Assembly (NCBI RefSeq): GCF_013426975.1
Contig: NZ_JACCPY010000004.1
Coordinates: forward strand, 1 to 64,000
Length of the DNA: 64,000 nt
Source of the DNA: Sphaerotilus sulfidivorans
GTDB taxonomy: Bacteria > Pseudomonadota > Gammaproteobacteria > Burkholderiales > Burkholderiaceae_C
Direction: 5' to 3'
Below, one piece after another: positions 1-64,000 of this stretch. Position 1 is the stretch's first letter; every line of letters begins with the position of its first letter. The notes under the pieces were generated by a model, which saw only the letters and a program-made list of their open reading frames with translations, had not been told where the DNA came from and did not search any database. The position numbers and the translations under genes were made by a program.

Positions 1-523
1 CGAGCTGGAGCAGGCCCTGCCCCAGGTCACCGTGGTGGACAAGGGCCACGGCCGCATCGAGACGCGCCAGTGCGTCGTGGCCCACGACGTGAGCGCGCTG
101 GGCGAGGTGGCGGCACAGTGGCGCGGTCTGCGCAGCGTCGGGCGCATCAGGAGCACGCGCGAGATCGTCAACGGCCGGGCCAAGGGCGAGGCGGCCACCG
201 AGTGGCGTTACTACATCAGCAGCACGCAGCTCAGCCCCGAGCGGTTCGAGGCCGCGGTGCGCGCGCACTGGGGCATCGAGAACCAGTGCCACTGGGTGCT
301 GGACATGACCTTCTCCGAAGATGACTGTCGCATCCGCGTGGGCGACGGGGCCGAGAACTTCGCCATCCTCAGGCGCATGAGCCTGAACCTGCTCAAGCAG
401 GAAAAATCCAGGAAGACCAGTCTCAACATCAAGCGCCAGAAGGCCGCCTGGAGCCCGAAGTATCTGGAGACCGTGCTCGGCATCAGCCCGACGTAGGGGA
501 TCGGGCTTCATGCAATCGCCCTG
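1..523 (+). mobile_element. Right end of an ISAs1-family insertion sequence (left part outside window)
   Basis: The transposase reading frame is followed after 27 bases by a sequence which, read inwards on the minus strand from position 523, is CAGGGCGATTGCATGAAG. ISAs1-family elements characteristically end in CAGGG-type inverted repeats, and the homology of the neighbouring DUF5615 gene stops exactly here. I therefore place the element's outer edge at 523 and the first host base at 524. The other terminal repeat and the target duplication are beyond the left edge, so they cannot be compared. Confidence 0.75.
2..496 (+). CDS. ISAs1-family transposase, C-terminal part
   Basis: DDE-type transposase that would mobilise the surrounding insertion sequence. 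The frame is open from base 2, so the N-terminal part including most of the catalytic core is off the window; about 164 C-terminal residues remain. The family is recognised from the segment RAHWGIENQCHWVLDMTFSE followed by DDCRIR and the MSLNLLKQEK block, which is the hallmark C-terminal region of ISAs1 transposases. The end (LGISPT) and the stop lie just inside the terminal inverted repeat. Nothing visible suggests that it is inactive, but integrity of the N-terminus cannot be judged. Confidence 0.85.
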   Translation, partial: ELEQALPQVTVVDKGHGRIETRQCVVAHDVSALGEVAAQWRGLRSVGRIRSTREIVNGRAKGEAATEWRYYISSTQLSPERFEAAVRAHWGIENQCHWVLDMTFSEDDCRIRVGDGAENFAILRRMSLNLLKQEKSRKTSLNIKRQKAAWSPKYLETVLGISPT

Positions 524-668
524 AGTCGTGCGCACGGGCGTAGGTCCAGACGGCATGGTCGTTCGCGCCGGACAAGTCGAGCAGATCGACCTGACTCGAC
601 CCCGGATACACCGCTTGCAGTGAGGGCACCAGCCGCCGCGACAGATTCTCGTCCAGCAGCAGCTTCAC
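483..668 (-). pseudogene. DUF5615 PIN-like protein, truncated by the insertion sequence
   Basis: The N-terminus (VKLLLDENLSRRLVP) is typical of DUF5615, a PIN-nuclease-like family usually encoded with DUF433 as a presumed toxin-antitoxin pair. The GTG start overlaps the TGA stop of the DUF433 gene by four bases, a usual coupling for such pairs. Only about 48 residues, up to YARAHD (host bases 524-668), belong to the gene. The last 13 residues before the stop are encoded by the insertion-sequence end. Family members are roughly 110-120 residues, so the C-terminal half, with conserved acidic residues expected in a PIN fold, is lost or lies beyond the element. The product is almost certainly inactive. 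Confidence 0.75.
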
Positions 669-895
669 GCGGCGCGTACCCAGGCGGTGTGGCGCTCGCG
701 GTCGGCGGCGTAGGCGAGTGCGGCTTGAATGTCTTCCGGGGTCAGTTCGGGGAAGTCCGCGATGATCTCGGCGGTGGACATGCCGCTGGCGAGCCACTCC
801 AGCACGTCGTACACGGTGATGCGCAGGCCACGGATGCATGGCTTGCCGCCACGCTTGCCAGGCTCCAGGGTGATCCGGTCGCGGTAGTTCGGCAT
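665..895 (-). CDS. DUF433 family protein (antitoxin-like)
   Basis: Small 76-residue protein with the DUF433 pattern: an N-terminal ITLEPGKRGGKPCIRGLRI stretch, then YDVLEWLASGMSTAEIIADF and PELTPEDIQAAL, a winged-helix-like fold. DUF433 proteins are commonly paired with DUF5615 and are thought to act as the antitoxin or DNA-binding partner. The ATG at 895 has a GGAG nine bases upstream. It is complete, but its downstream partner is disrupted, so it is now probably an orphan antitoxin. The toxin-antitoxin role is inferred from the pairing, not from catalytic residues. Confidence 0.8.
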   Translation of the reverse strand: MPNYRDRITLEPGKRGGKPCIRGLRITVYDVLEWLASGMSTAEIIADFPELTPEDIQAALAYAADRERHTAWVRAA

Positions 896-971
896 GGGAC
901 AGGCTCCAGAACAGGTCAGGTGGGGTGACTGTAGCGCGTGGGCGCGATGGACGGCGGAGGGTATCCGCGTG

Positions 972-6701
<5,730 letters not shown>

Positions 6702-6897
6702 CGCGGGAGGTCTCTCTGACGGGCGAAACGGAACATTCTAGGGATGGCCCGTACCGCAGGGCGGGTCCGGGTCTCTGCGGGTCGGACAGGACGGATCGGC
6801 TTGATGCTGATCATCCACAAATGGAAAAAATGCAATCTGTCGCACAATGCGGCCCGGCTGCCGTGAACGAGTGCACGGGCCATCTTCGGGGGATCTC

Positions 6898-9072
6898 ATG
6901 AACACCATGTTCCTGCGGCCGCGCGCATGCGTCGGCCTGTTGCTGCTGCTGGGTGCCGGGGCGGCGCCGGCCGTGCCGTCGGCCACCGTGCCGTGGATCA
7001 AGGTCGACCAGTTCGGCTACCAGCCGGCGATGCAGAAGGTGGCGGTCGTCGTCGATCCTCAGGCCGGCTTCAACGCTGCCGAGGCCTTTGCACCGGGCAC
7101 CGGCAGCGGCCAGTACCAGATCCGCCGCTGGGCCGACGATGTGGTCGTGCACACCGGCACGCTGCAGCCCTGGAAGAGCGGCGCCACGCACGCGCAGTCC
7201 GGCGACCGCGGCTGGCACTACGACTTCTCGGCGCTGACCGCCGCCGGCGCCTACTACATCTGGGACAGCGCGCGCCAGGTCGGCTCGGGCCGCTTCGAGA
7301 TCGGCCGCGCGGTCTATGCGCCGGTGCTGCGCCATGCGGTGCGCATGTTCTATCACCAGCGCCTGAACCACGCGAAGGTCGCACCCTACGTGGACGCACG
7401 CTGGGCGGACGCCGCCGCCTACGAGCGCCCGGGCCAGGACCGCTCGGCCACCAGCCGCTGGGCCAAGGGCCAGGCCGCGACCGCGCGCGATCTCTCCGGC
7501 GGCTGGATGGATGCCGGCGACACCAACAAGTACGTGACCTTCGCGCAGTCGGCGGTGCTGCAGCTGCTCGACGCCTACCGCATGAGCCCGGCGGTGTTCC
7601 GCGACGACTTCGGCATTCCCGAGTCCGGCAACGGCCTGCCCGACCTGCTCGACGAGCTGAAGTGGGAGCTGGACTTCCTGCGCCGCATGCAGGACGCCAG
7701 CGGCACGCATGGCCTGTTCCTGAAGGTCGGCGTCGACAACTACACCGACATCTCGCCGCCGAGCGCCGATGCGCGCCCGCGCTACTACCTGCCCGAATGC
7801 ACCTCGGCGACACTGGCCGGCGCGGCGATGTTCGGCGCGGCCCATGTCGTCTATCGCGGCTTTGCCTCGCAGGCGGCGGGCGCGGCCGATCTGCTGGCGC
7901 GCGCCGAGGCCGCCTGGGCCCGCGCGAAGCTCACCACCAGCGGCTTCACCGTCTTCCAGACCGCCTGCGACGACGGCGACATCAAGGCCGGCGACGCCGA
8001 TGTCGACGCGCAGGGCCAGCTCGAGTCCTCGGTGCTGGCGGCCATCGCGCTGTATGAGGCCACCGGCAAGGCCGAGTACCGCGCCCATGTCGAGGCGAAC
8101 TACGCCCGGGTGCGGCCCTACAACATCTGGTGGTGGGGTCCGTACTGGGCGCCGATGCAGGTGGCGCTGCTGCGCCACGCCGGCCAGCCGGGCGTGGCGG
8201 CCAGCGTCGCGTCCAACCTGCGCAGCCAGAAGTCCTGGCAGAACGGCGTCATCTCGCTGACCGACTTCAACGGCGGCGCCAACGGCACCGATCTCTACCG
8301 CGCCCATCTGGCCGACGCCGAGTTCAACTGGGGTCACAACATGACCCGCTCGAACGCCGGCCTGATCAACCTCGACTTCGAGGCCTTCGGCATCAACAGC
8401 ACCAGTGCTGCGCTCTACCGCCGCATCGCCGAGCAGCATCTGCACTGGCTGCACGGCGCCAACCCGATGGGGCTGGTGATGCTGTCGAACATGGCGTCGG
8501 CCGGTGCCGAGTCCTCGCTCAGCGAGATCTATCACACCTGGTTCGCCAACGGCACGGTCTGGGACAGCACCAGGACCTCGGCGCGCGGCCCGGCGCCGGG
8601 CTATCTGGCCGGCGGGCCGAACACCACCTACACCGGCAGCGTCGCCGGCCTGGCCAGCCAGCCTCCGCAGAAGGCCTACAAGGACTGGAACACCGGCTGG
8701 CCGGAAAATTCCTGGGAAGTCACCGAGCCGGCGATCTACTACCAGGCCGCCTATGTGCAGCTGCTGGCGCGGCTGATGGGCACCGCCGACACCCAGGCGC
8801 CCACCGCACCGGCCCGGCTCACCGCCTCCGCGATCACCCGCAACAGCGCGACCTTGAGCTGGAGCGCCGGCCGGGACAATGTCGGCGTGGTCGGCCACGA
8901 CCTCTACAGCGGCTCGACGCTGCTGGGCGGCGGGCTGCTCGGCACCTCGCGCCTGATCACCGGCCTCAGCTGCAACACCAGCTACACGCTGACGCTGCGC
9001 GCCCGCGACCTGGCCGGCCAGGTCTCGGCCGCCAGCACGGCGCTGACGCTGAAGACCGCGGCCTGTTCCTGA
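6898..9072 (+). CDS. Secreted glycoside hydrolase family 9 (endoglucanase-like) with fibronectin III domain
   Basis: Predicted extracellular beta-1,4-glucanase of 724 residues. The ATG at 6898 is preferred over an in-frame ATG at 6847 because a GGGGGA precedes it and the protein then begins with a clean signal peptide (MNTMFLRPRACVGLLLLLG). An immunoglobulin-like CelD_N domain follows (about residues 35-125, IKVDQFGYQP). The GH9 catalytic domain then contains GGWMDAGDTNKY near residues 201-212, where the two aspartates match the catalytic base region, and WEVTEPAIYYQAAYV near 605-620, holding the catalytic glutamate. Residues about 631-724 form a fibronectin type III domain (TAPARLTASAITRNSATLSW). 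No carbohydrate-binding module was recognised. Substrate could be cellulose or a related glucan. Confidence 0.88.
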   Translation: MNTMFLRPRACVGLLLLLGAGAAPAVPSATVPWIKVDQFGYQPAMQKVAVVVDPQAGFNAAEAFAPGTGSGQYQIRRWADDVVVHTGTLQPWKSGATHAQSGDRGWHYDFSALTAAGAYYIWDSARQVGSGRFEIGRAVYAPVLRHAVRMFYHQRLNHAKVAPYVDARWADAAAYERPGQDRSATSRWAKGQAATARDLSGGWMDAGDTNKYVTFAQSAVLQLLDAYRMSPAVFRDDFGIPESGNGLPDLLDELKWELDFLRRMQDASGTHGLFLKVGVDNYTDISPPSADARPRYYLPECTSATLAGAAMFGAAHVVYRGFASQAAGAADLLARAEAAWARAKLTTSGFTVFQTACDDGDIKAGDADVDAQGQLESSVLAAIALYEATGKAEYRAHVEANYARVRPYNIWWWGPYWAPMQVALLRHAGQPGVAASVASNLRSQKSWQNGVISLTDFNGGANGTDLYRAHLADAEFNWGHNMTRSNAGLINLDFEAFGINSTSAALYRRIAEQHLHWLHGANPMGLVMLSNMASAGAESSLSEIYHTWFANGTVWDSTRTSARGPAPGYLAGGPNTTYTGSVAGLASQPPQKAYKDWNTGWPENSWEVTEPAIYYQAAYVQLLARLMGTADTQAPTAPARLTASAITRNSATLSWSAGRDNVGVVGHDLYSGSTLLGGGLLGTSRLITGLSCNTSYTLTLRARDLAGQVSAASTALTLKTAACS

Positions 9073-9093
9073 GCGGCGTCCGAGCCCCTCACC

Positions 9094-9585
9094 TCAGCCC
9101 ATCAGCGCGCAGGGAATCGACCACAGCAGCCGCCCCGGCGTGCTGCGGTCCGGCTCGATCTCCAGGCAGGTGAGCGAGGCCTTCTTGATGCGCACGATCG
9201 GCAGCTCGCTGCCCAGCAGCCGGCTGATCAGCAGCGACAGGTCCGGCTCATGGCCGACCAGCCACAGTGGGCCGTCGGTCTGCGCGGCCTGCTCGCGCAG
9301 ACCGGCCAGCGCCTGCGCGGTCGGGGTGTCGATCTTCAGCCAGTCGACCACCTGCGGGCGCGGGCAGTCGGGCAGCTCGTCGCAGAACTGCACCGCGGTC
9401 TCCAGCGCGCGCACCAGCGGGCTGCACAGCAGCCGCGCCGGCAGCAGCGTCTGGCGCTGGCAGAAGCGCGCCACCGCGCGGGTCTGGCGATGGCCCTTGT
9501 CGATGAGCGTGCGGTCGGCGTCGACGGGGGCCAGCAGCCGGTCTTCGGCAGTGGCATGGCGAAGGAAGAAGATCTGCTGGGTCAC
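9094..9585 (-). CDS. sixA: Phosphohistidine phosphatase, SixA family
   Basis: Histidine phosphatase of 163 residues that removes phosphate from phosphohistidine, in E. coli from ArcB or PTS proteins. The RHG-type motif FFLRHATAED lies at residues 7-16, with the nucleophilic histidine at about residue 10. A second motif LWLVGHEPDLSLL carries the other catalytic histidine. The length equals that of E. coli SixA (161). A longer frame begins at 9774, but the GTG at 9585 (VTQQIFFLRH) is chosen because the upstream extension runs through an inverted repeat and has no family similarity. It ends 21 bases from the convergent cellulase gene. Its partner phosphoprotein in this organism is unknown. Confidence 0.85.
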   Translation of the reverse strand: MTQQIFFLRHATAEDRLLAPVDADRTLIDKGHRQTRAVARFCQRQTLLPARLLCSPLVRALETAVQFCDELPDCPRPQVVDWLKIDTPTAQALAGLREQAAQTDGPLWLVGHEPDLSLLISRLLGSELPIVRIKKASLTCLEIEPDRSTPGRLLWSIPCALMG

Positions 9586-9666
9586 GGGGCCGGTCCGAAA
9601 ACGACAAGGGACCGCAGAGTATGCGGTCCCGGGGTGATACCGGCGTGACGGTGGTGTGACGAGGAG

Positions 9667-9769
9667 GCTGTTGGAATCCGTCTCTGGATCCGGATCGACC
9701 GGGGGTCCGATTCTGGCGCTCTCTGCACCTCGGCCCCATGGCGAAGGAATCTCGACAGATTCCAACAGC
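9667..9769. repeat. Inverted-repeat element of ~100 bp in the spacer upstream of sixA
   Basis: Twelve-base arms GCTGTTGGAATC (9667-9678) and GATTCCAACAGC (9758-9769) are perfect reverse complements about 79 bases apart. Next to the right arm is a nested perfect hairpin, GGAATCT-CGAC-AGATTCC (9746-9763). No coding capacity is evident inside. It could be a REP- or MITE-like element, or a large cruciform or RNA structure in the untranslated spacer. No target duplication is obvious. Confidence 0.6.
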
Positions 9770-9827
9770 GCCATCCCCGGTGCGACCTGCCCGCCGGGGC
9801 CGGCCGCACGGGTTCCTTATCGGCGTC

Positions 9828-10379
9828 TCAGAGCTGCAACTGCAGCATGACGCTCACTTGTGCGCGGTTCTGGCCGGGCGCGGTGCCGACCTCGACCTGC
9901 AGCTGGGTCTGGTTCGAGACCTGCCAGTTCAGGCCGGCACCGGCGCCGACCTGCAGCGCACGGCCCGGCTCGTCGCGGCGGGTCTTCATTTCGGTCTCGA
10001 TGCGGCCGTAGGCGCGGGTGCGCGCGGTGATCGGCAGCTCGGCGATGGTGCTGCCGCGCAGCCGTGCCGGCGTGCGGCCCGAGGCCGCCTGCGGCGCGCC
10101 GAAGCTGGCGATCTGGCCGTTCCAGCCGCTGCGCGGCTGCACCGGCTCGGTGTAGCGAACCCGCACCTGGCGGCCCAGACGGGTCTCGCCGGTGACGCCG
10201 CTGCTGCCCTGGGCGTTCGCGCCCTTGGGCTGGGCCAGCGCCTCGCCGCTCAGCAGCGAGCCGCCCATCAGCATCAGCATCGTGGCCACCGATCCCGGCC
10301 GCCGGCGCACCAGACGCACCGCGCGGCGCATGCGGCTGGCGGTGCGGTGCAGGACATGACGGGGGTGACGGCTGGGCAT
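9828..10379 (-). CDS. Hypothetical exported protein, beta-strand-rich C-terminus
   Basis: Unknown protein of about 183 residues. A basic N-terminus (RRAVRLVRRRPGS) leads into a hydrophobic stretch ATMLMLMGGSLLSG and an ALAQ cleavage site, so it is probably exported. The mature part alternates hydrophobic and polar residues (LNWQVSNQTQLQVEVGTAPG, then AQVSVMLQLQL) and ends in an aliphatic residue, reminiscent of an outer-membrane or periplasmic beta structure. The start is uncertain. An open frame runs up to 10505, but 10400-10500 is AT-richer and looks like promoter DNA, so the ATG at 10379 or the one at 10331 is more likely. No family was recognised. Confidence 0.55.
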   Translation of the reverse strand: MPSRHPRHVLHRTASRMRRAVRLVRRRPGSVATMLMLMGGSLLSGEALAQPKGANAQGSSGVTGETRLGRQVRVRYTEPVQPRSGWNGQIASFGAPQAASGRTPARLRGSTIAELPITARTRAYGRIETEMKTRRDEPGRALQVGAGAGLNWQVSNQTQLQVEVGTAPGQNRAQVSVMLQLQL

Positions 10380-10580
10380 GGCCGTGATTGGCGCATGGGC
10401 CGTCCGCGCGGGCGTAACCAGATCTGGAAATGATCGGTTTTGCCAGACCCGGTCATTCCTGCGCTTTTTCACCCTCTTTCGGATGAAAGCGTGACATATG
10501 CCCATCCGGGCCGGGATTTTGCCGGCGCGGCGATTGTTTCATTTGCCGGCGGTTTCGATGCGTCTGGTAACTGGATTGCC

Positions 10581-12656
10581 TCAGATGGATACAGGATCGG
10601 CCGCGGGCGACTGCGCCGCCAGGCCCTCGAGCCATTCGACGATGCCCTGCGGCTCGACCGCATCGCGGTTCATCACCGCCGAGGCCGGCTCGCCCTGCAG
10701 CATGCGGCGCACCGGCAGCTCCATCTTCTTGCCGGAGAGGGTGCGCGGCACCGCCGGCGCGGCCAGGATGCGGTCGGGCAGATGGTGCGGCGAGACCTGG
10801 GTGGCGATCTGCGTGCGGATGCGCTCCTTCAGCGGCTCGTCGAGCATCACGCCGGGCATCGGCACCAGCAGCAGCACGATCTCGCCGTCGGGATCGCCCT
10901 CGCGATGCAGGTCGACGACCAGGCTGTCGGCCACGCCGGGCAGCGCCTCGACCACCCGGTAGATCTCGGTGCTGCCCAGGCGCACGCCGCGGCGGTTCAG
11001 GGTGGCATCGCTGCGGCCGAGAATGACCGCGCCGGTGCGGCCCTCCTGCGGATGCGGCACCAGCCGGATCCAGTCGCCATGGCGCCAGACCGCCCCGATG
11101 CCGTCGCGGCCGGGATAGGTGCTGAAGTAGCTCTCGATCAGCCGGCGGTCGCCCTCGTCCTTCCAGAAGTAGAGCGGCATCGAGGGCATCGGCCGGGTGC
11201 AGACCAGCTCGCCGACCTCGCCGATCAGGCTGTCGCCGCGGCCGTCCTCGCGCGGCGGGCCCCAGGCCTCGACCGCGGCGCCCAGGCAGCGGCACTGGAT
11301 CTCGCCGGGCGGGTTGTCCAGCGTCGGCAGACCGGCGACGAAGGCCCCGGCGAAGTCGGTGCCGCCGGCGATCGAGCTGACCCAGATCGGCCGGCCGTCG
11401 ACCGCCGGCAGCTGCTGCTGCAGCCAGGCATGGACCTCGGCCGGCAGCGGCGAGCCGGTCGAGCCGATCGCGCGCAGCGCCGACAGGTCGGCCACCCGGG
11501 CCGGCTCCAGCCCGGAGCGCGACATCGCGGTCAGCACCGAGGCGCCGGCGCCGAAGTGGGTCACGCCGGTCTCGGCGGCGAAGCGCCACGGCAGGCTCCA
11601 GTCGGGCGCGTCGCTGCGGCCGGCCGGGTGGCCGTCATGCAGCGCGATGGTGGTGCCGCCCAGCAGCGCGCCGACCTGCAGGTTCCACATCACCCAGCCG
11701 CTGGAGGTGGCCCAGTGGAAGACATCGCCGGTGTCGACGCTGGCCCCGAGGTTGTTGTGCAGCACATTGAGCTTGAGGTGCTCGAGCATCACGCCGCCGT
11801 GGCCGTGCACGATCGGCTTGGGCAGGCCGCTGGTGCCGCTGGAGTAGACGATCCACAGCGGATGGTCGAAGGGCAGCCACTCCGGCTCGAAGTTCCACGG
11901 GTTGCCGGCCAGCAGCGGGCGCAGGTCCCAGGCGCGCCGGCCCGGCGCGGCGAACTCGTCGGGCTCGGCATCGCGGTCCAGGCAGGGCCACAGGATCATG
12001 TGCTCGACCGTGGGCAGGCCGTCGAGCAGCATGTGCAGCAGCGGGCGGCGGTCATGGTCGCGCCCGCCCCAGGTGCTGCCGTCGCAGCCGATCAGCACCT
12101 TCGGCCCGATCTGGCGGAAGCGGTCGAGCACCGCGCCGACACCCATGTCGGGCGAGCAGATCGACCAGATCGCGCCAAGGCTGGCGCAGGCCAGGAAGGC
12201 CACCACCGTCTGCGGCGTGCTGGGCAGGTAGGCGGCGACCCGGTCATTGCGGCCGACGCCCATGCCGCGCAGCGCCACCGCCAGCGAGGCCACCTCGCGG
12301 CGCAGCTCCGGCCAGCTCACCCGCAGCGTGCGCCCGGCCGCCTGCAGCATCTCGTTGCGGAACAGGATGGCGGGCAGGTCGGCGCCGTGCGCTTCGTCGG
12401 CATGGCGGAAGACCTGGCGGGCGTAGTTGAGCTGCGTGCCCGGAAACCAGACCGCGCCCGGCACCCGCCCGTCGGCCAGCGCCACCACCGGCTCGACCGG
12501 CGACTCGATGTCGAACCAGTCCCACAAGGCGCCCCAGAAGCCTTCCGGGTCATCGACCGACCATTGCCAGAGATCGTCGTAGTCGTCGAAATGCCGCCGG
12601 CGCTCCAGCGCCAGCCAGTGGAGAAACGCGGTGATCCGGGCCTCGGGGTGCGCCAT
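10581..12656 (-). CDS. aacS: Acetoacetyl-CoA synthetase (acetoacetate--CoA ligase)
   Basis: ATP-dependent ligase of 691 residues converting acetoacetate to acetoacetyl-CoA, linking ketone-body or polyhydroxybutyrate turnover to central carbon. It is an ANL-superfamily adenylate-forming enzyme. The N-terminal ACAS domain (DLWQWSVDDPEGFWGALWDW) is followed by the AMP-binding signature YSSGTSGLPKPIVHGHGG near residue 268, and the C-terminal domain ends with PRTLSGKKMELPVRR, whose lysine is the expected adenylation residue. Length and motifs fit AacS rather than acetyl-CoA synthetase. AGGACAGGA lies upstream of the ATG. It is followed downstream only by the unknown exported gene, in the same direction after 200 bases. 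Confidence 0.92.
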   Translation of the reverse strand: MAHPEARITAFLHWLALERRRHFDDYDDLWQWSVDDPEGFWGALWDWFDIESPVEPVVALADGRVPGAVWFPGTQLNYARQVFRHADEAHGADLPAILFRNEMLQAAGRTLRVSWPELRREVASLAVALRGMGVGRNDRVAAYLPSTPQTVVAFLACASLGAIWSICSPDMGVGAVLDRFRQIGPKVLIGCDGSTWGGRDHDRRPLLHMLLDGLPTVEHMILWPCLDRDAEPDEFAAPGRRAWDLRPLLAGNPWNFEPEWLPFDHPLWIVYSSGTSGLPKPIVHGHGGVMLEHLKLNVLHNNLGASVDTGDVFHWATSSGWVMWNLQVGALLGGTTIALHDGHPAGRSDAPDWSLPWRFAAETGVTHFGAGASVLTAMSRSGLEPARVADLSALRAIGSTGSPLPAEVHAWLQQQLPAVDGRPIWVSSIAGGTDFAGAFVAGLPTLDNPPGEIQCRCLGAAVEAWGPPREDGRGDSLIGEVGELVCTRPMPSMPLYFWKDEGDRRLIESYFSTYPGRDGIGAVWRHGDWIRLVPHPQEGRTGAVILGRSDATLNRRGVRLGSTEIYRVVEALPGVADSLVVDLHREGDPDGEIVLLLVPMPGVMLDEPLKERIRTQIATQVSPHHLPDRILAAPAVPRTLSGKKMELPVRRMLQGEPASAVMNRDAVEPQGIVEWLEGLAAQSPAADPVSI

Positions 12657-12749
12657 GGTCGGGTCCTGTCCTGATGTGGGTTGAATTTGCCAACTTTTTA
12701 TCAGAAATGCCCGGAACGGCCCGGTTTTGCGCGGGGTGTCGGTGGGCTG

Positions 12750-14570
12750 TCAGGCTTCGATGTCCACCGTGCTCCACCAGTTCAGCCAGAAGGGCGGGCG
12801 CCGGTAGCCGACCACCTGGCGGTGCATCAGGTCGGTGACCATGCGGTGCACGTGGTAGCGGTAGGGTGCGTAGGCCAGCATCAGCCGGTTGGCCTCGCGG
12901 AAGGCCTCGAGCCGCTCGGGGCCGTCGGGCAGCGCGGTCAGGCGGTCGTAGACCCGGTCGAAGGCCGGCAGCACGAAGCGGGCGAGATTGCCCTTGCCGA
13001 CCGAGGCGCTGTAGCCGCGCTCCAGCGCGCCCTGGCCGTCGGGCGAGCCTGCCGACGAGCCCACCCGCCACATCATGAACTTGCCCGAGCGGGTGGACTT
13101 GAGGTTCTCGCTCCACTGGCCGACCTTCAGCTCGACCCGCAGGCCCAGCGCGTCCATGTTCTTCTTGTAGATCTCGTCGAGCTGGCGACTGGTCTGGTCG
13201 GACTGCGACAGCATCACCAGCGTGAGCTTCGTGCCGTCGGGGCGTTCGCGCCAGCCGTCGCCGTCGCGGTCGCGCCAGCCCCAGGTGTCGAGCAGCGCCC
13301 GGGCGCGCGCCGGATCGAAGCGGCCCTGCTCGGTGCGCAGCAGCGGGTCGAAGCCGTAGGTGCCCGGCGTGATGCCGGCCTGCGCGGGAATGGCCTCGCC
13401 GCGCCGGCCCAGGCGGATCTCGCGCGGGATGTCCAGTCCCAGGCAGATCGCGCGGCGCAGCGCCACCTGCTCGGGCGTCAGGCCGCCGACCACCGGGTCT
13501 TCCATGTTGAAGACGGTCAGCGTGACATCGCTGGCGGCGACCCGGCTGTGGCGGATGCCCTTCTTGGCCAGATGGGGCGCGAGTTCGCCCTTGACCAGCG
13601 CCTGCGGGATGTAGTCGGCCGGCACCCGCTCGAGCAGGTCCTGCTCGCCGTTCAGGAAGGCCAGCCAGCGCGGCTGCGCCTCCTCGATGATGGCGATCTC
13701 GACCCGGTCGATCATCGGCAGGCGCCGGCCCTTGAAGCGCGCCAGCAGCGCCTGGCCCTCGGCGTCGTCGGGGTTGGGCTGCGCGTCGTAGCGCAGGTCG
13801 CGGTAGCCGGTGAAGCGCTCCATCACGATGCGCGAGCTGCGCCGCCACTCGGCCAGCCGGAACGGGCCGGTGCCGATCGGGTGCTCCATGATGCGGTCGC
13901 CGTAGGCCTCGACCACCTCGCGCGCCATCGCCGGCAGGCCGGTGAGGGTGTAGAGGAAGCGCGGGCGCGGCTCGCGCAGGCGGATGCGCAGCGTGTGGCG
14001 GTCGATCGCGGTCAGGCCCTCGACCGGCCGGTCGTAGTCGAAGGGCTGCTTCGACTTCAGCGCGGCCTCGCGCAGCTCGCGCAGGCCGATGATGCCCTGC
14101 TCCTCCAGCGAGCTGTGGCCGGGGCTCTTGGTCGCCGGGTCGTAGAAGCGCTTGATCGTGTAGATGTAGTCCTCGGCGACCAGCTCGCGGGCGCGGCCCT
14201 TGAAGGCCGGATCGTCGTGGAACAGGATGCCCGGGCGCAGCTTCAGCGTGAAGCTGCGGTGATCGTCGGCGATCTCGGGCAGCGCCAGCGCGGTGCCGGG
14301 CCGGATCAGGAAGGGCCGGGCCAGCGGGTCGTAGTCCAGCGGGGACTCGAAGACATGCGCGGTGATGGTCAGCGAGTAGACATCGCTGAGCTGGACCGGA
14401 TCGAAGCCGGTCTCGGCGGCCGGGAAGGCGTAGCGCAGCACCTTCGGCGCGCTGCCGCCGCCGCCGTCGCCGTCGGGTCGGGCCGGGGCGGCGTGCAGCC
14501 AGTCCGGGGTGCCGGTCAGTCCGGCGCCGGCGGCGGCACCGGCCAGCAGATCACGTCGCGTCAGGGTCAC
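12750..14570 (-). CDS. ABC transporter substrate-binding protein, family 5 (peptide/oligopeptide type)
   Basis: Periplasmic binding protein of 606 residues (SBP_bac_5, DppA/OppA class). The frame stays open far upstream over pyrF, but the GTG at 14570 is preferred: a GGAG lies eight bases before it and the protein then opens with a twin-arginine export signal (VTLTRRDLLAGAAAGAG). Family blocks such as LRYAFPAAETGFDPVQLSDV near the N-terminus and HPIGTGPFRLAEW in the middle support the call. It sits 62 bases after pyrF on the same strand. No permease or ATPase genes adjoin it, so it is either an orphan receptor or works with components encoded elsewhere. Ligand unknown. Confidence 0.85.
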   Translation of the reverse strand: MTLTRRDLLAGAAAGAGLTGTPDWLHAAPARPDGDGGGGSAPKVLRYAFPAAETGFDPVQLSDVYSLTITAHVFESPLDYDPLARPFLIRPGTALALPEIADDHRSFTLKLRPGILFHDDPAFKGRARELVAEDYIYTIKRFYDPATKSPGHSSLEEQGIIGLRELREAALKSKQPFDYDRPVEGLTAIDRHTLRIRLREPRPRFLYTLTGLPAMAREVVEAYGDRIMEHPIGTGPFRLAEWRRSSRIVMERFTGYRDLRYDAQPNPDDAEGQALLARFKGRRLPMIDRVEIAIIEEAQPRWLAFLNGEQDLLERVPADYIPQALVKGELAPHLAKKGIRHSRVAASDVTLTVFNMEDPVVGGLTPEQVALRRAICLGLDIPREIRLGRRGEAIPAQAGITPGTYGFDPLLRTEQGRFDPARARALLDTWGWRDRDGDGWRERPDGTKLTLVMLSQSDQTSRQLDEIYKKNMDALGLRVELKVGQWSENLKSTRSGKFMMWRVGSSAGSPDGQGALERGYSASVGKGNLARFVLPAFDRVYDRLTALPDGPERLEAFREANRLMLAYAPYRYHVHRMVTDLMHRQVVGYRRPPFWLNWWSTVDIEA

Positions 14571-14632
14571 GGCAGCGGCTCCAGCAAAGGCATCGCCGCC
14601 GATTATCGTCACCCCGGGCGCCGTGCTCCGGT

Positions 14633-15457
14633 TCAGGCCCGCGCGGCGTCGAGCTGGTCGCGGGTGGCCATGGCCACGCGGCGGGCCGCTTCGGCGAAGT
14701 CCTCGCCACGGCTGGCATAGAGGACCGCGCGCGAGCTGTTGACGACGATGGTGCCCTGCGCGGTCAGGCCTGCGCGCACGGTGGCCTCGGCGTCGCCGCC
14801 CTGCGCGCCCACGCCCGGAATCAGCAGCGGCAGCGTCGGCGCGATCTCGCGCACCCGCGCGATCTCGGCGGGGAAGGTGGCGCCCACCACCAGGCCGATC
14901 TGGCCGGTGGCGTTCCACTCGGTCTGCGCCAGGTGCGCCAGGTGCTCGAACAGCCGCGGCTGGCCGGGAACGTCGGCCAGGCGCTGCATCTGCCAGTCGT
15001 TGCCGCCGGGGTTGGAGGTGCGGCACAGCAGGATCACGCCCTTGTCCGCGTAGGCCAGGAAGGGGTCGATCGTGTCGCGGCCCATGAAGGGCGACAGCGT
15101 CACCGCGTCGGCCTGGTAGCGCACGAAGGCCTCGCGGGCGTACTGCTCGGCGGTCGAGCCGATGTCGCCGCGCTTGGCGTCCAGGATGACCGGCACGTCG
15201 GGCGCGACCGCCTTCATGTGCGCCATCAGCCGCTCGAGCTGGTCCTCGGCGCGGTGCGCGGCGAAGTAGGCGATCTGCGGCTTGAAGGCGCAGACCAGAT
15301 CCTTCGTCGCGTCGACGATCGCCGCGCAGAAGTCGAAGATCCTCGAGGCGTCGCCGGCCCAGGCGCCGGGAAACTTCGACGGCTCCGGATCGAGGCCGAC
15401 GCACAGCAGGGACTGGTTCTGGCGCGTGGCGCGGGCGAGCTGGTCGGTGAAGGTCAT
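14633..15457 (-). CDS. pyrF: Orotidine-5'-phosphate decarboxylase (type 2)
   Basis: Catalyses decarboxylation of OMP to UMP, the last step of de novo UMP synthesis. The 274-residue length and N-terminus ([14 protein letters not shown]) mark the longer type 2 subfamily. The catalytic array D-x-K-x-x-D is visible as [16 protein letters not shown], with Asp93, Lys95 and Asp98, and NPGGND plus VGATFP phosphate-binding segments follow. It is transcribed after purB with a 23-base gap, so two nucleotide-biosynthesis genes probably share a transcript. Confidence 0.95.
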
Positions 15458-15480
15458 CGCGGGACTCCGGCAGCCGGGGG

Positions 15481-16878
<1,398 letters not shown>

Positions 16879-16990
16879 TCAGGTGCGGGCGCGATCAGGC
16901 GCGGCACGCGCGGAACCGGGGGTCGCGAGGCGATCCGGCGCGAAGGCAAAGGCGGGATTTTACGGCGGCGCCCGAGCCACCGCCCTGTGT

Positions 16991-17887
16991 TCAGCGCGAG
17001 CGATCGAGCGGCAGCCAGCGCGACAGCACCGGCCAGGCCACCGCGACGGTGGCGCTGAAATCCTCGAAGACCAGTCCGAGCAGCAGCGAGGCCGGCTCCT
17101 GGCGGGCCAGCGTGCGCAGGCCCTGGCGGCGCTGCACCTGCTGGAGTTCGCGGCACAGGGTGTCGAGCAGCGCCGGCGCAGCCTCGCCCGCCGGGCCGAG
17201 CCGGTCGTCGGTGATGACGATGGTGCCGCCGGGCAGGCCGAAGGCGCTGGGCGCGCCGAGCTGGCCGCGGGCGCGGAACTGCGCCTCCCACGGCGAGGAC
17301 GCCGCCGCGGGGCAGTGGCCGGCGGCCTGCTTTTCCAGCCGCCTGCGCAGGTCTTGCTGCTGCGTCGCTGGCAACTGGCTGGGCTGCAGCCAGCCCTGGT
17401 CGAGCCGGCTGAGCATTTCGCGGCCGATGTGGCGGTCGATCTGCGCCGGCACCCGGTCGACCAGGCGCTCGGCCGTGGCAGGGAGGGCCAGCCAGGCCAT
17501 CAGCATCGCGATCAGCGCCAGCGCGGCCTGGCGGCGGCGCCGCCCTCTGGGACGCTCGACGATCTGGGGCAGGGCGAGCCACTGTTCGAGCCGCGCATCG
17601 GTGGGACAGTCGAGCATCGCGCCGTCAGGCAGCGTCAGCAGCATCCGGCCGGAGCTGCTGCGGTGGCCGATCCGGACCTGCGCGGCGGCCGGGCGCTCGG
17701 AAAAGCCCTGGCCGGCGATCTGCAGTGCACCGCCCTCCAGGCTCAGCGTGACCGGCTGCGGCGCGCGGGTGGCGCTGCCGAAGTAGTCGCCCTGCAGGCG
17801 CCAGTCGCTGCTGTCCTGCCGGCCGCCGTCCTGATGTTGCCGGCCTGCGGCCCGGAAGGCTCCGGTGCCCGCATGTGTCACGCCCAT
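16991..17887 (-). CDS. Degenerate M48-type peptidase paralogue (zinc site lost)
   Basis: 298-residue membrane protein that aligns along its length with the intact M48 peptidase encoded at 19210-20292. Shared blocks include an N-terminal beta-rich domain with LTLPDGAMLDC, one membrane helix (residues 120-138), and SAFGLPGGTIVITDDRL. At the position of the HEAGH zinc motif it reads CRELQQVQRRQG (residues 245-256): both histidines are replaced (Arg246, Gln250) and only the glutamate stays. The region that should supply the third ligand (E-x-x-A-D) is missing and the protein ends early. It should be catalytically dead but may still bind a partner. It is the distal half of a duplicated DUF898-M48 unit, 96 bases after the second DUF898 gene. 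Confidence 0.8.
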   Translation of the reverse strand: MGVTHAGTGAFRAAGRQHQDGGRQDSSDWRLQGDYFGSATRAPQPVTLSLEGGALQIAGQGFSERPAAAQVRIGHRSSSGRMLLTLPDGAMLDCPTDARLEQWLALPQIVERPRGRRRRQAALALIAMLMAWLALPATAERLVDRVPAQIDRHIGREMLSRLDQGWLQPSQLPATQQQDLRRRLEKQAAGHCPAAASSPWEAQFRARGQLGAPSAFGLPGGTIVITDDRLGPAGEAAPALLDTLCRELQQVQRRQGLRTLARQEPASLLLGLVFEDFSATVAVAWPVLSRWLPLDRSR

Positions 17888-17983
17888 CCTGTTCTCCCCG
17901 TCGATGGAAGACCCGCCATCATCGACATCACTCTAGCCGCCGCAGGGCGCGCTGGCAGTCCCCAGGAGGGTGGATGGATTGTT

Positions 17984-19093
17984 TCAATTCGTCCCGGGCA
18001 GACGGCTCAGGGTGATCGACTCCAGGCGCAGCCGGGTGGTGGCGACCACCGCATGCGGCCAGTACAGTCCCAGCGTCAGCACGCACAGCAGCAGGTTCTT
18101 CAGCGACAGCAGCAGCAGGCGCGACAGCGGCAGATGGCAGGCGAAGCGGTACTGCGGGCTGAGGGTGTGGTTCCACAGCAGCGTCTGGGTGCCGGCGACC
18201 AGCCAGGCGCGCAGCGCCAGCAGCAGCATCATGTCCAGCAGCAGGCCGGTGAGCATCGGCGCGGCGGCCAGCAGGGTGTCGATCCAGGTCGCGAACAGCA
18301 GGTTGACCAGCAGCGCCCCGGCCAGCCCGGCCAGCACCCCGCCGTGCAGGCGGTAGAAGTGGCGGGGCTCGACGCTGGCGTCAAGCCGGGTGCGCTCGGC
18401 CTGCGCTGCCGGGCCGGTGCCCGCGTCTGCCCCTGCGCCCGCGTCTGCGCTCAGGCCGAAATTCGCATGGCGATAGCGGCTGTGCCGGGCATGCAGCCAC
18501 GGCAGCAGCGCCAGCAGTGCCAGCAGCGCCAGGCTGACCAGCGCCGGCACCAGCCAGCCGCCGCCGTCATCGAATTCGGCCTGCGGTCCGGCCAGCAGGG
18601 CCTGGCCGACCAGCAGCACCGCCAGTGGCGCGGCCGCGGGCAGGAAGACCGCCCGTGCGCCGGCCGCATCGCCGTGAAAGGCCAGGCGCCGGCCCCGCCA
18701 GCGGGTGTGCTCCAGCCGCCAGCGCAGCGAGCGCATCATCAGCGTCGGCCAGAACGGCAGCGCGGCCAGCAGCAGCAGCGCCGCGCCCAGCGGCATCTCA
18801 TGGGCGATCAAGATGTAGAGCAGCAGCACCGCGCACAGCAGCAGGTGAGGGCGCAGCATCTCGCGGCCGTCGCCGTCGAAGTCGAGCGCCTCGCCATCGA
18901 CCTGCGTGTGCTGGCGAAAGAAGCGCAGCCGGTGCGCCCGCGCAAAAGGCAGGTAGAGCCCGAGCGTGATCAGCGTCAGGCCCAGGTTGCGCAGCCACAG
19001 CCGGGCATAGTCCCGCCCGGAGGCGGTGAAGCGGATCGGCAGCGTCTGCCCGGTGCCCGTGTGGTGCTGGTCTGGATCGGATGTGTTGGTCAT
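17984..19093 (-). CDS. DUF898 (YjgN-like) membrane protein, copy 2
   Basis: 369-residue polytopic membrane protein. It opens with LPIRFTASGRDYARLWLRNLGLT, the standard DUF898 start, followed by TLGLYLPFARAHRLRFFRQHT and repeated hydrophobic helices; the last part repeats the motif (LLCVLTLGLYWPHAVVATTR). DUF898 proteins such as E. coli YjgN have no known biochemical role. It is paralogous to the gene at 20279-21412 and lies between the intact and degenerate M48 genes, so it is half of a tandemly duplicated DUF898-M48 unit. It starts 116 bases after the upstream M48 gene. Confidence 0.88.
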   Translation of the reverse strand: MTNTSDPDQHHTGTGQTLPIRFTASGRDYARLWLRNLGLTLITLGLYLPFARAHRLRFFRQHTQVDGEALDFDGDGREMLRPHLLLCAVLLLYILIAHEMPLGAALLLLAALPFWPTLMMRSLRWRLEHTRWRGRRLAFHGDAAGARAVFLPAAAPLAVLLVGQALLAGPQAEFDDGGGWLVPALVSLALLALLALLPWLHARHSRYRHANFGLSADAGAGADAGTGPAAQAERTRLDASVEPRHFYRLHGGVLAGLAGALLVNLLFATWIDTLLAAAPMLTGLLLDMMLLLALRAWLVAGTQTLLWNHTLSPQYRFACHLPLSRLLLLSLKNLLLCVLTLGLYWPHAVVATTRLRLESITLSRLPGTN

Positions 19094-19209
19094 GTGCGCA
19101 GGCCCCCCCGGCGGTGCCGGGCCGCTTTATAAACAAATCCGCAGCGGGTCTGGTGGGAACCTGAAGGCCGGAGCGTCGAAAAGCGTTCGCCGGCGTGCTG
19201 CAGCGCGCA

Positions 19210-20292
19210 TCAGCGCGCGTCCGCGGCCTGCTGGAAGCGGGCGATGCGCTCGGCATCGGCCGGATGGCTGGCCAGCGCGATCGGCGGCGCGTTGTCGCGG
19301 CCCGTGCCGTCCGGGCCGGCCAGGCGCTCGAACAGCGTGACCATGACGGCCGGCGACAGACCGGCGGCGCGCAGCAGCACGATGGCCTCGTCGTCGGCCT
19401 CGCGCTCGGCCTCGCGCGAGTAGGCCAGCTGGCCCAGCAGCAGCGGGATCTGGCCCGCCAGGCTGCCGAAGTCGCCGAAGAGCACGCTGCTGGCCGCGCC
19501 CAGCAGCGTGGCCTGCACCAGCAGCCGCATGCCGTGGCGGTGGCGCACATGGCCCGCCTCGTGCGCGAGCACGCCCAGCAGCACATCCTCGCGGTCGTGC
19601 AGCAGCTCGACCAGCGCATCGGTCACCAGGATCGTGCCTCCGGGCAGGGCCAGCGCGTTCGGGCCGAGTTCGGCCTGCTCGCGGCTGCGGCACAGCCGCA
19701 CCTGCACCGGCACCGGCGCAGGTCCGCCCTGATCGGCGCGCTGCTGCTGCGCCCGGGTCAGCGCCTCGCCGAGCCGCTGCGCAGTGGTGTCCGGCAGGCG
19801 GCTGGGCTCGCACCAGTGCTGGTCGATCTCGGCCAGCGTCGCCTGGCCGATCGAGGCATCGACCGATTCCGGCAGCAGCACCAGCACGCCGCGCGCCAGC
19901 AGCGGCAGGCCCAGCGCATGCATCAGCCCGAGCGCCAGCACGCAGGCCAGCAGCGCCAGGGCGGTGGCGCGCCAGCTCTGCTGCAGCCGCTCGATCCATG
20001 GCCGACCGCCCGGGCGCTGCAGCGCCCACCGGTCCCAGGCGGCGCCCTGGTGGCAGTGCAGCTGGCCGCCGTCGGGCAGGTGCAGCAGCCGAGGGCCGTG
20101 GCGCTGGTGTTCGGGCCAGTCCAGGCGGTCGGCCGCATGCTCGCCGATGAGCTGGCCGCTGCTGCTGTCGAGAATGCGCAGGCGCAGGCCGTCCGGGGCC
20201 TGCACCAGCACCAGGCTGACCGACCGGGCGGCCGCGCTGCGGCCGTCGAAATGCGCGACCGGCGCGGCCAGCGGGCGCTCAGAAGGCGACAT
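19210..20292 (-). CDS. M48 family zinc metallopeptidase, membrane-anchored
   Basis: 360-residue integral-membrane peptidase. An N-terminal domain of about 105 residues precedes one long hydrophobic segment (residues 109-140, ALALLACVLALGLMHALG). The catalytic domain has the zinc motif VLAHEAGHVRHRHGM with His244, Glu245 and His248, and a likely third ligand in REAEREADDEA near residue 300. ALPGGTILVTDALVELL is also typical of M48. The ATG at 20292 overlaps the end of the upstream DUF898 gene by 14 bases, implying translational coupling. The pair suggests membrane-protein quality control or processing of a DUF898-linked substrate; that is inference. Confidence 0.9.
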   Translation of the reverse strand: MSPSERPLAAPVAHFDGRSAAARSVSLVLVQAPDGLRLRILDSSSGQLIGEHAADRLDWPEHQRHGPRLLHLPDGGQLHCHQGAAWDRWALQRPGGRPWIERLQQSWRATALALLACVLALGLMHALGLPLLARGVLVLLPESVDASIGQATLAEIDQHWCEPSRLPDTTAQRLGEALTRAQQQRADQGGPAPVPVQVRLCRSREQAELGPNALALPGGTILVTDALVELLHDREDVLLGVLAHEAGHVRHRHGMRLLVQATLLGAASSVLFGDFGSLAGQIPLLLGQLAYSREAEREADDEAIVLLRAAGLSPAVMVTLFERLAGPDGTGRDNAPPIALASHPADAERIARFQQAADAR

Positions 20293-21412
20293 CGATCCCC
20301 AGCAGGTCGTCGGCGGCCTCGCCGATGGCGCCGGGCTCGCGGGTCGCCGGCGTGCCGAGGAAATGCTCGACCGGGCAGTCGGTGGTGATCGACATCGCCT
20401 CGAGCTTCATGCGTGCGGCCGCCACCGCGGCGAACGGCCAGTACAGGCCCAGCGTCAGGCCGGTCAGCATCGCGTTCTTCAGCAGCAGGCCCCACAGCGC
20501 GCTGAACGAGAGCTGGCTGGCGAAGCTCAGATGCCGGCTGCGCACATGGTTCCAGAGCAGGTTCTGCATCCGGGCGCCGGAATAGGCCATCATCAGCGTG
20601 ACCAGCGCCAGATAGGCCAGCGGTCCGAGCACGAACATCGCCGGCGGCAGCACCATCGACACCGCCATGCTGAGCAGCCCGATGCCCAGGCCGGCGGCGA
20701 TCATCAGCAGCATCGACTTGGCGCCGAGCTTCCAGAGGTCGCGCACCCGCACGCCCTCCAGCCGGCTCTGCTCGCCGGCGAAGGTGCAGTGGTCGAGGCG
20801 GTAGCGCATCAGCCGCAGCAGGATCCAGGGGCCGCAGGCATAGAGGCCGAGCATCGCCGTCAGGAAGAGGCCGATCAGCCAGACCGGCGGGGCGGTCAGC
20901 TCGCCCTCCGCCGGGGCGTCCGGCGCCAGGATCGGGCTCAGCGCCAGCACCGTGCCCAGCAGCACGATCAGCGGCAGGAAGACCCGGTAGGCCTCGGCGA
21001 CCGTGCCGACAAAGCCGAAGCGCAGCCCGCGCCAGCTGGTCTGGCCGAGCCGGAAGCGCAGCGCCGAGCACAGCAGCCAGGGCCAGGCCAGCGTGCCCAG
21101 CAGCGCGGCGCCGACCGCCAGCAGCGGCGCGAACTGGCTGCCCACCAGATAGATCAGCAGGGCCGCGCCGACGATCAGATAGCCGCGCAGCATCTTCCAC
21201 GGGTCGCCGTGAAAGGCCAGCGGCGCGCCGTCGATCAGCGTGTTCTCGTGGAAGTAGCGCAGCTGCCGGGCCCGGGCGAAGGGCAGATAGAGCCCCAGCG
21301 TCACCACGGTCAGCAGCAGGTTGACCACCCAGATGCGGAAGTACTCGCTGCCCGAGGCGGTGAAGCGCAGCGGCAGCACGCGCGAAGACTGGCCGATGTC
21401 CGGTTCCGTCAT
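20279..21412 (-). CDS. DUF898 (YjgN-like) membrane protein, copy 1
   Basis: 377-residue multi-pass membrane protein. The N-terminal block LPLRFTASGSEYFRIWVVN and TLGLYLPFARARQLRYFHEN define DUF898, and the same motif recurs near the C-terminus (GLTLGLYWPFAAVAAARMK), as in other family members. It is preceded by GGGAGGGAG, a strong ribosome-binding site, and by a TATAAA box on the minus strand. It is the first gene of the minus-strand run DUF898-M48-DUF898-M48(dead), and is divergent from the SPFH operon with a 133-base shared control region. Function unknown. Confidence 0.9.
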   Translation of the reverse strand: MTEPDIGQSSRVLPLRFTASGSEYFRIWVVNLLLTVVTLGLYLPFARARQLRYFHENTLIDGAPLAFHGDPWKMLRGYLIVGAALLIYLVGSQFAPLLAVGAALLGTLAWPWLLCSALRFRLGQTSWRGLRFGFVGTVAEAYRVFLPLIVLLGTVLALSPILAPDAPAEGELTAPPVWLIGLFLTAMLGLYACGPWILLRLMRYRLDHCTFAGEQSRLEGVRVRDLWKLGAKSMLLMIAAGLGIGLLSMAVSMVLPPAMFVLGPLAYLALVTLMMAYSGARMQNLLWNHVRSRHLSFASQLSFSALWGLLLKNAMLTGLTLGLYWPFAAVAAARMKLEAMSITTDCPVEHFLGTPATREPGAIGEAADDLLGIDVAF

Positions 21413-21450
21413 GGATCGCTCCCTCCCTGATGCAGGCTCAGGTTTTTCAC

Positions 21451-21456
21451 TTTATA
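21451..21456 (-). promoter_or_regulatory. Candidate -10 box for the DUF898-M48 genes in the divergent spacer
   Basis: On the minus strand the spacer between the two divergent operons contains TATAAA about 38 bases before the DUF898 start; the -35 position is poorly conserved (TCGTTT at 17 bases). On the plus strand a weaker TATGAT (21500-21505) lies ahead of the SPFH gene. The short shared region would allow co-regulation of both arms. Confidence 0.35.
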
Positions 21457-21545
21457 GCGCGCGCACCGGCCGCAAACGATGAATTTCCTGTTGGCTGCGT
21501 ATGATCCTGATCAGAACCTCTCCCCCTGTCCGTCCGGAGTGCGCC

Positions 21546-22589
21546 ATGTCGCTGTTCGATTTCATCCGCAAGCAGTTCATCGATGTCCTGGAGTGGACCG
21601 AGACCGGCGACGGCACGCTGGCCTGGCGCTTCCCGATGGCCGACAACGAGATCCAGAACGGCGCGTCGCTCACGGTGCGCGAGTCGCAGATGGCGGTCTT
21701 CGTCAACGAGGGCCAGGTGGCCGATGTCTTCGGCCCCGGCCTGCACCGGCTGACGACGCAGACGCTGCCGCTGCTGACCAACCTGAAGCACTGGGACAAG
21801 CTCTTTGCCTCGCCCTTCAAGAGCGATCTCTATTTCTTCAGCACCCGCCAGCAGGTCGATCAGCGCTGGGGCACGCAGCAGCCGGTGACGATCCGCGACC
21901 GGGACTTCGGCGCGGTGCGGCTGCGCGCCTTCGGCAACTTCGCGTGGCGGCTGGTCGATCCGCGCGCCTTCATGAAGGAGGTGTCGGGCACGCGCGAGCG
22001 CTACACCGCCGCCGAGATCGACGGCCAGCTGCGCGGCTTCCTGCTGCAGCACCTGTCGGACGCGGTGGCGCAGTCCGGCATTCCCTTCCTGGATCTGGCG
22101 GCCAACCAGGTCGAGTTCGCCGCGCGGCTCAAGGAGGTCACGGCGCCCGAGTTCGCCCGCCTGGGCCTGAGCCTGGAGACGGTGACGCTGCAGAACATCT
22201 CGCTGCCGGAGGAGCTGCAGAAGATTCTCGACCAGAAGATCGGCATGGGCATGATCGGTCAGAACATGGGCCAGTTCATGCAGTACCAGGCCGCGCAGGC
22301 CCTCCCGAAGTTCGCCGAGAACGCCGGCCAGGGCAGCGGCATCGCCGGCGACGCGATGGGTCTCGGGGCCGGCATGGCGCTGGGGCATACGATGGCGCAG
22401 GCGATGCAGCAAGGGCTTCAGCCCGCCGCTGCGGCCCCCCTGGCGCCGGCGGCCGCGCCGGTCGTCGCGCTCCAGCCCGACGAGATCATGGCCACGCTGG
22501 AGAAGCTCGCCGACCTGAAGGCCAAGGGCATCCTCACCGACGAGGAGTTCACCGCCAAGAAGACCGAGCTGCTGAAGAAGCTGGTCTGA
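21546..22589 (+). CDS. SPFH (stomatin/prohibitin-like) protein with C-terminal SHOCT domain
   Basis: 347-residue protein of the COG4260 'virion core protein-like' SPFH group. It begins MSLFDFIRKQFIDVLEW and continues with the SPFH fold (about residues 20-215: ESQMAVFVNEGQVADVFGPG, DFGAVRLRAFGNFAWRLVDP). An Ala/Gly/Met-rich linker follows, then a SHOCT motif at the end (LEKLADLKAKGILTDEEFTA). An in-frame ATG 45 bases further upstream is less likely. SPFH proteins form membrane-associated scaffolds. The GTG of the DUF4178 gene starts one base after its stop, so this is the first gene of a compact plus-strand operon of five. Confidence 0.88.
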   Translation: MSLFDFIRKQFIDVLEWTETGDGTLAWRFPMADNEIQNGASLTVRESQMAVFVNEGQVADVFGPGLHRLTTQTLPLLTNLKHWDKLFASPFKSDLYFFSTRQQVDQRWGTQQPVTIRDRDFGAVRLRAFGNFAWRLVDPRAFMKEVSGTRERYTAAEIDGQLRGFLLQHLSDAVAQSGIPFLDLAANQVEFAARLKEVTAPEFARLGLSLETVTLQNISLPEELQKILDQKIGMGMIGQNMGQFMQYQAAQALPKFAENAGQGSGIAGDAMGLGAGMALGHTMAQAMQQGLQPAAAAPLAPAAAPVVALQPDEIMATLEKLADLKAKGILTDEEFTAKKTELLKKLV

Positions 22590-22590
22590 G

Positions 22591-24219
22591 GTGGCCGAGA
22601 CCTACCGCGCCTATCGCGCGGCCTGCCCGAACTGCGGCGCGCCGGTCGAGTTCCGCTCGGCGGCCTCGGCCAGCGCGGTGTGCGGCTACTGCCGCTCGAC
22701 GCTGGTGCGCGAGGGCGAGGCGCTGCGCCGCATCGGCGAGAGCGCCGAGCTGTTCGACGACCACTCGCCGCTGCAGCTTGGTGTCACCGGGCGCTGGCAG
22801 GGCGTGGCCTTCACGCTGGTCGGGCGCCTCCAGTACGCCTATGCCGACGGCCGCTGGACCGAGTGGCATGCGCTGTTCGATGCCAGCGACCTCGGCCAGG
22901 GGCTGCGCAGCGCCTGGCTGTCGGAGGACAACGGCGCCTACGTGCTGGCGCTGGACCGGCCCCTGAACGACCGCGTGCCGCAGGCCGGCACGCTGTTTCC
23001 CGGCCAGAAGGCGCTGATCGACGGACGCGCCTGGGAGGTCGCCTCGGTGGTGCAGGCCCATGTGCATGCCGCCGAAGGCGAGCTGCCGCGCCCGCCGCAG
23101 CCCGCCGGGCCGGATCACGCCTTCGTGATCGCCGACCTGCGCAATGCCCAGGACGAGGTCGGCACGCTCGACTATGCCGAGCCGGCGCGGCCGCACTGGT
23201 CGGTCGGCCGCGCGGTGCGGCTGGCGGAGCTGCAGCTCGCCGGCCTGCGCGGCTTGGGCAGCGAGAAGACGCTGGCCGGCCGCAGCATCGACTGCCCGAG
23301 CTGCGGCGCCTCGCTGGAGATCCGGCTGGACAGCACCCGGTCGGTCACCTGCGGCCAGTGCCGTGCGGTGGTCGACGTGTCGCAGGGCGTCGGTGCCGAT
23401 CTGGCGCACTTCGCGCAGAACGCGGTCACCGAGCCGCAGATCCCGCTGGGCACGGTCGGCACGCTGGCGCTGGGCACGCCGCAGCCGCTGCCCTGGCAGG
23501 TGATCGGCTACCTGGAGCGCTGCGACCTGCCCGCGCCGGGCAGCGACGACGAGCAGACCTTCTGGCGCGAGTACCTGCTCTACCACCCGACCGAGGGCTT
23601 CGTCTTCCTGGTCGACACCGAGGAGGGCTGGAGCTGGGTGCGGCCGCTGACCGGCGTGCCGGTGGTGCAGGGCGACCGCGCGACCTGGGCCGGCGCCCGC
23701 CATGCCAGGCGCTGGCACTACCGCGCGAAGACGGTCCATGTGATCGGCGAGTTCTACTGGCGCCTCCGCCGCGACGAGCCGGTCGAGGTCACCGACTACG
23801 AAGGCGAGGGCCCGAACCGCCGCAGGCGCCTGAGCCGCGAGCAGACCACCGGCCCCGGCGGCGGCGAGATCACCTGGTCGGCCGGCGAGACGCTGGAGGC
23901 GCGCGCGGTGGCCCAGGCCTTCGGGCTGGACGCGCAGGCCGGTGCGGCGCTGCGGCGCGATGCCGCGCCGGTGGCGGCCGGCGCCAAGGGCAGCGGCCTG
24001 GGCTGCGCCGGTGTCATCATCCTGATCCTGCTGATCCTGTTCGTCGTGCTGCTGATCGCACGCTGCAGCGAGGATCGCTGCGACGAGATCCGCAGCACCT
24101 TCGGCCCGGCCAGCGCCGAATACCAGCAATGCCTGGCACGCCAGCGCACCTCGTCCGGCAGCGGCGCCTACGGCGGATCGTGGGGCAGCGGCGGTGGCGG
24201 GGGCGGCGGCCACAAGTAA
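22591..24219 (+). CDS. DUF4178 protein with two zinc ribbons and a C-terminal membrane helix
   Basis: 542-residue protein with a GTG start one base after the SPFH stop. Two treble-clef-like zinc ribbons are visible: CPNCGAPV...CGYC (residues 12-34) and CPSCGASLEI...CGQC (about 232-255). Each precedes a DUF4178 beta domain, with segments such as WTEWHALFDASDLGQGLRSA and TFWREYLLYHPTEGFVFLVD. Near residue 470 there is one strongly hydrophobic helix (GVIILILLILFVVLLIARCS), then a short tail rich in Gly and Ser. DUF4178 has no established activity; it recurs next to DUF350 and spermidine-synthase-like genes, as it does here. Confidence 0.87.
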   Translation: MAETYRAYRAACPNCGAPVEFRSAASASAVCGYCRSTLVREGEALRRIGESAELFDDHSPLQLGVTGRWQGVAFTLVGRLQYAYADGRWTEWHALFDASDLGQGLRSAWLSEDNGAYVLALDRPLNDRVPQAGTLFPGQKALIDGRAWEVASVVQAHVHAAEGELPRPPQPAGPDHAFVIADLRNAQDEVGTLDYAEPARPHWSVGRAVRLAELQLAGLRGLGSEKTLAGRSIDCPSCGASLEIRLDSTRSVTCGQCRAVVDVSQGVGADLAHFAQNAVTEPQIPLGTVGTLALGTPQPLPWQVIGYLERCDLPAPGSDDEQTFWREYLLYHPTEGFVFLVDTEEGWSWVRPLTGVPVVQGDRATWAGARHARRWHYRAKTVHVIGEFYWRLRRDEPVEVTDYEGEGPNRRRRLSREQTTGPGGGEITWSAGETLEARAVAQAFGLDAQAGAALRRDAAPVAAGAKGSGLGCAGVIILILLILFVVLLIARCSEDRCDEIRSTFGPASAEYQQCLARQRTSSGSGAYGGSWGSGGGGGGGHK

Positions 24220-24238
24220 GCTCAACCGGAGAGTCCCC

Positions 24239-24454
24239 ATGGAGATGCTCAAGCCCGCCGTGATCCTCGGCTCCATCCTCTACGCCCTCATCGGCGTGGC
24301 GGTGCTGTGGATCAGCTTCATCGTCATCGACAAGCTCACGCCCTACAAGCTCTGGGAGGAGATCGTCGAGCACAAGAACCTGGCGCTGGCCATCGTCGTC
24401 GGCGCGATGTTCATCGCGATCGGGCAGATCGTGGCGGCGGCCATTCACGGGTGA
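24239..24454 (+). CDS. Short DUF350 family membrane protein
   Basis: 71-residue protein with two membrane helices (AVILGSILYALIGVAVLWIS and LALAIVVGAMFIAIGQIVAA) separated by a charged loop (DKLTPYKLWEEIVEHKN). The pattern matches one repeat of DUF350, whose usual members are about twice as long with four helices, so this is a half-length form that may dimerise. GGAGAG precedes the ATG at 24239. Its stop overlaps the next start (GTGA), indicating coupling to the aminopropyltransferase-like gene. Confidence 0.82.
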   Translation: MEMLKPAVILGSILYALIGVAVLWISFIVIDKLTPYKLWEEIVEHKNLALAIVVGAMFIAIGQIVAAAIHG

Positions 24455-26037
24455 GCGTGCCGGCCGACGCCCGCGCCGCGGCTGGCGCCGACGCGCGCAT
24501 CTCGCCCGCCGAGGTCACGCTGCTGGCCTCGGTCTTCCTGATCGCCGCCTGCGGGCTGGTCTACGAGCTGGCGGCGGGTGCGCTGGCGAGCTATCTGCTC
24601 GGCGATTCGGTGCTGCAGTTCTCCACCGTCATCGGCGCCTACCTGTTCGCGATGGGCATCGGCTCGTGGCTGAGCCGCTTCGTCGAGCGCCAGCTGGTGG
24701 CGCAGTTCCTCGGCATCGAGCTGCTGGTCGGGCTGGTCGGCGGGCTGATGCCGGCCGGGCTGTTCGTCGCGCACAACCTGCTGCCGAGCGGCGCCGACAC
24801 CGCCTTTCGCACGCTGCTGTACGGGCTGGTCCTGCTGGTGGGCGCGCTGGTCGGGCTGGAGATCCCGCTGGTGATGCGCATCCTCAAGCGCCAGTTCAGC
24901 CAGCGCTATGCGCTGAAGGATCTGGTGTCGCAGGTGCTGACCTTCGACTACCTGGGCGCGCTGGCGGTGGCGCTGGCGTTTCCGCTGCTGCTGGTGCCGC
25001 ATCTGGGGCTGATCCGCACCGGGCTGGTGTTCGGGCTGATGAACGCGGGCGTGGCGGTGTGGGCGCTGTGGCTGTTCCGGGGCGAGCTGCGTCGCGTGCG
25101 GCTGCTGGCGCTGGCCTGCGCCGGCGTGATCGGGCTGCTGCTGCTGGCGCTGGCCGGATCGGAGCGGTTGACCGCCTGGGCCGAGGACCGCTTCTACGGC
25201 GACCGCATCCTGCACGCCTCGTCGAGCGACTACCAGCGCATCGTCGTGACCGGCGGGCGAGCGGGCATCCGGCTCTTCCTCAACGGCAACCTGCAGTTCC
25301 ATGCCCGCGACGAGTACCGCTACCACGAGGCGCTGGTGCATCCGGCGATGGCCGCGCACGGCGCGCCGCGCCGGGTGCTGGTGCTGGGCGGCGGCGACGG
25401 GCTGGCGGTGCGCGAGGTGCTGAAATATCCCTCGGTCGAGCAGGTCACGCTGGTCGAGCTGGATCCGCAGATGACGCGGCTGTTCTCGACCGAGCCGAGG
25501 CTGGTCGAACTCAATGCCGCCGCGCTGCGCTCGCCGAAGGTCACGGTGGTCCATGCCGACGCCTTCACCTGGCTGGAGTCGCAGCGCGATGCCGGGGCGG
25601 TCTGGGATGTGGTGGTGATCGACTTTCCCGATCCGAGCAACTTCTCGCTCGGCAAGCTCTACTCGACGAGCTTCTATCAGATCGTCGACCAGCATCTGGC
25701 CGCCGACGGCTTCATGGTGGTGCAGACCACCTCGCCGCTGGTGGCGCGGCGCAGCTTCTGGACGGTGGCGGCGACGCTGGAGACGGTCGGCCTGACGACG
25801 ATGCCCTACCACGCGCTGGTGCCGAGCTTCGGCGAGTGGGGCTTCATCGTCGCCGGCCGGCGGCCGTGGCGGGCACCGACGGTGCTGCCGGCGGGGCTGC
25901 GTTTCCTGACGCCCGAGGGGATGGCCACGCTGCGCCATTTCCCGCCCGACATGGCGCGCACCGAAGAGGCGCCGAACCGCCTGTCCGACCAGCGTCTGGT
26001 GCGGCTCTTCGAGCAGGAATGGGGGGCGCCGCATTGA
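24451..26037 (+). CDS. Membrane-embedded spermidine-synthase-like aminopropyltransferase
   Basis: 528-residue protein starting with a GTG that overlaps the DUF350 stop. Residues about 15-250 hold roughly seven membrane helices (for example LLASVFLIAACGLVYELAAG and LGIELLVGLVGGLMPAGLFV). The C-terminal half is a spermidine-synthase fold: LNGNLQFHARDEYRYHE, then the dcSAM-binding VLVLGGGDGLAVREV (near 310-322) and VELDPQM. The active-site loop reads VIDFPDPSNFSLGKLYS (near 389-405), so the two aspartates of the usual D-x-T-D-P motif are kept although the middle differs. Chemistry is probably transfer of an aminopropyl group from decarboxylated SAM, supplied by the adjacent speD. The acceptor is unknown and could be a membrane component. 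Confidence 0.87.
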   Translation: MSVPADARAAAGADARISPAEVTLLASVFLIAACGLVYELAAGALASYLLGDSVLQFSTVIGAYLFAMGIGSWLSRFVERQLVAQFLGIELLVGLVGGLMPAGLFVAHNLLPSGADTAFRTLLYGLVLLVGALVGLEIPLVMRILKRQFSQRYALKDLVSQVLTFDYLGALAVALAFPLLLVPHLGLIRTGLVFGLMNAGVAVWALWLFRGELRRVRLLALACAGVIGLLLLALAGSERLTAWAEDRFYGDRILHASSSDYQRIVVTGGRAGIRLFLNGNLQFHARDEYRYHEALVHPAMAAHGAPRRVLVLGGGDGLAVREVLKYPSVEQVTLVELDPQMTRLFSTEPRLVELNAAALRSPKVTVVHADAFTWLESQRDAGAVWDVVVIDFPDPSNFSLGKLYSTSFYQIVDQHLAADGFMVVQTTSPLVARRSFWTVAATLETVGLTTMPYHALVPSFGEWGFIVAGRRPWRAPTVLPAGLRFLTPEGMATLRHFPPDMARTEEAPNRLSDQRLVRLFEQEWGAPH

Positions 26038-27641
26038 GGCGCCGCGAGCTGCTGGCCGGGCTGGCTGCGGTGGCCGGATCCGGTCTGGCCGGCTGCGACG
26101 CCGCGCTGCCGGCGCTGGACGGCGGCTGGATCGGTGCGGACCCGGCCGCGCGCGGCCACCGGCTGCGCGAGATCGGCGGCGCCAGGTCCGGTGCACTGCC
26201 GGCGCCCGCCCTCACGCGGCGGGCCGCGGTGCTGGTGGTGGGCGCGGGCATCGCCGGGCTGGCGGCGGCGCGTGCGATCGAGCGCGCCGGCATCGACGAC
26301 GTGCACCTGATCGAGCTGGAGGACGAGGCGGGCGGTCATTCGCGCGGCCATCGGCTGGCGGGCTTCGACTGTCCGCTCGGCGCGCATTACCTGCCGGTGC
26401 CGGGCGCAGCGGCGGCCGAGGTGCGCGAGCTGCTGCAGGACTTCGGCCTGGCGCAGGTGGCGCACGGCCGCTGGCACTGGGACGAGCGCCACCTGTGCCA
26501 CGCGCCGCAGGAGCGGCTCTTCATCGACGGCGAATGGCACGAGGGCCTGCTGCCGCCGGCCGAGCCCGGCAGTCGCCTGCTGGCGCAGTACCGTAGCTTT
26601 GCCCGTCGGGTCGCCGAGGCGCAGCGGCAGGTCGGCTTCTCGATGCCGGCGCTGCGCACGCCGTGGACGCCCGCGCAGGCCGCGCTGGAGTCGCAGACCT
26701 TCGCCGCCTGGCTGGATGCGCACGGACTCGACGAGCCCGCCCTGCGCTGGTACCTCGACTACAGCTGCCGCGACGACTACGGCGCCGATGCCGCGACCGT
26801 CTCGGCCTGGGCCGGGCTGCACTATTTCGCCAGTCGCCACGGTTTCCATGCGCCGGGCGATGCGGATGCCGAGCGTGAGCCCGTGCTCACCTGGCCCGAG
26901 GGCAATGCCTGGCTGGCACGGCGGCTGGCGACGCCCTTCGCGGCCGGGCGGCTGCACACCGGCCGGGTCGCGCTGCGGCTGGACGAGGAGCGCGAGGGCG
27001 TGCAGCTGCGGGTCTGGGATGCGCGAGCCGATCGTCTCGAGGCCTGGCGGGCCGGGCGGGTGGTGCTGGCGCTGCCGCTGCATGTCGCGGCGCGGCTGTG
27101 GCCTGATGCGCCCGAGGCGCTCCGACAGACGGCGGCGCAGGCCCGCCACGCGCCGTGGCTGGTGGCGAACCTGCATCTCGACGCGCCGCTGCTGCAGCGC
27201 GTCGGCGCGCCGCCCGCCTGGGACAGCGTCGCCTTCGGCACCGCCTCGCTCGGCTATGTCGACGCGATGCACCAGTCGATGCGCTCGCATGCCGGCCCGA
27301 CCGTGCTGACCGCCTACCTGCCGCTGTCCCCGGCCGAGCGGCCGGCGCTGCTGGGTGCGGACTGGCGCCCGTGGGCGCAGCGGGTGCTGGCCGACCTGCT
27401 GCCGCTGCACCCTGACCTGCCCGACCGGCTGCGCCGCATCGAGCTGGCTCGCCACGGTCATGCGATGCGCATTCCGCTGCCTGGCACGCGCTCGGCGCCA
27501 GCGCACCAGGCGCTGGCCCGGCTGTCGGGCCGGGTCGCGCTGGCACATGGCGATCTGGCGGGCTACTCGGTCTTCGAGGAGGCCTTCACGCTGGGCTCGC
27601 TGGCGGGACAGCGGGTGGCCGACCGAGCGCGCCGCGCATGA
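26034..27641 (+). CDS. Tat-exported FAD-dependent amine-oxidase-like protein (possible lipoprotein)
   Basis: 535-residue flavoprotein. The only good start is a TTG whose last two bases form the stop of the upstream gene (TTGA overlap); it gives RRRELLAGLAAVAGSGLAGC, a twin-arginine signal ending in a lipobox-like LAGC. The dinucleotide-binding motif VLVVGAGIAGLAAARAIERA (near residues 64-83) is followed by LIELEDEAGGHSRGH, the usual FAD-ribose glutamate region of NAD(P)-binding_8/amine-oxidase proteins. The C-terminal LARLSGRVALAHGDLAGYSV contains the FAD-closing segment. As the last gene of the SPFH-DUF4178-DUF350-SpeE-like operon, it may oxidise an amine made by the preceding enzyme; that is inference. 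It overlaps convergent speD by 56 bases. Confidence 0.82.
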   Translation: MRRRELLAGLAAVAGSGLAGCDAALPALDGGWIGADPAARGHRLREIGGARSGALPAPALTRRAAVLVVGAGIAGLAAARAIERAGIDDVHLIELEDEAGGHSRGHRLAGFDCPLGAHYLPVPGAAAAEVRELLQDFGLAQVAHGRWHWDERHLCHAPQERLFIDGEWHEGLLPPAEPGSRLLAQYRSFARRVAEAQRQVGFSMPALRTPWTPAQAALESQTFAAWLDAHGLDEPALRWYLDYSCRDDYGADAATVSAWAGLHYFASRHGFHAPGDADAEREPVLTWPEGNAWLARRLATPFAAGRLHTGRVALRLDEEREGVQLRVWDARADRLEAWRAGRVVLALPLHVAARLWPDAPEALRQTAAQARHAPWLVANLHLDAPLLQRVGAPPAWDSVAFGTASLGYVDAMHQSMRSHAGPTVLTAYLPLSPAERPALLGADWRPWAQRVLADLLPLHPDLPDRLRRIELARHGHAMRIPLPGTRSAPAHQALARLSGRVALAHGDLAGYSVFEEAFTLGSLAGQRVADRARRA

Positions 27642-27981
27642 TCTCGCGCTCCTCGACGCGGGCCGGGCTCAGCATCGCCCGCAGCGTGGCCAGCACCTGC
27701 CGCGCCTGCCGGGAGTGATCGCCCGAGCGGTTGCAGACATAGACATCGAGCGTCACCGCTGCCAGCTCCGGCCAGGTGTGCAGCGCCAGGTGCGACTCGG
27801 CCAGCAGCACCACGCCGGTCACGCCGCCGGGCTCGGGAAAGGCGTGGAAGACCTCGCCGACGACGCTCAGGCCCGCCTCGCGTGCGGCGCGCACGCCGGC
27901 CTCGCGCAGCGTGTCGCGATCGCGCAGCAGCGCCGTCGCGGCGCAGTCATGCCACTCGGCGCAGAGGTGAAGTCCGTCCAT
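27586..27981 (-). CDS. speD: S-adenosylmethionine decarboxylase proenzyme
   Basis: Pyruvoyl enzyme of 131 residues making decarboxylated SAM, the aminopropyl donor for spermidine-type synthesis. The self-cleavage motif LLAESHLALHTWPE is at residues 59-72, placing chain cleavage between Glu62 and Ser63, and TLDVYVCN supplies the conserved catalytic cysteine. This is the prokaryotic class 1B type. It is on the minus strand and its last 18 codons lie antisense to the end of the FAD-protein gene, including a proline/alanine tail (GRPPAVPPASPA). Proximity to the membrane aminopropyltransferase gene strongly suggests a shared pathway. Confidence 0.93.
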   Translation of the reverse strand: MDGLHLCAEWHDCAATALLRDRDTLREAGVRAAREAGLSVVGEVFHAFPEPGGVTGVVLLAESHLALHTWPELAAVTLDVYVCNRSGDHSRQARQVLATLRAMLSPARVEEREIMRGALGRPPAVPPASPA

Positions 27982-28017
27982 GTCGCGGGTCCGTCATGCG
28001 GCTAGCATACACATGCC

Positions 28018-28046
28018 TTGCGGGTCAGGGGTGTCTGTGCGATACT
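28018..28046 (+). promoter_or_regulatory. Sigma-70 promoter of the rplC ribosomal operon
   Basis: TTGCGG (28018-28023) and GATACT (28041-28046) are separated by exactly 17 bases, with TG one base before the -10 (extended -10). Transcription would start near 28053, giving an untranslated leader of about 130 bases before rplC. It also shows that this ribosomal cluster begins at rplC, with no rpsJ in front. Confidence 0.6.
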
Positions 28047-28181
28047 CGCGAGCTTTTCGGGCGTTGGGATTCCTGCGCCCCATTTCGCCGTTGCGCGAGC
28101 AGGCCTGCCTTTGGCGGGACTTGAGCGTGCAGCCAGACAGGTCAGCCCGGCCAATCGCTGTCGGGTTATTGGAGAAGAACC

Positions 28182-28853
28182 ATGAGTCTTAGCAATCGCC
28201 TCGGGTTGCTGGGCCGCAAGGTGGGCATGATGCGCATCTTCACGGACGACGGTGACACCGTGCCCGTGACCGTGCTGGACGTGTCCAACAACCGCGTTGC
28301 CCAGGTCAAAACCGTGGAAACCGACGGCTACACCGCCCTGCAAGTGGCGTTTGGTACCCGAAAGGCTTCGCGCGTCAACAAGCCGGAAGCCGGTCACCTG
28401 GCCAAGGCCGGTGTCGAAGGCGCCGAGCTGCTGGAAGAATTCCGCGTCGCGCCGGAAGTCGCCGCTGAGTACAAGCCGGGCGCCTCGCTGTCGGCCACGC
28501 TGTTCGCCGCCGGCCAGCTGGTCGACGTGCAAGGCACCTCGATCGGCAAGGGCTTCGCCGGCACGATCAAGCGCCACAACTTCGGTTCGCAGCGCGCCTC
28601 GCACGGCAACAGCCGTTCGCACAATGTCCCGGGCTCCATCTCGATGGCGCAGGATCCGGGTCGCGTGTTCCCGGGCAAGAAGATGACCGGCCACATGGGC
28701 GACGAGACCGTCACCACCCAGAACCTCGACGTCGTCCGCGTCGACGAGGCTCGCCAGCTGCTGCTGGTCAAGGGCGCTGTTCCGGGTGCCAAGGGTGGCT
28801 TCGTCACCGTGCGCCCGGCCGTGAAGGTCAAGGTCAAGAAGGGAGCCAACTGA
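28182..28853 (+). CDS. rplC: 50S ribosomal protein L3
   Basis: Early-assembly 23S rRNA-binding protein, 223 residues. [21 protein letters not shown] at the N-terminus and the L3 signature in [20 protein letters not shown] are clear, as is [21 protein letters not shown] precedes the ATG. It is the first gene of the ribosomal block here. In most bacteria rpsJ comes first; the gene upstream here is instead speD on the other strand. Its stop overlaps the rplD start by one base (TGATG). Confidence 0.98.
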
Positions 28854-29476
28854 TGGCACAGCTGGAACTCCTGAACGAGCAGGGTCAGGCCGCGTCGAAG
28901 GTCGAGGCCGCCGACGCCGTGTTCGCACGTGACTACAACGAGTCGCTGATCCACCAGATCGTCGTCGCCTACCAGGCCAATGCCCGCCAGGGCACCCGCG
29001 CCCAGAAGGACCGCGAGCAGGTTCACCACTCGACCAAGAAGCCGTTCCGCCAGAAGGGCACCGGCCGCGCTCGCGCCGGCATGACCTCGTCGCCGCTGTG
29101 GCGCGGGGGCGGTCGCATCTTCCCGAACAGCCCGGACGAGAACTTCTCGCACAAGATCAACAAGAAGATGTACCGCGCCGGCATGGCCGCCATCTTCTCG
29201 CAGCTGGCCCGCGAAGGCCGTCTGGTCGTGATCGACTCGCTGTCGGTCGAGGCCCCGAAGACCAAGCTGCTGGCCGCCAAGCTGAAGGCGATGAACCTGG
29301 AACACGTCATGGTCATCGCCGACCAGGTCGACGAGAACCTGTTCCTGGCCGCCCGCAACCTGGCCAACGTGCTGGTCGTCGAGCCGCGTTACGCTGATCC
29401 GCTGTCGCTGGTCTTCTACAAGAAGGTCGTCGTCACCAAGGGCGCGATCGACAAGCTGCAGGAGATGTTCGCATGA
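28853..29476 (+). CDS. rplD: 50S ribosomal protein L4
   Basis: 207-residue 23S rRNA-binding protein, known in E. coli as the feedback regulator of the S10 operon. Recognised from the extended-loop region [20 protein letters not shown] and from [20 protein letters not shown]. It overlaps rplC by one base and rplW by four, so translation of the three is probably coupled. Whether it regulates this rpsJ-less operon is unknown. Confidence 0.98.
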
Positions 29477-29787
29477 GCGCACTGAAGTTCGAAGAAGGCC
29501 GTCTGGCCCAGGTGCTCGTCGCGCCGATCATCTCGGAAAAGGCCACCAGCGTCGCCGAGAAGCACAACCAGGTGATGTTCAAGGTCCTCCAGGACGCCAC
29601 CAAGCCCGAGATCAAGGCCGCTGTCGAGCAGATGTTCGGCGTGCAGGTCGCGTCGGTGCAGGTGCTGAACCAGAAGGGCAAGACCAAGCGCTTCGGCGGC
29701 CGTCCGGGTCGTCGCAACAACGTGCGCAAGGCCTATGTGTCCCTGAAGGAAGGCCAGGAACTCAACTTCTCCGGGGAGGCCGCGTAA
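29473..29787 (+). CDS. rplW: 50S ribosomal protein L23
   Basis: 104-residue protein at the peptide exit tunnel that docks trigger factor and SRP. The family start [20 protein letters not shown] and the loop region [15 protein letters not shown] fit L23. It begins within the rplD stop (ATGA) and its own stop overlaps the rplB start (TAATG), continuing the coupled run. Confidence 0.98.
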
Positions 29788-30611
29788 TGGCTGTCGTCAA
29801 GGTCAAACCGACTTCGCCTGGCCGCCGTGCCGTGGTGAAGGTGGTGCACAAGCACCTCCACAAGGGCAAGCCGGAAGCTTCGCTGCTGGAGCCGCAGAAG
29901 CAGAATGCCGGCCGCAACAACAACGGCCACATCACCACCCGTCACAAGGGCGGTGGTCACAAGCACCACTACCGCGTGGTCGATTTCGTCCGCAACAAGG
30001 ATGGCATCCCCGCGAAGGTCGAGCGCATCGAGTACGACCCGAACCGCACGGCTCACATCGCTCTGGTGTGCTACGCCGACGGCGCGCGCTCGTACATCAT
30101 CGCGCCGCGTGGCCTGGAAGTGGGCCAGACCGTGATCAGCGGCGCCGAGTCGCCGATCAAGGCCGGCAACACGCTGCCGATCCGCAACATCCCCGTGGGC
30201 TCGACCATCCACTGCGTCGAGATGCTGCCGGGCAAGGGCGCGCAGATCGCGCGTTCGGCCGGTGCCAGCGTCACGCTGATGGCTCGCGAAGGCACCTACG
30301 CCCAGGTCCGCCTGCGCTCGGGTGAAGTCCGCAAGATCCACATCGACTGCCGCGCCACCATCGGCGCCGTGTCGAACGAAGAACACAACCTGCGTCAGTA
30401 CGGCAAGGCCGGCGCGATCCGCTGGAAGGGCATCCGTCCGACCGTTCGCGGCACCGCCATGAACCCGGTCGATCACCCGCACGGTGGTGGTGAAGGTCGC
30501 ACCGGCGAAGGCCAGGCACCTGTCTCGCCGTGGAACACCCTGACGAAGGGCTACCGTACCCGCAACAACAAGCGCACGCAGAACATGATCGTGTCGCGTC
30601 GCAAGAAATAA
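29787..30611 (+). CDS. rplB: 50S ribosomal protein L2
   Basis: 274-residue protein near the peptidyl-transferase centre, required for subunit association. [18 protein letters not shown] at the start and the C-terminal motif [18 protein letters not shown], which includes the functionally important histidine, are unmistakable. Length is as in E. coli (273). It overlaps the rplW stop by one base; rpsS follows after 13 bases. Confidence 0.99.
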
Positions 30612-30624
30612 GGGGTAGCACGAC

Positions 30625-30900
30625 ATGTCTCGTTCGCTGAAGAAGGGTCCGTTCGTCGACCATCACCTGCTCGCCAAGGTCGAGAAGGCGGTTGCCACGA
30701 AGGACAAGAAGCCCGTCAAGACCTGGTCGCGTCGTTCGACGATCCTGCCCGAGTTCATCGGCATCACGATCGCCGTTCACAACGGTCGCCAGCATGTGCC
30801 GGTGTACGTGACCGACCAGATGGTCGGCCACAAGCTCGGCGAGTTCGCACTGACCCGCACGTTCAAGGGTCACCCCGCGGACAAGAAGGCCAAGCGCTAA
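30625..30900 (+). CDS. rpsS: 30S ribosomal protein S19
   Basis: 91-residue protein of the small-subunit head that forms a complex with S13. [20 protein letters not shown] and the S19 signature [20 protein letters not shown] are standard. Located between rplB and rplV, the conserved position in S10-type operons. Confidence 0.98.
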
Positions 30901-30912
30901 GGAGTCCTGACG

Positions 30913-31242
30913 ATGGAAACGAAAGCAGTCGTCCGCGGCGTGCGCCTCTCTTGCGACAAGGGTCGCCTGGTGGCCGACATGATCCGTGGCAAGAAGGTCG
31001 ACCAAGCGCTGAACATCCTGACGTTCACGCAGAAGAAGGCCGCCGGCATCATCAAGAAGGCGCTGGAAAGCGCGATCGCCAACGCCGAGCACAACGATGG
31101 CGCGGACATCGACGAGCTGCGCGTCACCTCGATCTATGTCGAGCAGGGTGCCACGCTGAAGCGCTTCACCGCCCGTGCCAAGGGCCGCGGCAACCGCATC
31201 AGCAAGCCCACCGCTCACATCTACGTGACCGTCGGCAACTGA
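30913..31242 (+). CDS. rplV: 50S ribosomal protein L22
   Basis: 109-residue protein lining the exit tunnel; its beta-hairpin is the site of macrolide-resistance mutations in other bacteria. [20 protein letters not shown] at the start and [20 protein letters not shown] near the end are family-typical. It lies 12 bases after rpsS with AAGGAG before the ATG. Confidence 0.98.
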
Positions 31243-31258
31243 GGCAGGAAAGAGAACC

Positions 31259-32083
31259 ATGGGACAGAAAATCCATCCGATCGGTTTCCGCCTGCCGGTC
31301 ACCCGCAACTGGTCGTCGCGCTGGTACGCTGGCAACCGCCAGTTCGCCGTGATGCTGGCCGAAGACATCGAAGTTCGCGAGTTCCTGAAGAAGAAGCTCA
31401 AGAACGCCGCTGTCTCGCGCATCCTGATCGAGCGCCCCGCCAAGAACGCCCGCATCACGATCTTCTCGGCGCGTCCGGGCGTCGTGATCGGCAAGAAGGG
31501 CGAGGACATCGAGAACCTGAAGGTGCAACTTGCCAAGATGATGGGCGTGCCGGTGGCCGTCAACATCGAGGAAGTGCGCAAGCCGGAAACCGATGCCCAG
31601 CTGATCGCCGAGTCGATCACCCAGCAGCTCGAGAAGCGCATCATGTTCCGCCGCGCGATGAAGCGCGCGATGCAGAACGCCATGCGTCTGGGTGCCCAGG
31701 GCATCAAGATCATGTCGGGCGGCCGTCTGAACGGCATCGAAATCGCGCGTACCGAGTGGTATCGCGAAGGTCGCGTGCCGCTGCACACGCTGCGTGCCGA
31801 CATCGACTACGGCTTCGCCGAAGCCAAGACCACCTACGGCGTCATCGGCGTCAAGGTCTGGGTCTACAAGGGTGACCGTCTGGCCAATGGCGAGCTGCCG
31901 GCTGCCGCACGCGAAGAGCGTCCGGAAGACGACCGCCGCCGCCGTGGCCCGCGCAACGACCGTCCGGGCGAGCGCCGTGGTCCGCGTGGCAATGGTGACC
32001 GTGGTGACCGCCGTGGCGGTGGTGCGAACGCGGGCGGTGCCGATGGCGCTGTCAAGCGCGTGGTCCGCACGCCGGCCGCTTAA
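31259..32083 (+). CDS. rpsC: 30S ribosomal protein S3 with Arg/Gly-rich C-terminal tail
   Basis: 274-residue protein at the mRNA entry channel, part of the ribosomal helicase. The start [20 protein letters not shown] and the KH-domain loop [14 protein letters not shown] are clear. Compared with E. coli S3 (233 residues) it has about 45 extra residues at the end, dominated by Arg, Gly and Asp ([18 protein letters not shown], near 235-262). Long basic tails are seen in other beta-proteobacterial S3 proteins, but their role is not established. Confidence 0.97.
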
Positions 32084-32095
32084 GGAGAACAAGGA

Positions 32096-32512
32096 ATGTT
32101 GCAACCTTCGCGTCGCAAGTTCCGCAAGGAACAAAAGGGCCGCAACACCGGCGTCGCCACCCGTGGCGCTCAGGTGTCGTTCGGCGAGTTCGGACTGAAG
32201 GCCACCGAGCGTGGCCGCATCACCGCTCGCCAGATCGAAGCCGCCCGTCGTGCCATCAGCCGCCACATCAAGCGCGGTGGCCGCATCTTCATCCGCATCT
32301 TCCCGGACAAGCCGATCTCGCAGAAGCCGGCCGAAGTGCGTATGGGTAACGGCAAGGGCAACCCCGAGTACTACGTCGCCGAGATCCAGCCGGGCAAGGT
32401 GCTGTACGAGATCAACGGCGTGCCCGAGCAGCTGGCTCGCGAGGCGTTCACGCTGGCTGCTGCCAAGCTGCCGCTGAGCACCACCTTCGTGACCCGCCAG
32501 TTCGGTTCCTGA
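32096..32512 (+). CDS. rplP: 50S ribosomal protein L16
   Basis: 138-residue protein near the A-site and central protuberance. [20 protein letters not shown] at the start and [20 protein letters not shown] in the middle are the L16 signatures. It keeps the universal rpsC-rplP-rpmC order, with AAGGAG upstream of the ATG. Confidence 0.98.
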
Positions 32513-32527
32513 GCCGGGAGAGATTGA

Positions 32528-32728
32528 ATGAAAGCATCTGAACTCCGCGCCAAGGATGTCGCTGCGCTCGAAAAGGAAATCAGCGATCTGCTGAAGGCCC
32601 ATTTCAGCCTGCGCATGCAGAAGGCCACTCAGCAACTGGCCAACAACACCCTGCTCGGCAAGACCCGCCGCGACATCGCTCGCGCCCGGACCATCCTGGC
32701 CGAGAAGAAGAAGGAGGCCGCGCAATGA
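32528..32728 (+). CDS. rpmC: 50S ribosomal protein L29
   Basis: 66-residue two-helix protein at the tunnel exit, neighbour of L23. [20 protein letters not shown] and the L29 signature [19 protein letters not shown] are visible. Its stop overlaps the rpsQ ATG by four bases (ATGA). Confidence 0.97.
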
Positions 32729-32997
32729 GCGAAGCCCAAGCCACCAAGAACACGCGCACCCTGGTCGGTCGCGTGGTCAGCGACAAGCGCGCCAAGACAG
32801 TCACCGTCCTGGTCGAGCGTCGCGCCAAGCACGAGCTGTACGGCAAGATCGTCGCCCGTTCGCGCAAGTACCATGCGCACGACGAAAACGGCGACTACAA
32901 GATGGGTGATCTGGTCGAGATCGCCGAAGGCCGTCCGATCTCCAAGACCAAGAGCTGGGTCGTGACCCGCCTGGTCGAGAAGGCTCGTCTGGTCTGA
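32725..32997 (+). CDS. rpsQ: 30S ribosomal protein S17
   Basis: 90-residue primary 16S rRNA-binding protein. [20 protein letters not shown], the [17 protein letters not shown] segment and the ending [19 protein letters not shown] are standard. It is the last gene of the block. In most bacteria rplN and the spc operon follow directly; here a hairpin and a peroxiredoxin gene follow. Confidence 0.98.
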
Positions 32998-33068
32998 TCT
33001 TTCACGATCAGCAGCGATCCATCGTTATCGCATGTTTTCCGGGGTCTTTTGATCCCGGTCAACACAAG

Positions 33069-33104
33069 AACCGGCACGCTGGGATACTGGCGGTCGGTTT
33101 TTTT
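33069..33104 (+). terminator. Terminator-like hairpin after rpsQ
   Basis: AACCGGC (33069-33075) can pair with GGTCGGTT-type sequence at 33093-33099 (one G-U pair), enclosing a loop of about 17 bases and ending in seven T residues (33098-33104). It would end the ribosomal transcript about 100 bases after rpsQ. It lies directly before the peroxiredoxin ribosome-binding site, so attenuation of that gene is another reading. Confidence 0.45.
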
Positions 33105-33121
33105 CATTGGAGATGACCATC

Positions 33122-33628
33122 ATGCTGAAGATCGGTGACCCCCTGCCGTCCGCGACCGTCTACGAATACATCGAGGTCGAGGGCAACGGCTGCTCGCTCG
33201 GACCGAACGCCTTCGACGTGGCCAAGGCCTGCGCCGGCAAGAAGATCGCGATCTTCGCGCTGCCCGGTGCCTACACCCCGACCTGCTCGGCCCAGCATCT
33301 GCCCGGCTATGTGCAGGCTGCCGAGGAGTTCAAGGCCGCCGGTGTCGACGAGATCTGGTGCCTGTCGGTCAACGACGCCTTCGTGATGGGCGCCTGGGGC
33401 CGCGAGAACGCCGCTGGCGGCAAGGTGCGCATGATGGCCGATGGCTCGGCCGACTTCACCCGTGCGGTCGACCTGGTGCTGGACCTGACCGCCAAGGGCC
33501 TGGGCGTGCGCTCGCAGCGCTACTCGATGCTGGTCGACAACGGCGTGGTGCGCACGCTGAACATCGAGGGCCCGGGCAAGTTCGAGGTCAGCGATGCAGC
33601 GACGCTGCTGGCCCAGGCACGCGCCTGA
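33122..33628 (+). CDS. Peroxiredoxin, Prx5 type
   Basis: Thiol peroxidase of 168 residues reducing hydrogen and organic peroxides. The peroxidatic Cys55 lies in LPGAYTPTCSAQHLPGY, a Prx5-subgroup signature, and VSVNDAFVMGAWGRE-like sequence (LSVNDAFVMGAW) also fits. Two start codons compete. The ATG at 33113 touches the GGAG itself, whereas the ATG at 33122 has a nine-base spacing and gives the family-typical MLKIGDPLP, so I use 33122. No second resolving cysteine is obvious apart from Cys24 and Cys37. No own promoter is visible in the 17 bases after the hairpin. Confidence 0.92.
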   Translation: MLKIGDPLPSATVYEYIEVEGNGCSLGPNAFDVAKACAGKKIAIFALPGAYTPTCSAQHLPGYVQAAEEFKAAGVDEIWCLSVNDAFVMGAWGRENAAGGKVRMMADGSADFTRAVDLVLDLTAKGLGVRSQRYSMLVDNGVVRTLNIEGPGKFEVSDAATLLAQARA

Positions 33629-33634
33629 TCCTGC

Positions 33635-35167
33635 TCAGGGATAGAACGCCGCGAGCGTGTAGCCGGTGATGCGGCTGTCGGTGCTGCTGAAGTCCAGCAG
33701 CCAGGTCGCATCGGCCTGTGCCTGCAGGATGTCAGGCTGCCTGAATTCCTGCGGCGAGAGCACCCGGCGCAGCACCACCTGGCCGCGGGTGTCGGTCAGG
33801 CTCAGCTCGATGTGCGGCGCGGCGATGCGGTGCGTCGCCTTGTTGCGCAGGGTCACGCCGAGCTGGAAGCCGGCGCTCTCCTGAGGCCGCTTCAGCGTGG
33901 TGTTGTCCACCACCAGCGCCTCGAGCTGTCGGGGCGCCTGCAGCCGGCACTGGCACAGCGCTTCGAGCACCGGGCTCAGCGCGGGCCAGCGCGCCCCGGC
34001 CAGATCACGCCAGTGCGTGCCCATCTGCGCCAGCAGTCCCAGCCCCAGCAGCAGCGCCGAGGCGCCCAGAGCGCCACGCACCCACGGGCGCTGCCAGCGA
34101 GCCTGGCTGTTGGCCTTGCGGATGAAGTCCAGCGTCGGCTCCGGATCGACCTGCACCGCAGGCGGCGATGGCGGCTGCACGGCCGCGGTCGTTGCCGCCG
34201 CGGTTGCGCCTGCGCTGGCGTTGGCGCTGCTGGCGGCTTCTGCCTCTTCCTGCTCGCCCTGCCGTGACAGCGCAGGCGGCATCGCCTCGCCGCTCAGGTC
34301 GAGCGTCTTCTCGAACGGGTCCGGCGAAGGCCGAGGGCTCGGGGCCGTCTCCGGGGCCGGCTGCGGCGCAGCTTCCGGATCCGGCGTGGCCGCGGGCTTG
34401 TCGTCAGGCGGCGGTGCGGCCGGCATCGGCTCCGCCGGTTCGATGGACACAACGGGTGCAACAGGCGCAGCGGGCGCAACAGGTGTGCCCGTTTCGGCAG
34501 GCCGGATCGGCTCGGCGGGCGCCGCACTGATCGGCAGCGACAGATCCACATCCGGCCGTCCCTGGTGCTGATCCAGCCGGGCACTGGCGAAGGCGCTGAA
34601 GGCCTCGGAGCGGAATTCCAGCGTGGTGGCCGGATAGCCGGCATCCTCCCGCGGCTCGGGCTCCGCAGGGGCGGGCATCAGCAGGCTGTCGTCGGCATCG
34701 GAGAGCGGTCGGCCCGGATCATCGGGATCGCGCAGCAGCCGCCAGGAACCGGTGTCGGGCTGGGTCGGTGCCATCGACAGGCCGGAGTCCTGCGCAGTCG
34801 GATCCCAGGTGCCCATCTGCCGGGTGCTGATGCGCACCTGCGGCGGCGCCGGAGCCGGCCGAGGCGGCACGGGCGGTGGCGGTGCGGAGGGGGGCGTCCT
34901 GTCACGGCCCGAGAACATCGCCGGCCGGGTTTCGGCCCAGGCCGGATCGTTCGGGTCGGGCATGGCGGTCGGGCGGGCCAGATCCGGGGGCGCCTGGCGG
35001 CTGCTGCTGCCCGAGGTCTCGCGCCGGTCCAGGTCGAACAGGCCTTCGAGCGCGTTGAAGACCTCCTGGCACTGGCCGCAGCGGACCCAGCCTTCGGAGG
35101 TCTTCAGCTGATCCTGCTGGACGCGGAAGACGGTGCCACAGGAGGGACAGGAGGTAGCCAGGCTCAT
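33635..35167 (-). CDS. MJ0042-type zinc-ribbon / DUF3426 membrane protein
   Basis: 510-residue protein. The N-terminal zinc ribbon CPSCGTVFRVQQDQLKTSEG...CGQCQEVF (residues 7-37) is the MJ0042 type. A long low-complexity Pro/Ala-rich middle (about 60-330) follows, with phrases such as APAAPVAPVVSIEPAEP. A single membrane helix is near residue 360 (GALGASALLLGLGLLAQM), and a C-terminal DUF3426 domain ends with DSRITGYTLAAFYP. The function of DUF3426 is unknown. It is the last gene of the accB-accC-prmA run, a gene order common in Burkholderiales, and ends seven bases from the convergent peroxiredoxin gene. Confidence 0.88.
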   Translation of the reverse strand: MSLATSCPSCGTVFRVQQDQLKTSEGWVRCGQCQEVFNALEGLFDLDRRETSGSSSRQAPPDLARPTAMPDPNDPAWAETRPAMFSGRDRTPPSAPPPPVPPRPAPAPPQVRISTRQMGTWDPTAQDSGLSMAPTQPDTGSWRLLRDPDDPGRPLSDADDSLLMPAPAEPEPREDAGYPATTLEFRSEAFSAFASARLDQHQGRPDVDLSLPISAAPAEPIRPAETGTPVAPAAPVAPVVSIEPAEPMPAAPPPDDKPAATPDPEAAPQPAPETAPSPRPSPDPFEKTLDLSGEAMPPALSRQGEQEEAEAASSANASAGATAAATTAAVQPPSPPAVQVDPEPTLDFIRKANSQARWQRPWVRGALGASALLLGLGLLAQMGTHWRDLAGARWPALSPVLEALCQCRLQAPRQLEALVVDNTTLKRPQESAGFQLGVTLRNKATHRIAAPHIELSLTDTRGQVVLRRVLSPQEFRQPDILQAQADATWLLDFSSTDSRITGYTLAAFYP

Positions 35168-35194
35168 GACCGGATCATGCCATCCGCCCCCGGA

Positions 35195-36127
35195 TCAGGG
35201 GCGTCGGCCGCTCAGCAGGACCCAGCCTTCTTCACGATCTGCCACTTCCAGCGCGAGCCAGGGGGCGTAGGCCGCCTGCAGATCCTCGATCTGGCGCTCG
35301 AGCAGACCGGCCATCACCAGCGAGCCGCCCGGCGCGACATGCTGGCTCAGCAGCGGAGCCAGCAGCTTCAGCGGCGCGGCCAGGATGTTGGCCAGCACGA
35401 CCGGATAGAGACCCTCGGCCTGGTCGGGCAGGCCGACCCGGTTCAGGCTCACGCCGTTCGCTGCCGCATTGGCGCGGCTGGACTCGACCGCCGCCGGATC
35501 GATGTCGACCGCGTCGATGCCGGTCGCGCCGTGCAGCCCGGCGCCGATGGCCAGGATGCCCGAGCCGCAGCCGTAGTCCAGCACCCGCGGCCATGGCGCC
35601 GACAGGTCGGCATGGCGCGCGATCCAGCGCAGGCACATGCGCGTGGTCGGATGCGTGCCGGTGCCGAAGGCCAGGCCGGGATCGAGCCGCATCACGCGGG
35701 TGGCGCCTTCCGGCGCCTTGTGCCAGGACGGCACGATCCAGAAGTCCGAGGTGATCAGCACCGGCTCGAACTGTGACTGCGTCAGCCGCACCCAGTCCTG
35801 GTCGGCCACCGGCTGCAGGCCGTGGATGTGCAGATCGTCGAACAGCGTCGCGCCGCTGTCGTCGTCCTGCGCCAGCAGCAGCGTGGCGGCCTCGGTGGCA
35901 GCATCCTCGTCGGTGAACAGCGCCTTGACGATCGAGCGCTGCCAGCCGCCGATCTGCGACGACAGCGTCGCGGGCATGCCCGGCTCGCCGAAGATCGGCG
36001 CCTCGTCGGGCGTGTCGGCATCGGCGTCCTCGACGGTGACGGCCAGCGCGTCGAGTTCGTCGGTCAGCGCGTCGCTCAGCGCGTCGACCTGGTCGGCGCG
36101 GGCCAGCAGCACCAGCTCGATCATCAC
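35195..36127 (-). CDS. prmA: Ribosomal protein L11 methyltransferase
   Basis: SAM-dependent enzyme of 310 residues that trimethylates lysines and the N-terminus of ribosomal protein L11. The N-terminal substrate-recognition domain ([20 protein letters not shown]) precedes the class I methyltransferase domain with [15 protein letters not shown] and [31 protein letters not shown] is the N-I-L-A type catalytic-loop motif. Its start overlaps the accC stop (ATGA), so the two are probably translationally coupled. Confidence 0.95.
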
Positions 36128-37479
36128 AGCGCCGCCTTTCGTGCGGCCAGCCAGCCTTCGAGGTAGTGGATGTTGGTGCCGCCGGCGATGAAGGCGGCGT
36201 CAGCCATCAGCTGGCGGTGCAGCGGGATGTTGGTGTTGATGCCCTCGACCAGCATCTCGCTGAGCGCGCTGCGCATGCGCGCCATCGCCTGCTCGCGGGT
36301 GTCGCCGTGCACGATGATCTTGCCGATCATCGAGTCGTAGTTCGACGGCACCATGTAGTTGCTGTAGGCGTGCGAATCCACCCGCACGCCGGGGCCGCCC
36401 GGCGGGTGCCAGACCGAGATGCGACCCGGCGACGGGATGAACTTGTACGGGTCCTCGGCGTTGATGCGGCACTCGATCGCATGACCGCGCAGGCCGATCT
36501 GCTTCTGCGTGAAGGGCAGCGGCTCGCCGGCGGCGATGCGGATCTGCTGCTGCACGATGTCGATGCCGGTGATCAGCTCGGTCACCGGATGCTCCACCTG
36601 CACGCGGGTGTTCATCTCGATGAAGTAGAACTCGCCGTTCTCGTACAGGAACTCGAAGGTGCCCGCGCCGCGGTAGCCGATCTTGCGGCAGGCGGCGGCG
36701 CAGCGCTCGCCGATCTTCTCGATCGTCTTGCGCGGGATGCCCGGCGCCGGCGCCTCCTCGATGATCTTCTGGTGGCGGCGCTGCATCGAGCAGTCGCGCT
36801 CGCCCAGCCAGACGGCATTGCCGTGCTGGTCGGCCAGCACCTGGATCTCCACATGGCGCGGGTTCTCGAGGAACTTCTCCATGTAGACGGCCGGGTTGTT
36901 GAAGGCCGAGCCGGCCTCGGCGCGTGTCGTCTCGACCGAGTGGATCAGCGCCGATTCGCTGTGCACCACCCGCATGCCACGACCGCCGCCGCCGCCAGCG
37001 GCCTTGATGATGACCGGATAGCCGACCTCGCGCGCCATGCGGATGATCTCCTTCGGATCATCCGGCAGCGCGCTGGCCGAGCCGGGCACGGTGGGCACGC
37101 CGGCCTTGATCATCGCGTCCTTGGCCGAGACCTTGTCGCCCATCAGCCGGATCGATTCGGGGCGCGGACCGATGAAGGCGAAGCCGCTCTTCTCGACGCG
37201 CTCGGCGAAGTCGGCGTTCTCGGACAGGAAGCCGTAGCCGGGGTGGATGGCCTCGGCGTCGGTCACTTCCGCCGCCGAGATGATGGCCGGCATGTGCAGA
37301 TAGCTCTTCTGCGACGGGGGCGGTCCGATGCAGACCGCCTCGTCGGCGAGCTTGACGTACTTGGCGTCGCGGTCGGCCTCGGAATAGACGATCACCGCCT
37401 GGATGCCCATCTCGCGGCAGGCGCGCTGGATCCGCAGCGCGATCTCGCCGCGATTGGCGATCAGGATCTTCTTGAACAT
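36124..37479 (-). CDS. accC: Acetyl-CoA carboxylase, biotin carboxylase subunit
   Basis: 451-residue ATP-grasp enzyme that carboxylates the biotin on AccB, the first step of fatty-acid synthesis. [20 protein letters not shown] starts the protein, [14 protein letters not shown] is the glycine-rich ATP loop, [20 protein letters not shown] and [14 protein letters not shown] hold the metal- and substrate-binding residues. Length is identical to the usual AccC. It is encoded 13 bases after accB, the standard bacterial pair. Confidence 0.98.
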
Positions 37480-37492
37480 GGCGCAGGCCCTG

Positions 37493-37954
37493 TTATTCGA
37501 TGATGAACAGCGGCTGTCCGTACTCGACGGCCTGGCCGTTCTCGGCCAGCACCTTCGTGATCGTGCCGTCGAACTCGGACTCGATCTCGTTCATGATCTT
37601 CATCGCCTCGATGATGCACAGCGCCTGGCCCTTCTTGACCGCGGTGCCGACATCGGCCAACGGCTTGGCGCCGGGGTTGGAGGCACGGTAGAAGGTGCCG
37701 ACCATCGGCGACTTGACGACCGTGCCGGCCACTTCGGCGGCGGCCGGAGCGGCGGCCGGGGCCGCGGCGGCGGGAGCGCCTGCAGCCGCGGCCGGCACGG
37801 GCGCGCTGGCATAGACCGGCGCCGGCATCGCCACGACCTGGGTCGGGCTCTGCTTGACGATGCGCACCTTGCCGTCGGCTTCGGTGATCTCGAGTTCGGA
37901 GACGTTGGATTCCGACACCAGGTCGATCAGGGTCTTCAGCTTGCGAAGGTCCAT
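37493..37954 (-). CDS. accB: Acetyl-CoA carboxylase, biotin carboxyl carrier protein
   Basis: 153-residue carrier protein. N-terminal [20 protein letters not shown], an Ala/Pro-rich hinge (about residues 43-75), and a biotinyl domain with the motif [10 protein letters not shown], biotin being attached to Lys119. The frame runs open to 38308, but the ATG at 37954 has a GGAG eight bases before it and starts the family-typical sequence. It leads the accB-accC-prmA-DUF3426 run. Confidence 0.97.
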
Positions 37955-38350
37955 GGAGGAGGCTCCGGGATTCTTGGGTTGCGGTGGACGACGGGAGACC
38001 GTGCAGGCGCCGCGCCAGGGCGGTCGGCCTGCTGCGCGCGCAGGCGCCGGTTCAGGTCGTGTCCGTGTGGAAAGGCCGTCGGCCGGCCCGGGTCGGCGCG
38101 GTATCGCTGAGGTCGGGCCGCATCCCGCGGGAATGCGCGGAACGGACCGACGGGAAGCTCTGGAGGCTGCCGATATGCATGGATACCGCGAGTTTCTGGA
38201 GGAAGCCCCGACTTTACGCGCTTTTCGTTTCAAGTCGATCAGCGATGCAACGAATTTGCGATCGGGCAGGAACCGGCCGGATGGCGCGGGGGGGCGCGAT
38301 GATGCCACGAGGTGCGAGTGCCCGGAAACCCGTCGGGTCCATCTCCCGGC
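37955..38350. other. 396-base spacer between tlpA-like gene and accB, no gene seen
   Basis: No frame here resembles a protein family in either strand. In many related genomes aroQ (3-dehydroquinate dehydratase) sits between a tlpA-like gene and accB; none of the frames here matches AroQ. The section around 38190-38260 is AT-richer than its surroundings (including a minus-strand TAAAGT at about 38212-38217) and is the likeliest place for an accB promoter, but no convincing -35/-10 pair could be set. The rest looks like an untranslated leader for accB. Confidence 0.5.
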
Positions 38351-38917
38351 TCAGGACCGGGGGGACGATGCGTCCTGACGACGCCAGTCTTTCATTTCCT
38401 TCAGATCGGTGGCGCCCAGCTTGCGATGGATCACCTCGCCGCGTGCGTCGAGCACCACGGTGAAGGGCAGGCCGCCGCCGCCGTTGCCCAGGCTGCGCGC
38501 CAGTTCGGTGCCGCCGAAGCCGGCCAGACCGACCGGAAAGCTCACCGGCGTGCGGGCCAGGAACTCGCGCACCGGGGTCGGTCCGTCCACCGCCAGGCCG
38601 ATCACCTGCCAGCCGGCCGGCCCCAGGGCGGCCTGCTCCTTGGCGAAGGTGTCGAGCTCGGGCATTTCCTTGATGCAGGGCGGGCACCAGGTGGCCCAGA
38701 AGTTGATCAGCAGCGGGCGACCGCGCAGCGCGGCCAGCGCCAGGCTGCCGCCTTCGGGCCGGTCGAACTGCATCGACCACAGCGTGCCGGCGCCGTCCTC
38801 CGGGGGGGCTGCTGCGCCGGGCGCGGGCTGCCGGGTCGATCGCCACCAGAGTCCGGCGCCCGCGCTGACCAGCGCGGTGCCGCCCGCCAGCAGCATCCAG
38901 GTCCTGCGTTGCATCAT
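38351..38917 (-). CDS. TlpA-family thiol:disulfide thioredoxin-like protein, membrane-anchored
   Basis: 188-residue periplasmic thioredoxin-fold protein. An N-terminal signal anchor (residues 7-25, WMLLAGGTALVSAGAGLWW) is followed by the redFixed redox motif FWATWCPPC with Cys78 and Cys81, and a cis-proline region GGGGLPFTVVLD. It probably reduces or oxidises periplasmic thiols, for example in cytochrome c maturation. Its ATG overlaps the stop of the upstream unknown gene (ATGA), so the two are coupled. Confidence 0.9.
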   Translation of the reverse strand: MMQRRTWMLLAGGTALVSAGAGLWWRSTRQPAPGAAAPPEDGAGTLWSMQFDRPEGGSLALAALRGRPLLINFWATWCPPCIKEMPELDTFAKEQAALGPAGWQVIGLAVDGPTPVREFLARTPVSFPVGLAGFGGTELARSLGNGGGGLPFTVVLDARGEVIHRKLGATDLKEMKDWRRQDASSPRS

Positions 38918-39519
38918 GCGTCCTCCGCCTGCTCGTCCAGAAGTCGACGCAGCGCCGCCAGGTCGCCGCGCTGGGTCATGCCGCGTGCGTCCGCCTTCAG
39001 CGCGCCGCGCAGGTCGTCATGATCGAGCACCGACAGGAACACCGTCACCGTCTCGCCCAAGGCCGGACAGCGCGAGGCCAGCGACAGCACGTCGATGTCG
39101 CGCCCCTGCGGGCCGCGGGTGCTGGCGATGTCGAAGTCGACGCCGCGGTCGAGCAGCGCGATCTCGGCCGACTTGCCGTCGTCGCAGTAGAGCTCCAGGT
39201 GCAGCGCCGACAGCCGGGTGGCGGTGCCGCGCCAGACCGCGCCGGTCAGGTGCGGTCGGAAGACGGCCAGGCGCTCCATCCAGACCGCGGCCAGCTCGCG
39301 CAGCGCGCGCAGCTCGTCCGGCTGGGTGTCGGCGCAGAAGATGTCGAGGTACTCGCGCACCGCGTCCTCGACCTCGTCGTTGCCGGGCAGATCGACCTGC
39401 CGCGCGCCGCGGCCGAGGTCACGGGCGGCGCGGCGCTTGGCCGGTCCGTACTCCAGCCCCTCCTCGACGACGAGGCGGGCGGCGGCGGCGGCGATCTCCG
39501 CAGTCAGTGGCGTGGGCAT
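38914..39519 (-). CDS. Conserved protein of unknown function coupled to the TlpA-like gene
   Basis: 201-residue soluble protein without signal peptide or membrane helix. It opens with MPTPLTAEIAAAAARLVVEE followed by GLEYGPAKRRAARDLG, a helical, basic N-terminus, and continues with an acidic alpha/beta part (HLELYCDDGKSAEIALLDRG). I recognise the type as a gene often found next to tlpA or mpl in Burkholderiales, but know of no function. The ATG at 39519 is chosen over an upstream TTG at 39546. It overlaps the tlpA-like start by four bases. Confidence 0.7.
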   Translation of the reverse strand: MPTPLTAEIAAAAARLVVEEGLEYGPAKRRAARDLGRGARQVDLPGNDEVEDAVREYLDIFCADTQPDELRALRELAAVWMERLAVFRPHLTGAVWRGTATRLSALHLELYCDDGKSAEIALLDRGVDFDIASTRGPQGRDIDVLSLASRCPALGETVTVFLSVLDHDDLRGALKADARGMTQRGDLAALRRLLDEQAEDA

Positions 39520-39547
39520 CCTGGCGATCCTCGCAGGGGTTGGCAAT

Positions 39548-40363
39548 TCAGCGCGGCGGCTGCACCGCGCCCATGCGCGCGGCGATGGTGCCGGCGCGGC
39601 CGGTCAGATAGCCCGAGCCGGGCCGGCGCTCGAAGCGCTTGGGCGCGGGCAGCATCACCGCCAGCCGCGCGGCCTGCATCGCACCGAGCCGGCGCGCGTC
39701 GATGCGGAAGTAGTGGCGTGCGGCGGCCTGCGCGCCGAACAGGCCTTCGCCCCACTCGACATGGTTCAGGTAGATCTCGAGGATGCGCCGCTTGCTCAGC
39801 AGCGCCTCGAGCATGAAGGTGATGACGAATTCCTGTGCCTTGCGCGCCGCAGTGCGCTCGCCCGACAGGAAGAGGTTCTTGGCCAGCTGCTGGGTGATGG
39901 TCGAGCCGCCGACCACCTTGGGCTCGACCCGCGGCGGCGGCTCGGCCGGCGCGCGGCCGCGTGCCAGCGCCTGCTGCTGGCGCCGCTCGAGCTGCTCGTT
40001 GCGGCGCTCGGCCACCGCCTCGGCGCGCTGGTTGCGTTCCCAGGCCTTCTCGATCGCGTCCCACTCGACGCCGCTGTGCTCGACGAAGCCGGCATCCTCG
40101 CTGGCGATGACCGCACGCGCGATCGGCTGGCCCAGCTCCTCGTAGTCGCGCCATTCCTGCGCCCAGTCGACGCGGCCCTGCGTGGTGGCCAGGCGCCAGA
40201 TCTCGCTGCGCTGGAAGGTGGTCGAGGCCGGATCGATCACCGTCATCAGCGCGATGCGCAGCAGGAAATACAGCTGCAGCGCCAGACCGGCGAGCAGCAC
40301 CAGCACCAGCAGCCGGCCCAGCCGGGCCGGCCAGGACAGCGTCGCGACAGGGGTGTCCGACAT
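39548..40363 (-). CDS. mtgA: Monofunctional peptidoglycan glycosyltransferase
   Basis: 271-residue inner-membrane enzyme polymerising lipid II into glycan chains (family GT51). One N-terminal membrane helix (residues 17-40), then the catalytic motif ASEDAGFVEHSG (87-98, catalytic Glu89) and GGSTITQQLAKNLFLSGER (152-170), plus RRILEIYLNHVEWGEGLFG. Between the first two motifs is an Arg/Glu/Gln-rich stretch (about 112-148) that appears longer than in E. coli MtgA. It follows aroE by 24 bases. Confidence 0.94.
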   Translation of the reverse strand: MSDTPVATLSWPARLGRLLVLVLLAGLALQLYFLLRIALMTVIDPASTTFQRSEIWRLATTQGRVDWAQEWRDYEELGQPIARAVIASEDAGFVEHSGVEWDAIEKAWERNQRAEAVAERRNEQLERRQQQALARGRAPAEPPPRVEPKVVGGSTITQQLAKNLFLSGERTAARKAQEFVITFMLEALLSKRRILEIYLNHVEWGEGLFGAQAAARHYFRIDARRLGAMQAARLAVMLPAPKRFERRPGSGYLTGRAGTIAARMGAVQPPR

Positions 40364-40387
40364 CGCGCGTCTCTCCGGGCGGGATGT

Positions 40388-41233
40388 TCAGCGCGGCGCG
40401 TCGACCAGCGCGCGCAGCTCGGCCAGCACCGGCGCGGTGTCGGGCCGCACGCCGCGCCAGGCCAGGAAGGCTTCCGCCGCCTGCTCGACCAGCATGCCCA
40501 GGCCGTCGCGGCCGGTGGCGCCGTGCTCGGCCGCCCAGGCCAGGAAGCCGCGTGCGCCGGCGCCGTACATCATGTCCAGCGCCAGCGCGCCCGGGCGCAG
40601 CACCTCGGCCGGCACCGGCACGCCCGCGCCCGACAGGCTGGAGGCGGTGCCGTTGATGACCACGTCGAAGGCTTCGCCCGGCGCCTCCAGCGGCGCGATC
40701 TGCAGCGCCACGCCGTGCTCGCGCGCCAGCGCGGCATGGCGCAGCGCCAGCGCCTCGGCCTTCTGTGCGGTGCGGTTGGCGATGACGATGCCGGCCGGCC
40801 GCGCCTCGATCAGCGGCCCCAGCACGCCTGCAGCCGCGCCGCCGGCACCGATCAGCAGCACGCGCCGGCCGGCCAGCGCGACACCGGCGTTCACCGTGAT
40901 GTCTCGCACCAGGCCGGCGCCGTCGGTGTTGTCGCACCACCAGCCGCCGTCGGCCTCGGCGTCGAATCGCAGCGTGTTGGCGGCCTGCGCCAGCTCGGCG
41001 CGCGGCGTGCGGCGCGCCGCCAGCTGCCAGGCCTCGAACTTGAACGGCACGGTGATGTTGCAGCCGCGTCCGCCCGCGGCGGCAAAGTCCTGCACCGTGG
41101 CGGTGAAGCCGTCGAGCGGCGCGAGCAGGCGCTCGTAGACCAGCGTCTGGCCGGTCAGGGCAGCGAAGCGGGCGTGGATGGCGGGGGAGCGGCTGTGCTC
41201 CACCGGGTGGCCGATCACGACATAGCGGTCCAT
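40388..41233 (-). CDS. aroE: Shikimate dehydrogenase (NADP+)
   Basis: 281-residue enzyme reducing 3-dehydroshikimate in aromatic amino-acid synthesis. [20 protein letters not shown] carries the shikimate-binding S-x-[16 protein letters not shown] the catalytic lysine, [11 protein letters not shown] the catalytic aspartate, and [16 protein letters not shown] the NADP-binding loop. The ATG at 41233 is the family start; an open frame continues upstream but is unrelated. Same-strand neighbours are a TonB-like gene and mtgA. Confidence 0.95.
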
Positions 41234-41297
41234 GGCAGCAGGCGGGCGTGAGAGTGACTGGATGAAAAGGGGGGGCGCGGGCCGGGGGGGCGGCGCG

Positions 41298-42182
41298 TCA
41301 GCGGCCCTGCGGCGCGTTCTGGTTTTCCTCGACCGTGGCCTGCAGGCCCTGCTCGCGGGTGAAGCGGAAGCGCGAGACGAAGACCAGCCGGTCGAACTGC
41401 GCGCGCATCTGCGGCGTGAAGTGGCCATAGGGGCCGGCGCCGCGCACGATCGACTGCGCCTTGCGGTCGAGCAGCCGGTTGCCGGAGGTCTGGATGATCT
41501 CGGCCTCGACGACGCGGCCCAGGCTGTCGATCTCCAGCAGCATGCTCAGCTCGCCGTAGAGCTTGACGCCCTTGTCTTCGGGAAAGTTGCGGGTGCCGAT
41601 GTCCTCGATGCGGCTGCGCAGCGTGTCGTAGTAGATCGCGTGCACGCCCTCGCGCGCCGAGGGGCTGACATAGCGCCGGCGCGGGCGGGCGTTCTCGTCG
41701 TTGATGCGCTTCTCGATCTGCGCGAGCTGGTCGAGCAGCTGGCGACGGCGCTCCTCCTCGGCACGCGCAGCCGGCTGGTCCTGCGCCGAGGGCCGGGCCT
41801 GATCGGTGGTGGCCAGACGGGCGAGCTCGCGCTTCATCTGCGCCAGCAGCTGCATCTGCTGCAGCTGCATCTGCTCGATCTGGCGCTGGGCCTCGTCGAG
41901 CGAGTCGCCGGCCTGGTTGGCGGGGGCGGGCGGCAGCGGCGAGGTCGCCCGGCCCTGCTCGGCATCGCCCCCGCCGGCCAGGTTGCGCTGCGCGATCACC
42001 TGCGCCTGGGTCGGCGCCTCGGCGGAGCTGGCGTTGACCAGCACCACCTCGAGCGAGGTGTCCTGCAGGATGCGGTCGAAGGCTTCCGGATCGACCACCC
42101 GCAGCGTCAGCAGGGCGGCATGCACGCCCAGCGACAGCAGCAGGGCGATCTGGAGATTCGAGAGTTGCTTGAGGCGCTGCAT
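41298..42182 (-). CDS. TonB-family C-terminal-domain protein
   Basis: 294-residue protein with a single N-terminal membrane helix ([20 protein letters not shown]), a Gln/Ala-rich coiled-coil section ([20 protein letters not shown], about residues 110-180) and a C-terminal TonB-like domain ([20 protein letters not shown], then [20 protein letters not shown]). It may transmit energy to outer-membrane receptors or link envelope layers, but exbB and exbD are not adjacent and the usual Pro-Glu/Pro-Lys repeats are absent, so a role different from classical TonB is possible. The frame opens earlier; the ATG at 42182 ([11 protein letters not shown]) is preferred. Confidence 0.8.
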
Positions 42183-42222
42183 CGGCGGGGGCGTGGAGGC
42201 GGGGGAGGCGAAAGGGCCGGGC

Positions 42223-44295
42223 TCAGGCGGCCGGTGCGGCGCCGCCGTCGGCCGCGGCCGGCGCGTCGGCATCGGCCACGTCGATGGCCAGCGCCAGGCC
42301 GGTGGCGGCGGCCTCGGCGCCTTCCTCGGCCTCGTCCTCGATCACCGCGTCGTCGTCCGCGCGGGTCGGATCATCCAGGCGGGCGATCACGCTGCCGCCG
42401 ATCTCCAGCGTCAGCAGGTCCGGCTCGCCCAGGCGCACCCGCACCCGCGCGCCGCGCGGCAGGCCGTCGGCGCCGACCGCACGCAGCACCAGCGGCAGCG
42501 TGTCGGCGCGCACCAGGCCGTCCTTCATCGCGGCGCAGTCGAGTTCGGTCACGCCGTTCTGCTGCAGCCAGCGCAGCGTCCAGTAGCGCTCGATGCCGTT
42601 CTGGAAGCCGTTGTAGGCCGAGTAGGCGGCGTCGAAGCCCGAGATGATCGCGAACAGCGCGGTGTCCTTGGGCTTGAAGTGCGCCGCCAGCGCTGCGGTG
42701 CGGCCGTGGCGCGCGCAGGCGATGATCTGCCACTGGTTGACCAGGTCGACATAGCGGCGCAGCGGCGAGGTCGCCCAGGTGTAGTGCGCCACGCCCATGC
42801 CGGCGTGCGGCAGCGCCTTGGTCGACATGCGCACCTTCACGCCCGGCGCCATGCTGGCCTGGCTGCGGTAGATGCCCGGCACGCCCAGCTCGGCCAGCCA
42901 GCCGCCCCAGGTGTTGTTGGCCAGGATCATCGCCTCGGCGACGATGGTGTCGAGCGGCGCGCCGCGGCGGCGCTCGCTGATGACCACCGTCTCGCGGCCG
43001 TCGGGCGGTGCGCTCGGCGACTGGCCGTCGGCATCCTGCAGGCGGAAGTTGTAGTCGGGCCGGTTGAAGTTCTCCGGCTTGCCGCGCACCACCTCGCGCT
43101 GCGCCTTCAGGTGCCGGGCCAGCCGCCAGCCGAAGGCCAGCTCGGGCGCGAAGTCGAAGTCGGCGGGCGCCTCGCCGCTCAGCGCCGCCTCGGTCACGAC
43201 CGCATCCAGCTTGTCATGGCGCAGGTTGGCGACGATGGGCACGCGCTCGAGCTTCGTCTCGGTGGACTTCAGCTCCAGCGTGGCCTCGTCCATCGTGACG
43301 TAGAGCGACACGGCCGGGCAGTCGCGGCCCTCCTGCAGCGTGTAGCTCTGCACCACCTCGTCGGGCAGCATGGTCAGCTTCCAGCCCGGCATGTAGACGG
43401 TGGAGAAGCGGTCGCGCGCGACCTTGTCGATGGCCGAGTCCGGCTGGATCGCCAGCGCCGGCGCGGCGATGTGCACGCCGAAGACGATGGTGCCGCTGCC
43501 CAGGCCCTGCACCGAGAGCGCGTCGTCGATCTCGGTGGTGGCCGAGTCGTCGATCGAGAAGGCGCGCACGCCCGCGGCCAGGGGCAGCTCGTCGCGGATC
43601 TCCGGCGCCACCAGCGAGGCCGGGAAGCCCGCGCCCTTCGGGAACTGCTCGAACAGGAAGCGGCGCCAGTGGAACTGGTAGGGGCTGTCGATGGCGCCCG
43701 CGGCCACCAGCAGGTCCAGCGGCGCGCGCTGGGCCTTCTTCGCGGCGTCGACCACCGCCTTGTATTCCGGCGCGTTCTTGTCCGGCTTGAACAGGATCTT
43801 GTAGAGCTGCTCGCGCACCGGCTGCGGGCACTGGCCGGCGACCAGCTCGGCCGCCCAGCCCTCGATCTGCGCGGCGAGCTGCGCCTTCTTCTCGATCGCG
43901 AGCAGGGCGGCCTTCACGATCTCCTCGGGCGCCTTGCGGAACTGGCCGCGGCCCATGCGGCGGAAATAGTGCGGCGCGCCGAACAGGCGGAACAGCGCCG
44001 CGGCCTGGTGGCTCGTGCCGGCGCCGGCCTCGAAGTAGTCGCGCGCCAGATCGGCGAAGCCGAACTCGCCCTCGGGCGCGAATTCCCAGGCCAGATCCAG
44101 GTCGATCTCCTCGGCCAGGCGCTGGCCCTCGGCGATCAGCACGGCCGGCGCGGGCTTGTCGAACTTCAGCAGCACATTGGCCGCCTTGACCTTGACGCGC
44201 TTGCCCGAGTCCAGCTCGACCTGCATCGAGCTCTCGGCTTCCGACAACACGCGGCCGGCGAGGAACTTCCCGGCGTCTTCGAAGAGGGCATTCAT
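42223..44295 (-). CDS. Ribonuclease II / RNB-domain exoribonuclease
   Basis: 690-residue 3'-to-5' exoribonuclease. The catalytic RNB domain includes RAFSIDDSATTEIDDALSVQ, whose clustered aspartates bind the metal ions, and VGVAHYTWATSPLRRYVDLV, holding the conserved arginine and RNA-binding residues. It is shorter than RNase R (about 800) and has a distinctive beta-proteobacterial N-terminus (FEDAGKFLAGRVLSEAESSM). The C-terminus is Ala/Asp-rich. It is the first gene of the rnb-tonB-aroE-mtgA run and is divergent from the nucleotidase gene. Confidence 0.92.
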   Translation of the reverse strand: MNALFEDAGKFLAGRVLSEAESSMQVELDSGKRVKVKAANVLLKFDKPAPAVLIAEGQRLAEEIDLDLAWEFAPEGEFGFADLARDYFEAGAGTSHQAAALFRLFGAPHYFRRMGRGQFRKAPEEIVKAALLAIEKKAQLAAQIEGWAAELVAGQCPQPVREQLYKILFKPDKNAPEYKAVVDAAKKAQRAPLDLLVAAGAIDSPYQFHWRRFLFEQFPKGAGFPASLVAPEIRDELPLAAGVRAFSIDDSATTEIDDALSVQGLGSGTIVFGVHIAAPALAIQPDSAIDKVARDRFSTVYMPGWKLTMLPDEVVQSYTLQEGRDCPAVSLYVTMDEATLELKSTETKLERVPIVANLRHDKLDAVVTEAALSGEAPADFDFAPELAFGWRLARHLKAQREVVRGKPENFNRPDYNFRLQDADGQSPSAPPDGRETVVISERRRGAPLDTIVAEAMILANNTWGGWLAELGVPGIYRSQASMAPGVKVRMSTKALPHAGMGVAHYTWATSPLRRYVDLVNQWQIIACARHGRTAALAAHFKPKDTALFAIISGFDAAYSAYNGFQNGIERYWTLRWLQQNGVTELDCAAMKDGLVRADTLPLVLRAVGADGLPRGARVRVRLGEPDLLTLEIGGSVIARLDDPTRADDDAVIEDEAEEGAEAAATGLALAIDVADADAPAAADGGAAPAA

Positions 44296-44454
44296 AGGGG
44301 CCGGATTGTCGCCGATGGCGAAGGCCCGCGGGCTGTGTGCACGCCCCGGCTGCGCCGGCCCGGAAGCTGCATGTCATCGCCGGTTCACCGTCGTTGCGCA
44401 GCATCAGCGACATTTCTTCACGTTCGATGCCTTCCGCCTGATTGGAGCCGCGCC

Positions 44455-46353
44455 ATGTCCTGCCTGCGTCCCGCCCCTGCCCGCCGTTTCCGGCCGACCC
44501 TGCTGGCGCTGATGGCCGCCGCCGTGCTGGGCGCCTGCGCCACCGACGACGACAGCGGCAGCAGCCCGGCGCCGGCGCCCACCTATGCCGCGCTCGAGCT
44601 CAACATCGCCCACATCAACGACCATCACTCGCAGCTGGAGGCCTTTCCCGGCACCGAGCTGACGCTCGACGGCGTGGCCACGCAGGTCGAGCTGGGCGGC
44701 TTTGCCCGGCTGACGACGCTGTTCAAGGCGCAGCAGCAGGCCGGCACGAAGAACCTGCTGAAGCTGCATGCGGGCGATGCGCTGACCGGCTCGCTGTACT
44801 ACACCTTCTTCAAGGGCGAGGCCGATGCGAAGATGATGAACACCGTCTGCTTCGATGCGGTCGGCTACGGCAACCACGAGTTCGACGACGGCGACGGCGT
44901 GCTCAGGACCTTCGTCGACCAGCTGCTGGGCGGCGGCTGCGACACCACCGTGGTCTCGGCCAATGTGGTGCCGGCGGCCGGCTCGCCGCTGGCGCCGGCC
45001 GGCACGCCGGTGCACAAGCCCTACCTGATCAAGACCTATGACGGCGTCAAGGTCGGCATCATCGGCATCGACATCGCCGGCAAGACCACCAACTCCTCGC
45101 GTCCGCTGGCGACGACGCAGTTCCTCGACGAGACCGCCACCGCGCAGAAGTCCATCGACGAGCTCAAGGCCCAGGGCGTGCGCCACATCGTGCTGCTGAC
45201 CCACCAGGGCTACGAGGCCGATCGCAGGATGGCGGCGGCATTGAGCGATGTCGACGTCATCATCGGCGCCGATTCGCACACGCTGCTGGGCGACTTCAGC
45301 CGCTTCGGCCTGAGCAGCTCGGGCCCCTATCCGACGGTCGAGAAGAACCGCAGCGGCGAGACGGTCTGCATCGGCCAGGCCTGGGAGTACAGCAAGGCCT
45401 TCGGTCTGATGAATGTCAGGTTCGACACCCGCGGCGCGGTGGCGAGCTGCGGCGGCCAGGCCTCGCTGGTCATCGGCGACAGCTTCAAGCGCAAGAACGA
45501 GGCCGGCACCTTCGTCACGGTCGACGAGGCGACCCGGACCGCGCTGAACGCCCGGCTGGCCGCCGACGCCGGCATCAAGGTGGCTGCGCCCGATCCGGTG
45601 GCCGCCGGCGTGCTGGCCGGCTACACCGCGCAGGTCGATGCGCAGAAGGCCCGCGCCATCGGCACGGCCAGCCAGGCGCTGTGCCTGGTGCGGGTGCCGG
45701 GCGAGACCACCAACCGCTCCGGCGGCGTCGCCGGCTGCGAGAGCGCCAACACGCTGGCACGCGGCAGCGATGCGGCACAGGTGGTGGCGGAGGCCTTCCT
45801 GCGCGCCAGCAAGCGCGCCGACGTGGCGCTGCAGAACGCCGGTGGCGTGCGCACCGCGATCGCCGCCGGCACGATCACGATGAACACCGCCTTCACCGTG
45901 TTGCCCTTCACCAATGTGCTGGTCGAGCTGGAGGTCACCGGCGCGCAGATCGTCGCGGCGCTGGAGGACGGGGTGGCCAACCACCTCGACAGCGCGCAGT
46001 CTAACGGCTCGCATCCGTATGCGGCCGGCCTGCGCTGGGCGCTCGACCTGAGCCAGCCCAAGGGCCGCCGCTTCAGCCAGGTCGAGGTGAAGAACCGCAG
46101 CACCGGCCTCTGGTCGGCGATCGATCCGGCCCGCAGCTATGTGCTGGTCACCAACGACTTCGTCGCCAGCGGCAAGGACGGCTATGCGACCTTCGCGCCG
46201 ATCTACGCGGCGGGCAAGTTCGTCAACACCTATCTGCTCTACACCCAGACCTTCGCCGACCATGTCACCGCGCTGGGCACGGTCGCCCGGCCGGCGGCGG
46301 CGGACTACGCGCACCAGAAGGTGACGACGAAGGCGGGCGTGGTGCTGCCCTGA
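44455..46353 (+). CDS. UshA-family 5'-nucleotidase / 2',3'-cyclic phosphodiesterase lipoprotein
   Basis: 632-residue calcineurin-like phosphoesterase. A GGAG seven bases before the ATG at 44455 fixes the start. An N-terminal lipoprotein signal (TLLALMAAAVLGACATDDD, lipobox Cys about residue 28) suggests membrane anchoring in the periplasm. Metal-binding motifs appear in order: IAHINDHHSQLE, LHAGDALTGSLYY, GYGNHEFDDGDG, LLTHQGYEAD and IGADSHTLLG. The C-terminal 5'-nucleotidase domain has QNAGGVRTAIAAGTITMN and TNDFVASGKDGY. It likely hydrolyses extracellular nucleotides for phosphate and nucleoside salvage. It is convergent with the reductase gene. Confidence 0.93.
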   Translation: MSCLRPAPARRFRPTLLALMAAAVLGACATDDDSGSSPAPAPTYAALELNIAHINDHHSQLEAFPGTELTLDGVATQVELGGFARLTTLFKAQQQAGTKNLLKLHAGDALTGSLYYTFFKGEADAKMMNTVCFDAVGYGNHEFDDGDGVLRTFVDQLLGGGCDTTVVSANVVPAAGSPLAPAGTPVHKPYLIKTYDGVKVGIIGIDIAGKTTNSSRPLATTQFLDETATAQKSIDELKAQGVRHIVLLTHQGYEADRRMAAALSDVDVIIGADSHTLLGDFSRFGLSSSGPYPTVEKNRSGETVCIGQAWEYSKAFGLMNVRFDTRGAVASCGGQASLVIGDSFKRKNEAGTFVTVDEATRTALNARLAADAGIKVAAPDPVAAGVLAGYTAQVDAQKARAIGTASQALCLVRVPGETTNRSGGVAGCESANTLARGSDAAQVVAEAFLRASKRADVALQNAGGVRTAIAAGTITMNTAFTVLPFTNVLVELEVTGAQIVAALEDGVANHLDSAQSNGSHPYAAGLRWALDLSQPKGRRFSQVEVKNRSTGLWSAIDPARSYVLVTNDFVASGKDGYATFAPIYAAGKFVNTYLLYTQTFADHVTALGTVARPAAADYAHQKVTTKAGVVLP

Positions 46354-46378
46354 TTCCGGAGCGGGCGGGGAACGCGTC

Positions 46379-47119
46379 TCAGACCGTCAGCCCGCCCGCC
46401 ACCTCCAGCACCGCGCCGTTGACATAGCTGGCCTCGTCGCTGGCGAGAAAGGCGTAGACATTGGCGATCTCCTCCGGCCGGCCCAGGCGGCGCAGCGGCA
46501 CCTCGGCGCGCATCTGGTCCATCACCTTGTCGGGAATGGTCGACAGGATCGGCGTCTCGATGAAGCCGGGCGCCACCGCGTTGACGCGCACGCCCTTGGG
46601 GCCGAGCTCGCGGCTCCAGGTCTTCGTGAAGCCGATGACGCCGAACTTGGTCGCGGCGTAGTTGGTCTGGCCGAAGTTGCCGTAGATGCCGACCACCGAG
46701 CTGGCGTTCAGGATCACGCCCGCGCCCTGCGCGACCATCGTGTCGGCCACCGCCTGGGCGCAGTGGAAGACGGCGCGCAGGTTGACGTCGATCACCGCGT
46801 CGAACTGCTCGAGCGTCATCTTCTGCAGCCGCGCGTCGCGGGTGATGCCGGCGTTGTTGACCAGCACGTCGATGCGGCCGAACTGCGCCTTGACGGCGGC
46901 GACCATCGCGTCGACCGCTCCGCGGTCGGTGACGTCGACCGCGAAGCCCGTCGCCTGCGCGCCCGCCTCGCGGCACTGCGCGACCGCGGCGTCCACCGCC
47001 TCGGGCTTCATGTCGCAGACGATGACGATCGCGCCCTCGGCGGCGAACTTCAGCGCGGTGGCCAGGCCGATGCCCTGGGCGGCGCCGGTGATGATCGAGA
47101 CCTTGTCCTTCAGTCGCAT
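46379..47119 (-). CDS. Short-chain dehydrogenase, 3-oxoacyl-ACP reductase (FabG-like)
   Basis: 246-residue NAD(P)H-dependent reductase. [20 protein letters not shown] is the cofactor-binding T-G-x-x-x-G-I-G motif, [18 protein letters not shown] is the N-N-A-G block, and the catalytic Ser-Tyr-Lys is in [20 protein letters not shown] followed by KFGVIGF. It closely resembles FabG, but it is not in a fatty-acid cluster, so it may be an alternative or polyhydroxyalkanoate-type reductase. Its ATG at 47119 lies inside the end of the yqiA-like gene (10-base overlap) with only a weak GAAAGA as ribosome-binding site. Confidence 0.9.
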
Positions 47120-47748
47120 GCGTGTCTTTCGGCAGGGGGGGGGGAATCGTGGGGCAGGCGCAGGAAGCGCAGCATCGCGTCGCGGTGCGCGTCGAAGCTG
47201 CTGAGCGCGTGGTCGCCGCCTTCGAGCACATGCAGCTCGGTGGCGGCGTGGCGCGCAGCCATCTCGCGCCAGTCCAGCACCTCGTCGCCCTGCGCGACCC
47301 AGGTCTGGACGGCGGCGGGCTCGCGCGGCGCGCCGGGGTCGATCGTCTCCAGCTCGGCGATGAATTCCGCGCGGAAGAAGAAGCGCGTCTGCGGATCGTG
47401 CCAGGCGGTCTGCTCGCCGATGTACTTCGCCAGGTCGCGCGCCGGATGCACCGCCGGGTTGATCAGCACCGCGCGCCAGCCGCCGTCGCCCGCCAGCGCG
47501 GTGGCGTAGAAGCCGCCCAGCGAGCTGCCAATCACCGCGCGCCGGCCGGCCGGCCAGTGGCGTGTGCCCTCGCGCACCAGCGCCATCGCCTCGGCCGGCG
47601 AGGGCGGCAGCTGCGGGCACCACCAGGTAAGCCCCGGCTGCGCCGCCGCCCAGGCCGCCATCTTGGCCGCCTTCATCGACTGCGGCGACGAGCGGAAGCC
47701 GTGCAGATAGAGCAGGTGCGTGGTCGCGGGGGACGCGGCGCCGCTCAT
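47110..47748 (-). CDS. YqiA-like alpha/beta-fold esterase
   Basis: 212-residue hydrolase of the UPF0227/YqiA class. The N-terminal [17 protein letters not shown], the nucleophile elbow [14 protein letters not shown] with Ser76, and a late [12 protein letters not shown] with the catalytic histidine support an esterase. Substrate unknown. It follows mpl after five bases, a familiar order in this order of bacteria. Its last codons contain ten consecutive C on the coding strand (SPPPAE), which makes the end of the gene prone to slippage. Confidence 0.88.
47135..47144. repeat. Ten-base G/C homopolymer inside the end of the yqiA-like gene
   Basis: Ten consecutive G (plus strand) code for part of Pro-Pro-Pro near the C-terminus of the yqiA-like gene. 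Adding one base would place the esterase in frame with the downstream reductase, whose frame is open throughout the region. It could be a phase-variable tract, a slippage site, or a place for sequencing error. Confidence 0.7.
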
Positions 47749-47753
47749 GCGCG

Positions 47754-49136
47754 TCAGGCCTTCTTCGCGGCCAGCGCATCCAGCAGCTTCGCGTGGATGC
47801 CGCCGAAGCCGCCGTTGCTCATGCACAGCACATGGTCGCCGGGGCGCGACAGCCGCACCACCGCGTCGACCAGCTCGGGAATGCTGCCGTAGACCCGCGC
47901 CTGCTTGCCCATCGGCGACAGCGCCTCGGCCGCGTCCCAGCCCAGGCCGCCGCTGTGGCAGAAGGACAGGTCGGCCTCCTCCAGCGCCCACGGCAGCTGC
48001 GACTTCATCGTGCCGAGCTTCATCGTGTTGGAGCGCGGCTCGAAGACGGCCAGGATGCGTGCCTGGTCGCCGACGCGCCGGCGCAGACCGTCGACGGTGG
48101 TGCGGATCGCCGTCGGATGGTGGGCGAAGTCGTCGTAGACCTTGATGCCGCCGGCCTCGCCGCGCAGCTCCATGCGCCGGCGCACGTTCTCGAAGCGGCC
48201 GAGCGCCTCGGCGGCCACCGCCGGCGTCACCCCGACATGCTCGGCCGCGGCGATGGCGGCCAGCGCGTTGAGCTGGTTGTGCTCGCCCAGCAGGCTCCAT
48301 TCGACGCGACCCACCTTCAGGCTGCCGCGCAGCACGTCGAAGGCATGCGGCTCGCCGCGGGCGCGCAGCGCGCCGGGCTCTTCCTTGCGAGCGCCGAAAT
48401 GCTGCACCGGGCTCCAGCAGCCGCGCGCCAGCACCCGCTTCAGCGCCTCCTCGCGGATGTTGACCACCAGCCGGCCCTGCGACGGCACGGTGCGCACCAG
48501 GTGGTGGAACTGCGTCTCGATGGCGGCCAGGTCCGGGAAGATGTCGGCGTGGTCGTGCTCGAGGTTGTTCAGGATCGCGGTGCGCGGGCGGTAGTGCACG
48601 AACTTGCTGCGCTTGTCGAAGAAGGCGGTGTCGTACTCGTCGGCCTCGATGACGAAGGGTGTGCGCTCGCCCGGGGCCCCGAGGCGCCCCAGCCGCGCCG
48701 ACACGCCGAAGTTCTGCGGCACGCCGCCGACCAGGAAGCCCGGCTGCAGCCCGGCCGCCTCCAGGATCCACGCCAGCATCGAGGTGGTGGTGGTCTTGCC
48801 GTGCGTGCCGGCCACCGCCAGCACATGGCGGCCGGCCAGCACGTTCTCGGCCAGCCACTGCGGGCCGCTGACATAGGGCAAGCCGGCGTCCAGGATCGCC
48901 TCCATCAGCGGGTTGCCCCGGCTGACGACATTGCCGACCACGAACAGGTCGGGCTTGAGCGCGAGCTGCTCGGGCGCGAAGCCCTCGATCAGGTCGATGC
49001 CGAGCGCGCGCAGCTGGTCGCTCATCGGCGGGTAGACATTGGCGTCACAGCCGGTGACGCGATGACCGGCCTCGCGGGCCAGCGCCGCGACGCCGCCCAT
49101 GAACGTGCCGCAGATGCCGAGGATGTGAATGTGCAT
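47754..49136 (-). CDS. mpl: UDP-N-acetylmuramate:L-alanyl-gamma-D-glutamyl-meso-diaminopimelate ligase
   Basis: 460-residue Mur-ligase-type enzyme that recycles the cell-wall tripeptide by joining it to UDP-MurNAc. [20 protein letters not shown] at the start is diagnostic of Mpl rather than MurC, the ATP loop is [12 protein letters not shown] (109-120), and [16 protein letters not shown] plus [17 protein letters not shown] are typical Mur motifs. The ATG at 49136 is preferred over one nine codons earlier. It is divergent from pfkA across a 143-base spacer. Confidence 0.95.
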
Positions 49137-49233
49137 GGACAGCGATTCTAGGATCCGGCTCAAGGTCCGCCGAGCGGAGTCCCCCTAGACTGGCCACCTT
49201 CCGGCCCCCGCATCTGCCGGGGCTGCGGTTCAA

Positions 49234-49260
49234 CCGAACCGACCGAACCGACCGAACTGA
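49234..49260. repeat. Three tandem 9-base repeats upstream of pfkA
   Basis: CCGAACCGA, CCGAACCGA and CCGAACTGA follow each other without gap, ending 19 bases before the pfkA start. They could be operator sites for a regulator or simply untranslated leader repeats; nothing in the window decides. Confidence 0.7.
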
Positions 49261-49266
49261 AAACCG

Positions 49267-49278
49267 AGAGGTACCTCT
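49267..49278 (+). promoter_or_regulatory. Twelve-base palindrome covering the pfkA ribosome-binding site
   Basis: AGAGGTACCTCT is a perfect palindrome immediately before the ATG at 49280. Its left half contains the only Shine-Dalgarno-like AGAGG. A four-base-pair stem with a GTAC loop could partly mask the site, or a dimeric protein could bind the DNA. Functional meaning is uncertain. Confidence 0.4.
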
Positions 49279-49279
49279 G

Positions 49280-50341
49280 ATGCGCATCGGCATGCTCACC
49301 GGCGGCGGCGACTGCCCCGGCCTGAACGCGGTCATCCGCGCCGTCACCAAGTCGCTGATCCGCCAGTGCGGCGCCGAGGTGATCGGCATCGAGGACGGCT
49401 TTCTCGGCCTGATCGAGCGCCGGGTGCGCCCGCTGGGCTGGGACGAGGTCAGCGGCATTCTCGCCACCGGCGGCACCATCCTGGGCACCAGCAACACCGC
49501 CAGCCCGTTTGCCTGGCGCGGCCGCGACGTCGCGGCCGAGGTCGTGGCCTACCAGCGCGAGCTGGGGCTGGACGCGCTGGTGACCATCGGCGGCGACGGC
49601 ACGATGACGATGGCGGCGCGGCTCGGCGAGGTCGGCGGCGTGCCGATGGTGGGCGTGCCCAAGACCATCGACAACGACATCGCCGGCTGCGAGCGCAGCT
49701 TCGGCTTCGACACCGCGGTGGCCACCGTGACCGAGGCGCTCGAGCGGGTCGAGACCACCGGCCAGAGCCACGGCCGCGTGATGATCGTCGAGACGATGGG
49801 CCGCTACGCCGGCTGGATCGCGCTGGAGGCGGGGCTGGCCGGCGCGGCCGACGTGATCCTGCTGCCGGAGATCGACTTCGACCTCGAGCGCGTCGCCGCC
49901 GTCTGCCGCGAGCGCCACGCGCGCCGCCGCGCCACGCTGATCTGCATCGCCGAGGGCGCCAGGCCGGTCGGCGGCACGCTGACGGTCGAGCGCGCGGTCG
50001 CCGGCAGCCCCGATCCGATCCGCCTCGGGGGCGTGGCGCACCTGCTGCGCGAGCGGCTGCAGCCGCGGGTCGACGCCGAGGTGCGCGCCACCGTCCTGGG
50101 CCATGTGCAGCGCGGCGGCAGCCCCACGCCCTTCGACCGGGTGCTGGCGACGCAGTACGGCAACGAGGCCGCGCACCTGCTGCGCCGCGGCCAGTTCGGG
50201 CGCATGGTCACGCTGCAGGACGGGCGGCTGGCCAGCGTGCCGCTGGCCGCGGTCGCCGGCCAGAACCGGCGCGTGCCGCTGGATCATCCGCTGCTGGTGT
50301 GCGCGCGGGAGATCGGGGTGTGTCTGGGGGAGGCCGGCTGA
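49280..50341 (+). CDS. pfkA: 6-phosphofructokinase, mixed-substrate group type
   Basis: 353-residue enzyme phosphorylating fructose 6-phosphate. MRIGMLTGGGDCPGLNAVIR is the N-terminal phosphate-binding loop and GRYAGWIALEAGLAGAADVI and GHVQRGGSPTPFDR are family motifs. The residues that discriminate phosphoryl donors read GGDG (104-107) and PKTIDND (127-133). Gly in the first site is expected for ATP use, while Lys in the second is typical of the mixed-substrate group III enzymes known from actinomycetes, not of E. coli PfkA. I infer ATP use, with pyrophosphate not excluded. The 3' end overlaps the convergent EamA gene by 58 bases. Confidence 0.9.
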   Translation: MRIGMLTGGGDCPGLNAVIRAVTKSLIRQCGAEVIGIEDGFLGLIERRVRPLGWDEVSGILATGGTILGTSNTASPFAWRGRDVAAEVVAYQRELGLDALVTIGGDGTMTMAARLGEVGGVPMVGVPKTIDNDIAGCERSFGFDTAVATVTEALERVETTGQSHGRVMIVETMGRYAGWIALEAGLAGAADVILLPEIDFDLERVAAVCRERHARRRATLICIAEGARPVGGTLTVERAVAGSPDPIRLGGVAHLLRERLQPRVDAEVRATVLGHVQRGGSPTPFDRVLATQYGNEAAHLLRRGQFGRMVTLQDGRLASVPLAAVAGQNRRVPLDHPLLVCAREIGVCLGEAG

Positions 50342-51231
50342 CGCGCCAGCCCCACCCCGGCCGCCGCCAGCGCCATGCCGGCCAGCGCGGGCAGGCCCAG
50401 CTGTTCGTCGAACAGCGCCCAGGCGATCAGCGCGGTCGTCGGCGGGGTCAGGTAGAACAGGCTGGCGACATGCACCGCGCTGCCGCGGCGGATCAGCAGG
50501 TTCAGCAGCGTGACCGCGCCCAGCGAGAGCACCAGCACCAGCCAGGCCAGCGCGAAGACGAAGTTGCCGGTCCAGCGCACCGGCTGCGTCTCGGCCAGCG
50601 CCAGCGCGCCGGTCAGGATCAGGCAGGGCAGGAACTGCAGCACCGAGCCGGTGCGCAGGTCGAAGGACGGGCAGAAGCGCTTCTGGTAGAGCGTGCCTGC
50701 GGTGATGCCCAGCAGCGCGACGACGGCCGGCGCCAGCATCGTGCCCAGCGCGCCGGGCGCGACCGTGCCGGCCTTGTGCGCCACCACCAGCGCCACGCCG
50801 GCCAGGCCCAGCGCCAGCCCGGCCCACTGGCGCGGGCGCACCTGCTCGCCCAGGAAGGTGCGCGCGCCCAGCGCCGTCACCAGCGGCTGCAGGCCGACCA
50901 CCAGCGCGGTCACGCCGGCCGGCAGCCCGTGCGAGATCGCGGTGAACACGCCGCCGAGGTAGACACCGTGCACCAGCAGCCCCGAGACCGCAATGTGCAG
51001 CGCCTCGCGCCGGCTGCGCGGCCAGGGCGCGCGCAGCGCCAGCGCCAGCGCGCCCATCAGCACGATCACCGCGGCGTAGCGCACCGACAGGAAGCTCATC
51101 GGTCCGGCGTCGGGCAGGCCGAAGCGCGCGCCGATGAAGCCGGTGCTCCACAGCAGCACGAAGAGCAGCGGCATGGCGCTGTCCACGACGATGGGGGAGG
51201 AAGACGCGGTGTTGACGGAGCGGGCATTCAT
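50284..51231 (-). CDS. EamA/DMT-family transporter
   Basis: 315-residue inner-membrane protein with about ten helices in two EamA repeats, for example MPLLFVLLWSTGFIGARFGL near the N-terminus and LFYLTPPTTALIAWALFDEQ in the second repeat. The family exports small metabolites or amino acids. The start at 51231 overlaps the stop of the LysR gene (ATGA), so the regulator and transporter form one transcript. No substrate can be named. Confidence 0.87.
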   Translation of the reverse strand: MNARSVNTASSSPIVVDSAMPLLFVLLWSTGFIGARFGLPDAGPMSFLSVRYAAVIVLMGALALALRAPWPRSRREALHIAVSGLLVHGVYLGGVFTAISHGLPAGVTALVVGLQPLVTALGARTFLGEQVRPRQWAGLALGLAGVALVVAHKAGTVAPGALGTMLAPAVVALLGITAGTLYQKRFCPSFDLRTGSVLQFLPCLILTGALALAETQPVRWTGNFVFALAWLVLVLSLGAVTLLNLLIRRGSAVHVASLFYLTPPTTALIAWALFDEQLGLPALAGMALAAAGVGLARQPASPRHTPISRAHTSSG

Positions 51232-52211
51232 GGCAGAGCACAGGAAGACGGAGGATGCGGAGCGAGCGAAGGCAGCCAGGGCGTGCGTGAGAACCAGTCG
51301 AGCGACCACTGCCGGAAGGCCTCCATCGCGGCGCTGGTGAAGCGTGCCGAGGGGCGCACCAGATGGATGGCGCCGTCACCCTCGGGCTGCCAGTCGGGCA
51401 GCACCGGTTCGAGCGAGCCACCGGCCAGGTGTGGTGCCACCAGCCAGTCGCCGGCGATCAGCACGCCCACGCCCAGGCAGGCGGCGCCCAGCAGCGCCTC
51501 GTTGTCGTTGCCGCTCAGGCTGCCACGCACAGTCACCACCCGGAGCTGGCCGTCGCGCCGCAGACGCCAGTGAGGATGTGAGTCCAGGCCGGTGAAGCCG
51601 AGCAGGTTGTGGCTCGCCAGATCGTCCGGATCCTGGGGGCGACCGCGCCGGGCCAGGTAGGTGGGCGCTGCGCACAGCAGCCGGCGGTGTTCGTGCAGCT
51701 TCAGTGCGGTCAGCCGGCTGTCGTCGAGCGTGCCGATGCGGATGGCGGCATCGAAGCCCTCGTCGATCAGGTCGACCCGGCGCTCGGCATGGTGCACCTC
51801 CAGCGAGATCTGCGGATGCGCCAGCGCGAACTCCGCGATCATCGGTCCGAGCAGGCGCCGGCCCATCGCGGCCGGAAGCGCCAGGCGCAGCCGGCCGCGC
51901 ACCTCGGCGGCGCCCCGCGCGGCCTCGGCCTGCGCATCGGCGATCAGGCGGCTGGCTTCGCCGAGCCGGTCGGCCAGCTGCTGCCCGGCCTCGGTGAAGC
52001 GCAGCCGCCGGGTCGAGCGTTCGACCAGCCGCACGCCCAGGCGCCGCTCCAGCGCATCCAGCCGGCGCGACAGCACTGACGGGTGGCGCTGGAGCTGGCG
52101 TGCCGCGCCGGCCAGCGAGCCGTGGGCACGCAGCGCCAGCAGCGCCGACAGCTCGTCGGCCTGCGAGCCGCGCAGCAGATCGGCCGAGGGTGGGGCGGGG
52201 CGTGAAGTCAT
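51228..52211 (-). CDS. LysR-family transcriptional regulator of the EamA gene
   Basis: 327-residue regulator. The N-terminal winged helix-turn-helix (ALLALRAHGSLAGAARQLQR then HPSVLSRRLDALERRLGVRL) is standard, with a PBP2-like effector domain containing RLRLALPAAMGRRLLGPMIA and SGNDNEALLGAACLGVGVLI. The last residues are coded just before the EamA start, so co-transcription is likely. Effector unknown. Confidence 0.92.
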   Translation of the reverse strand: MTSRPAPPSADLLRGSQADELSALLALRAHGSLAGAARQLQRHPSVLSRRLDALERRLGVRLVERSTRRLRFTEAGQQLADRLGEASRLIADAQAEAARGAAEVRGRLRLALPAAMGRRLLGPMIAEFALAHPQISLEVHHAERRVDLIDEGFDAAIRIGTLDDSRLTALKLHEHRRLLCAAPTYLARRGRPQDPDDLASHNLLGFTGLDSHPHWRLRRDGQLRVVTVRGSLSGNDNEALLGAACLGVGVLIAGDWLVAPHLAGGSLEPVLPDWQPEGDGAIHLVRPSARFTSAAMEAFRQWSLDWFSRTPWLPSLAPHPPSSCALP

Positions 52212-52295
52212 GGCAGCGGCATTCCTGGATCGCGTGAAGACGAGCCCCGAGCCTAGCGGCGGGTCGTCATCGGCGACAGCCCGGCCGCGCGCATT

Positions 52296-53234
52296 TCATT
52301 CGTGCGCCAGATGCACGTCGGGGCCGCCAGTCGCGCCCAGCTCCGCCTCGATCATCGCCACCAGCGCCTCGGCCTGAGGCGAGAGGTCGGCGCGGCTGCG
52401 CATCGCCAGCAGCAGCCGGCGCTCGACCTCCAGACCCTCGAGCGGCTGCACCTTCAGCGCCAGCGCCTGGGCGTACAGCGCGGCGGCGGCCTCGGGCAGG
52501 ATCGCCAGGCCCAGGCCGCAGGCGACCATGCGGCACATCGAGTCGAAGCTGCGCACCTGCACCCGGATGCGCGGCGTGTGGCCGACCGCCTCGGCCGCGG
52601 CCATGACCTTGCGGGTCAGCGAGGCGCTGCGTGGCAGCGTGACCAGGTCATGCGCGAAGGCGGCCGAGACTTGCACGCCCGTGCCCTGCGCCAGTGCATG
52701 GCCGGCCGGCACCAGCAGCACCAGCCGGTCGATGTTGCACAGCCGCGTCTCCAGGCCCTCGCAGGGCACGTTGTCGCCGATGACGGCCAGCTCGGCCTGG
52801 CCCTTCTGCACCGCGCGCACGCCGTCCTCGCTGAGGGCGTCCTCCAGGTCGATGCGCACCTTCGGGTGGCGCGCCGCGTAGGCCGACAGCAGCCGCGGCA
52901 GGAAGCCGCTGAAGGCCGACGGATTGGCCCACAGCCGCAGGTGCGCGCCGGCGCCGCCGTGCACATCCTCCACCGCCAGCGCCAGCTGCTCGAGCCGGGC
53001 GATCACCTCGATGGCGTGGCGGTGCAGCAGCTGGCCGCCGGCGGTGGTGCTCACGCCGCGCTGGCCGCGCTGCAGCAGCGTCAGGCCGCAGTGCTGCTCC
53101 AGCTCGTTGATGCGCTTGCTGGCCGCGGCCAGCGAGATGCCGAAGCGGTCGGCGCCGGCCGTCAGGCTGCCGGCGTCCACCACCGCGACGAACAGGCGCA
53201 GCGAGACGAGGTCGAATCGGTTCAGGTTGATCAC
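52296..53234 (-). CDS. LysR-family regulator, probable malonate-operon regulator
   Basis: 312-residue regulator with helix-turn-helix FDLVSLRLFVAVVDAGSLTA...KRINELEQHCGLTLLQR and an effector-binding domain (HLRLWANPSAFSGFLPRLLS). The GTG at 53234 is selected over a TTG at 53270 because a GGAG precedes it by nine bases and it starts directly before the conserved domain. It is divergent from the Bug-mdc operon, with a 180-base shared spacer, the usual place for a LysR activator of an operon (MdcR-like). I could not pin down a T-N11-A operator. Confidence 0.85.
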   Translation of the reverse strand: MINLNRFDLVSLRLFVAVVDAGSLTAGADRFGISLAAASKRINELEQHCGLTLLQRGQRGVSTTAGGQLLHRHAIEVIARLEQLALAVEDVHGGAGAHLRLWANPSAFSGFLPRLLSAYAARHPKVRIDLEDALSEDGVRAVQKGQAELAVIGDNVPCEGLETRLCNIDRLVLLVPAGHALAQGTGVQVSAAFAHDLVTLPRSASLTRKVMAAAEAVGHTPRIRVQVRSFDSMCRMVACGLGLAILPEAAAALYAQALALKVQPLEGLEVERRLLLAMRSRADLSPQAEALVAMIEAELGATGGPDVHLAHE

Positions 53235-53414
53235 GGGCAAGGGCTCCAGCGCCGGGGCAGGCGCCCTCAACCCGGGTCGAAGGCGGCCTCAATCGAAAGC
53301 GAATGGCGCGATCGTGCCTGATGACCGACGATGCGTGCACCCCGGTCCGTCCGGGTCATGGATTCCAGACGCCAAGCCGAGGCAGCGCGGACGCTGCCCA
53401 CCAGGAGACAAGCC

Positions 53415-54413
53415 ATGCCCCCTTTCACCGTGTCGCGCCGTCCGGTGCTGATGCTGTGCGCCGCGGCTGCCGCCGCCGCCGTCGCCCTGCCGCTGCCCGC
53501 CTGGGCCCAGGCTGCCTGGCCGGGCCGCCCGATCACGCTGGTCGTGCCCTTTCCGGCCGGCGGTGGCACCGATGCCTTCGCGCGTCCGCTGTCGGCGCAG
53601 CTCACGAAGCAGCTCGGCCACCAGGTCATCATCGACAACAAGGGCGGCGCCGGCGGCAATCTGGGCGCCGGCGTGGCGGCCAAGGCGGCGCCCGATGGCA
53701 CCACCTGGTTCATGGGCGGGGTGCACCACACCATCGCGCCGTCGATCTATCCGAAGCTCGACTACAGCCTGGCGGGCGACTTCGTGCCGGTCGCGCTGGT
53801 GGCCAGCGTGCCGCAGGTCATCGTCGTCAACCCGCAGAAGGTGCCGGTCAAGGACCTGAAGGAGCTGCTGGCCTTCATCCGCTCCAAGCCGGGACGGCTG
53901 ACCTACGGCTCGGCCGGCAACGGCTCATCGCACCATCTGGCCGGCGAGCTGTTCAAGATGCAGACCGGCACCTTCATCACCCACATTCCCTACCGGGGTG
54001 CGGGTCCGGCGCTGCAGGACCTGATGGGCGGTCAGGTGGACATGATGTTCGACGGCCTGGGCTCGTCGGCCACGCACGTCAAGGGCGGGCGGCTGCGCGC
54101 CATCGCGGTGGCGGGCGATCGGCGCGCGCCCGGATTTCCCGACATTCCGACCGCGGCCGAGGCCGGCGTGCCGACCTACAAGGTCGCCACCTGGTACGGC
54201 CTGTGGGCGCCGAAGGGCACGCCCAGGGAGGTGGTCGAGCGCATGGGCGCCGAGCTGAAGACCGCGCTGGCCAGCCCCGAGCTGAAGGCGGCCTGGAACA
54301 ACCTCGGCGCCGAGACGCCGACGCTGGCGGGCAAGGACTTCGGCGACTTCGTCACGGCCGAGACCCGGCGCTGGGCCGAGGTGATCCGGGCCGGCAACAT
54401 CAAGGCCGACTGA
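53415..54413 (+). CDS. Bug-family tripartite tricarboxylate transporter substrate-binding protein
   Basis: 332-residue periplasmic solute receptor. A signal peptide (VSRRPVLMLCAAAAAAAVAL ending in WAQA) is followed by WPGRPITLVVPFPAGGGTDA, the characteristic Bug ligand-loop start, and LTYGSAGNGSSHHLAGELFK and HIPYRGAGPALQDLMGGQVD. AGGAGA lies before the ATG at 53415. It is the first gene of the malonate operon, 24 bases ahead of mdcA, so malonate or a related acid is the likely ligand. Membrane subunits (TctA/TctB) are not encoded nearby. Confidence 0.9.
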   Translation: MPPFTVSRRPVLMLCAAAAAAAVALPLPAWAQAAWPGRPITLVVPFPAGGGTDAFARPLSAQLTKQLGHQVIIDNKGGAGGNLGAGVAAKAAPDGTTWFMGGVHHTIAPSIYPKLDYSLAGDFVPVALVASVPQVIVVNPQKVPVKDLKELLAFIRSKPGRLTYGSAGNGSSHHLAGELFKMQTGTFITHIPYRGAGPALQDLMGGQVDMMFDGLGSSATHVKGGRLRAIAVAGDRRAPGFPDIPTAAEAGVPTYKVATWYGLWAPKGTPREVVERMGAELKTALASPELKAAWNNLGAETPTLAGKDFGDFVTAETRRWAEVIRAGNIKAD

Positions 54414-54437
54414 GCGGCCGCACGAGCGAGCGACACG

Positions 54438-56123
54438 ATGGATTTCCCCTGGAACCAGCGCCAGCAGGACCGCCAGGTCCGGCTGGCCCGCGCCGCCGAG
54501 GCGCTTGGCGCCCGCCTGCACGGCAAGCGTCTCGAGGCCCGGGCCGATGCCGAGGCCGAGGCGGTGGTCGCGCTGCTGCACGCGGTGCTGGCGCCCGGCG
54601 ACCGCGTCTGCCTGGAGGGCAACAACCAGAAGCAGGCCGACTTCCTCGCCAAGGCGCTGGTGCAGGTCGACCCCGAGCGGGTCCATGACCTGCACATGGT
54701 CCAGTCGGTGCTCGCGCTGCCGGAGCATCTGGATGTGTTCGACCTCGGCATCGCCTCGAAGCTGGACTTCTCGTTCTCCGGGCCGCAGGGCGGGCGGCTG
54801 GCCTCGCTGGTGTCGCGCGGGCAGATCCGCATCGGCGCCATCCACACCTATCTGGAGCTGTTCGCCCGCTACTTCGTCGACCTGACGCCCCGCGTGTCGC
54901 TGATCGCCGCGCACAGCGCCGACGCCGACGGCAATCTCTACACCGGCCCCAACACCGAGGACACGCCGGCCATCGTCGAGGCGACCGCCTTCAGCGGCGG
55001 GATCGTCATCGCGCAGGTCAACGAGATCGTCGAGCGCGTGCCGCGGGTGGACGTGCCGGCCGGCTGGGTGGACTTCGTGGTGAAGGCGCCGCGCCCGAAT
55101 GTCATCGAGCCGCTGTTCACCCGCGACCCGGCGCAGATCAGCGAGATCCAGGTGCTGATGGCGATGATGGCCATCAAGGGGCTCTACGCCGAATACGGCG
55201 TGCAGCGGCTGAACCACGGCATCGGCTTCGACACCGCGGCGATCGAGCTGCTGCTGCCGACCTATGGCGAATCGCTCGGTCTGAAGGGCCGGATCTGCCA
55301 GCACTGGGCGCTGAACCCGCACCCGGCGCTGATCCCGGCGATCGAAGCGGGCTGGGTGCAGTCGATCCACTCCTTCGGCTCGGAGCTGGGCATGGAGGAC
55401 TACATCCGCGCCCGCTCCGACGTGTTCTTCACCGGCCCCGACGGCAGCCTGCGCAGCAACCGCGCCTTCAGTCAGGCCGCCGGGCACTATGCCTGCGACC
55501 TCTTCATCGGCTCGACGCTGCAGATGGATCTGGCCGGCAACAGCTCCACCGCGACGCTCGGGCGCATCACCGGCTTTGGCGGTGCGCCGAACATGGGCGC
55601 CGACGCCCGCGGCCGGCGCCATGCCAGCCCCGCATGGCTGAAGGCGGGCGCGCAGGCCCGCGAAGGCCTGGGCGGCGCCCGCGGCACGCCACGCGGCCAG
55701 AAGCTGGTGGTGCAGATGGTCGAGACCTTCCGCGAGCACATGCAGCCCGCCTTCGTCGAGCGGCTGGACGCCTGGACCCTGGCCGAGCAGGCCGGCATGG
55801 CGCTGCCGCCGATCATGGTCTACGGCGAGGACGTCACGCATGTGCTGACCGAGGAGGGCATCGCCAACCTGCTGCTGTGCCGCACCGACGAGGAGCGCGA
55901 GCAGGCGATCCGCGGCGTGGCCGGCTACACCCCGGTCGGGCTCGGGCGTGATCGGCGCATGGTGGAGAACCTGCGCGACCGCGGCGTGATCCGCCGCCCC
56001 GAGGATCTGGGCATCGATCCGCGCCAGGCCAGCCGCCAGCTGCTGGCGGCGCGCTCGATGCGCGATCTGGTCGAGGCCTCCGGCGGGCTGTATGCGCCGC
56101 CGGCCCGCTTTCGCCACTGGTAG
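54438..56123 (+). CDS. mdcA: Malonate decarboxylase alpha subunit (acetyl-S-ACP:malonate ACP transferase)
   Basis: 561-residue subunit that swaps acetyl for malonyl on the MdcC carrier. PWNQRQQDRQVRLARAAEAL near the N-terminus and DRVCLEGNNQKQADFLAKAL are diagnostic. GFGGAPNMGADARGRRHASP lies in the CoA-transferase-like C-terminal half. Length matches known MdcA (about 550). It leads the enzyme genes in the conserved order mdcA-C-D-E-G-B-H. Confidence 0.95.
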   Translation: MDFPWNQRQQDRQVRLARAAEALGARLHGKRLEARADAEAEAVVALLHAVLAPGDRVCLEGNNQKQADFLAKALVQVDPERVHDLHMVQSVLALPEHLDVFDLGIASKLDFSFSGPQGGRLASLVSRGQIRIGAIHTYLELFARYFVDLTPRVSLIAAHSADADGNLYTGPNTEDTPAIVEATAFSGGIVIAQVNEIVERVPRVDVPAGWVDFVVKAPRPNVIEPLFTRDPAQISEIQVLMAMMAIKGLYAEYGVQRLNHGIGFDTAAIELLLPTYGESLGLKGRICQHWALNPHPALIPAIEAGWVQSIHSFGSELGMEDYIRARSDVFFTGPDGSLRSNRAFSQAAGHYACDLFIGSTLQMDLAGNSSTATLGRITGFGGAPNMGADARGRRHASPAWLKAGAQAREGLGGARGTPRGQKLVVQMVETFREHMQPAFVERLDAWTLAEQAGMALPPIMVYGEDVTHVLTEEGIANLLLCRTDEEREQAIRGVAGYTPVGLGRDRRMVENLRDRGVIRRPEDLGIDPRQASRQLLAARSMRDLVEASGGLYAPPARFRHW

Positions 56124-56173
56124 GCCACGACGCCTTGACGCCTCGAAAGCCACGAACCGCCACGGACATCACG

Positions 56174-56509
56174 ATGAGCACACCGTCCCCCGGACTCGAC
56201 GCGCTCGAGTTCTCCTTTCCCGGCACCCGGACCGTCGGTGCCTTTGCGCCGGTGCTGGTCGGCGTGGTCGGCTCCGGTCATCTGGAGGTGCTGATGGAGC
56301 CGCATGACGGCCCGGACTGCCGCATCCGCGTCGAGACGTCGGCGCGGGGCTTCCGGCCGATCTGGGCCGCGGTGCTGGCGGACTTCCATGCCCGCCACCG
56401 CTGGTCGGGGCTGCGGGTGTCGATCAACGACATGGGCGCCACGCCGGCCGTGGTGGCGCTGCGCCTGGCGCAGGCCGAGGCCGAGCTGCTGGCCGGAGAC
56501 CGCACATGA
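56174..56509 (+). CDS. mdcC: Malonate decarboxylase acyl carrier protein (delta subunit)
   Basis: 111-residue carrier that bears the 2'-(5''-phosphoribosyl)-3'-dephospho-CoA group. The attachment region is VGVVGSGHLEVLMEP; the serine (residue 34 from the ATG at 56174) is the predicted modification site. An upstream in-frame ATG at 56135 is less likely. Its stop overlaps mdcD by four bases, as expected for a stoichiometric complex. Confidence 0.93.
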   Translation: MSTPSPGLDALEFSFPGTRTVGAFAPVLVGVVGSGHLEVLMEPHDGPDCRIRVETSARGFRPIWAAVLADFHARHRWSGLRVSINDMGATPAVVALRLAQAEAELLAGDRT

Positions 56510-57435
56510 GCCGCCTGAGCTATGCCGAATGCAGCGCCCGCGAGCGCCTGGCCGCGCTGCTGGATGCCGGCAGCTTCCATGAATGGCTGCCGCCGGCGCA
56601 GCGCGTCGCCAGCCCGCATCTGGCCGCGCTCGGCGTGCCGTCGGCCTTCGACGACGGCGTGGCGATCGGCCGCGCGCGGCTGGGTGGCCGGCCGGTCTTC
56701 GTCGCGGCGCAGGAAGGGGCCTTCATGGGCGGCGGCGTCGGCGAGGTGCATGGCGCCAAGCTGGTCGGCCTGCTGCGCCGGGCGCAGGCGGCGCAGACCG
56801 CGCAGGGGTCATCCCAGGGCGAATGCCCCGAGGCGGTGCTGCTGCTGCTCGAGTCCGGCGGCGTGCGGCTGCATGAGGCCAATGCCGGGCTGATCGCGGT
56901 GTCGGAGGTGATGCGTGCGCTGCTCGACCTGCGCGCGGCCGGCCTGCCGGTGGTGGTGCTGATCGGCGGCGGTGCGGGCTGCTTCGGCGGCATGGGCATC
57001 GTCGCCAGCTGCGCCGACCGGGTGGTGATGAGCGATGTCGGCCGCCATGCGATGTCCGGGCCGGAGGTGATCGAGGCCTCGCACGGCGTCGAGGAATTCG
57101 ATTCGCGCGACCGCGCGCGGGTCTGGCGCACCACCGGCGGGCGTCACCGCTACCTCTGCGGCGACTGCGATCTGCTGGTCGAGGACGATGTGGCCGCCTT
57201 TCGCGCGGCGGCGCTCCTGGCCATCGGGCAGGGCCCCCGGCCGCTGACGCTGGCGGCCCTGCAGGCGCAGCAGGCCGTGCTGGAGGCGCGCAGCCGGCTG
57301 GCGCAGGGCGCCGACGACGCGACCGCGCTGTGGCGCCGCCTGGGCGTGACCGAGGCCGAGGCGGTGCCTGACCTGGCGCTGGAGCGGCTGCGCGCGCTGC
57401 GCCCGCTCCACCTGGCTGACGACACCGGAGCCTGA
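56506..57435 (+). CDS. mdcD: Malonate decarboxylase beta subunit (biotin-independent)
   Basis: 309-residue crotonase-like carboxyltransferase subunit which, with MdcE, decarboxylates malonyl-S-ACP. Motifs include FVAAQEGAFMGGGVGEVHGA, VVVLIGGGAGCFGGMGIVAS and the catalytic-site stretch GRHAMSGPEVIEASHGVEEF. The ATG overlaps the mdcC stop, and mdcE follows after two bases. Confidence 0.95.
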   Translation: MSRLSYAECSARERLAALLDAGSFHEWLPPAQRVASPHLAALGVPSAFDDGVAIGRARLGGRPVFVAAQEGAFMGGGVGEVHGAKLVGLLRRAQAAQTAQGSSQGECPEAVLLLLESGGVRLHEANAGLIAVSEVMRALLDLRAAGLPVVVLIGGGAGCFGGMGIVASCADRVVMSDVGRHAMSGPEVIEASHGVEEFDSRDRARVWRTTGGRHRYLCGDCDLLVEDDVAAFRAAALLAIGQGPRPLTLAALQAQQAVLEARSRLAQGADDATALWRRLGVTEAEAVPDLALERLRALRPLHLADDTGA

Positions 57436-57437
57436 CG

Positions 57438-58136
57438 ATGAACTGGAACGATCTGGCCACGGCGCTGTTCGGTGCCGATCATGCGGTGCGTGCCGACGGC
57501 GTCTTCCTGTCGGGCACCGGGCAGCTCGATGGGCGCACGCTGGCGGTCATCGGCAGCACCGACCATGCCGCGATCGGCTTCGACCTGGCGCTGCGCCAGG
57601 CGCAGGCGGTGCTGCAGGTGGTGGTCGACGCGCCGGGCCGCCCGATCCTGCTGCTGATCGACACCCAGGGCCAGCAGCTGCGCCGCCACGACGAGATGCT
57701 GGGCATTCACCGCGCGATGGCGCATCTGGGGCAGTGCATCGACCTGGCGCGGCGCCAGGGCCATGCGGTGCTCGGGCTGGTCTACGACCAGGCGCTGTCG
57801 GGCGGCTTCATCACCTCCGGCCTGATGGCCGATGCCTGCGACGCGCTGCCCGGCGCCGAGATCCGCGTCATGCGCCTGCCGGCGATGGCGCGCATCACCC
57901 GGCTGCCGGAGGCGATGCTGGCCGAGCTGTCGCAGGCCAATCCGGTCTTCGCGCCGGGCGTGGCCAACTATGTCGCGATGGGCGGGGTGCGCCGGCTCTG
58001 GCAGGGCGACCTGACCGAGGCGCTGCGCCTGGCCCTGGCCGATCTGCCGGCCGCGGACGAGCGGGCCCGCGACGGTCTGGCGCGTGGCGGGCGGCGGCTG
58101 GCCGACACGGTCATTCGGCAGGTGCTGTCGGCATGA
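57438..58136 (+). CDS. mdcE: Malonate decarboxylase gamma subunit
   Basis: 232-residue partner of MdcD forming the codecarboxylase heterodimer. It contains RPILLLIDTQGQQLRRHDEM and ALSGGFITSGLMADACDALP, a crotonase-fold glycine-rich segment that shapes the oxyanion hole, and RVMRLPAMARITRLPEAMLA. Length agrees with other MdcE proteins. Its stop overlaps the mdcG start (ATGA). Confidence 0.95.
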   Translation: MNWNDLATALFGADHAVRADGVFLSGTGQLDGRTLAVIGSTDHAAIGFDLALRQAQAVLQVVVDAPGRPILLLIDTQGQQLRRHDEMLGIHRAMAHLGQCIDLARRQGHAVLGLVYDQALSGGFITSGLMADACDALPGAEIRVMRLPAMARITRLPEAMLAELSQANPVFAPGVANYVAMGGVRRLWQGDLTEALRLALADLPAADERARDGLARGGRRLADTVIRQVLSA

Positions 58137-58825
58137 GCATGAGCCGGGGGGTGGGGCTCGAGGCGCTGCGCCGCCACCAGCTGGCGCATCTGACGCCGGC
58201 GGGCTGGGCCGGGCTGCTGGCGCAGTCTGGCGCCTCCTTCGAGCCGATGGCGCAGGACTGCCTGCATTTCTGGGCCGAACATGACCTGCCGCTGGTGGTG
58301 ACCCGTCAGCCCGGTGCGGGCCGGGTCGATCCGCAGGGGCAGCTGGCCCTGGGGCTGCCGGCGCCGGCGGCCTGGCAGCGCCTGCGGCTGGCGCTGCAGG
58401 TGCCGCTGGACTCGGTGGCGCGACTGGGCGAGTTTCCGCCGGCGCGCCAGGCGCTGCCGCTGCTGCCGGCGCTGGCCCGTGCGCCGATGCAGAGATTGCT
58501 GGATGCGCTGCAGGTGCTGGACTGTCCGGCCCGGGTGCATGGCAGCCACGGCTGGCAGCTGATCAGCGGCCAGACCTGCCTGCGTCCGAGCTCCGACCTC
58601 GACCTGTGCCTGCCGGTGCAGGACCGGGCGCAGGCCGATGCGGTGGCGCTGCTGCTGGCGGCGCAGGACGGCTCGGCGCTGCCGCCTCTGGACGGCGAGC
58701 TGGTCTGGCCGGACTGCGCTGCGGTGGCCTGGCGCGAATGGGCCGCCTGGCGCGCTGGCCGCACCCGGGAGGTGCTGGTCAAGCGGCTGCACGGCGTGAC
58801 GCTGGAGCGTGGGGTCGGGGCATGA
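58133..58825 (+). CDS. mdcG: Holo-ACP synthase for malonate decarboxylase (phosphoribosyl-dephospho-CoA transferase)
   Basis: 230-residue nucleotidyltransferase-like enzyme that attaches the prosthetic group, made by MdcB, to the serine of MdcC. The motif SSDLDLCLPV gives the metal-binding aspartates of the nucleotidyltransferase fold. The N-terminus (GVGLEALRRHQLAHLTPAGW) fits MdcG. It overlaps both mdcE and mdcB by four bases. Confidence 0.92.
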   Translation: MSMSRGVGLEALRRHQLAHLTPAGWAGLLAQSGASFEPMAQDCLHFWAEHDLPLVVTRQPGAGRVDPQGQLALGLPAPAAWQRLRLALQVPLDSVARLGEFPPARQALPLLPALARAPMQRLLDALQVLDCPARVHGSHGWQLISGQTCLRPSSDLDLCLPVQDRAQADAVALLLAAQDGSALPPLDGELVWPDCAAVAWREWAAWRAGRTREVLVKRLHGVTLERGVGA

Positions 58826-59688
58826 GCGCGCTGCGTCAGCCGTGTGCGTCGCCGCCCCTGTGGTCCGAACAGGCCCAGGCCCTGGGCCGCGCCGCCACGG
58901 TCGCGCTGCACGACGAGCTGTCGCTGGCGCCCAAGCCGGGGCTGGTGTCCTTCGCCGACAGCGGCAGTCACACCGACATGGACGCCTCGACCTTCCTGCG
59001 CAGCCTGTTCTCGCTGCGTCGCGCCTTTCCGGCCTTTGCGAGGCTGGGCGCTGCCGGCGCGTCCTTTGCCGCGCTGGAGCAGGAGGGCCTGGCGGCCGAG
59101 GCCCGCATGCTGCGCGCCACCGGCGGCATCAACACCCACCGCGGTGCGATCTTCACGCTGGGGCTGCTGTGCGCGGCGGCCGGGCGCCTGCGCTCGAACG
59201 GCCAGGAGCCGACGCCCGCGGCGCTGCGTGACGCGCTGCGCCAGGGGTGGGGCGAGGCGCTGGTCGCGCGGGCGCAGCGCTCGGCGGGCGCGATGTCGAA
59301 CGGCGCGATCGCCGCGCGCCGCCACGGCCTGCGCGGCGCCGGGCTGGAGGCGGCCGAGGCCTTTCCGGTGCTGTTCGAGGCGGTGCATCCGGCGCTGGCG
59401 GACGCGCTGGCGCGGGGCCTGCGCCCGGAGCAGGCGCGGCTGGAGGCGCTGTTCGCGGCGATGGCGGCGCTGGACGACACCAATCTGGCCCACCGCGCCG
59501 GCCTGGAGGGACTGCGCCATGTGCAGCGGGTGGCACGCGATTTTCTCGCGGCCGGTGGTGCAGCCGCGCCGGGTGCGCTCGAGCGCGCCCAGGCGCTGCA
59601 CCGCGAGTTCGTCGCCCGGCGGCTGTCGCCCGGCGGCGCGGCCGACATGCTGGCCGCCGCCTGCTGGCTGCAGCGGGTGGGACGATGA
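58822..59688 (+). CDS. mdcB: Triphosphoribosyl-dephospho-CoA synthase
   Basis: 288-residue enzyme joining dephospho-CoA with ATP to make the prosthetic-group precursor for MdcC. CitG/MdcB-family motifs are DELSLAPKPGLVSFADSGSH followed by DMDASTFLRSL, ATGGINTHRGAIFTLGLL and LDDTNLAHRAGLEGLRHVQ. It begins inside the mdcG stop and its own stop overlaps mdcH. Confidence 0.95.
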   Translation: MSALRQPCASPPLWSEQAQALGRAATVALHDELSLAPKPGLVSFADSGSHTDMDASTFLRSLFSLRRAFPAFARLGAAGASFAALEQEGLAAEARMLRATGGINTHRGAIFTLGLLCAAAGRLRSNGQEPTPAALRDALRQGWGEALVARAQRSAGAMSNGAIAARRHGLRGAGLEAAEAFPVLFEAVHPALADALARGLRPEQARLEALFAAMAALDDTNLAHRAGLEGLRHVQRVARDFLAAGGAAAPGALERAQALHREFVARRLSPGGAADMLAAACWLQRVGR

Positions 59689-60602
59689 CGCTGGCGCTGC
59701 TGTTTCCCGGCCAGGGCACGCAGCACCCGGATCTGCTGCCGTGGCTGGAGCGCACGCCCGCCTGCGCGCCGGTGCTGGCGGCGATGGCCGCGCGGATCGG
59801 AGCCGACTGGCGCGCCGCTCTGACCGAGCCGGACCGCGCCAGCGACAACCGCTTCGCCCAGCCGCTGCTGACCGGGCTGTCGCTGGCCTGCTGGACGGCG
59901 CTGGCCGAGCGGCTGCCGACGCCGGGCGTGGTCGCTGGCTACAGCGTCGGCGAGCTGGCTGCGGCCAGCGTCGCCGGCCTGTGCGATGCCGCCACCGCAC
60001 TGGCGCTGGCCGAGCAGCGGGCCGAGCGCATGTCGCAGGCGGTGGCCGGACGTCGCACCGGGCTGCTGGCGGTTCAGGGCGTGCAGGCCGGGGGCCTGCA
60101 GCCGGTGCTGGATCGCCACGGGCTGGCGCTGGCGATCCGCATCGCGCCCGACAGCGCGGTCATCGGGGGTCTGGCCGAAGCCCTGGACGCGGCGCAGGCC
60201 GAGCTGGCGGCCCAGGGCGCGCGCCTCACCCGACTGGCAGTGCAGGTGGCTTCGCACACGCCGTGGATGGTGCCCGCCGCAGCGGGCTTCGCCGAGGATC
60301 TGGCTGCGGCCAGGCTGGCCGCGCCGCGTCTCTGGCTGGCGTGCAATGCCGACGGCGTGGCGCGCCGCGACCGTGCAGGCGTGCTGCGCGGTCTGGCTGC
60401 GCAGATCGCCGCGCCGGTGCGCTGGGACGCCTGCATGGACAGCGTGGCCGAGCGCGGCGCACGCTGCGCGCTGGAGATCGGCCCCGGGCGCACGCTGGCG
60501 AAGATGTGGCAGGCGCGCCATCCGCACATCCCGGTGCGTTCGGTCGAGGATTTCGGCTCGTCTCAGGCGGTGGCCGACTGGGTGGCGCGCACGCTGGCGT
60601 GA
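59685..60602 (+). CDS. mdcH: Malonate decarboxylase epsilon subunit (malonyl-CoA:ACP transacylase)
   Basis: 305-residue acyltransferase of the FabD fold that primes the carrier with malonyl groups from malonyl-CoA. MTLALLFPGQGTQHPDLLPW opens the protein, the nucleophile serine (Ser87) is in VAGYSVGELAAASVAG, and ASHTPWMVPAAAGFA carries the catalytic histidine. It is the last gene of the malonate operon, ending 19 bases before the convergent mutarotase gene. Confidence 0.94.
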   Translation: MTLALLFPGQGTQHPDLLPWLERTPACAPVLAAMAARIGADWRAALTEPDRASDNRFAQPLLTGLSLACWTALAERLPTPGVVAGYSVGELAAASVAGLCDAATALALAEQRAERMSQAVAGRRTGLLAVQGVQAGGLQPVLDRHGLALAIRIAPDSAVIGGLAEALDAAQAELAAQGARLTRLAVQVASHTPWMVPAAAGFAEDLAAARLAAPRLWLACNADGVARRDRAGVLRGLAAQIAAPVRWDACMDSVAERGARCALEIGPGRTLAKMWQARHPHIPVRSVEDFGSSQAVADWVARTLA

Positions 60603-60621
60603 AGCTGAACGCGGGTCGGCG

Positions 60622-61497
60622 TCAGTCCTCGACCACCAGCGTCTGCATGCCCGCCCACTCCTCGCCCGGACTCAGGCGCACCGGATTGCCGATCTGCGCG
60701 GCCTCGACGCAGAGCATCTGCGGCCAGTCCTCGTCGGGCATGTCGGGCAGGCTGGCGCATTTCTCGGGGCCGGGGTTCCAGACCACCGTGTCCTCGAACT
60801 GGCTGGCGATGATGCGCACCTTGCGGCCGGCCTCGCGCAGCAGCAGCTCGCGCGGCGCCTCCCAGTAGATGCGGTCAAGCTCCTGGGCGATGGTCACCAC
60901 GTCGACCCACTGCTGGCGCGGCTGGTCGAGCACCGCGTCCTGGTAGTTGATGCCCTGCAGGCCCTCGAGCTGGGCGCGGCCCACATCCCCGCAGCGCAGA
61001 TAGGTGTGCAGCGCGGCCTGGAAGTCGATCGTGCTGTCGCCGGTGTTGATGACGGCCAGCTCCATCTCGAGGCGACGGGCGTCGACGCTGACCGTCATCT
61101 CCAGCGCGAAGCCGTGCGGCCAGATCGCGCGGGTGGCCTCGTCGGCGTCCAGGCGCAGCACCGCGAAGGCGTGCTCGCCGCGCACGGTGGCCTCCTGCAG
61201 CGCCCAGGCGCGGTTGCGCGCGAAGCCGTGCTTGGGCAGCGGGCCCTGCTGGTTGAACTGCGGGAAGATCACCGGCACGCCGCCGCGCACCGCGGCCGTG
61301 CCGCCCAGCGCGCTGGTGGGCGAGAGGTAGAGCTGCTCCTCGCCGAGCGCCGGAATCCAGGACACGACATGCGCGCCGTGCAGCAGGACGGTGGCCTGCG
61401 CGCCGGCGGGCGAGCGCAGATGCACGGCCGGCTGGCCGTCGAACAGGCAGGCGCCGGTGGGTTGCGAGGCGCGGGGCAGGGCGGTGTCGTCGCTCAT
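60622..61497 (-). CDS. D-hexose-6-phosphate mutarotase (YeaD-like)
   Basis: 291-residue galactose-mutarotase-fold protein interconverting anomers of glucose 6-phosphate. GAQATVLLHGAHVVSWIP is the family start region; VPVIFPQFNQQGPLPKHGFA holds the conserved arginine/histidine pocket (KHGFAR), and LHTYLRCGDV and VVWNPGPEKCASLPDMPDED follow, all typical of YeaD. An upstream open frame is ignored in favour of the ATG at 61497. It follows hemL by 19 bases on the same strand. Confidence 0.9.
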   Translation of the reverse strand: MSDDTALPRASQPTGACLFDGQPAVHLRSPAGAQATVLLHGAHVVSWIPALGEEQLYLSPTSALGGTAAVRGGVPVIFPQFNQQGPLPKHGFARNRAWALQEATVRGEHAFAVLRLDADEATRAIWPHGFALEMTVSVDARRLEMELAVINTGDSTIDFQAALHTYLRCGDVGRAQLEGLQGINYQDAVLDQPRQQWVDVVTIAQELDRIYWEAPRELLLREAGRKVRIIASQFEDTVVWNPGPEKCASLPDMPDEDWPQMLCVEAAQIGNPVRLSPGEEWAGMQTLVVED

Positions 61498-61516
61498 CGT
61501 GCGTGGAGACAAGGGA

Positions 61517-62809
61517 TCAGAGGGTGCGGAAGACCTCGGCGGCGGCGGCCACCGTCGCGGCGATGTCGGCGTCGGTGTGCGCAGCGCTGACGAAGCCGGC
61601 TTCATACAGCGCCGGCGCCAGGTAGATGCCGCGCTCCAGCATGCCGTGGAAGAAGCGGTTGAAGCGCGGCTGGTCGGTGGTCATCACCGTGGTGTAGTTC
61701 TGCGGTAGCTCCGGCATCAGGAAGAAGCCGAACATGCCGCCCTGGCTGTCGACGCAGAAGGGCACGCCGGCCGCGTCGGCCGCGCCCTTCAGGCCGTCGA
61801 CCAGCGCGCGGGTCTTGGCGCCCAGCGCGTCGAAGAAGCCGGGGCGGCTGATCTCGCGCAGCGTGGCCAGGCCGCAGGCGGTGGCCACCGGGTTGCCGCT
61901 GAGTGTGCCGGCCTGGTAGACGCCGCCCAGCGGCGCCAGGTGCGCCATGATGCGCCGCGAGCTGGCGAAGGCCGCCAGCGGCATGCCGCCGCCGATGACC
62001 TTGCCGAACACCGAGATGTCCGGGCGGAAGCCGGGAATCGCCGCGGCGTACAGGCTCTGCGCCGAGCCCGGCGCGACCCGGAAGCCCGTCATCACCTCGT
62101 CGAAGATGAACAGCGCGCCATGCTGGTCGCACAGCTCGCGGATGCGACGCACGAAAGGCACGGCCGCGCGCACGAAGTTCATGTTGCCGGCGATCGGCTC
62201 GATCATCACGCAGGCGATCTCGGGCCCGTGGGCCGTGAAGGCCTCCTCGATCTGCTCGAGGTTGTTGTACTCGAGCACCAGCGTGTGCTGCACCACCTCG
62301 GCCGGCACGCCGGCGCTGGTCGGGTGGCCGAAGGTCGCCAGGCCCGAGCCGGCCTTGACCAGCAGCGCATCGGCGTGGCCGTGGTAGCAGCCCTCGAACT
62401 TGATGATCTTCGAGCGGCCGGTGGCGCCGCGCGCCAGGCGGATCGCGCTCATGCCGGCCTCGGTGCCGGAGCTGACCAGGCGCACCTGCTCGATGCTCGG
62501 CACGTGGCGGATGATCTCCTCGGCCAGCTCAACCTCGCGCTCGGTGGGCGCGCCGAAGCTGAAGCCCTCGACCGCGGCCTTCTGCACCGCCTCCAGCACC
62601 GCCGGGTGGCCGTGGCCGAGAATCATCGGGCCCCAGGAGCCGATGTAGTCGATGTACTGGGTGCCCTCGGCGTCCCACATGTACGCGCCCTGGGCGCGTG
62701 CGATGAAGCGCGGCGTGCCGCCGACGGCGCGGAAGGCGCGCACGGGAGAATTGACGCCGCCGGGAATCACCTGGCGGGCACGCTCGAACAGCTGGTCGTT
62801 GGTGGTCAT
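61517..62809 (-). CDS. hemL: Glutamate-1-semialdehyde 2,1-aminomutase
   Basis: 430-residue PLP enzyme making 5-aminolevulinate in C5-pathway haem synthesis. [20 protein letters not shown] is the N-terminal signature, [20 protein letters not shown] is conserved, [18 protein letters not shown] binds PLP, and the Schiff-base lysine is in [16 protein letters not shown] near residue 266. The ATG at 62809 gives the usual length. It lies downstream of thiD on the same strand, an order common in related bacteria. Confidence 0.97.
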
Positions 62810-62897
62810 CGGTCGCGGGCCGGTCGGAGCCGGCGGTCTTGTGGGGGCCGCGGGCGTCCGTCCGGTCCGGGCGGACCCCGATCGGCCGAAGGAAGGA

Positions 62898-63833
62898 TCA
62901 GTGGATGCTGCGCGGCTTGCCGGGCGTCGGCTCCAGGCCGGCGGCCATCGGGTCCTCGGCGCCGTCCTCGCCTTCCTCGTCCTCGGGCGGCAGCGCCCAG
63001 AAGAAGCGGTCGGGCACGACATTGCCCATGCCCGGACGGAAGCCCGCGTCGAGCGACTGGTCGAGGAAGGCCAGCGCTTCCGACACCGCCAGATGCAGCT
63101 CCTGGCCGGTGGCCAGGAGTGCGGCCAGCGCCGCCGACAGCGTCTCGCCGGCACCGATAAAGCTGGTGTCGAAGCGCTCGAACTTCTCGCCGGTGATCGC
63201 GCCCTGCGGCGAGGCCAGCACATTGTCGACCTGGTTGTTGGGCAGCTGCACGCCGGTCACCAGCACATAGCTGGCGCCATGCTCTCCGGCGGCCACCGCC
63301 AGCTCGCGTGCGGAGGGCGGGCGCTCGGCGTCCCACTCGGGCAGCAGGAAGTCGGTCAGCGTCTTCTGGTTGCCCACCAGCACCTCGGTCTGCGGCAGCA
63401 CCAGCTCGCGCAGCGCGTCGAGATAGGCCTGGGCCTCGTCCTCGTCGTCCATCCAGGACAGCGTGGGCAGGTAGGTGACCAGCGGCACGTCGGGATAGTC
63501 GGAGAGCACCTCGGCGACGGCGCCGACCGTCTCGGCATTGCCGAGAAAGCCGACCTTCCAGGCCGAGAGGGTCACGTCTTCCAGCACGCCGCGGGCCTGT
63601 TCGGTCACCGCGTCGGCCTCGAGCGTGACCTGCTCGAAGACCTCGGCGGTGTCTCGCATCACGATGGTGGCGACCACCGGCAGCGCATGCGCGCCCATCG
63701 CGGCGATGGTGGCGATGTCGCCGGCGATGCCGCCGGCACCGGTGGCGTCACTGGCATTGAAGCTCATCACGCAAGCCGGGGCCGGCAGGTCCTGGGGGTC
63801 TTCGCTGGCGGGATCGGTTGCGATGGGGTTCAT
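62898..63833 (-). CDS. thiD: Hydroxymethylpyrimidine/phosphomethylpyrimidine kinase-like protein
   Basis: 311-residue ribokinase-fold kinase of thiamin synthesis, assigned from [20 protein letters not shown] and [20 protein letters not shown] and from its place beside hemL and rubredoxin. Compared with E. coli ThiD it is divergent: the substrate loop S-D-P-S-G-G-A-G reads SDATGAGG, and the anion-hole region that usually reads G-T-G-C is [12 protein letters not shown], with Glu in place of Cys. The C-terminus is acidic ([14 protein letters not shown]). Kinase activity is likely, but specificity for hydroxymethylpyrimidine is less certain than the family call. Confidence 0.75.
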
Positions 63834-63892
63834 CCGGGGGTATTCGGGCGCGGGAGGTTTCTGGGAATTGTTGCGGAGCTTGCTGCCTGTTC

Positions 63893-63923
63893 TTGCTTTT
63901 CGGGCAAGGCCAGTGGCTACAAT
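63893..63923 (+). promoter_or_regulatory. Candidate promoter for the rubredoxin gene
   Basis: TTGCTT (63893-63898) and TACAAT (63918-63923) with a 19-base spacer lie about 36 bases before the GTG start. The -10 is good; the spacing is long (18 if TGCTTT is read as -35). Transcription runs away from thiD. Confidence 0.4.
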
Positions 63924-63958
63924 CCTCAGCCATTGTAGTGACAAGCTGACCCTCTGCC

Positions 63959-64000
63959 GTGAGTTCCCCGAAAACCTGGATGTGCCTGATCTGTGGCTGG
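63959..64000 (+). CDS. Rubredoxin, first 14 codons (cut by window edge)
   Basis: The frame from GTG 63959 encodes VSSPKTWMCLICGW. The C-x-x-C-G pattern with preceding KTWMC is the N-terminal iron-ligand knuckle of rubredoxins, which carry one Fe(Cys)4 centre and act as electron carriers. The second C-x-x-C pair lies beyond the window. Rubredoxin divergent from thiD/hemL is a common arrangement in Burkholderiales, which supports the call. Confidence 0.8.
   Translation, partial: MSSPKTWMCLICGW

Follow-up and report, generated by a model that had tools for sequence, protein, structure and literature searches.

The locus and its gene content

The window is a 64,000-nucleotide stretch of Sphaerotilus sulfidivorans DNA (contig NZ_JACCPY010000004.1, positions 1 to 64,000 of the forward strand), and all coordinates refer to it. 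Gene families were assigned with Pfam and NCBIfam profiles. Five plus-strand genes lie head to tail. The first (21546-22589) encodes a 347 aa SPFH protein with a Band_7_1 domain (Pfam PF13421, 1.4e-78) and a C-terminal SHOCT domain (PF09851, 9.3e-9); the linker between the two looks glycine-rich by eye. One base separates it from a GTG-started gene for a 542 aa DUF4178 protein (22591-24219; PF13785, 1.3e-25); CxxC pairs and a hydrophobic segment at its C-terminus are visible by eye, and zinc-ribbon models match it only below cut-off. After 19 bases comes a gene for a half-size, 71 aa DUF350 membrane protein (24239-24454; PF03994, 1.7e-14) that covers profile positions 6-66 of 133 and has two hydrophobic segments by hydropathy. 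Its end overlaps by 4 bases with a GTG-started gene for a 528 aa membrane SpeE-like aminopropyltransferase (24451-26037), which scored 678 bits against the NF002956 polyamine aminopropyltransferase profile (cut-off 472). Seven predicted transmembrane (TM) helices (aa 22-237, about 24514-25161) precede the transferase domain (aa 240-528, about 25168-26034). A second 4-base overlap leads into the gene for a 535 aa FAD oxidoreductase (26034-27641; PF01593, 2e-19), read from a TTG start with an in-frame ATG at 26019 as the alternative.

On the minus strand, speD (27586-27981; 131 aa, class 1b S-adenosylmethionine decarboxylase, TIGR03330, 1.4e-25) converges on the FAD gene and overlaps its 3' end by 56 bases. 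At the other end, a divergent gap of 133 bases (21412/21546) separates the SPFH gene from four further minus-strand genes. Gene order, spacing, divergent gap and 3' overlap all agreed with the preliminary description of this DNA when the coordinates were rechecked.

These four genes encode a DUF898 membrane protein (20279-21412; PF05987, 8.2e-86), a DUF7092 protein with an M48 metallopeptidase domain and HEAGH motif (19210-20292; PF01435, 1.2e-22), a second DUF898 protein (17984-19093; PF05987, 1e-53) and a second DUF7092 protein with an M48-like remainder (16991-17887; PF23368, 2.1e-16). They had been read as two DUF898-M48 pairs. Both DUF898 proteins and the M48 enzyme at 19210-20292 bear this out, but the product of 16991-17887 shares only the N-terminal DUF7092 domain with that enzyme; it has no M48 match and lacks HExxH, as does the matched stretch in 5/5 relatives. 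They had also been cast as members of the same system as the operon. We reject this assignment: of 106 other fetched neighbourhoods, some of them short, two have DUF898 beside the operon, and the profile finds it in none of the 80 named loci, 56 of which are flanked by 8 kb or more on both sides. The DUF898-M48 pairs are genus-local neighbours of the operon and stand outside the conserved system.

Conservation of the operon core

The rest of the neighbourhood is conserved in relatives, as the preliminary description had supposed. Of the 56 named loci with long flanks, 46 contain SPFH, DUF4178, DUF350 and FAD genes together, and 22 have SpeD inside the fetched stretch. Among 60 related genomes, 26 (our own included) have a full-length SpeE-like gene, and DUF4178 is found in exactly those 26. 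FAD matches at E<1e-20 occur in all of these 26 and in one further genome, G028, where SpeE and FAD have both decayed. SpeD is present in 24 of the 26, and the other four genomes with SpeD have a canonical SpeE beside it; the association of SpeE-like gene and SpeD across the 60 genomes has a Fisher p of 1.6e-10, not corrected for kinship. A phylum sample of 249 genomes (our own included) gave SpeD in 23 of 28 genomes with the SpeE-like gene vs 34 of 221 others, and within the genus seven of 13 genomes (our own among them) have both genes and six have neither. The operon core behaves as a unit, its genes being present or absent together.

The class 2 (eukaryotic-type) AdoMet decarboxylase (AdoMetDC; PF01536) occurs in 2 of the 249 phylum genomes, both of which have the SpeE-like gene and lack SpeD. 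AdoMetDC of either class was not found in five genomes with the SpeE-like gene, G096, G116, G227, G020 and G021, whose completeness is 99%, 100%, 71%, 65% and 89%, respectively. In addition, the sole SpeD of G016, G022 and G027, three of the 24 genomes with both genes, adjoins a canonical SpeE, so the pairing may serve canonical SpeE there.

Many of these features have been described before. Section 19 of Ravi 2024 (PMC11237479) describes a Band-7/SHOCT variant of DUF350 - 7TM-SpeE operons with an AdoMetDC and a polyamine oxidase. The operon in the window has the same parts: band-7 with SHOCT in place of CesT/Tir-PspA (Band_7_1 and SHOCT in 21546-22589), DUF4178, and DUF350, SpeE fused to seven TM helices, AdoMetDC and a polyamine-oxidase-type FAD protein encoded together. 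It differs from that variant in its half-size DUF350, the convergent SpeD and the genus-local DUF898-M48 genes alongside. The published variant has 2TM between band-7 and SHOCT, the place of the glycine-rich-looking linker in the window protein. The window operon is thus one more copy of an already described bacterial gene set, and the earlier statement that acceptor and joint function appear undescribed stands for those two points only, the operon variant being already in Ravi 2024.

SpeD and the polyamine genes of the genome

The key residues of class 1b AdoMetDC are Ser63, His68 and Cys83 in T. maritima numbering, according to PMC10407285, and the window SpeD has them. It also carries the ESHxxxH[TS]WPE..C motif found in 37/37 SpeDs near relatives' operons. 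Nine SpeDs adjoining canonical SpeE share this motif, which lends no support to a neofunctionalised ornithine or arginine decarboxylase, though such an activity is conceivable.

A profile search of the genome found one PF02675 SpeD only. Canonical SpeE was not found in this genome: the one other PF01564 match, an orphan scoring 30 bits, lacks the GGGDG loop and was rejected as a second SpeE. The single PF02784 match was read by eye as LysA, which removed an ornithine decarboxylase of the alanine-racemase fold from consideration, and two PF01276 (OKR-type) decarboxylases are present. With a sole SpeD and no separate canonical speE to pair with it, the earlier proposal that SpeD and the membrane SpeE-like protein form a dcAdoMet-dependent pair at the membrane gains support.

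The acceptor site of the SpeE-like protein

Two sets of SpeE-like sequences were aligned. The near set (alignment A2, n=50) comprises the window protein and 49 of 79 usable named SpeE proteins, one of 80 having been skipped for a stop or N. The far set comprises 20 of the 28 phylum genomes above the cut-off for the SpeE-like gene; those left out were our own, four of the same family, a further one of the same family (= L046), G222 and G227. The GGGDG loop and paired aspartates that the preliminary description had pointed out are kept, with D316, D391 and D394, as well as Tyr291 and Gln425, conserved in 50/50 near sequences (the window among them) and 20/20 far ones, and with Ala in place of G314 in 2/20 far sequences. 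Solved structures of 25 distinct sequences match the protein, within aa 236-474. The donor site and catalytic aspartates are thus shared with canonical SpeE (E. coli, T. maritima, T. thermophilus), from which the protein differs in its seven preceding TM helices and in its acceptor site.

In E. coli SpeE, Y226 takes part in putrescine binding. The aligned position is Tyr in 20/20 canonical SpeE and Phe in 70/70 SpeE-like sequences, so that none of the latter has the putrescine-site tyrosine of a strict spermidine synthase. Around E. coli R253 and H269, the near set either lacks the corresponding stretches or has another sequence there. Trp463 was considered as a new acceptor-site residue and rejected because it is also found in 10/20 canonical SpeE. 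A changed acceptor site beside an intact donor and catalytic site suggests that the aminopropyl group is transferred to something other than putrescine.

These residues bear on the simplest alternative, that SpeD and the SpeE-like protein are a plain spermidine synthase pathway fed with putrescine by the two OKR-type decarboxylases. That the genome has no other SpeD or full SpeE-like protein, has two PF01276 enzymes able to supply putrescine and keeps the core catalytic residues speaks for it; the Tyr to Phe change in 70/70 sequences does not, nor do the five genomes (G016, G022, G027, G141 and G253) in which a canonical SpeE is also found beside SpeD. According to PMC12803844, bacterial fusions of this type have been shown to play no part in making spermidine; the betaproteobacterium R. 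pickettii produces putrescine and 2-hydroxyputrescine (PMC7857480). We consider a plain spermidine synthase improbable.

A non-putrescine acceptor is not a new idea. In 2019, Li and colleagues reportedly described an MFS-SpdSyn fusion with DUF350, paired with an active AdoMetDC, proposed a non-putrescine acceptor for it and noted the class 2 AdoMetDC. The present analysis gives the acceptor-site changes by residue, the topology, and the pairing counted over genomes.

Side of the membrane

Lysine plus arginine averaged 9.0 in loops 2, 4 and 6 of the SpeE-like protein vs 0.14 in loops 1, 3 and 5 in the near set (n=50), and 7.95 vs 0.75 in the far set (n=20), with the same direction in 70/70 sequences. 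These charges fit a seven-helix protein with its N-terminus inside, which would place the transferase domain in the periplasm. A crude home-made topology predictor, based on hydropathy and charge and with parity hinging on TM7, put the C-terminus outside in 69/70 sequences. It gave the correct C-terminal side for 9/10 E. coli control proteins, the miss being uhpC; kdpD came out almost tied and with the N-side wrong, and 8, 11 and 8 helices were found in three transporters (uhpC among them) that each have 12. Across nine settings, 177/180 runs on 20 of the 70 sequences gave C-out, with 6 or 7 of 7 controls correct once the three transporters, including the failed one, had been dropped from the ten.

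Cysteine is rare in the SpeE-like catalytic domain: 0.84 per 1000 residues in the near set and 0.49 in the far set, vs 10.6 in canonical SpeE and 7.45 in nine canonical SpeE drawn from the same order. The SPFH protein, which has no known export signal, is equally poor (0.15 per 1000, 73/77 without Cys), the RplC control lacks Cys in 2/2 sequences, and no such shortage is seen in the exported FAD protein (11.5 per 1000). After these controls, we demoted Cys depletion from proof of export to weak evidence.

The same chemistry could be carried out by a cytosolic transferase domain: dcAdoMet would meet the acceptor at the inner leaflet, and flipping would then bring the product to the FAD lipoprotein, a scheme near that of the preliminary description. 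Both SpeD and its product reside in the cytosol, as does, to our knowledge, every characterised SpeE; the FAD lipoprotein lies on the far side of the membrane. However, a cytosolic domain would require an even number of TM helices or an inverted charge pattern, whereas C-out is what the loop charges (70/70 sequences) and the helix parity indicate, and Cys is rarer than in the nine same-order SpeE. This arrangement seems to us possible but rather unlikely.

The FAD enzyme and its predicted export

The Tat motif of the FAD protein, noted in the preliminary description, was confirmed, and we add that a lipobox Cys (LAGC) follows it. Across the window protein and 41 of 64 FAD proteins longer than 420 aa (alignment A3), R3 is conserved in 41/42, R4 in 40/42 and C21 in 41/42. 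Retention of the oxidase in the inner membrane by an acidic +2 residue is not general, as Asp or Glu is present in 11/41 A3 members with the lipobox Cys. The enzyme and the transferase had been assigned to opposite sides of the membrane; the topology analysis instead assigns the two to one side, facing the periplasm. The transferase reaction may thus take place outside the inner membrane, beside an exported flavin enzyme, and this sequence-based evidence is what is new here: section 19 of Ravi 2024 discusses neither the membrane side nor the oxidase being a Tat lipoprotein.

The FAD family, with PF01593 in 34/42 members and NAD_binding_8 in 42/42, has the FAD dinucleotide-binding motif and shares it and PF01593 with flavin amine oxidases (MAO, PAO, LSD1, putrescine oxidase) and HpnE. 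MAO/PAO flavin oxidases carry an active-site lysine. A conserved Lys was not found in A3, the highest Lys fraction of any column being 31%, and from this we infer that the MAO/PAO-type lysine is not conserved; alignments to solved MAO end before that residue. The protein therefore differs from MAO/PAO in lacking a conserved lysine and in being a Tat lipoprotein.

A proposed reaction in the envelope

We propose, with a probability of roughly 50%, that the operon encodes an extracytoplasmic aminopropyltransferase system. Cytosolic SpeD, as its family and motif suggest, would make decarboxylated AdoMet. The SpeE-like protein, with seven helices and a predicted N-in topology, would have its transferase domain facing the periplasm, so that either dcAdoMet or its aminopropyl group would need to cross the membrane by way of the helical domain. 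In the periplasm the transferase would tag an envelope component instead of putrescine; as for the acceptor, our best guess is an amine carried by such a component, for example an aminophospholipid head group. The FAD enzyme, predicted to be Tat-exported and lipoprotein-anchored on the same side, would then oxidise either the product or an amine related to it. Envelope aminopropylation of this kind, with a cytosolic donor used through the membrane on a periplasmic acceptor, is in our estimate an even bet; no use of dcAdoMet in the periplasm is known to us.

DUF350, DUF4178 and SPFH-SHOCT, to judge from their position, would form a membrane scaffold, replaced by PspA and CesT/Tir in other lineages. 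In distant relatives (L204, L212 and L217), PspA surrounds the same DUF350-SpeE core in place of SPFH-SHOCT, CesT/Tir-type proteins (CesT_Tir_1, DUF2170) occur in L212 and L204, and the FAD oxidase is not found by profile. These loci correspond to the second group of Ravi 2024 (CesT/Tir-PspA - DUF4178 - DUF350 - SpeE). The scaffold could in itself be the function, as a PSP-like envelope stress system whose polyamine enzymes only sense or tune the polyamine level, without covalent modification of the envelope. The PspA and CesT/Tir-type proteins fit such a system, and Ravi 2024 links the operon's polyamine genes to membrane dynamics and proposes a connection of PspA with polyamines or aminopropylation. 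That the SpeE-like gene is so often accompanied by an AdoMetDC of one class or the other suggests instead that catalysis is in use, and we regard a purely sensing role as very unlikely.

If the transferase is periplasmic, the search for its acceptor would shift from the cytosol to the envelope, where aminopropylation would appear as a calculated mass shift of +57.058 Da (C3H7N), and complementing speE mutants in the cytosol would be of little use as an assay for it. The gene set occurs widely, and the genus divided into seven genomes with and six without SpeE-like gene and SpeD offers a natural experiment. AT3 acyltransferases move acetyl groups out of the cytoplasm; envelope aminopropylation, if true, would be a comparable case in which a SAM-derived donor is used outside the cytoplasm.

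Conservation of the operon and its neighborhood

The layout given in the preliminary description, five plus-strand genes and a convergent speD, was borne out by the sequence of the window. The six genes matched Band_7_1-SHOCT, DUF4178, DUF350, membrane polyamine aminopropyltransferase (NF002956), Amino_oxidase and SpeD, respectively. A profile search of the Sphaerotilus sulfidivorans genome (4.39 Mb, completeness 99.95) retrieved a single PF02675 SpeD, and we found no canonical SpeE in this genome that could be a rival partner for it. The genome also encodes one PF02784 protein, LysA by appearance, and two OKR-type decarboxylases, a putative putrescine source. By eye, the locus is flanked by pyrF/purB-like and ribosomal protein genes (L3, L4, L2; window 28182 onward and 14633-16857).

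The core genes behave as a unit. Among 60 related genomes, that of S. sulfidivorans included, 26 had a full-length SpeE-like gene, and a set check placed DUF4178 matches in exactly the same 26. FAD protein matches below 1e-20 fell in these genomes and in G028, where SpeE and FAD are broken remains and DUF4178 and SpeD are both missing. SpeD was present in 24 of the 26; the two without it are G020 (65% complete) and G021 (89%). Four genomes outside the 26 carry SpeD (G050, G053, G055, G057), each with a canonical SpeE adjoining it. In three genomes with the SpeE-like gene (G016, G022, G027), the sole SpeD likewise adjoins a canonical SpeE. Within the genus, the SpeE-like gene and SpeD were both present in 7 of 13 genomes (own included) and both missing in 6.

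We surveyed the neighborhood in 80 named loci retrieved from genome contigs, the top 80 among at least 586; in 56 of them the flanks are 8 kb or longer on both sides. Near the SpeE-like gene in these 56 we found FAD (53), DUF350 (52), DUF4178 (51), SPFH (48) and SpeD (22); SPFH, DUF4178, DUF350 and FAD occurred together in 46, which upholds the neighborhood as conserved in relatives. Of 93 loci, 77 have SpeE and FAD matches no more than 150 bases apart. Of 37 loci, 20 have SpeD no more than 500 bases from the FAD match and 33 have it on the opposite strand.

Inserts between DUF4178 or DUF350 and the SpeE-like gene are common among relatives (loci L036, L039, L040, L042, L043, L046, L049, L050, L051) and by eye contain restriction-modification genes, PIN-domain toxins, an AAA-type ATPase and a PA2779/PA2778-like pair. 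Of 86 same-strand loci, 31 have DUF350 and SpeE matches separated by over 600 bases, 3 of these owing to a DUF350 gene placed ahead of SPFH. The DUF350 match covers ~70 aa in the window versus ~128-132 aa in L056, L057, L121, L161, L162 and L169, where DUF350 is placed elsewhere in the cluster; in distant loci it covers ~70 aa (L202, L203, L206, L208) or 250-290 aa.

DUF898-M48 pairs had been assigned a quality control role in the system, but they are local to the genus. Window aside, 2 of 106 fetched neighborhoods (L035, L037) had DUF898 beside the operon and 5 had M48/DUF7092-type genes there, every one of them from the genus; in none of the 80 best-matching named loci, out of at least 586, did either turn up near the operon. 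We excluded the pairs as system members because of this distribution. The DUF7092 protein encoded at 16991-17887 resembles an M48 peptidase that has lost HExxH; it has an intact paralogue (19210-20292) beside it and is possibly an inactive partner.

Pairing with AdoMet decarboxylase

Of 249 genomes sampled from the phylum (that of S. sulfidivorans among them), 28 carried a SpeE-like gene above the family cut-off; SpeD was present in 23 of these versus 34 of the 221 others. Class 2 (eukaryotic-type) AdoMetDC occurred in two of the 249 genomes (G272:C1:2555699-2556493 and G220:C12:443936-444721), both belonging to the five that carry the SpeE-like gene and lack SpeD; the chance of both falling there, calculated post hoc, is 3e-4. 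Neither class was found in the SpeE-like genomes G096, G116 and G227. In G066 SpeD matched only weakly, and a canonical SpeE is encoded elsewhere.

The acceptor site and published operons

We compared 70 SpeE-like sequences, the window protein included, with 20 canonical SpeE, E. coli SpeE among them. All 70 SpeE-like sequences retain donor-loop D316, the two catalytic aspartates, Tyr291 and Gln425. The position of E. coli Tyr226, which from structures of related enzymes we take to bind putrescine, is Tyr in 20/20 canonical SpeE and Phe in 70/70 SpeE-like proteins; that of Thr160 is Thr in 19/20 and Pro in 70/70. His454 is conserved in 69/70, with no His there in canonical SpeE, and the stretches around E. 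coli R253 and H269 are absent or altered in the near set (50 sequences). In 2019 Li and colleagues reportedly already proposed a non-putrescine acceptor for the MFS-SpdSyn fusion. An orphan SpeE-like protein (L002, G000:C75) has LGLGAAA in place of GGGDG and by eye is probably no aminopropyltransferase.

The locus is a real, conserved operon type that is already described. Ravi et al. 2024 (PMC11237479), who cite Li et al. 2019 (Biochem J 476:2579), describe these operons and name a band-7/SHOCT variant that includes AdoMetDC and polyamine oxidase. The core idea of the earlier joint reading, SpeD paired with the membrane SpeE-like protein, holds up but is no novelty, and its DUF898-M48 part is a local feature. 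In distant loci L204, L212 and L217 the DUF350-SpeE core is accompanied by PspA, with CesT_Tir_1 and DUF4178 both in L212, and DUF2170 and a below-threshold DUF4178 match in L204; this arrangement agrees with the second operon group in Ravi et al. 2024. Bacterial fusions are uninvolved in spermidine synthesis according to PMC12803844, citing Li et al. 2019, and PMC10407285 gives the SpeD catalytic residues. No statement on membrane side was found in the available portions of PMC11237479, PMC12803844, PMC10407285, PMC7857480, PMC8503589, PMC11107197 and PMC11999265.

Predicted membrane side of the two enzymes

The SpeE-like protein has seven hydrophobic segments with the transferase domain directly after the seventh, and Lys and Arg are concentrated in loops 2, 4 and 6 in 70/70 sequences. 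With a simple dynamic programming predictor, 68/70 sequences came out as N-in, 7 TM, C-out and 69/70 as C-out. On ten E. coli controls, judged against what we take to be their reference topologies, the C-terminal side was correct in nine and wrong for uhpC, and helices were undercounted in three transporters. When 20 of the sequences were rerun under nine parameter settings, 177 of 180 predictions were C-out, and 6 or 7 of 7 controls were correct, transporters left out. Low cysteine backs a periplasmic SpeE-like domain only weakly: the SPFH protein is equally cysteine-poor, and the FAD protein, though exported, is not.

A twin-arginine motif and lipobox cysteine are found in 40-41 of 42 FAD family members. 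Lys reaches at most 31% of rows in any column of their alignment; with no conserved Lys column, "polyamine oxidase" is a family label for a putative function. Given the predicted C-out domain and these export signals, the SpeE-like transferase domain and the FAD enzyme would both lie in the periplasm. The single surprising, testable addition here is the predicted location of the transferase on the periplasmic side.
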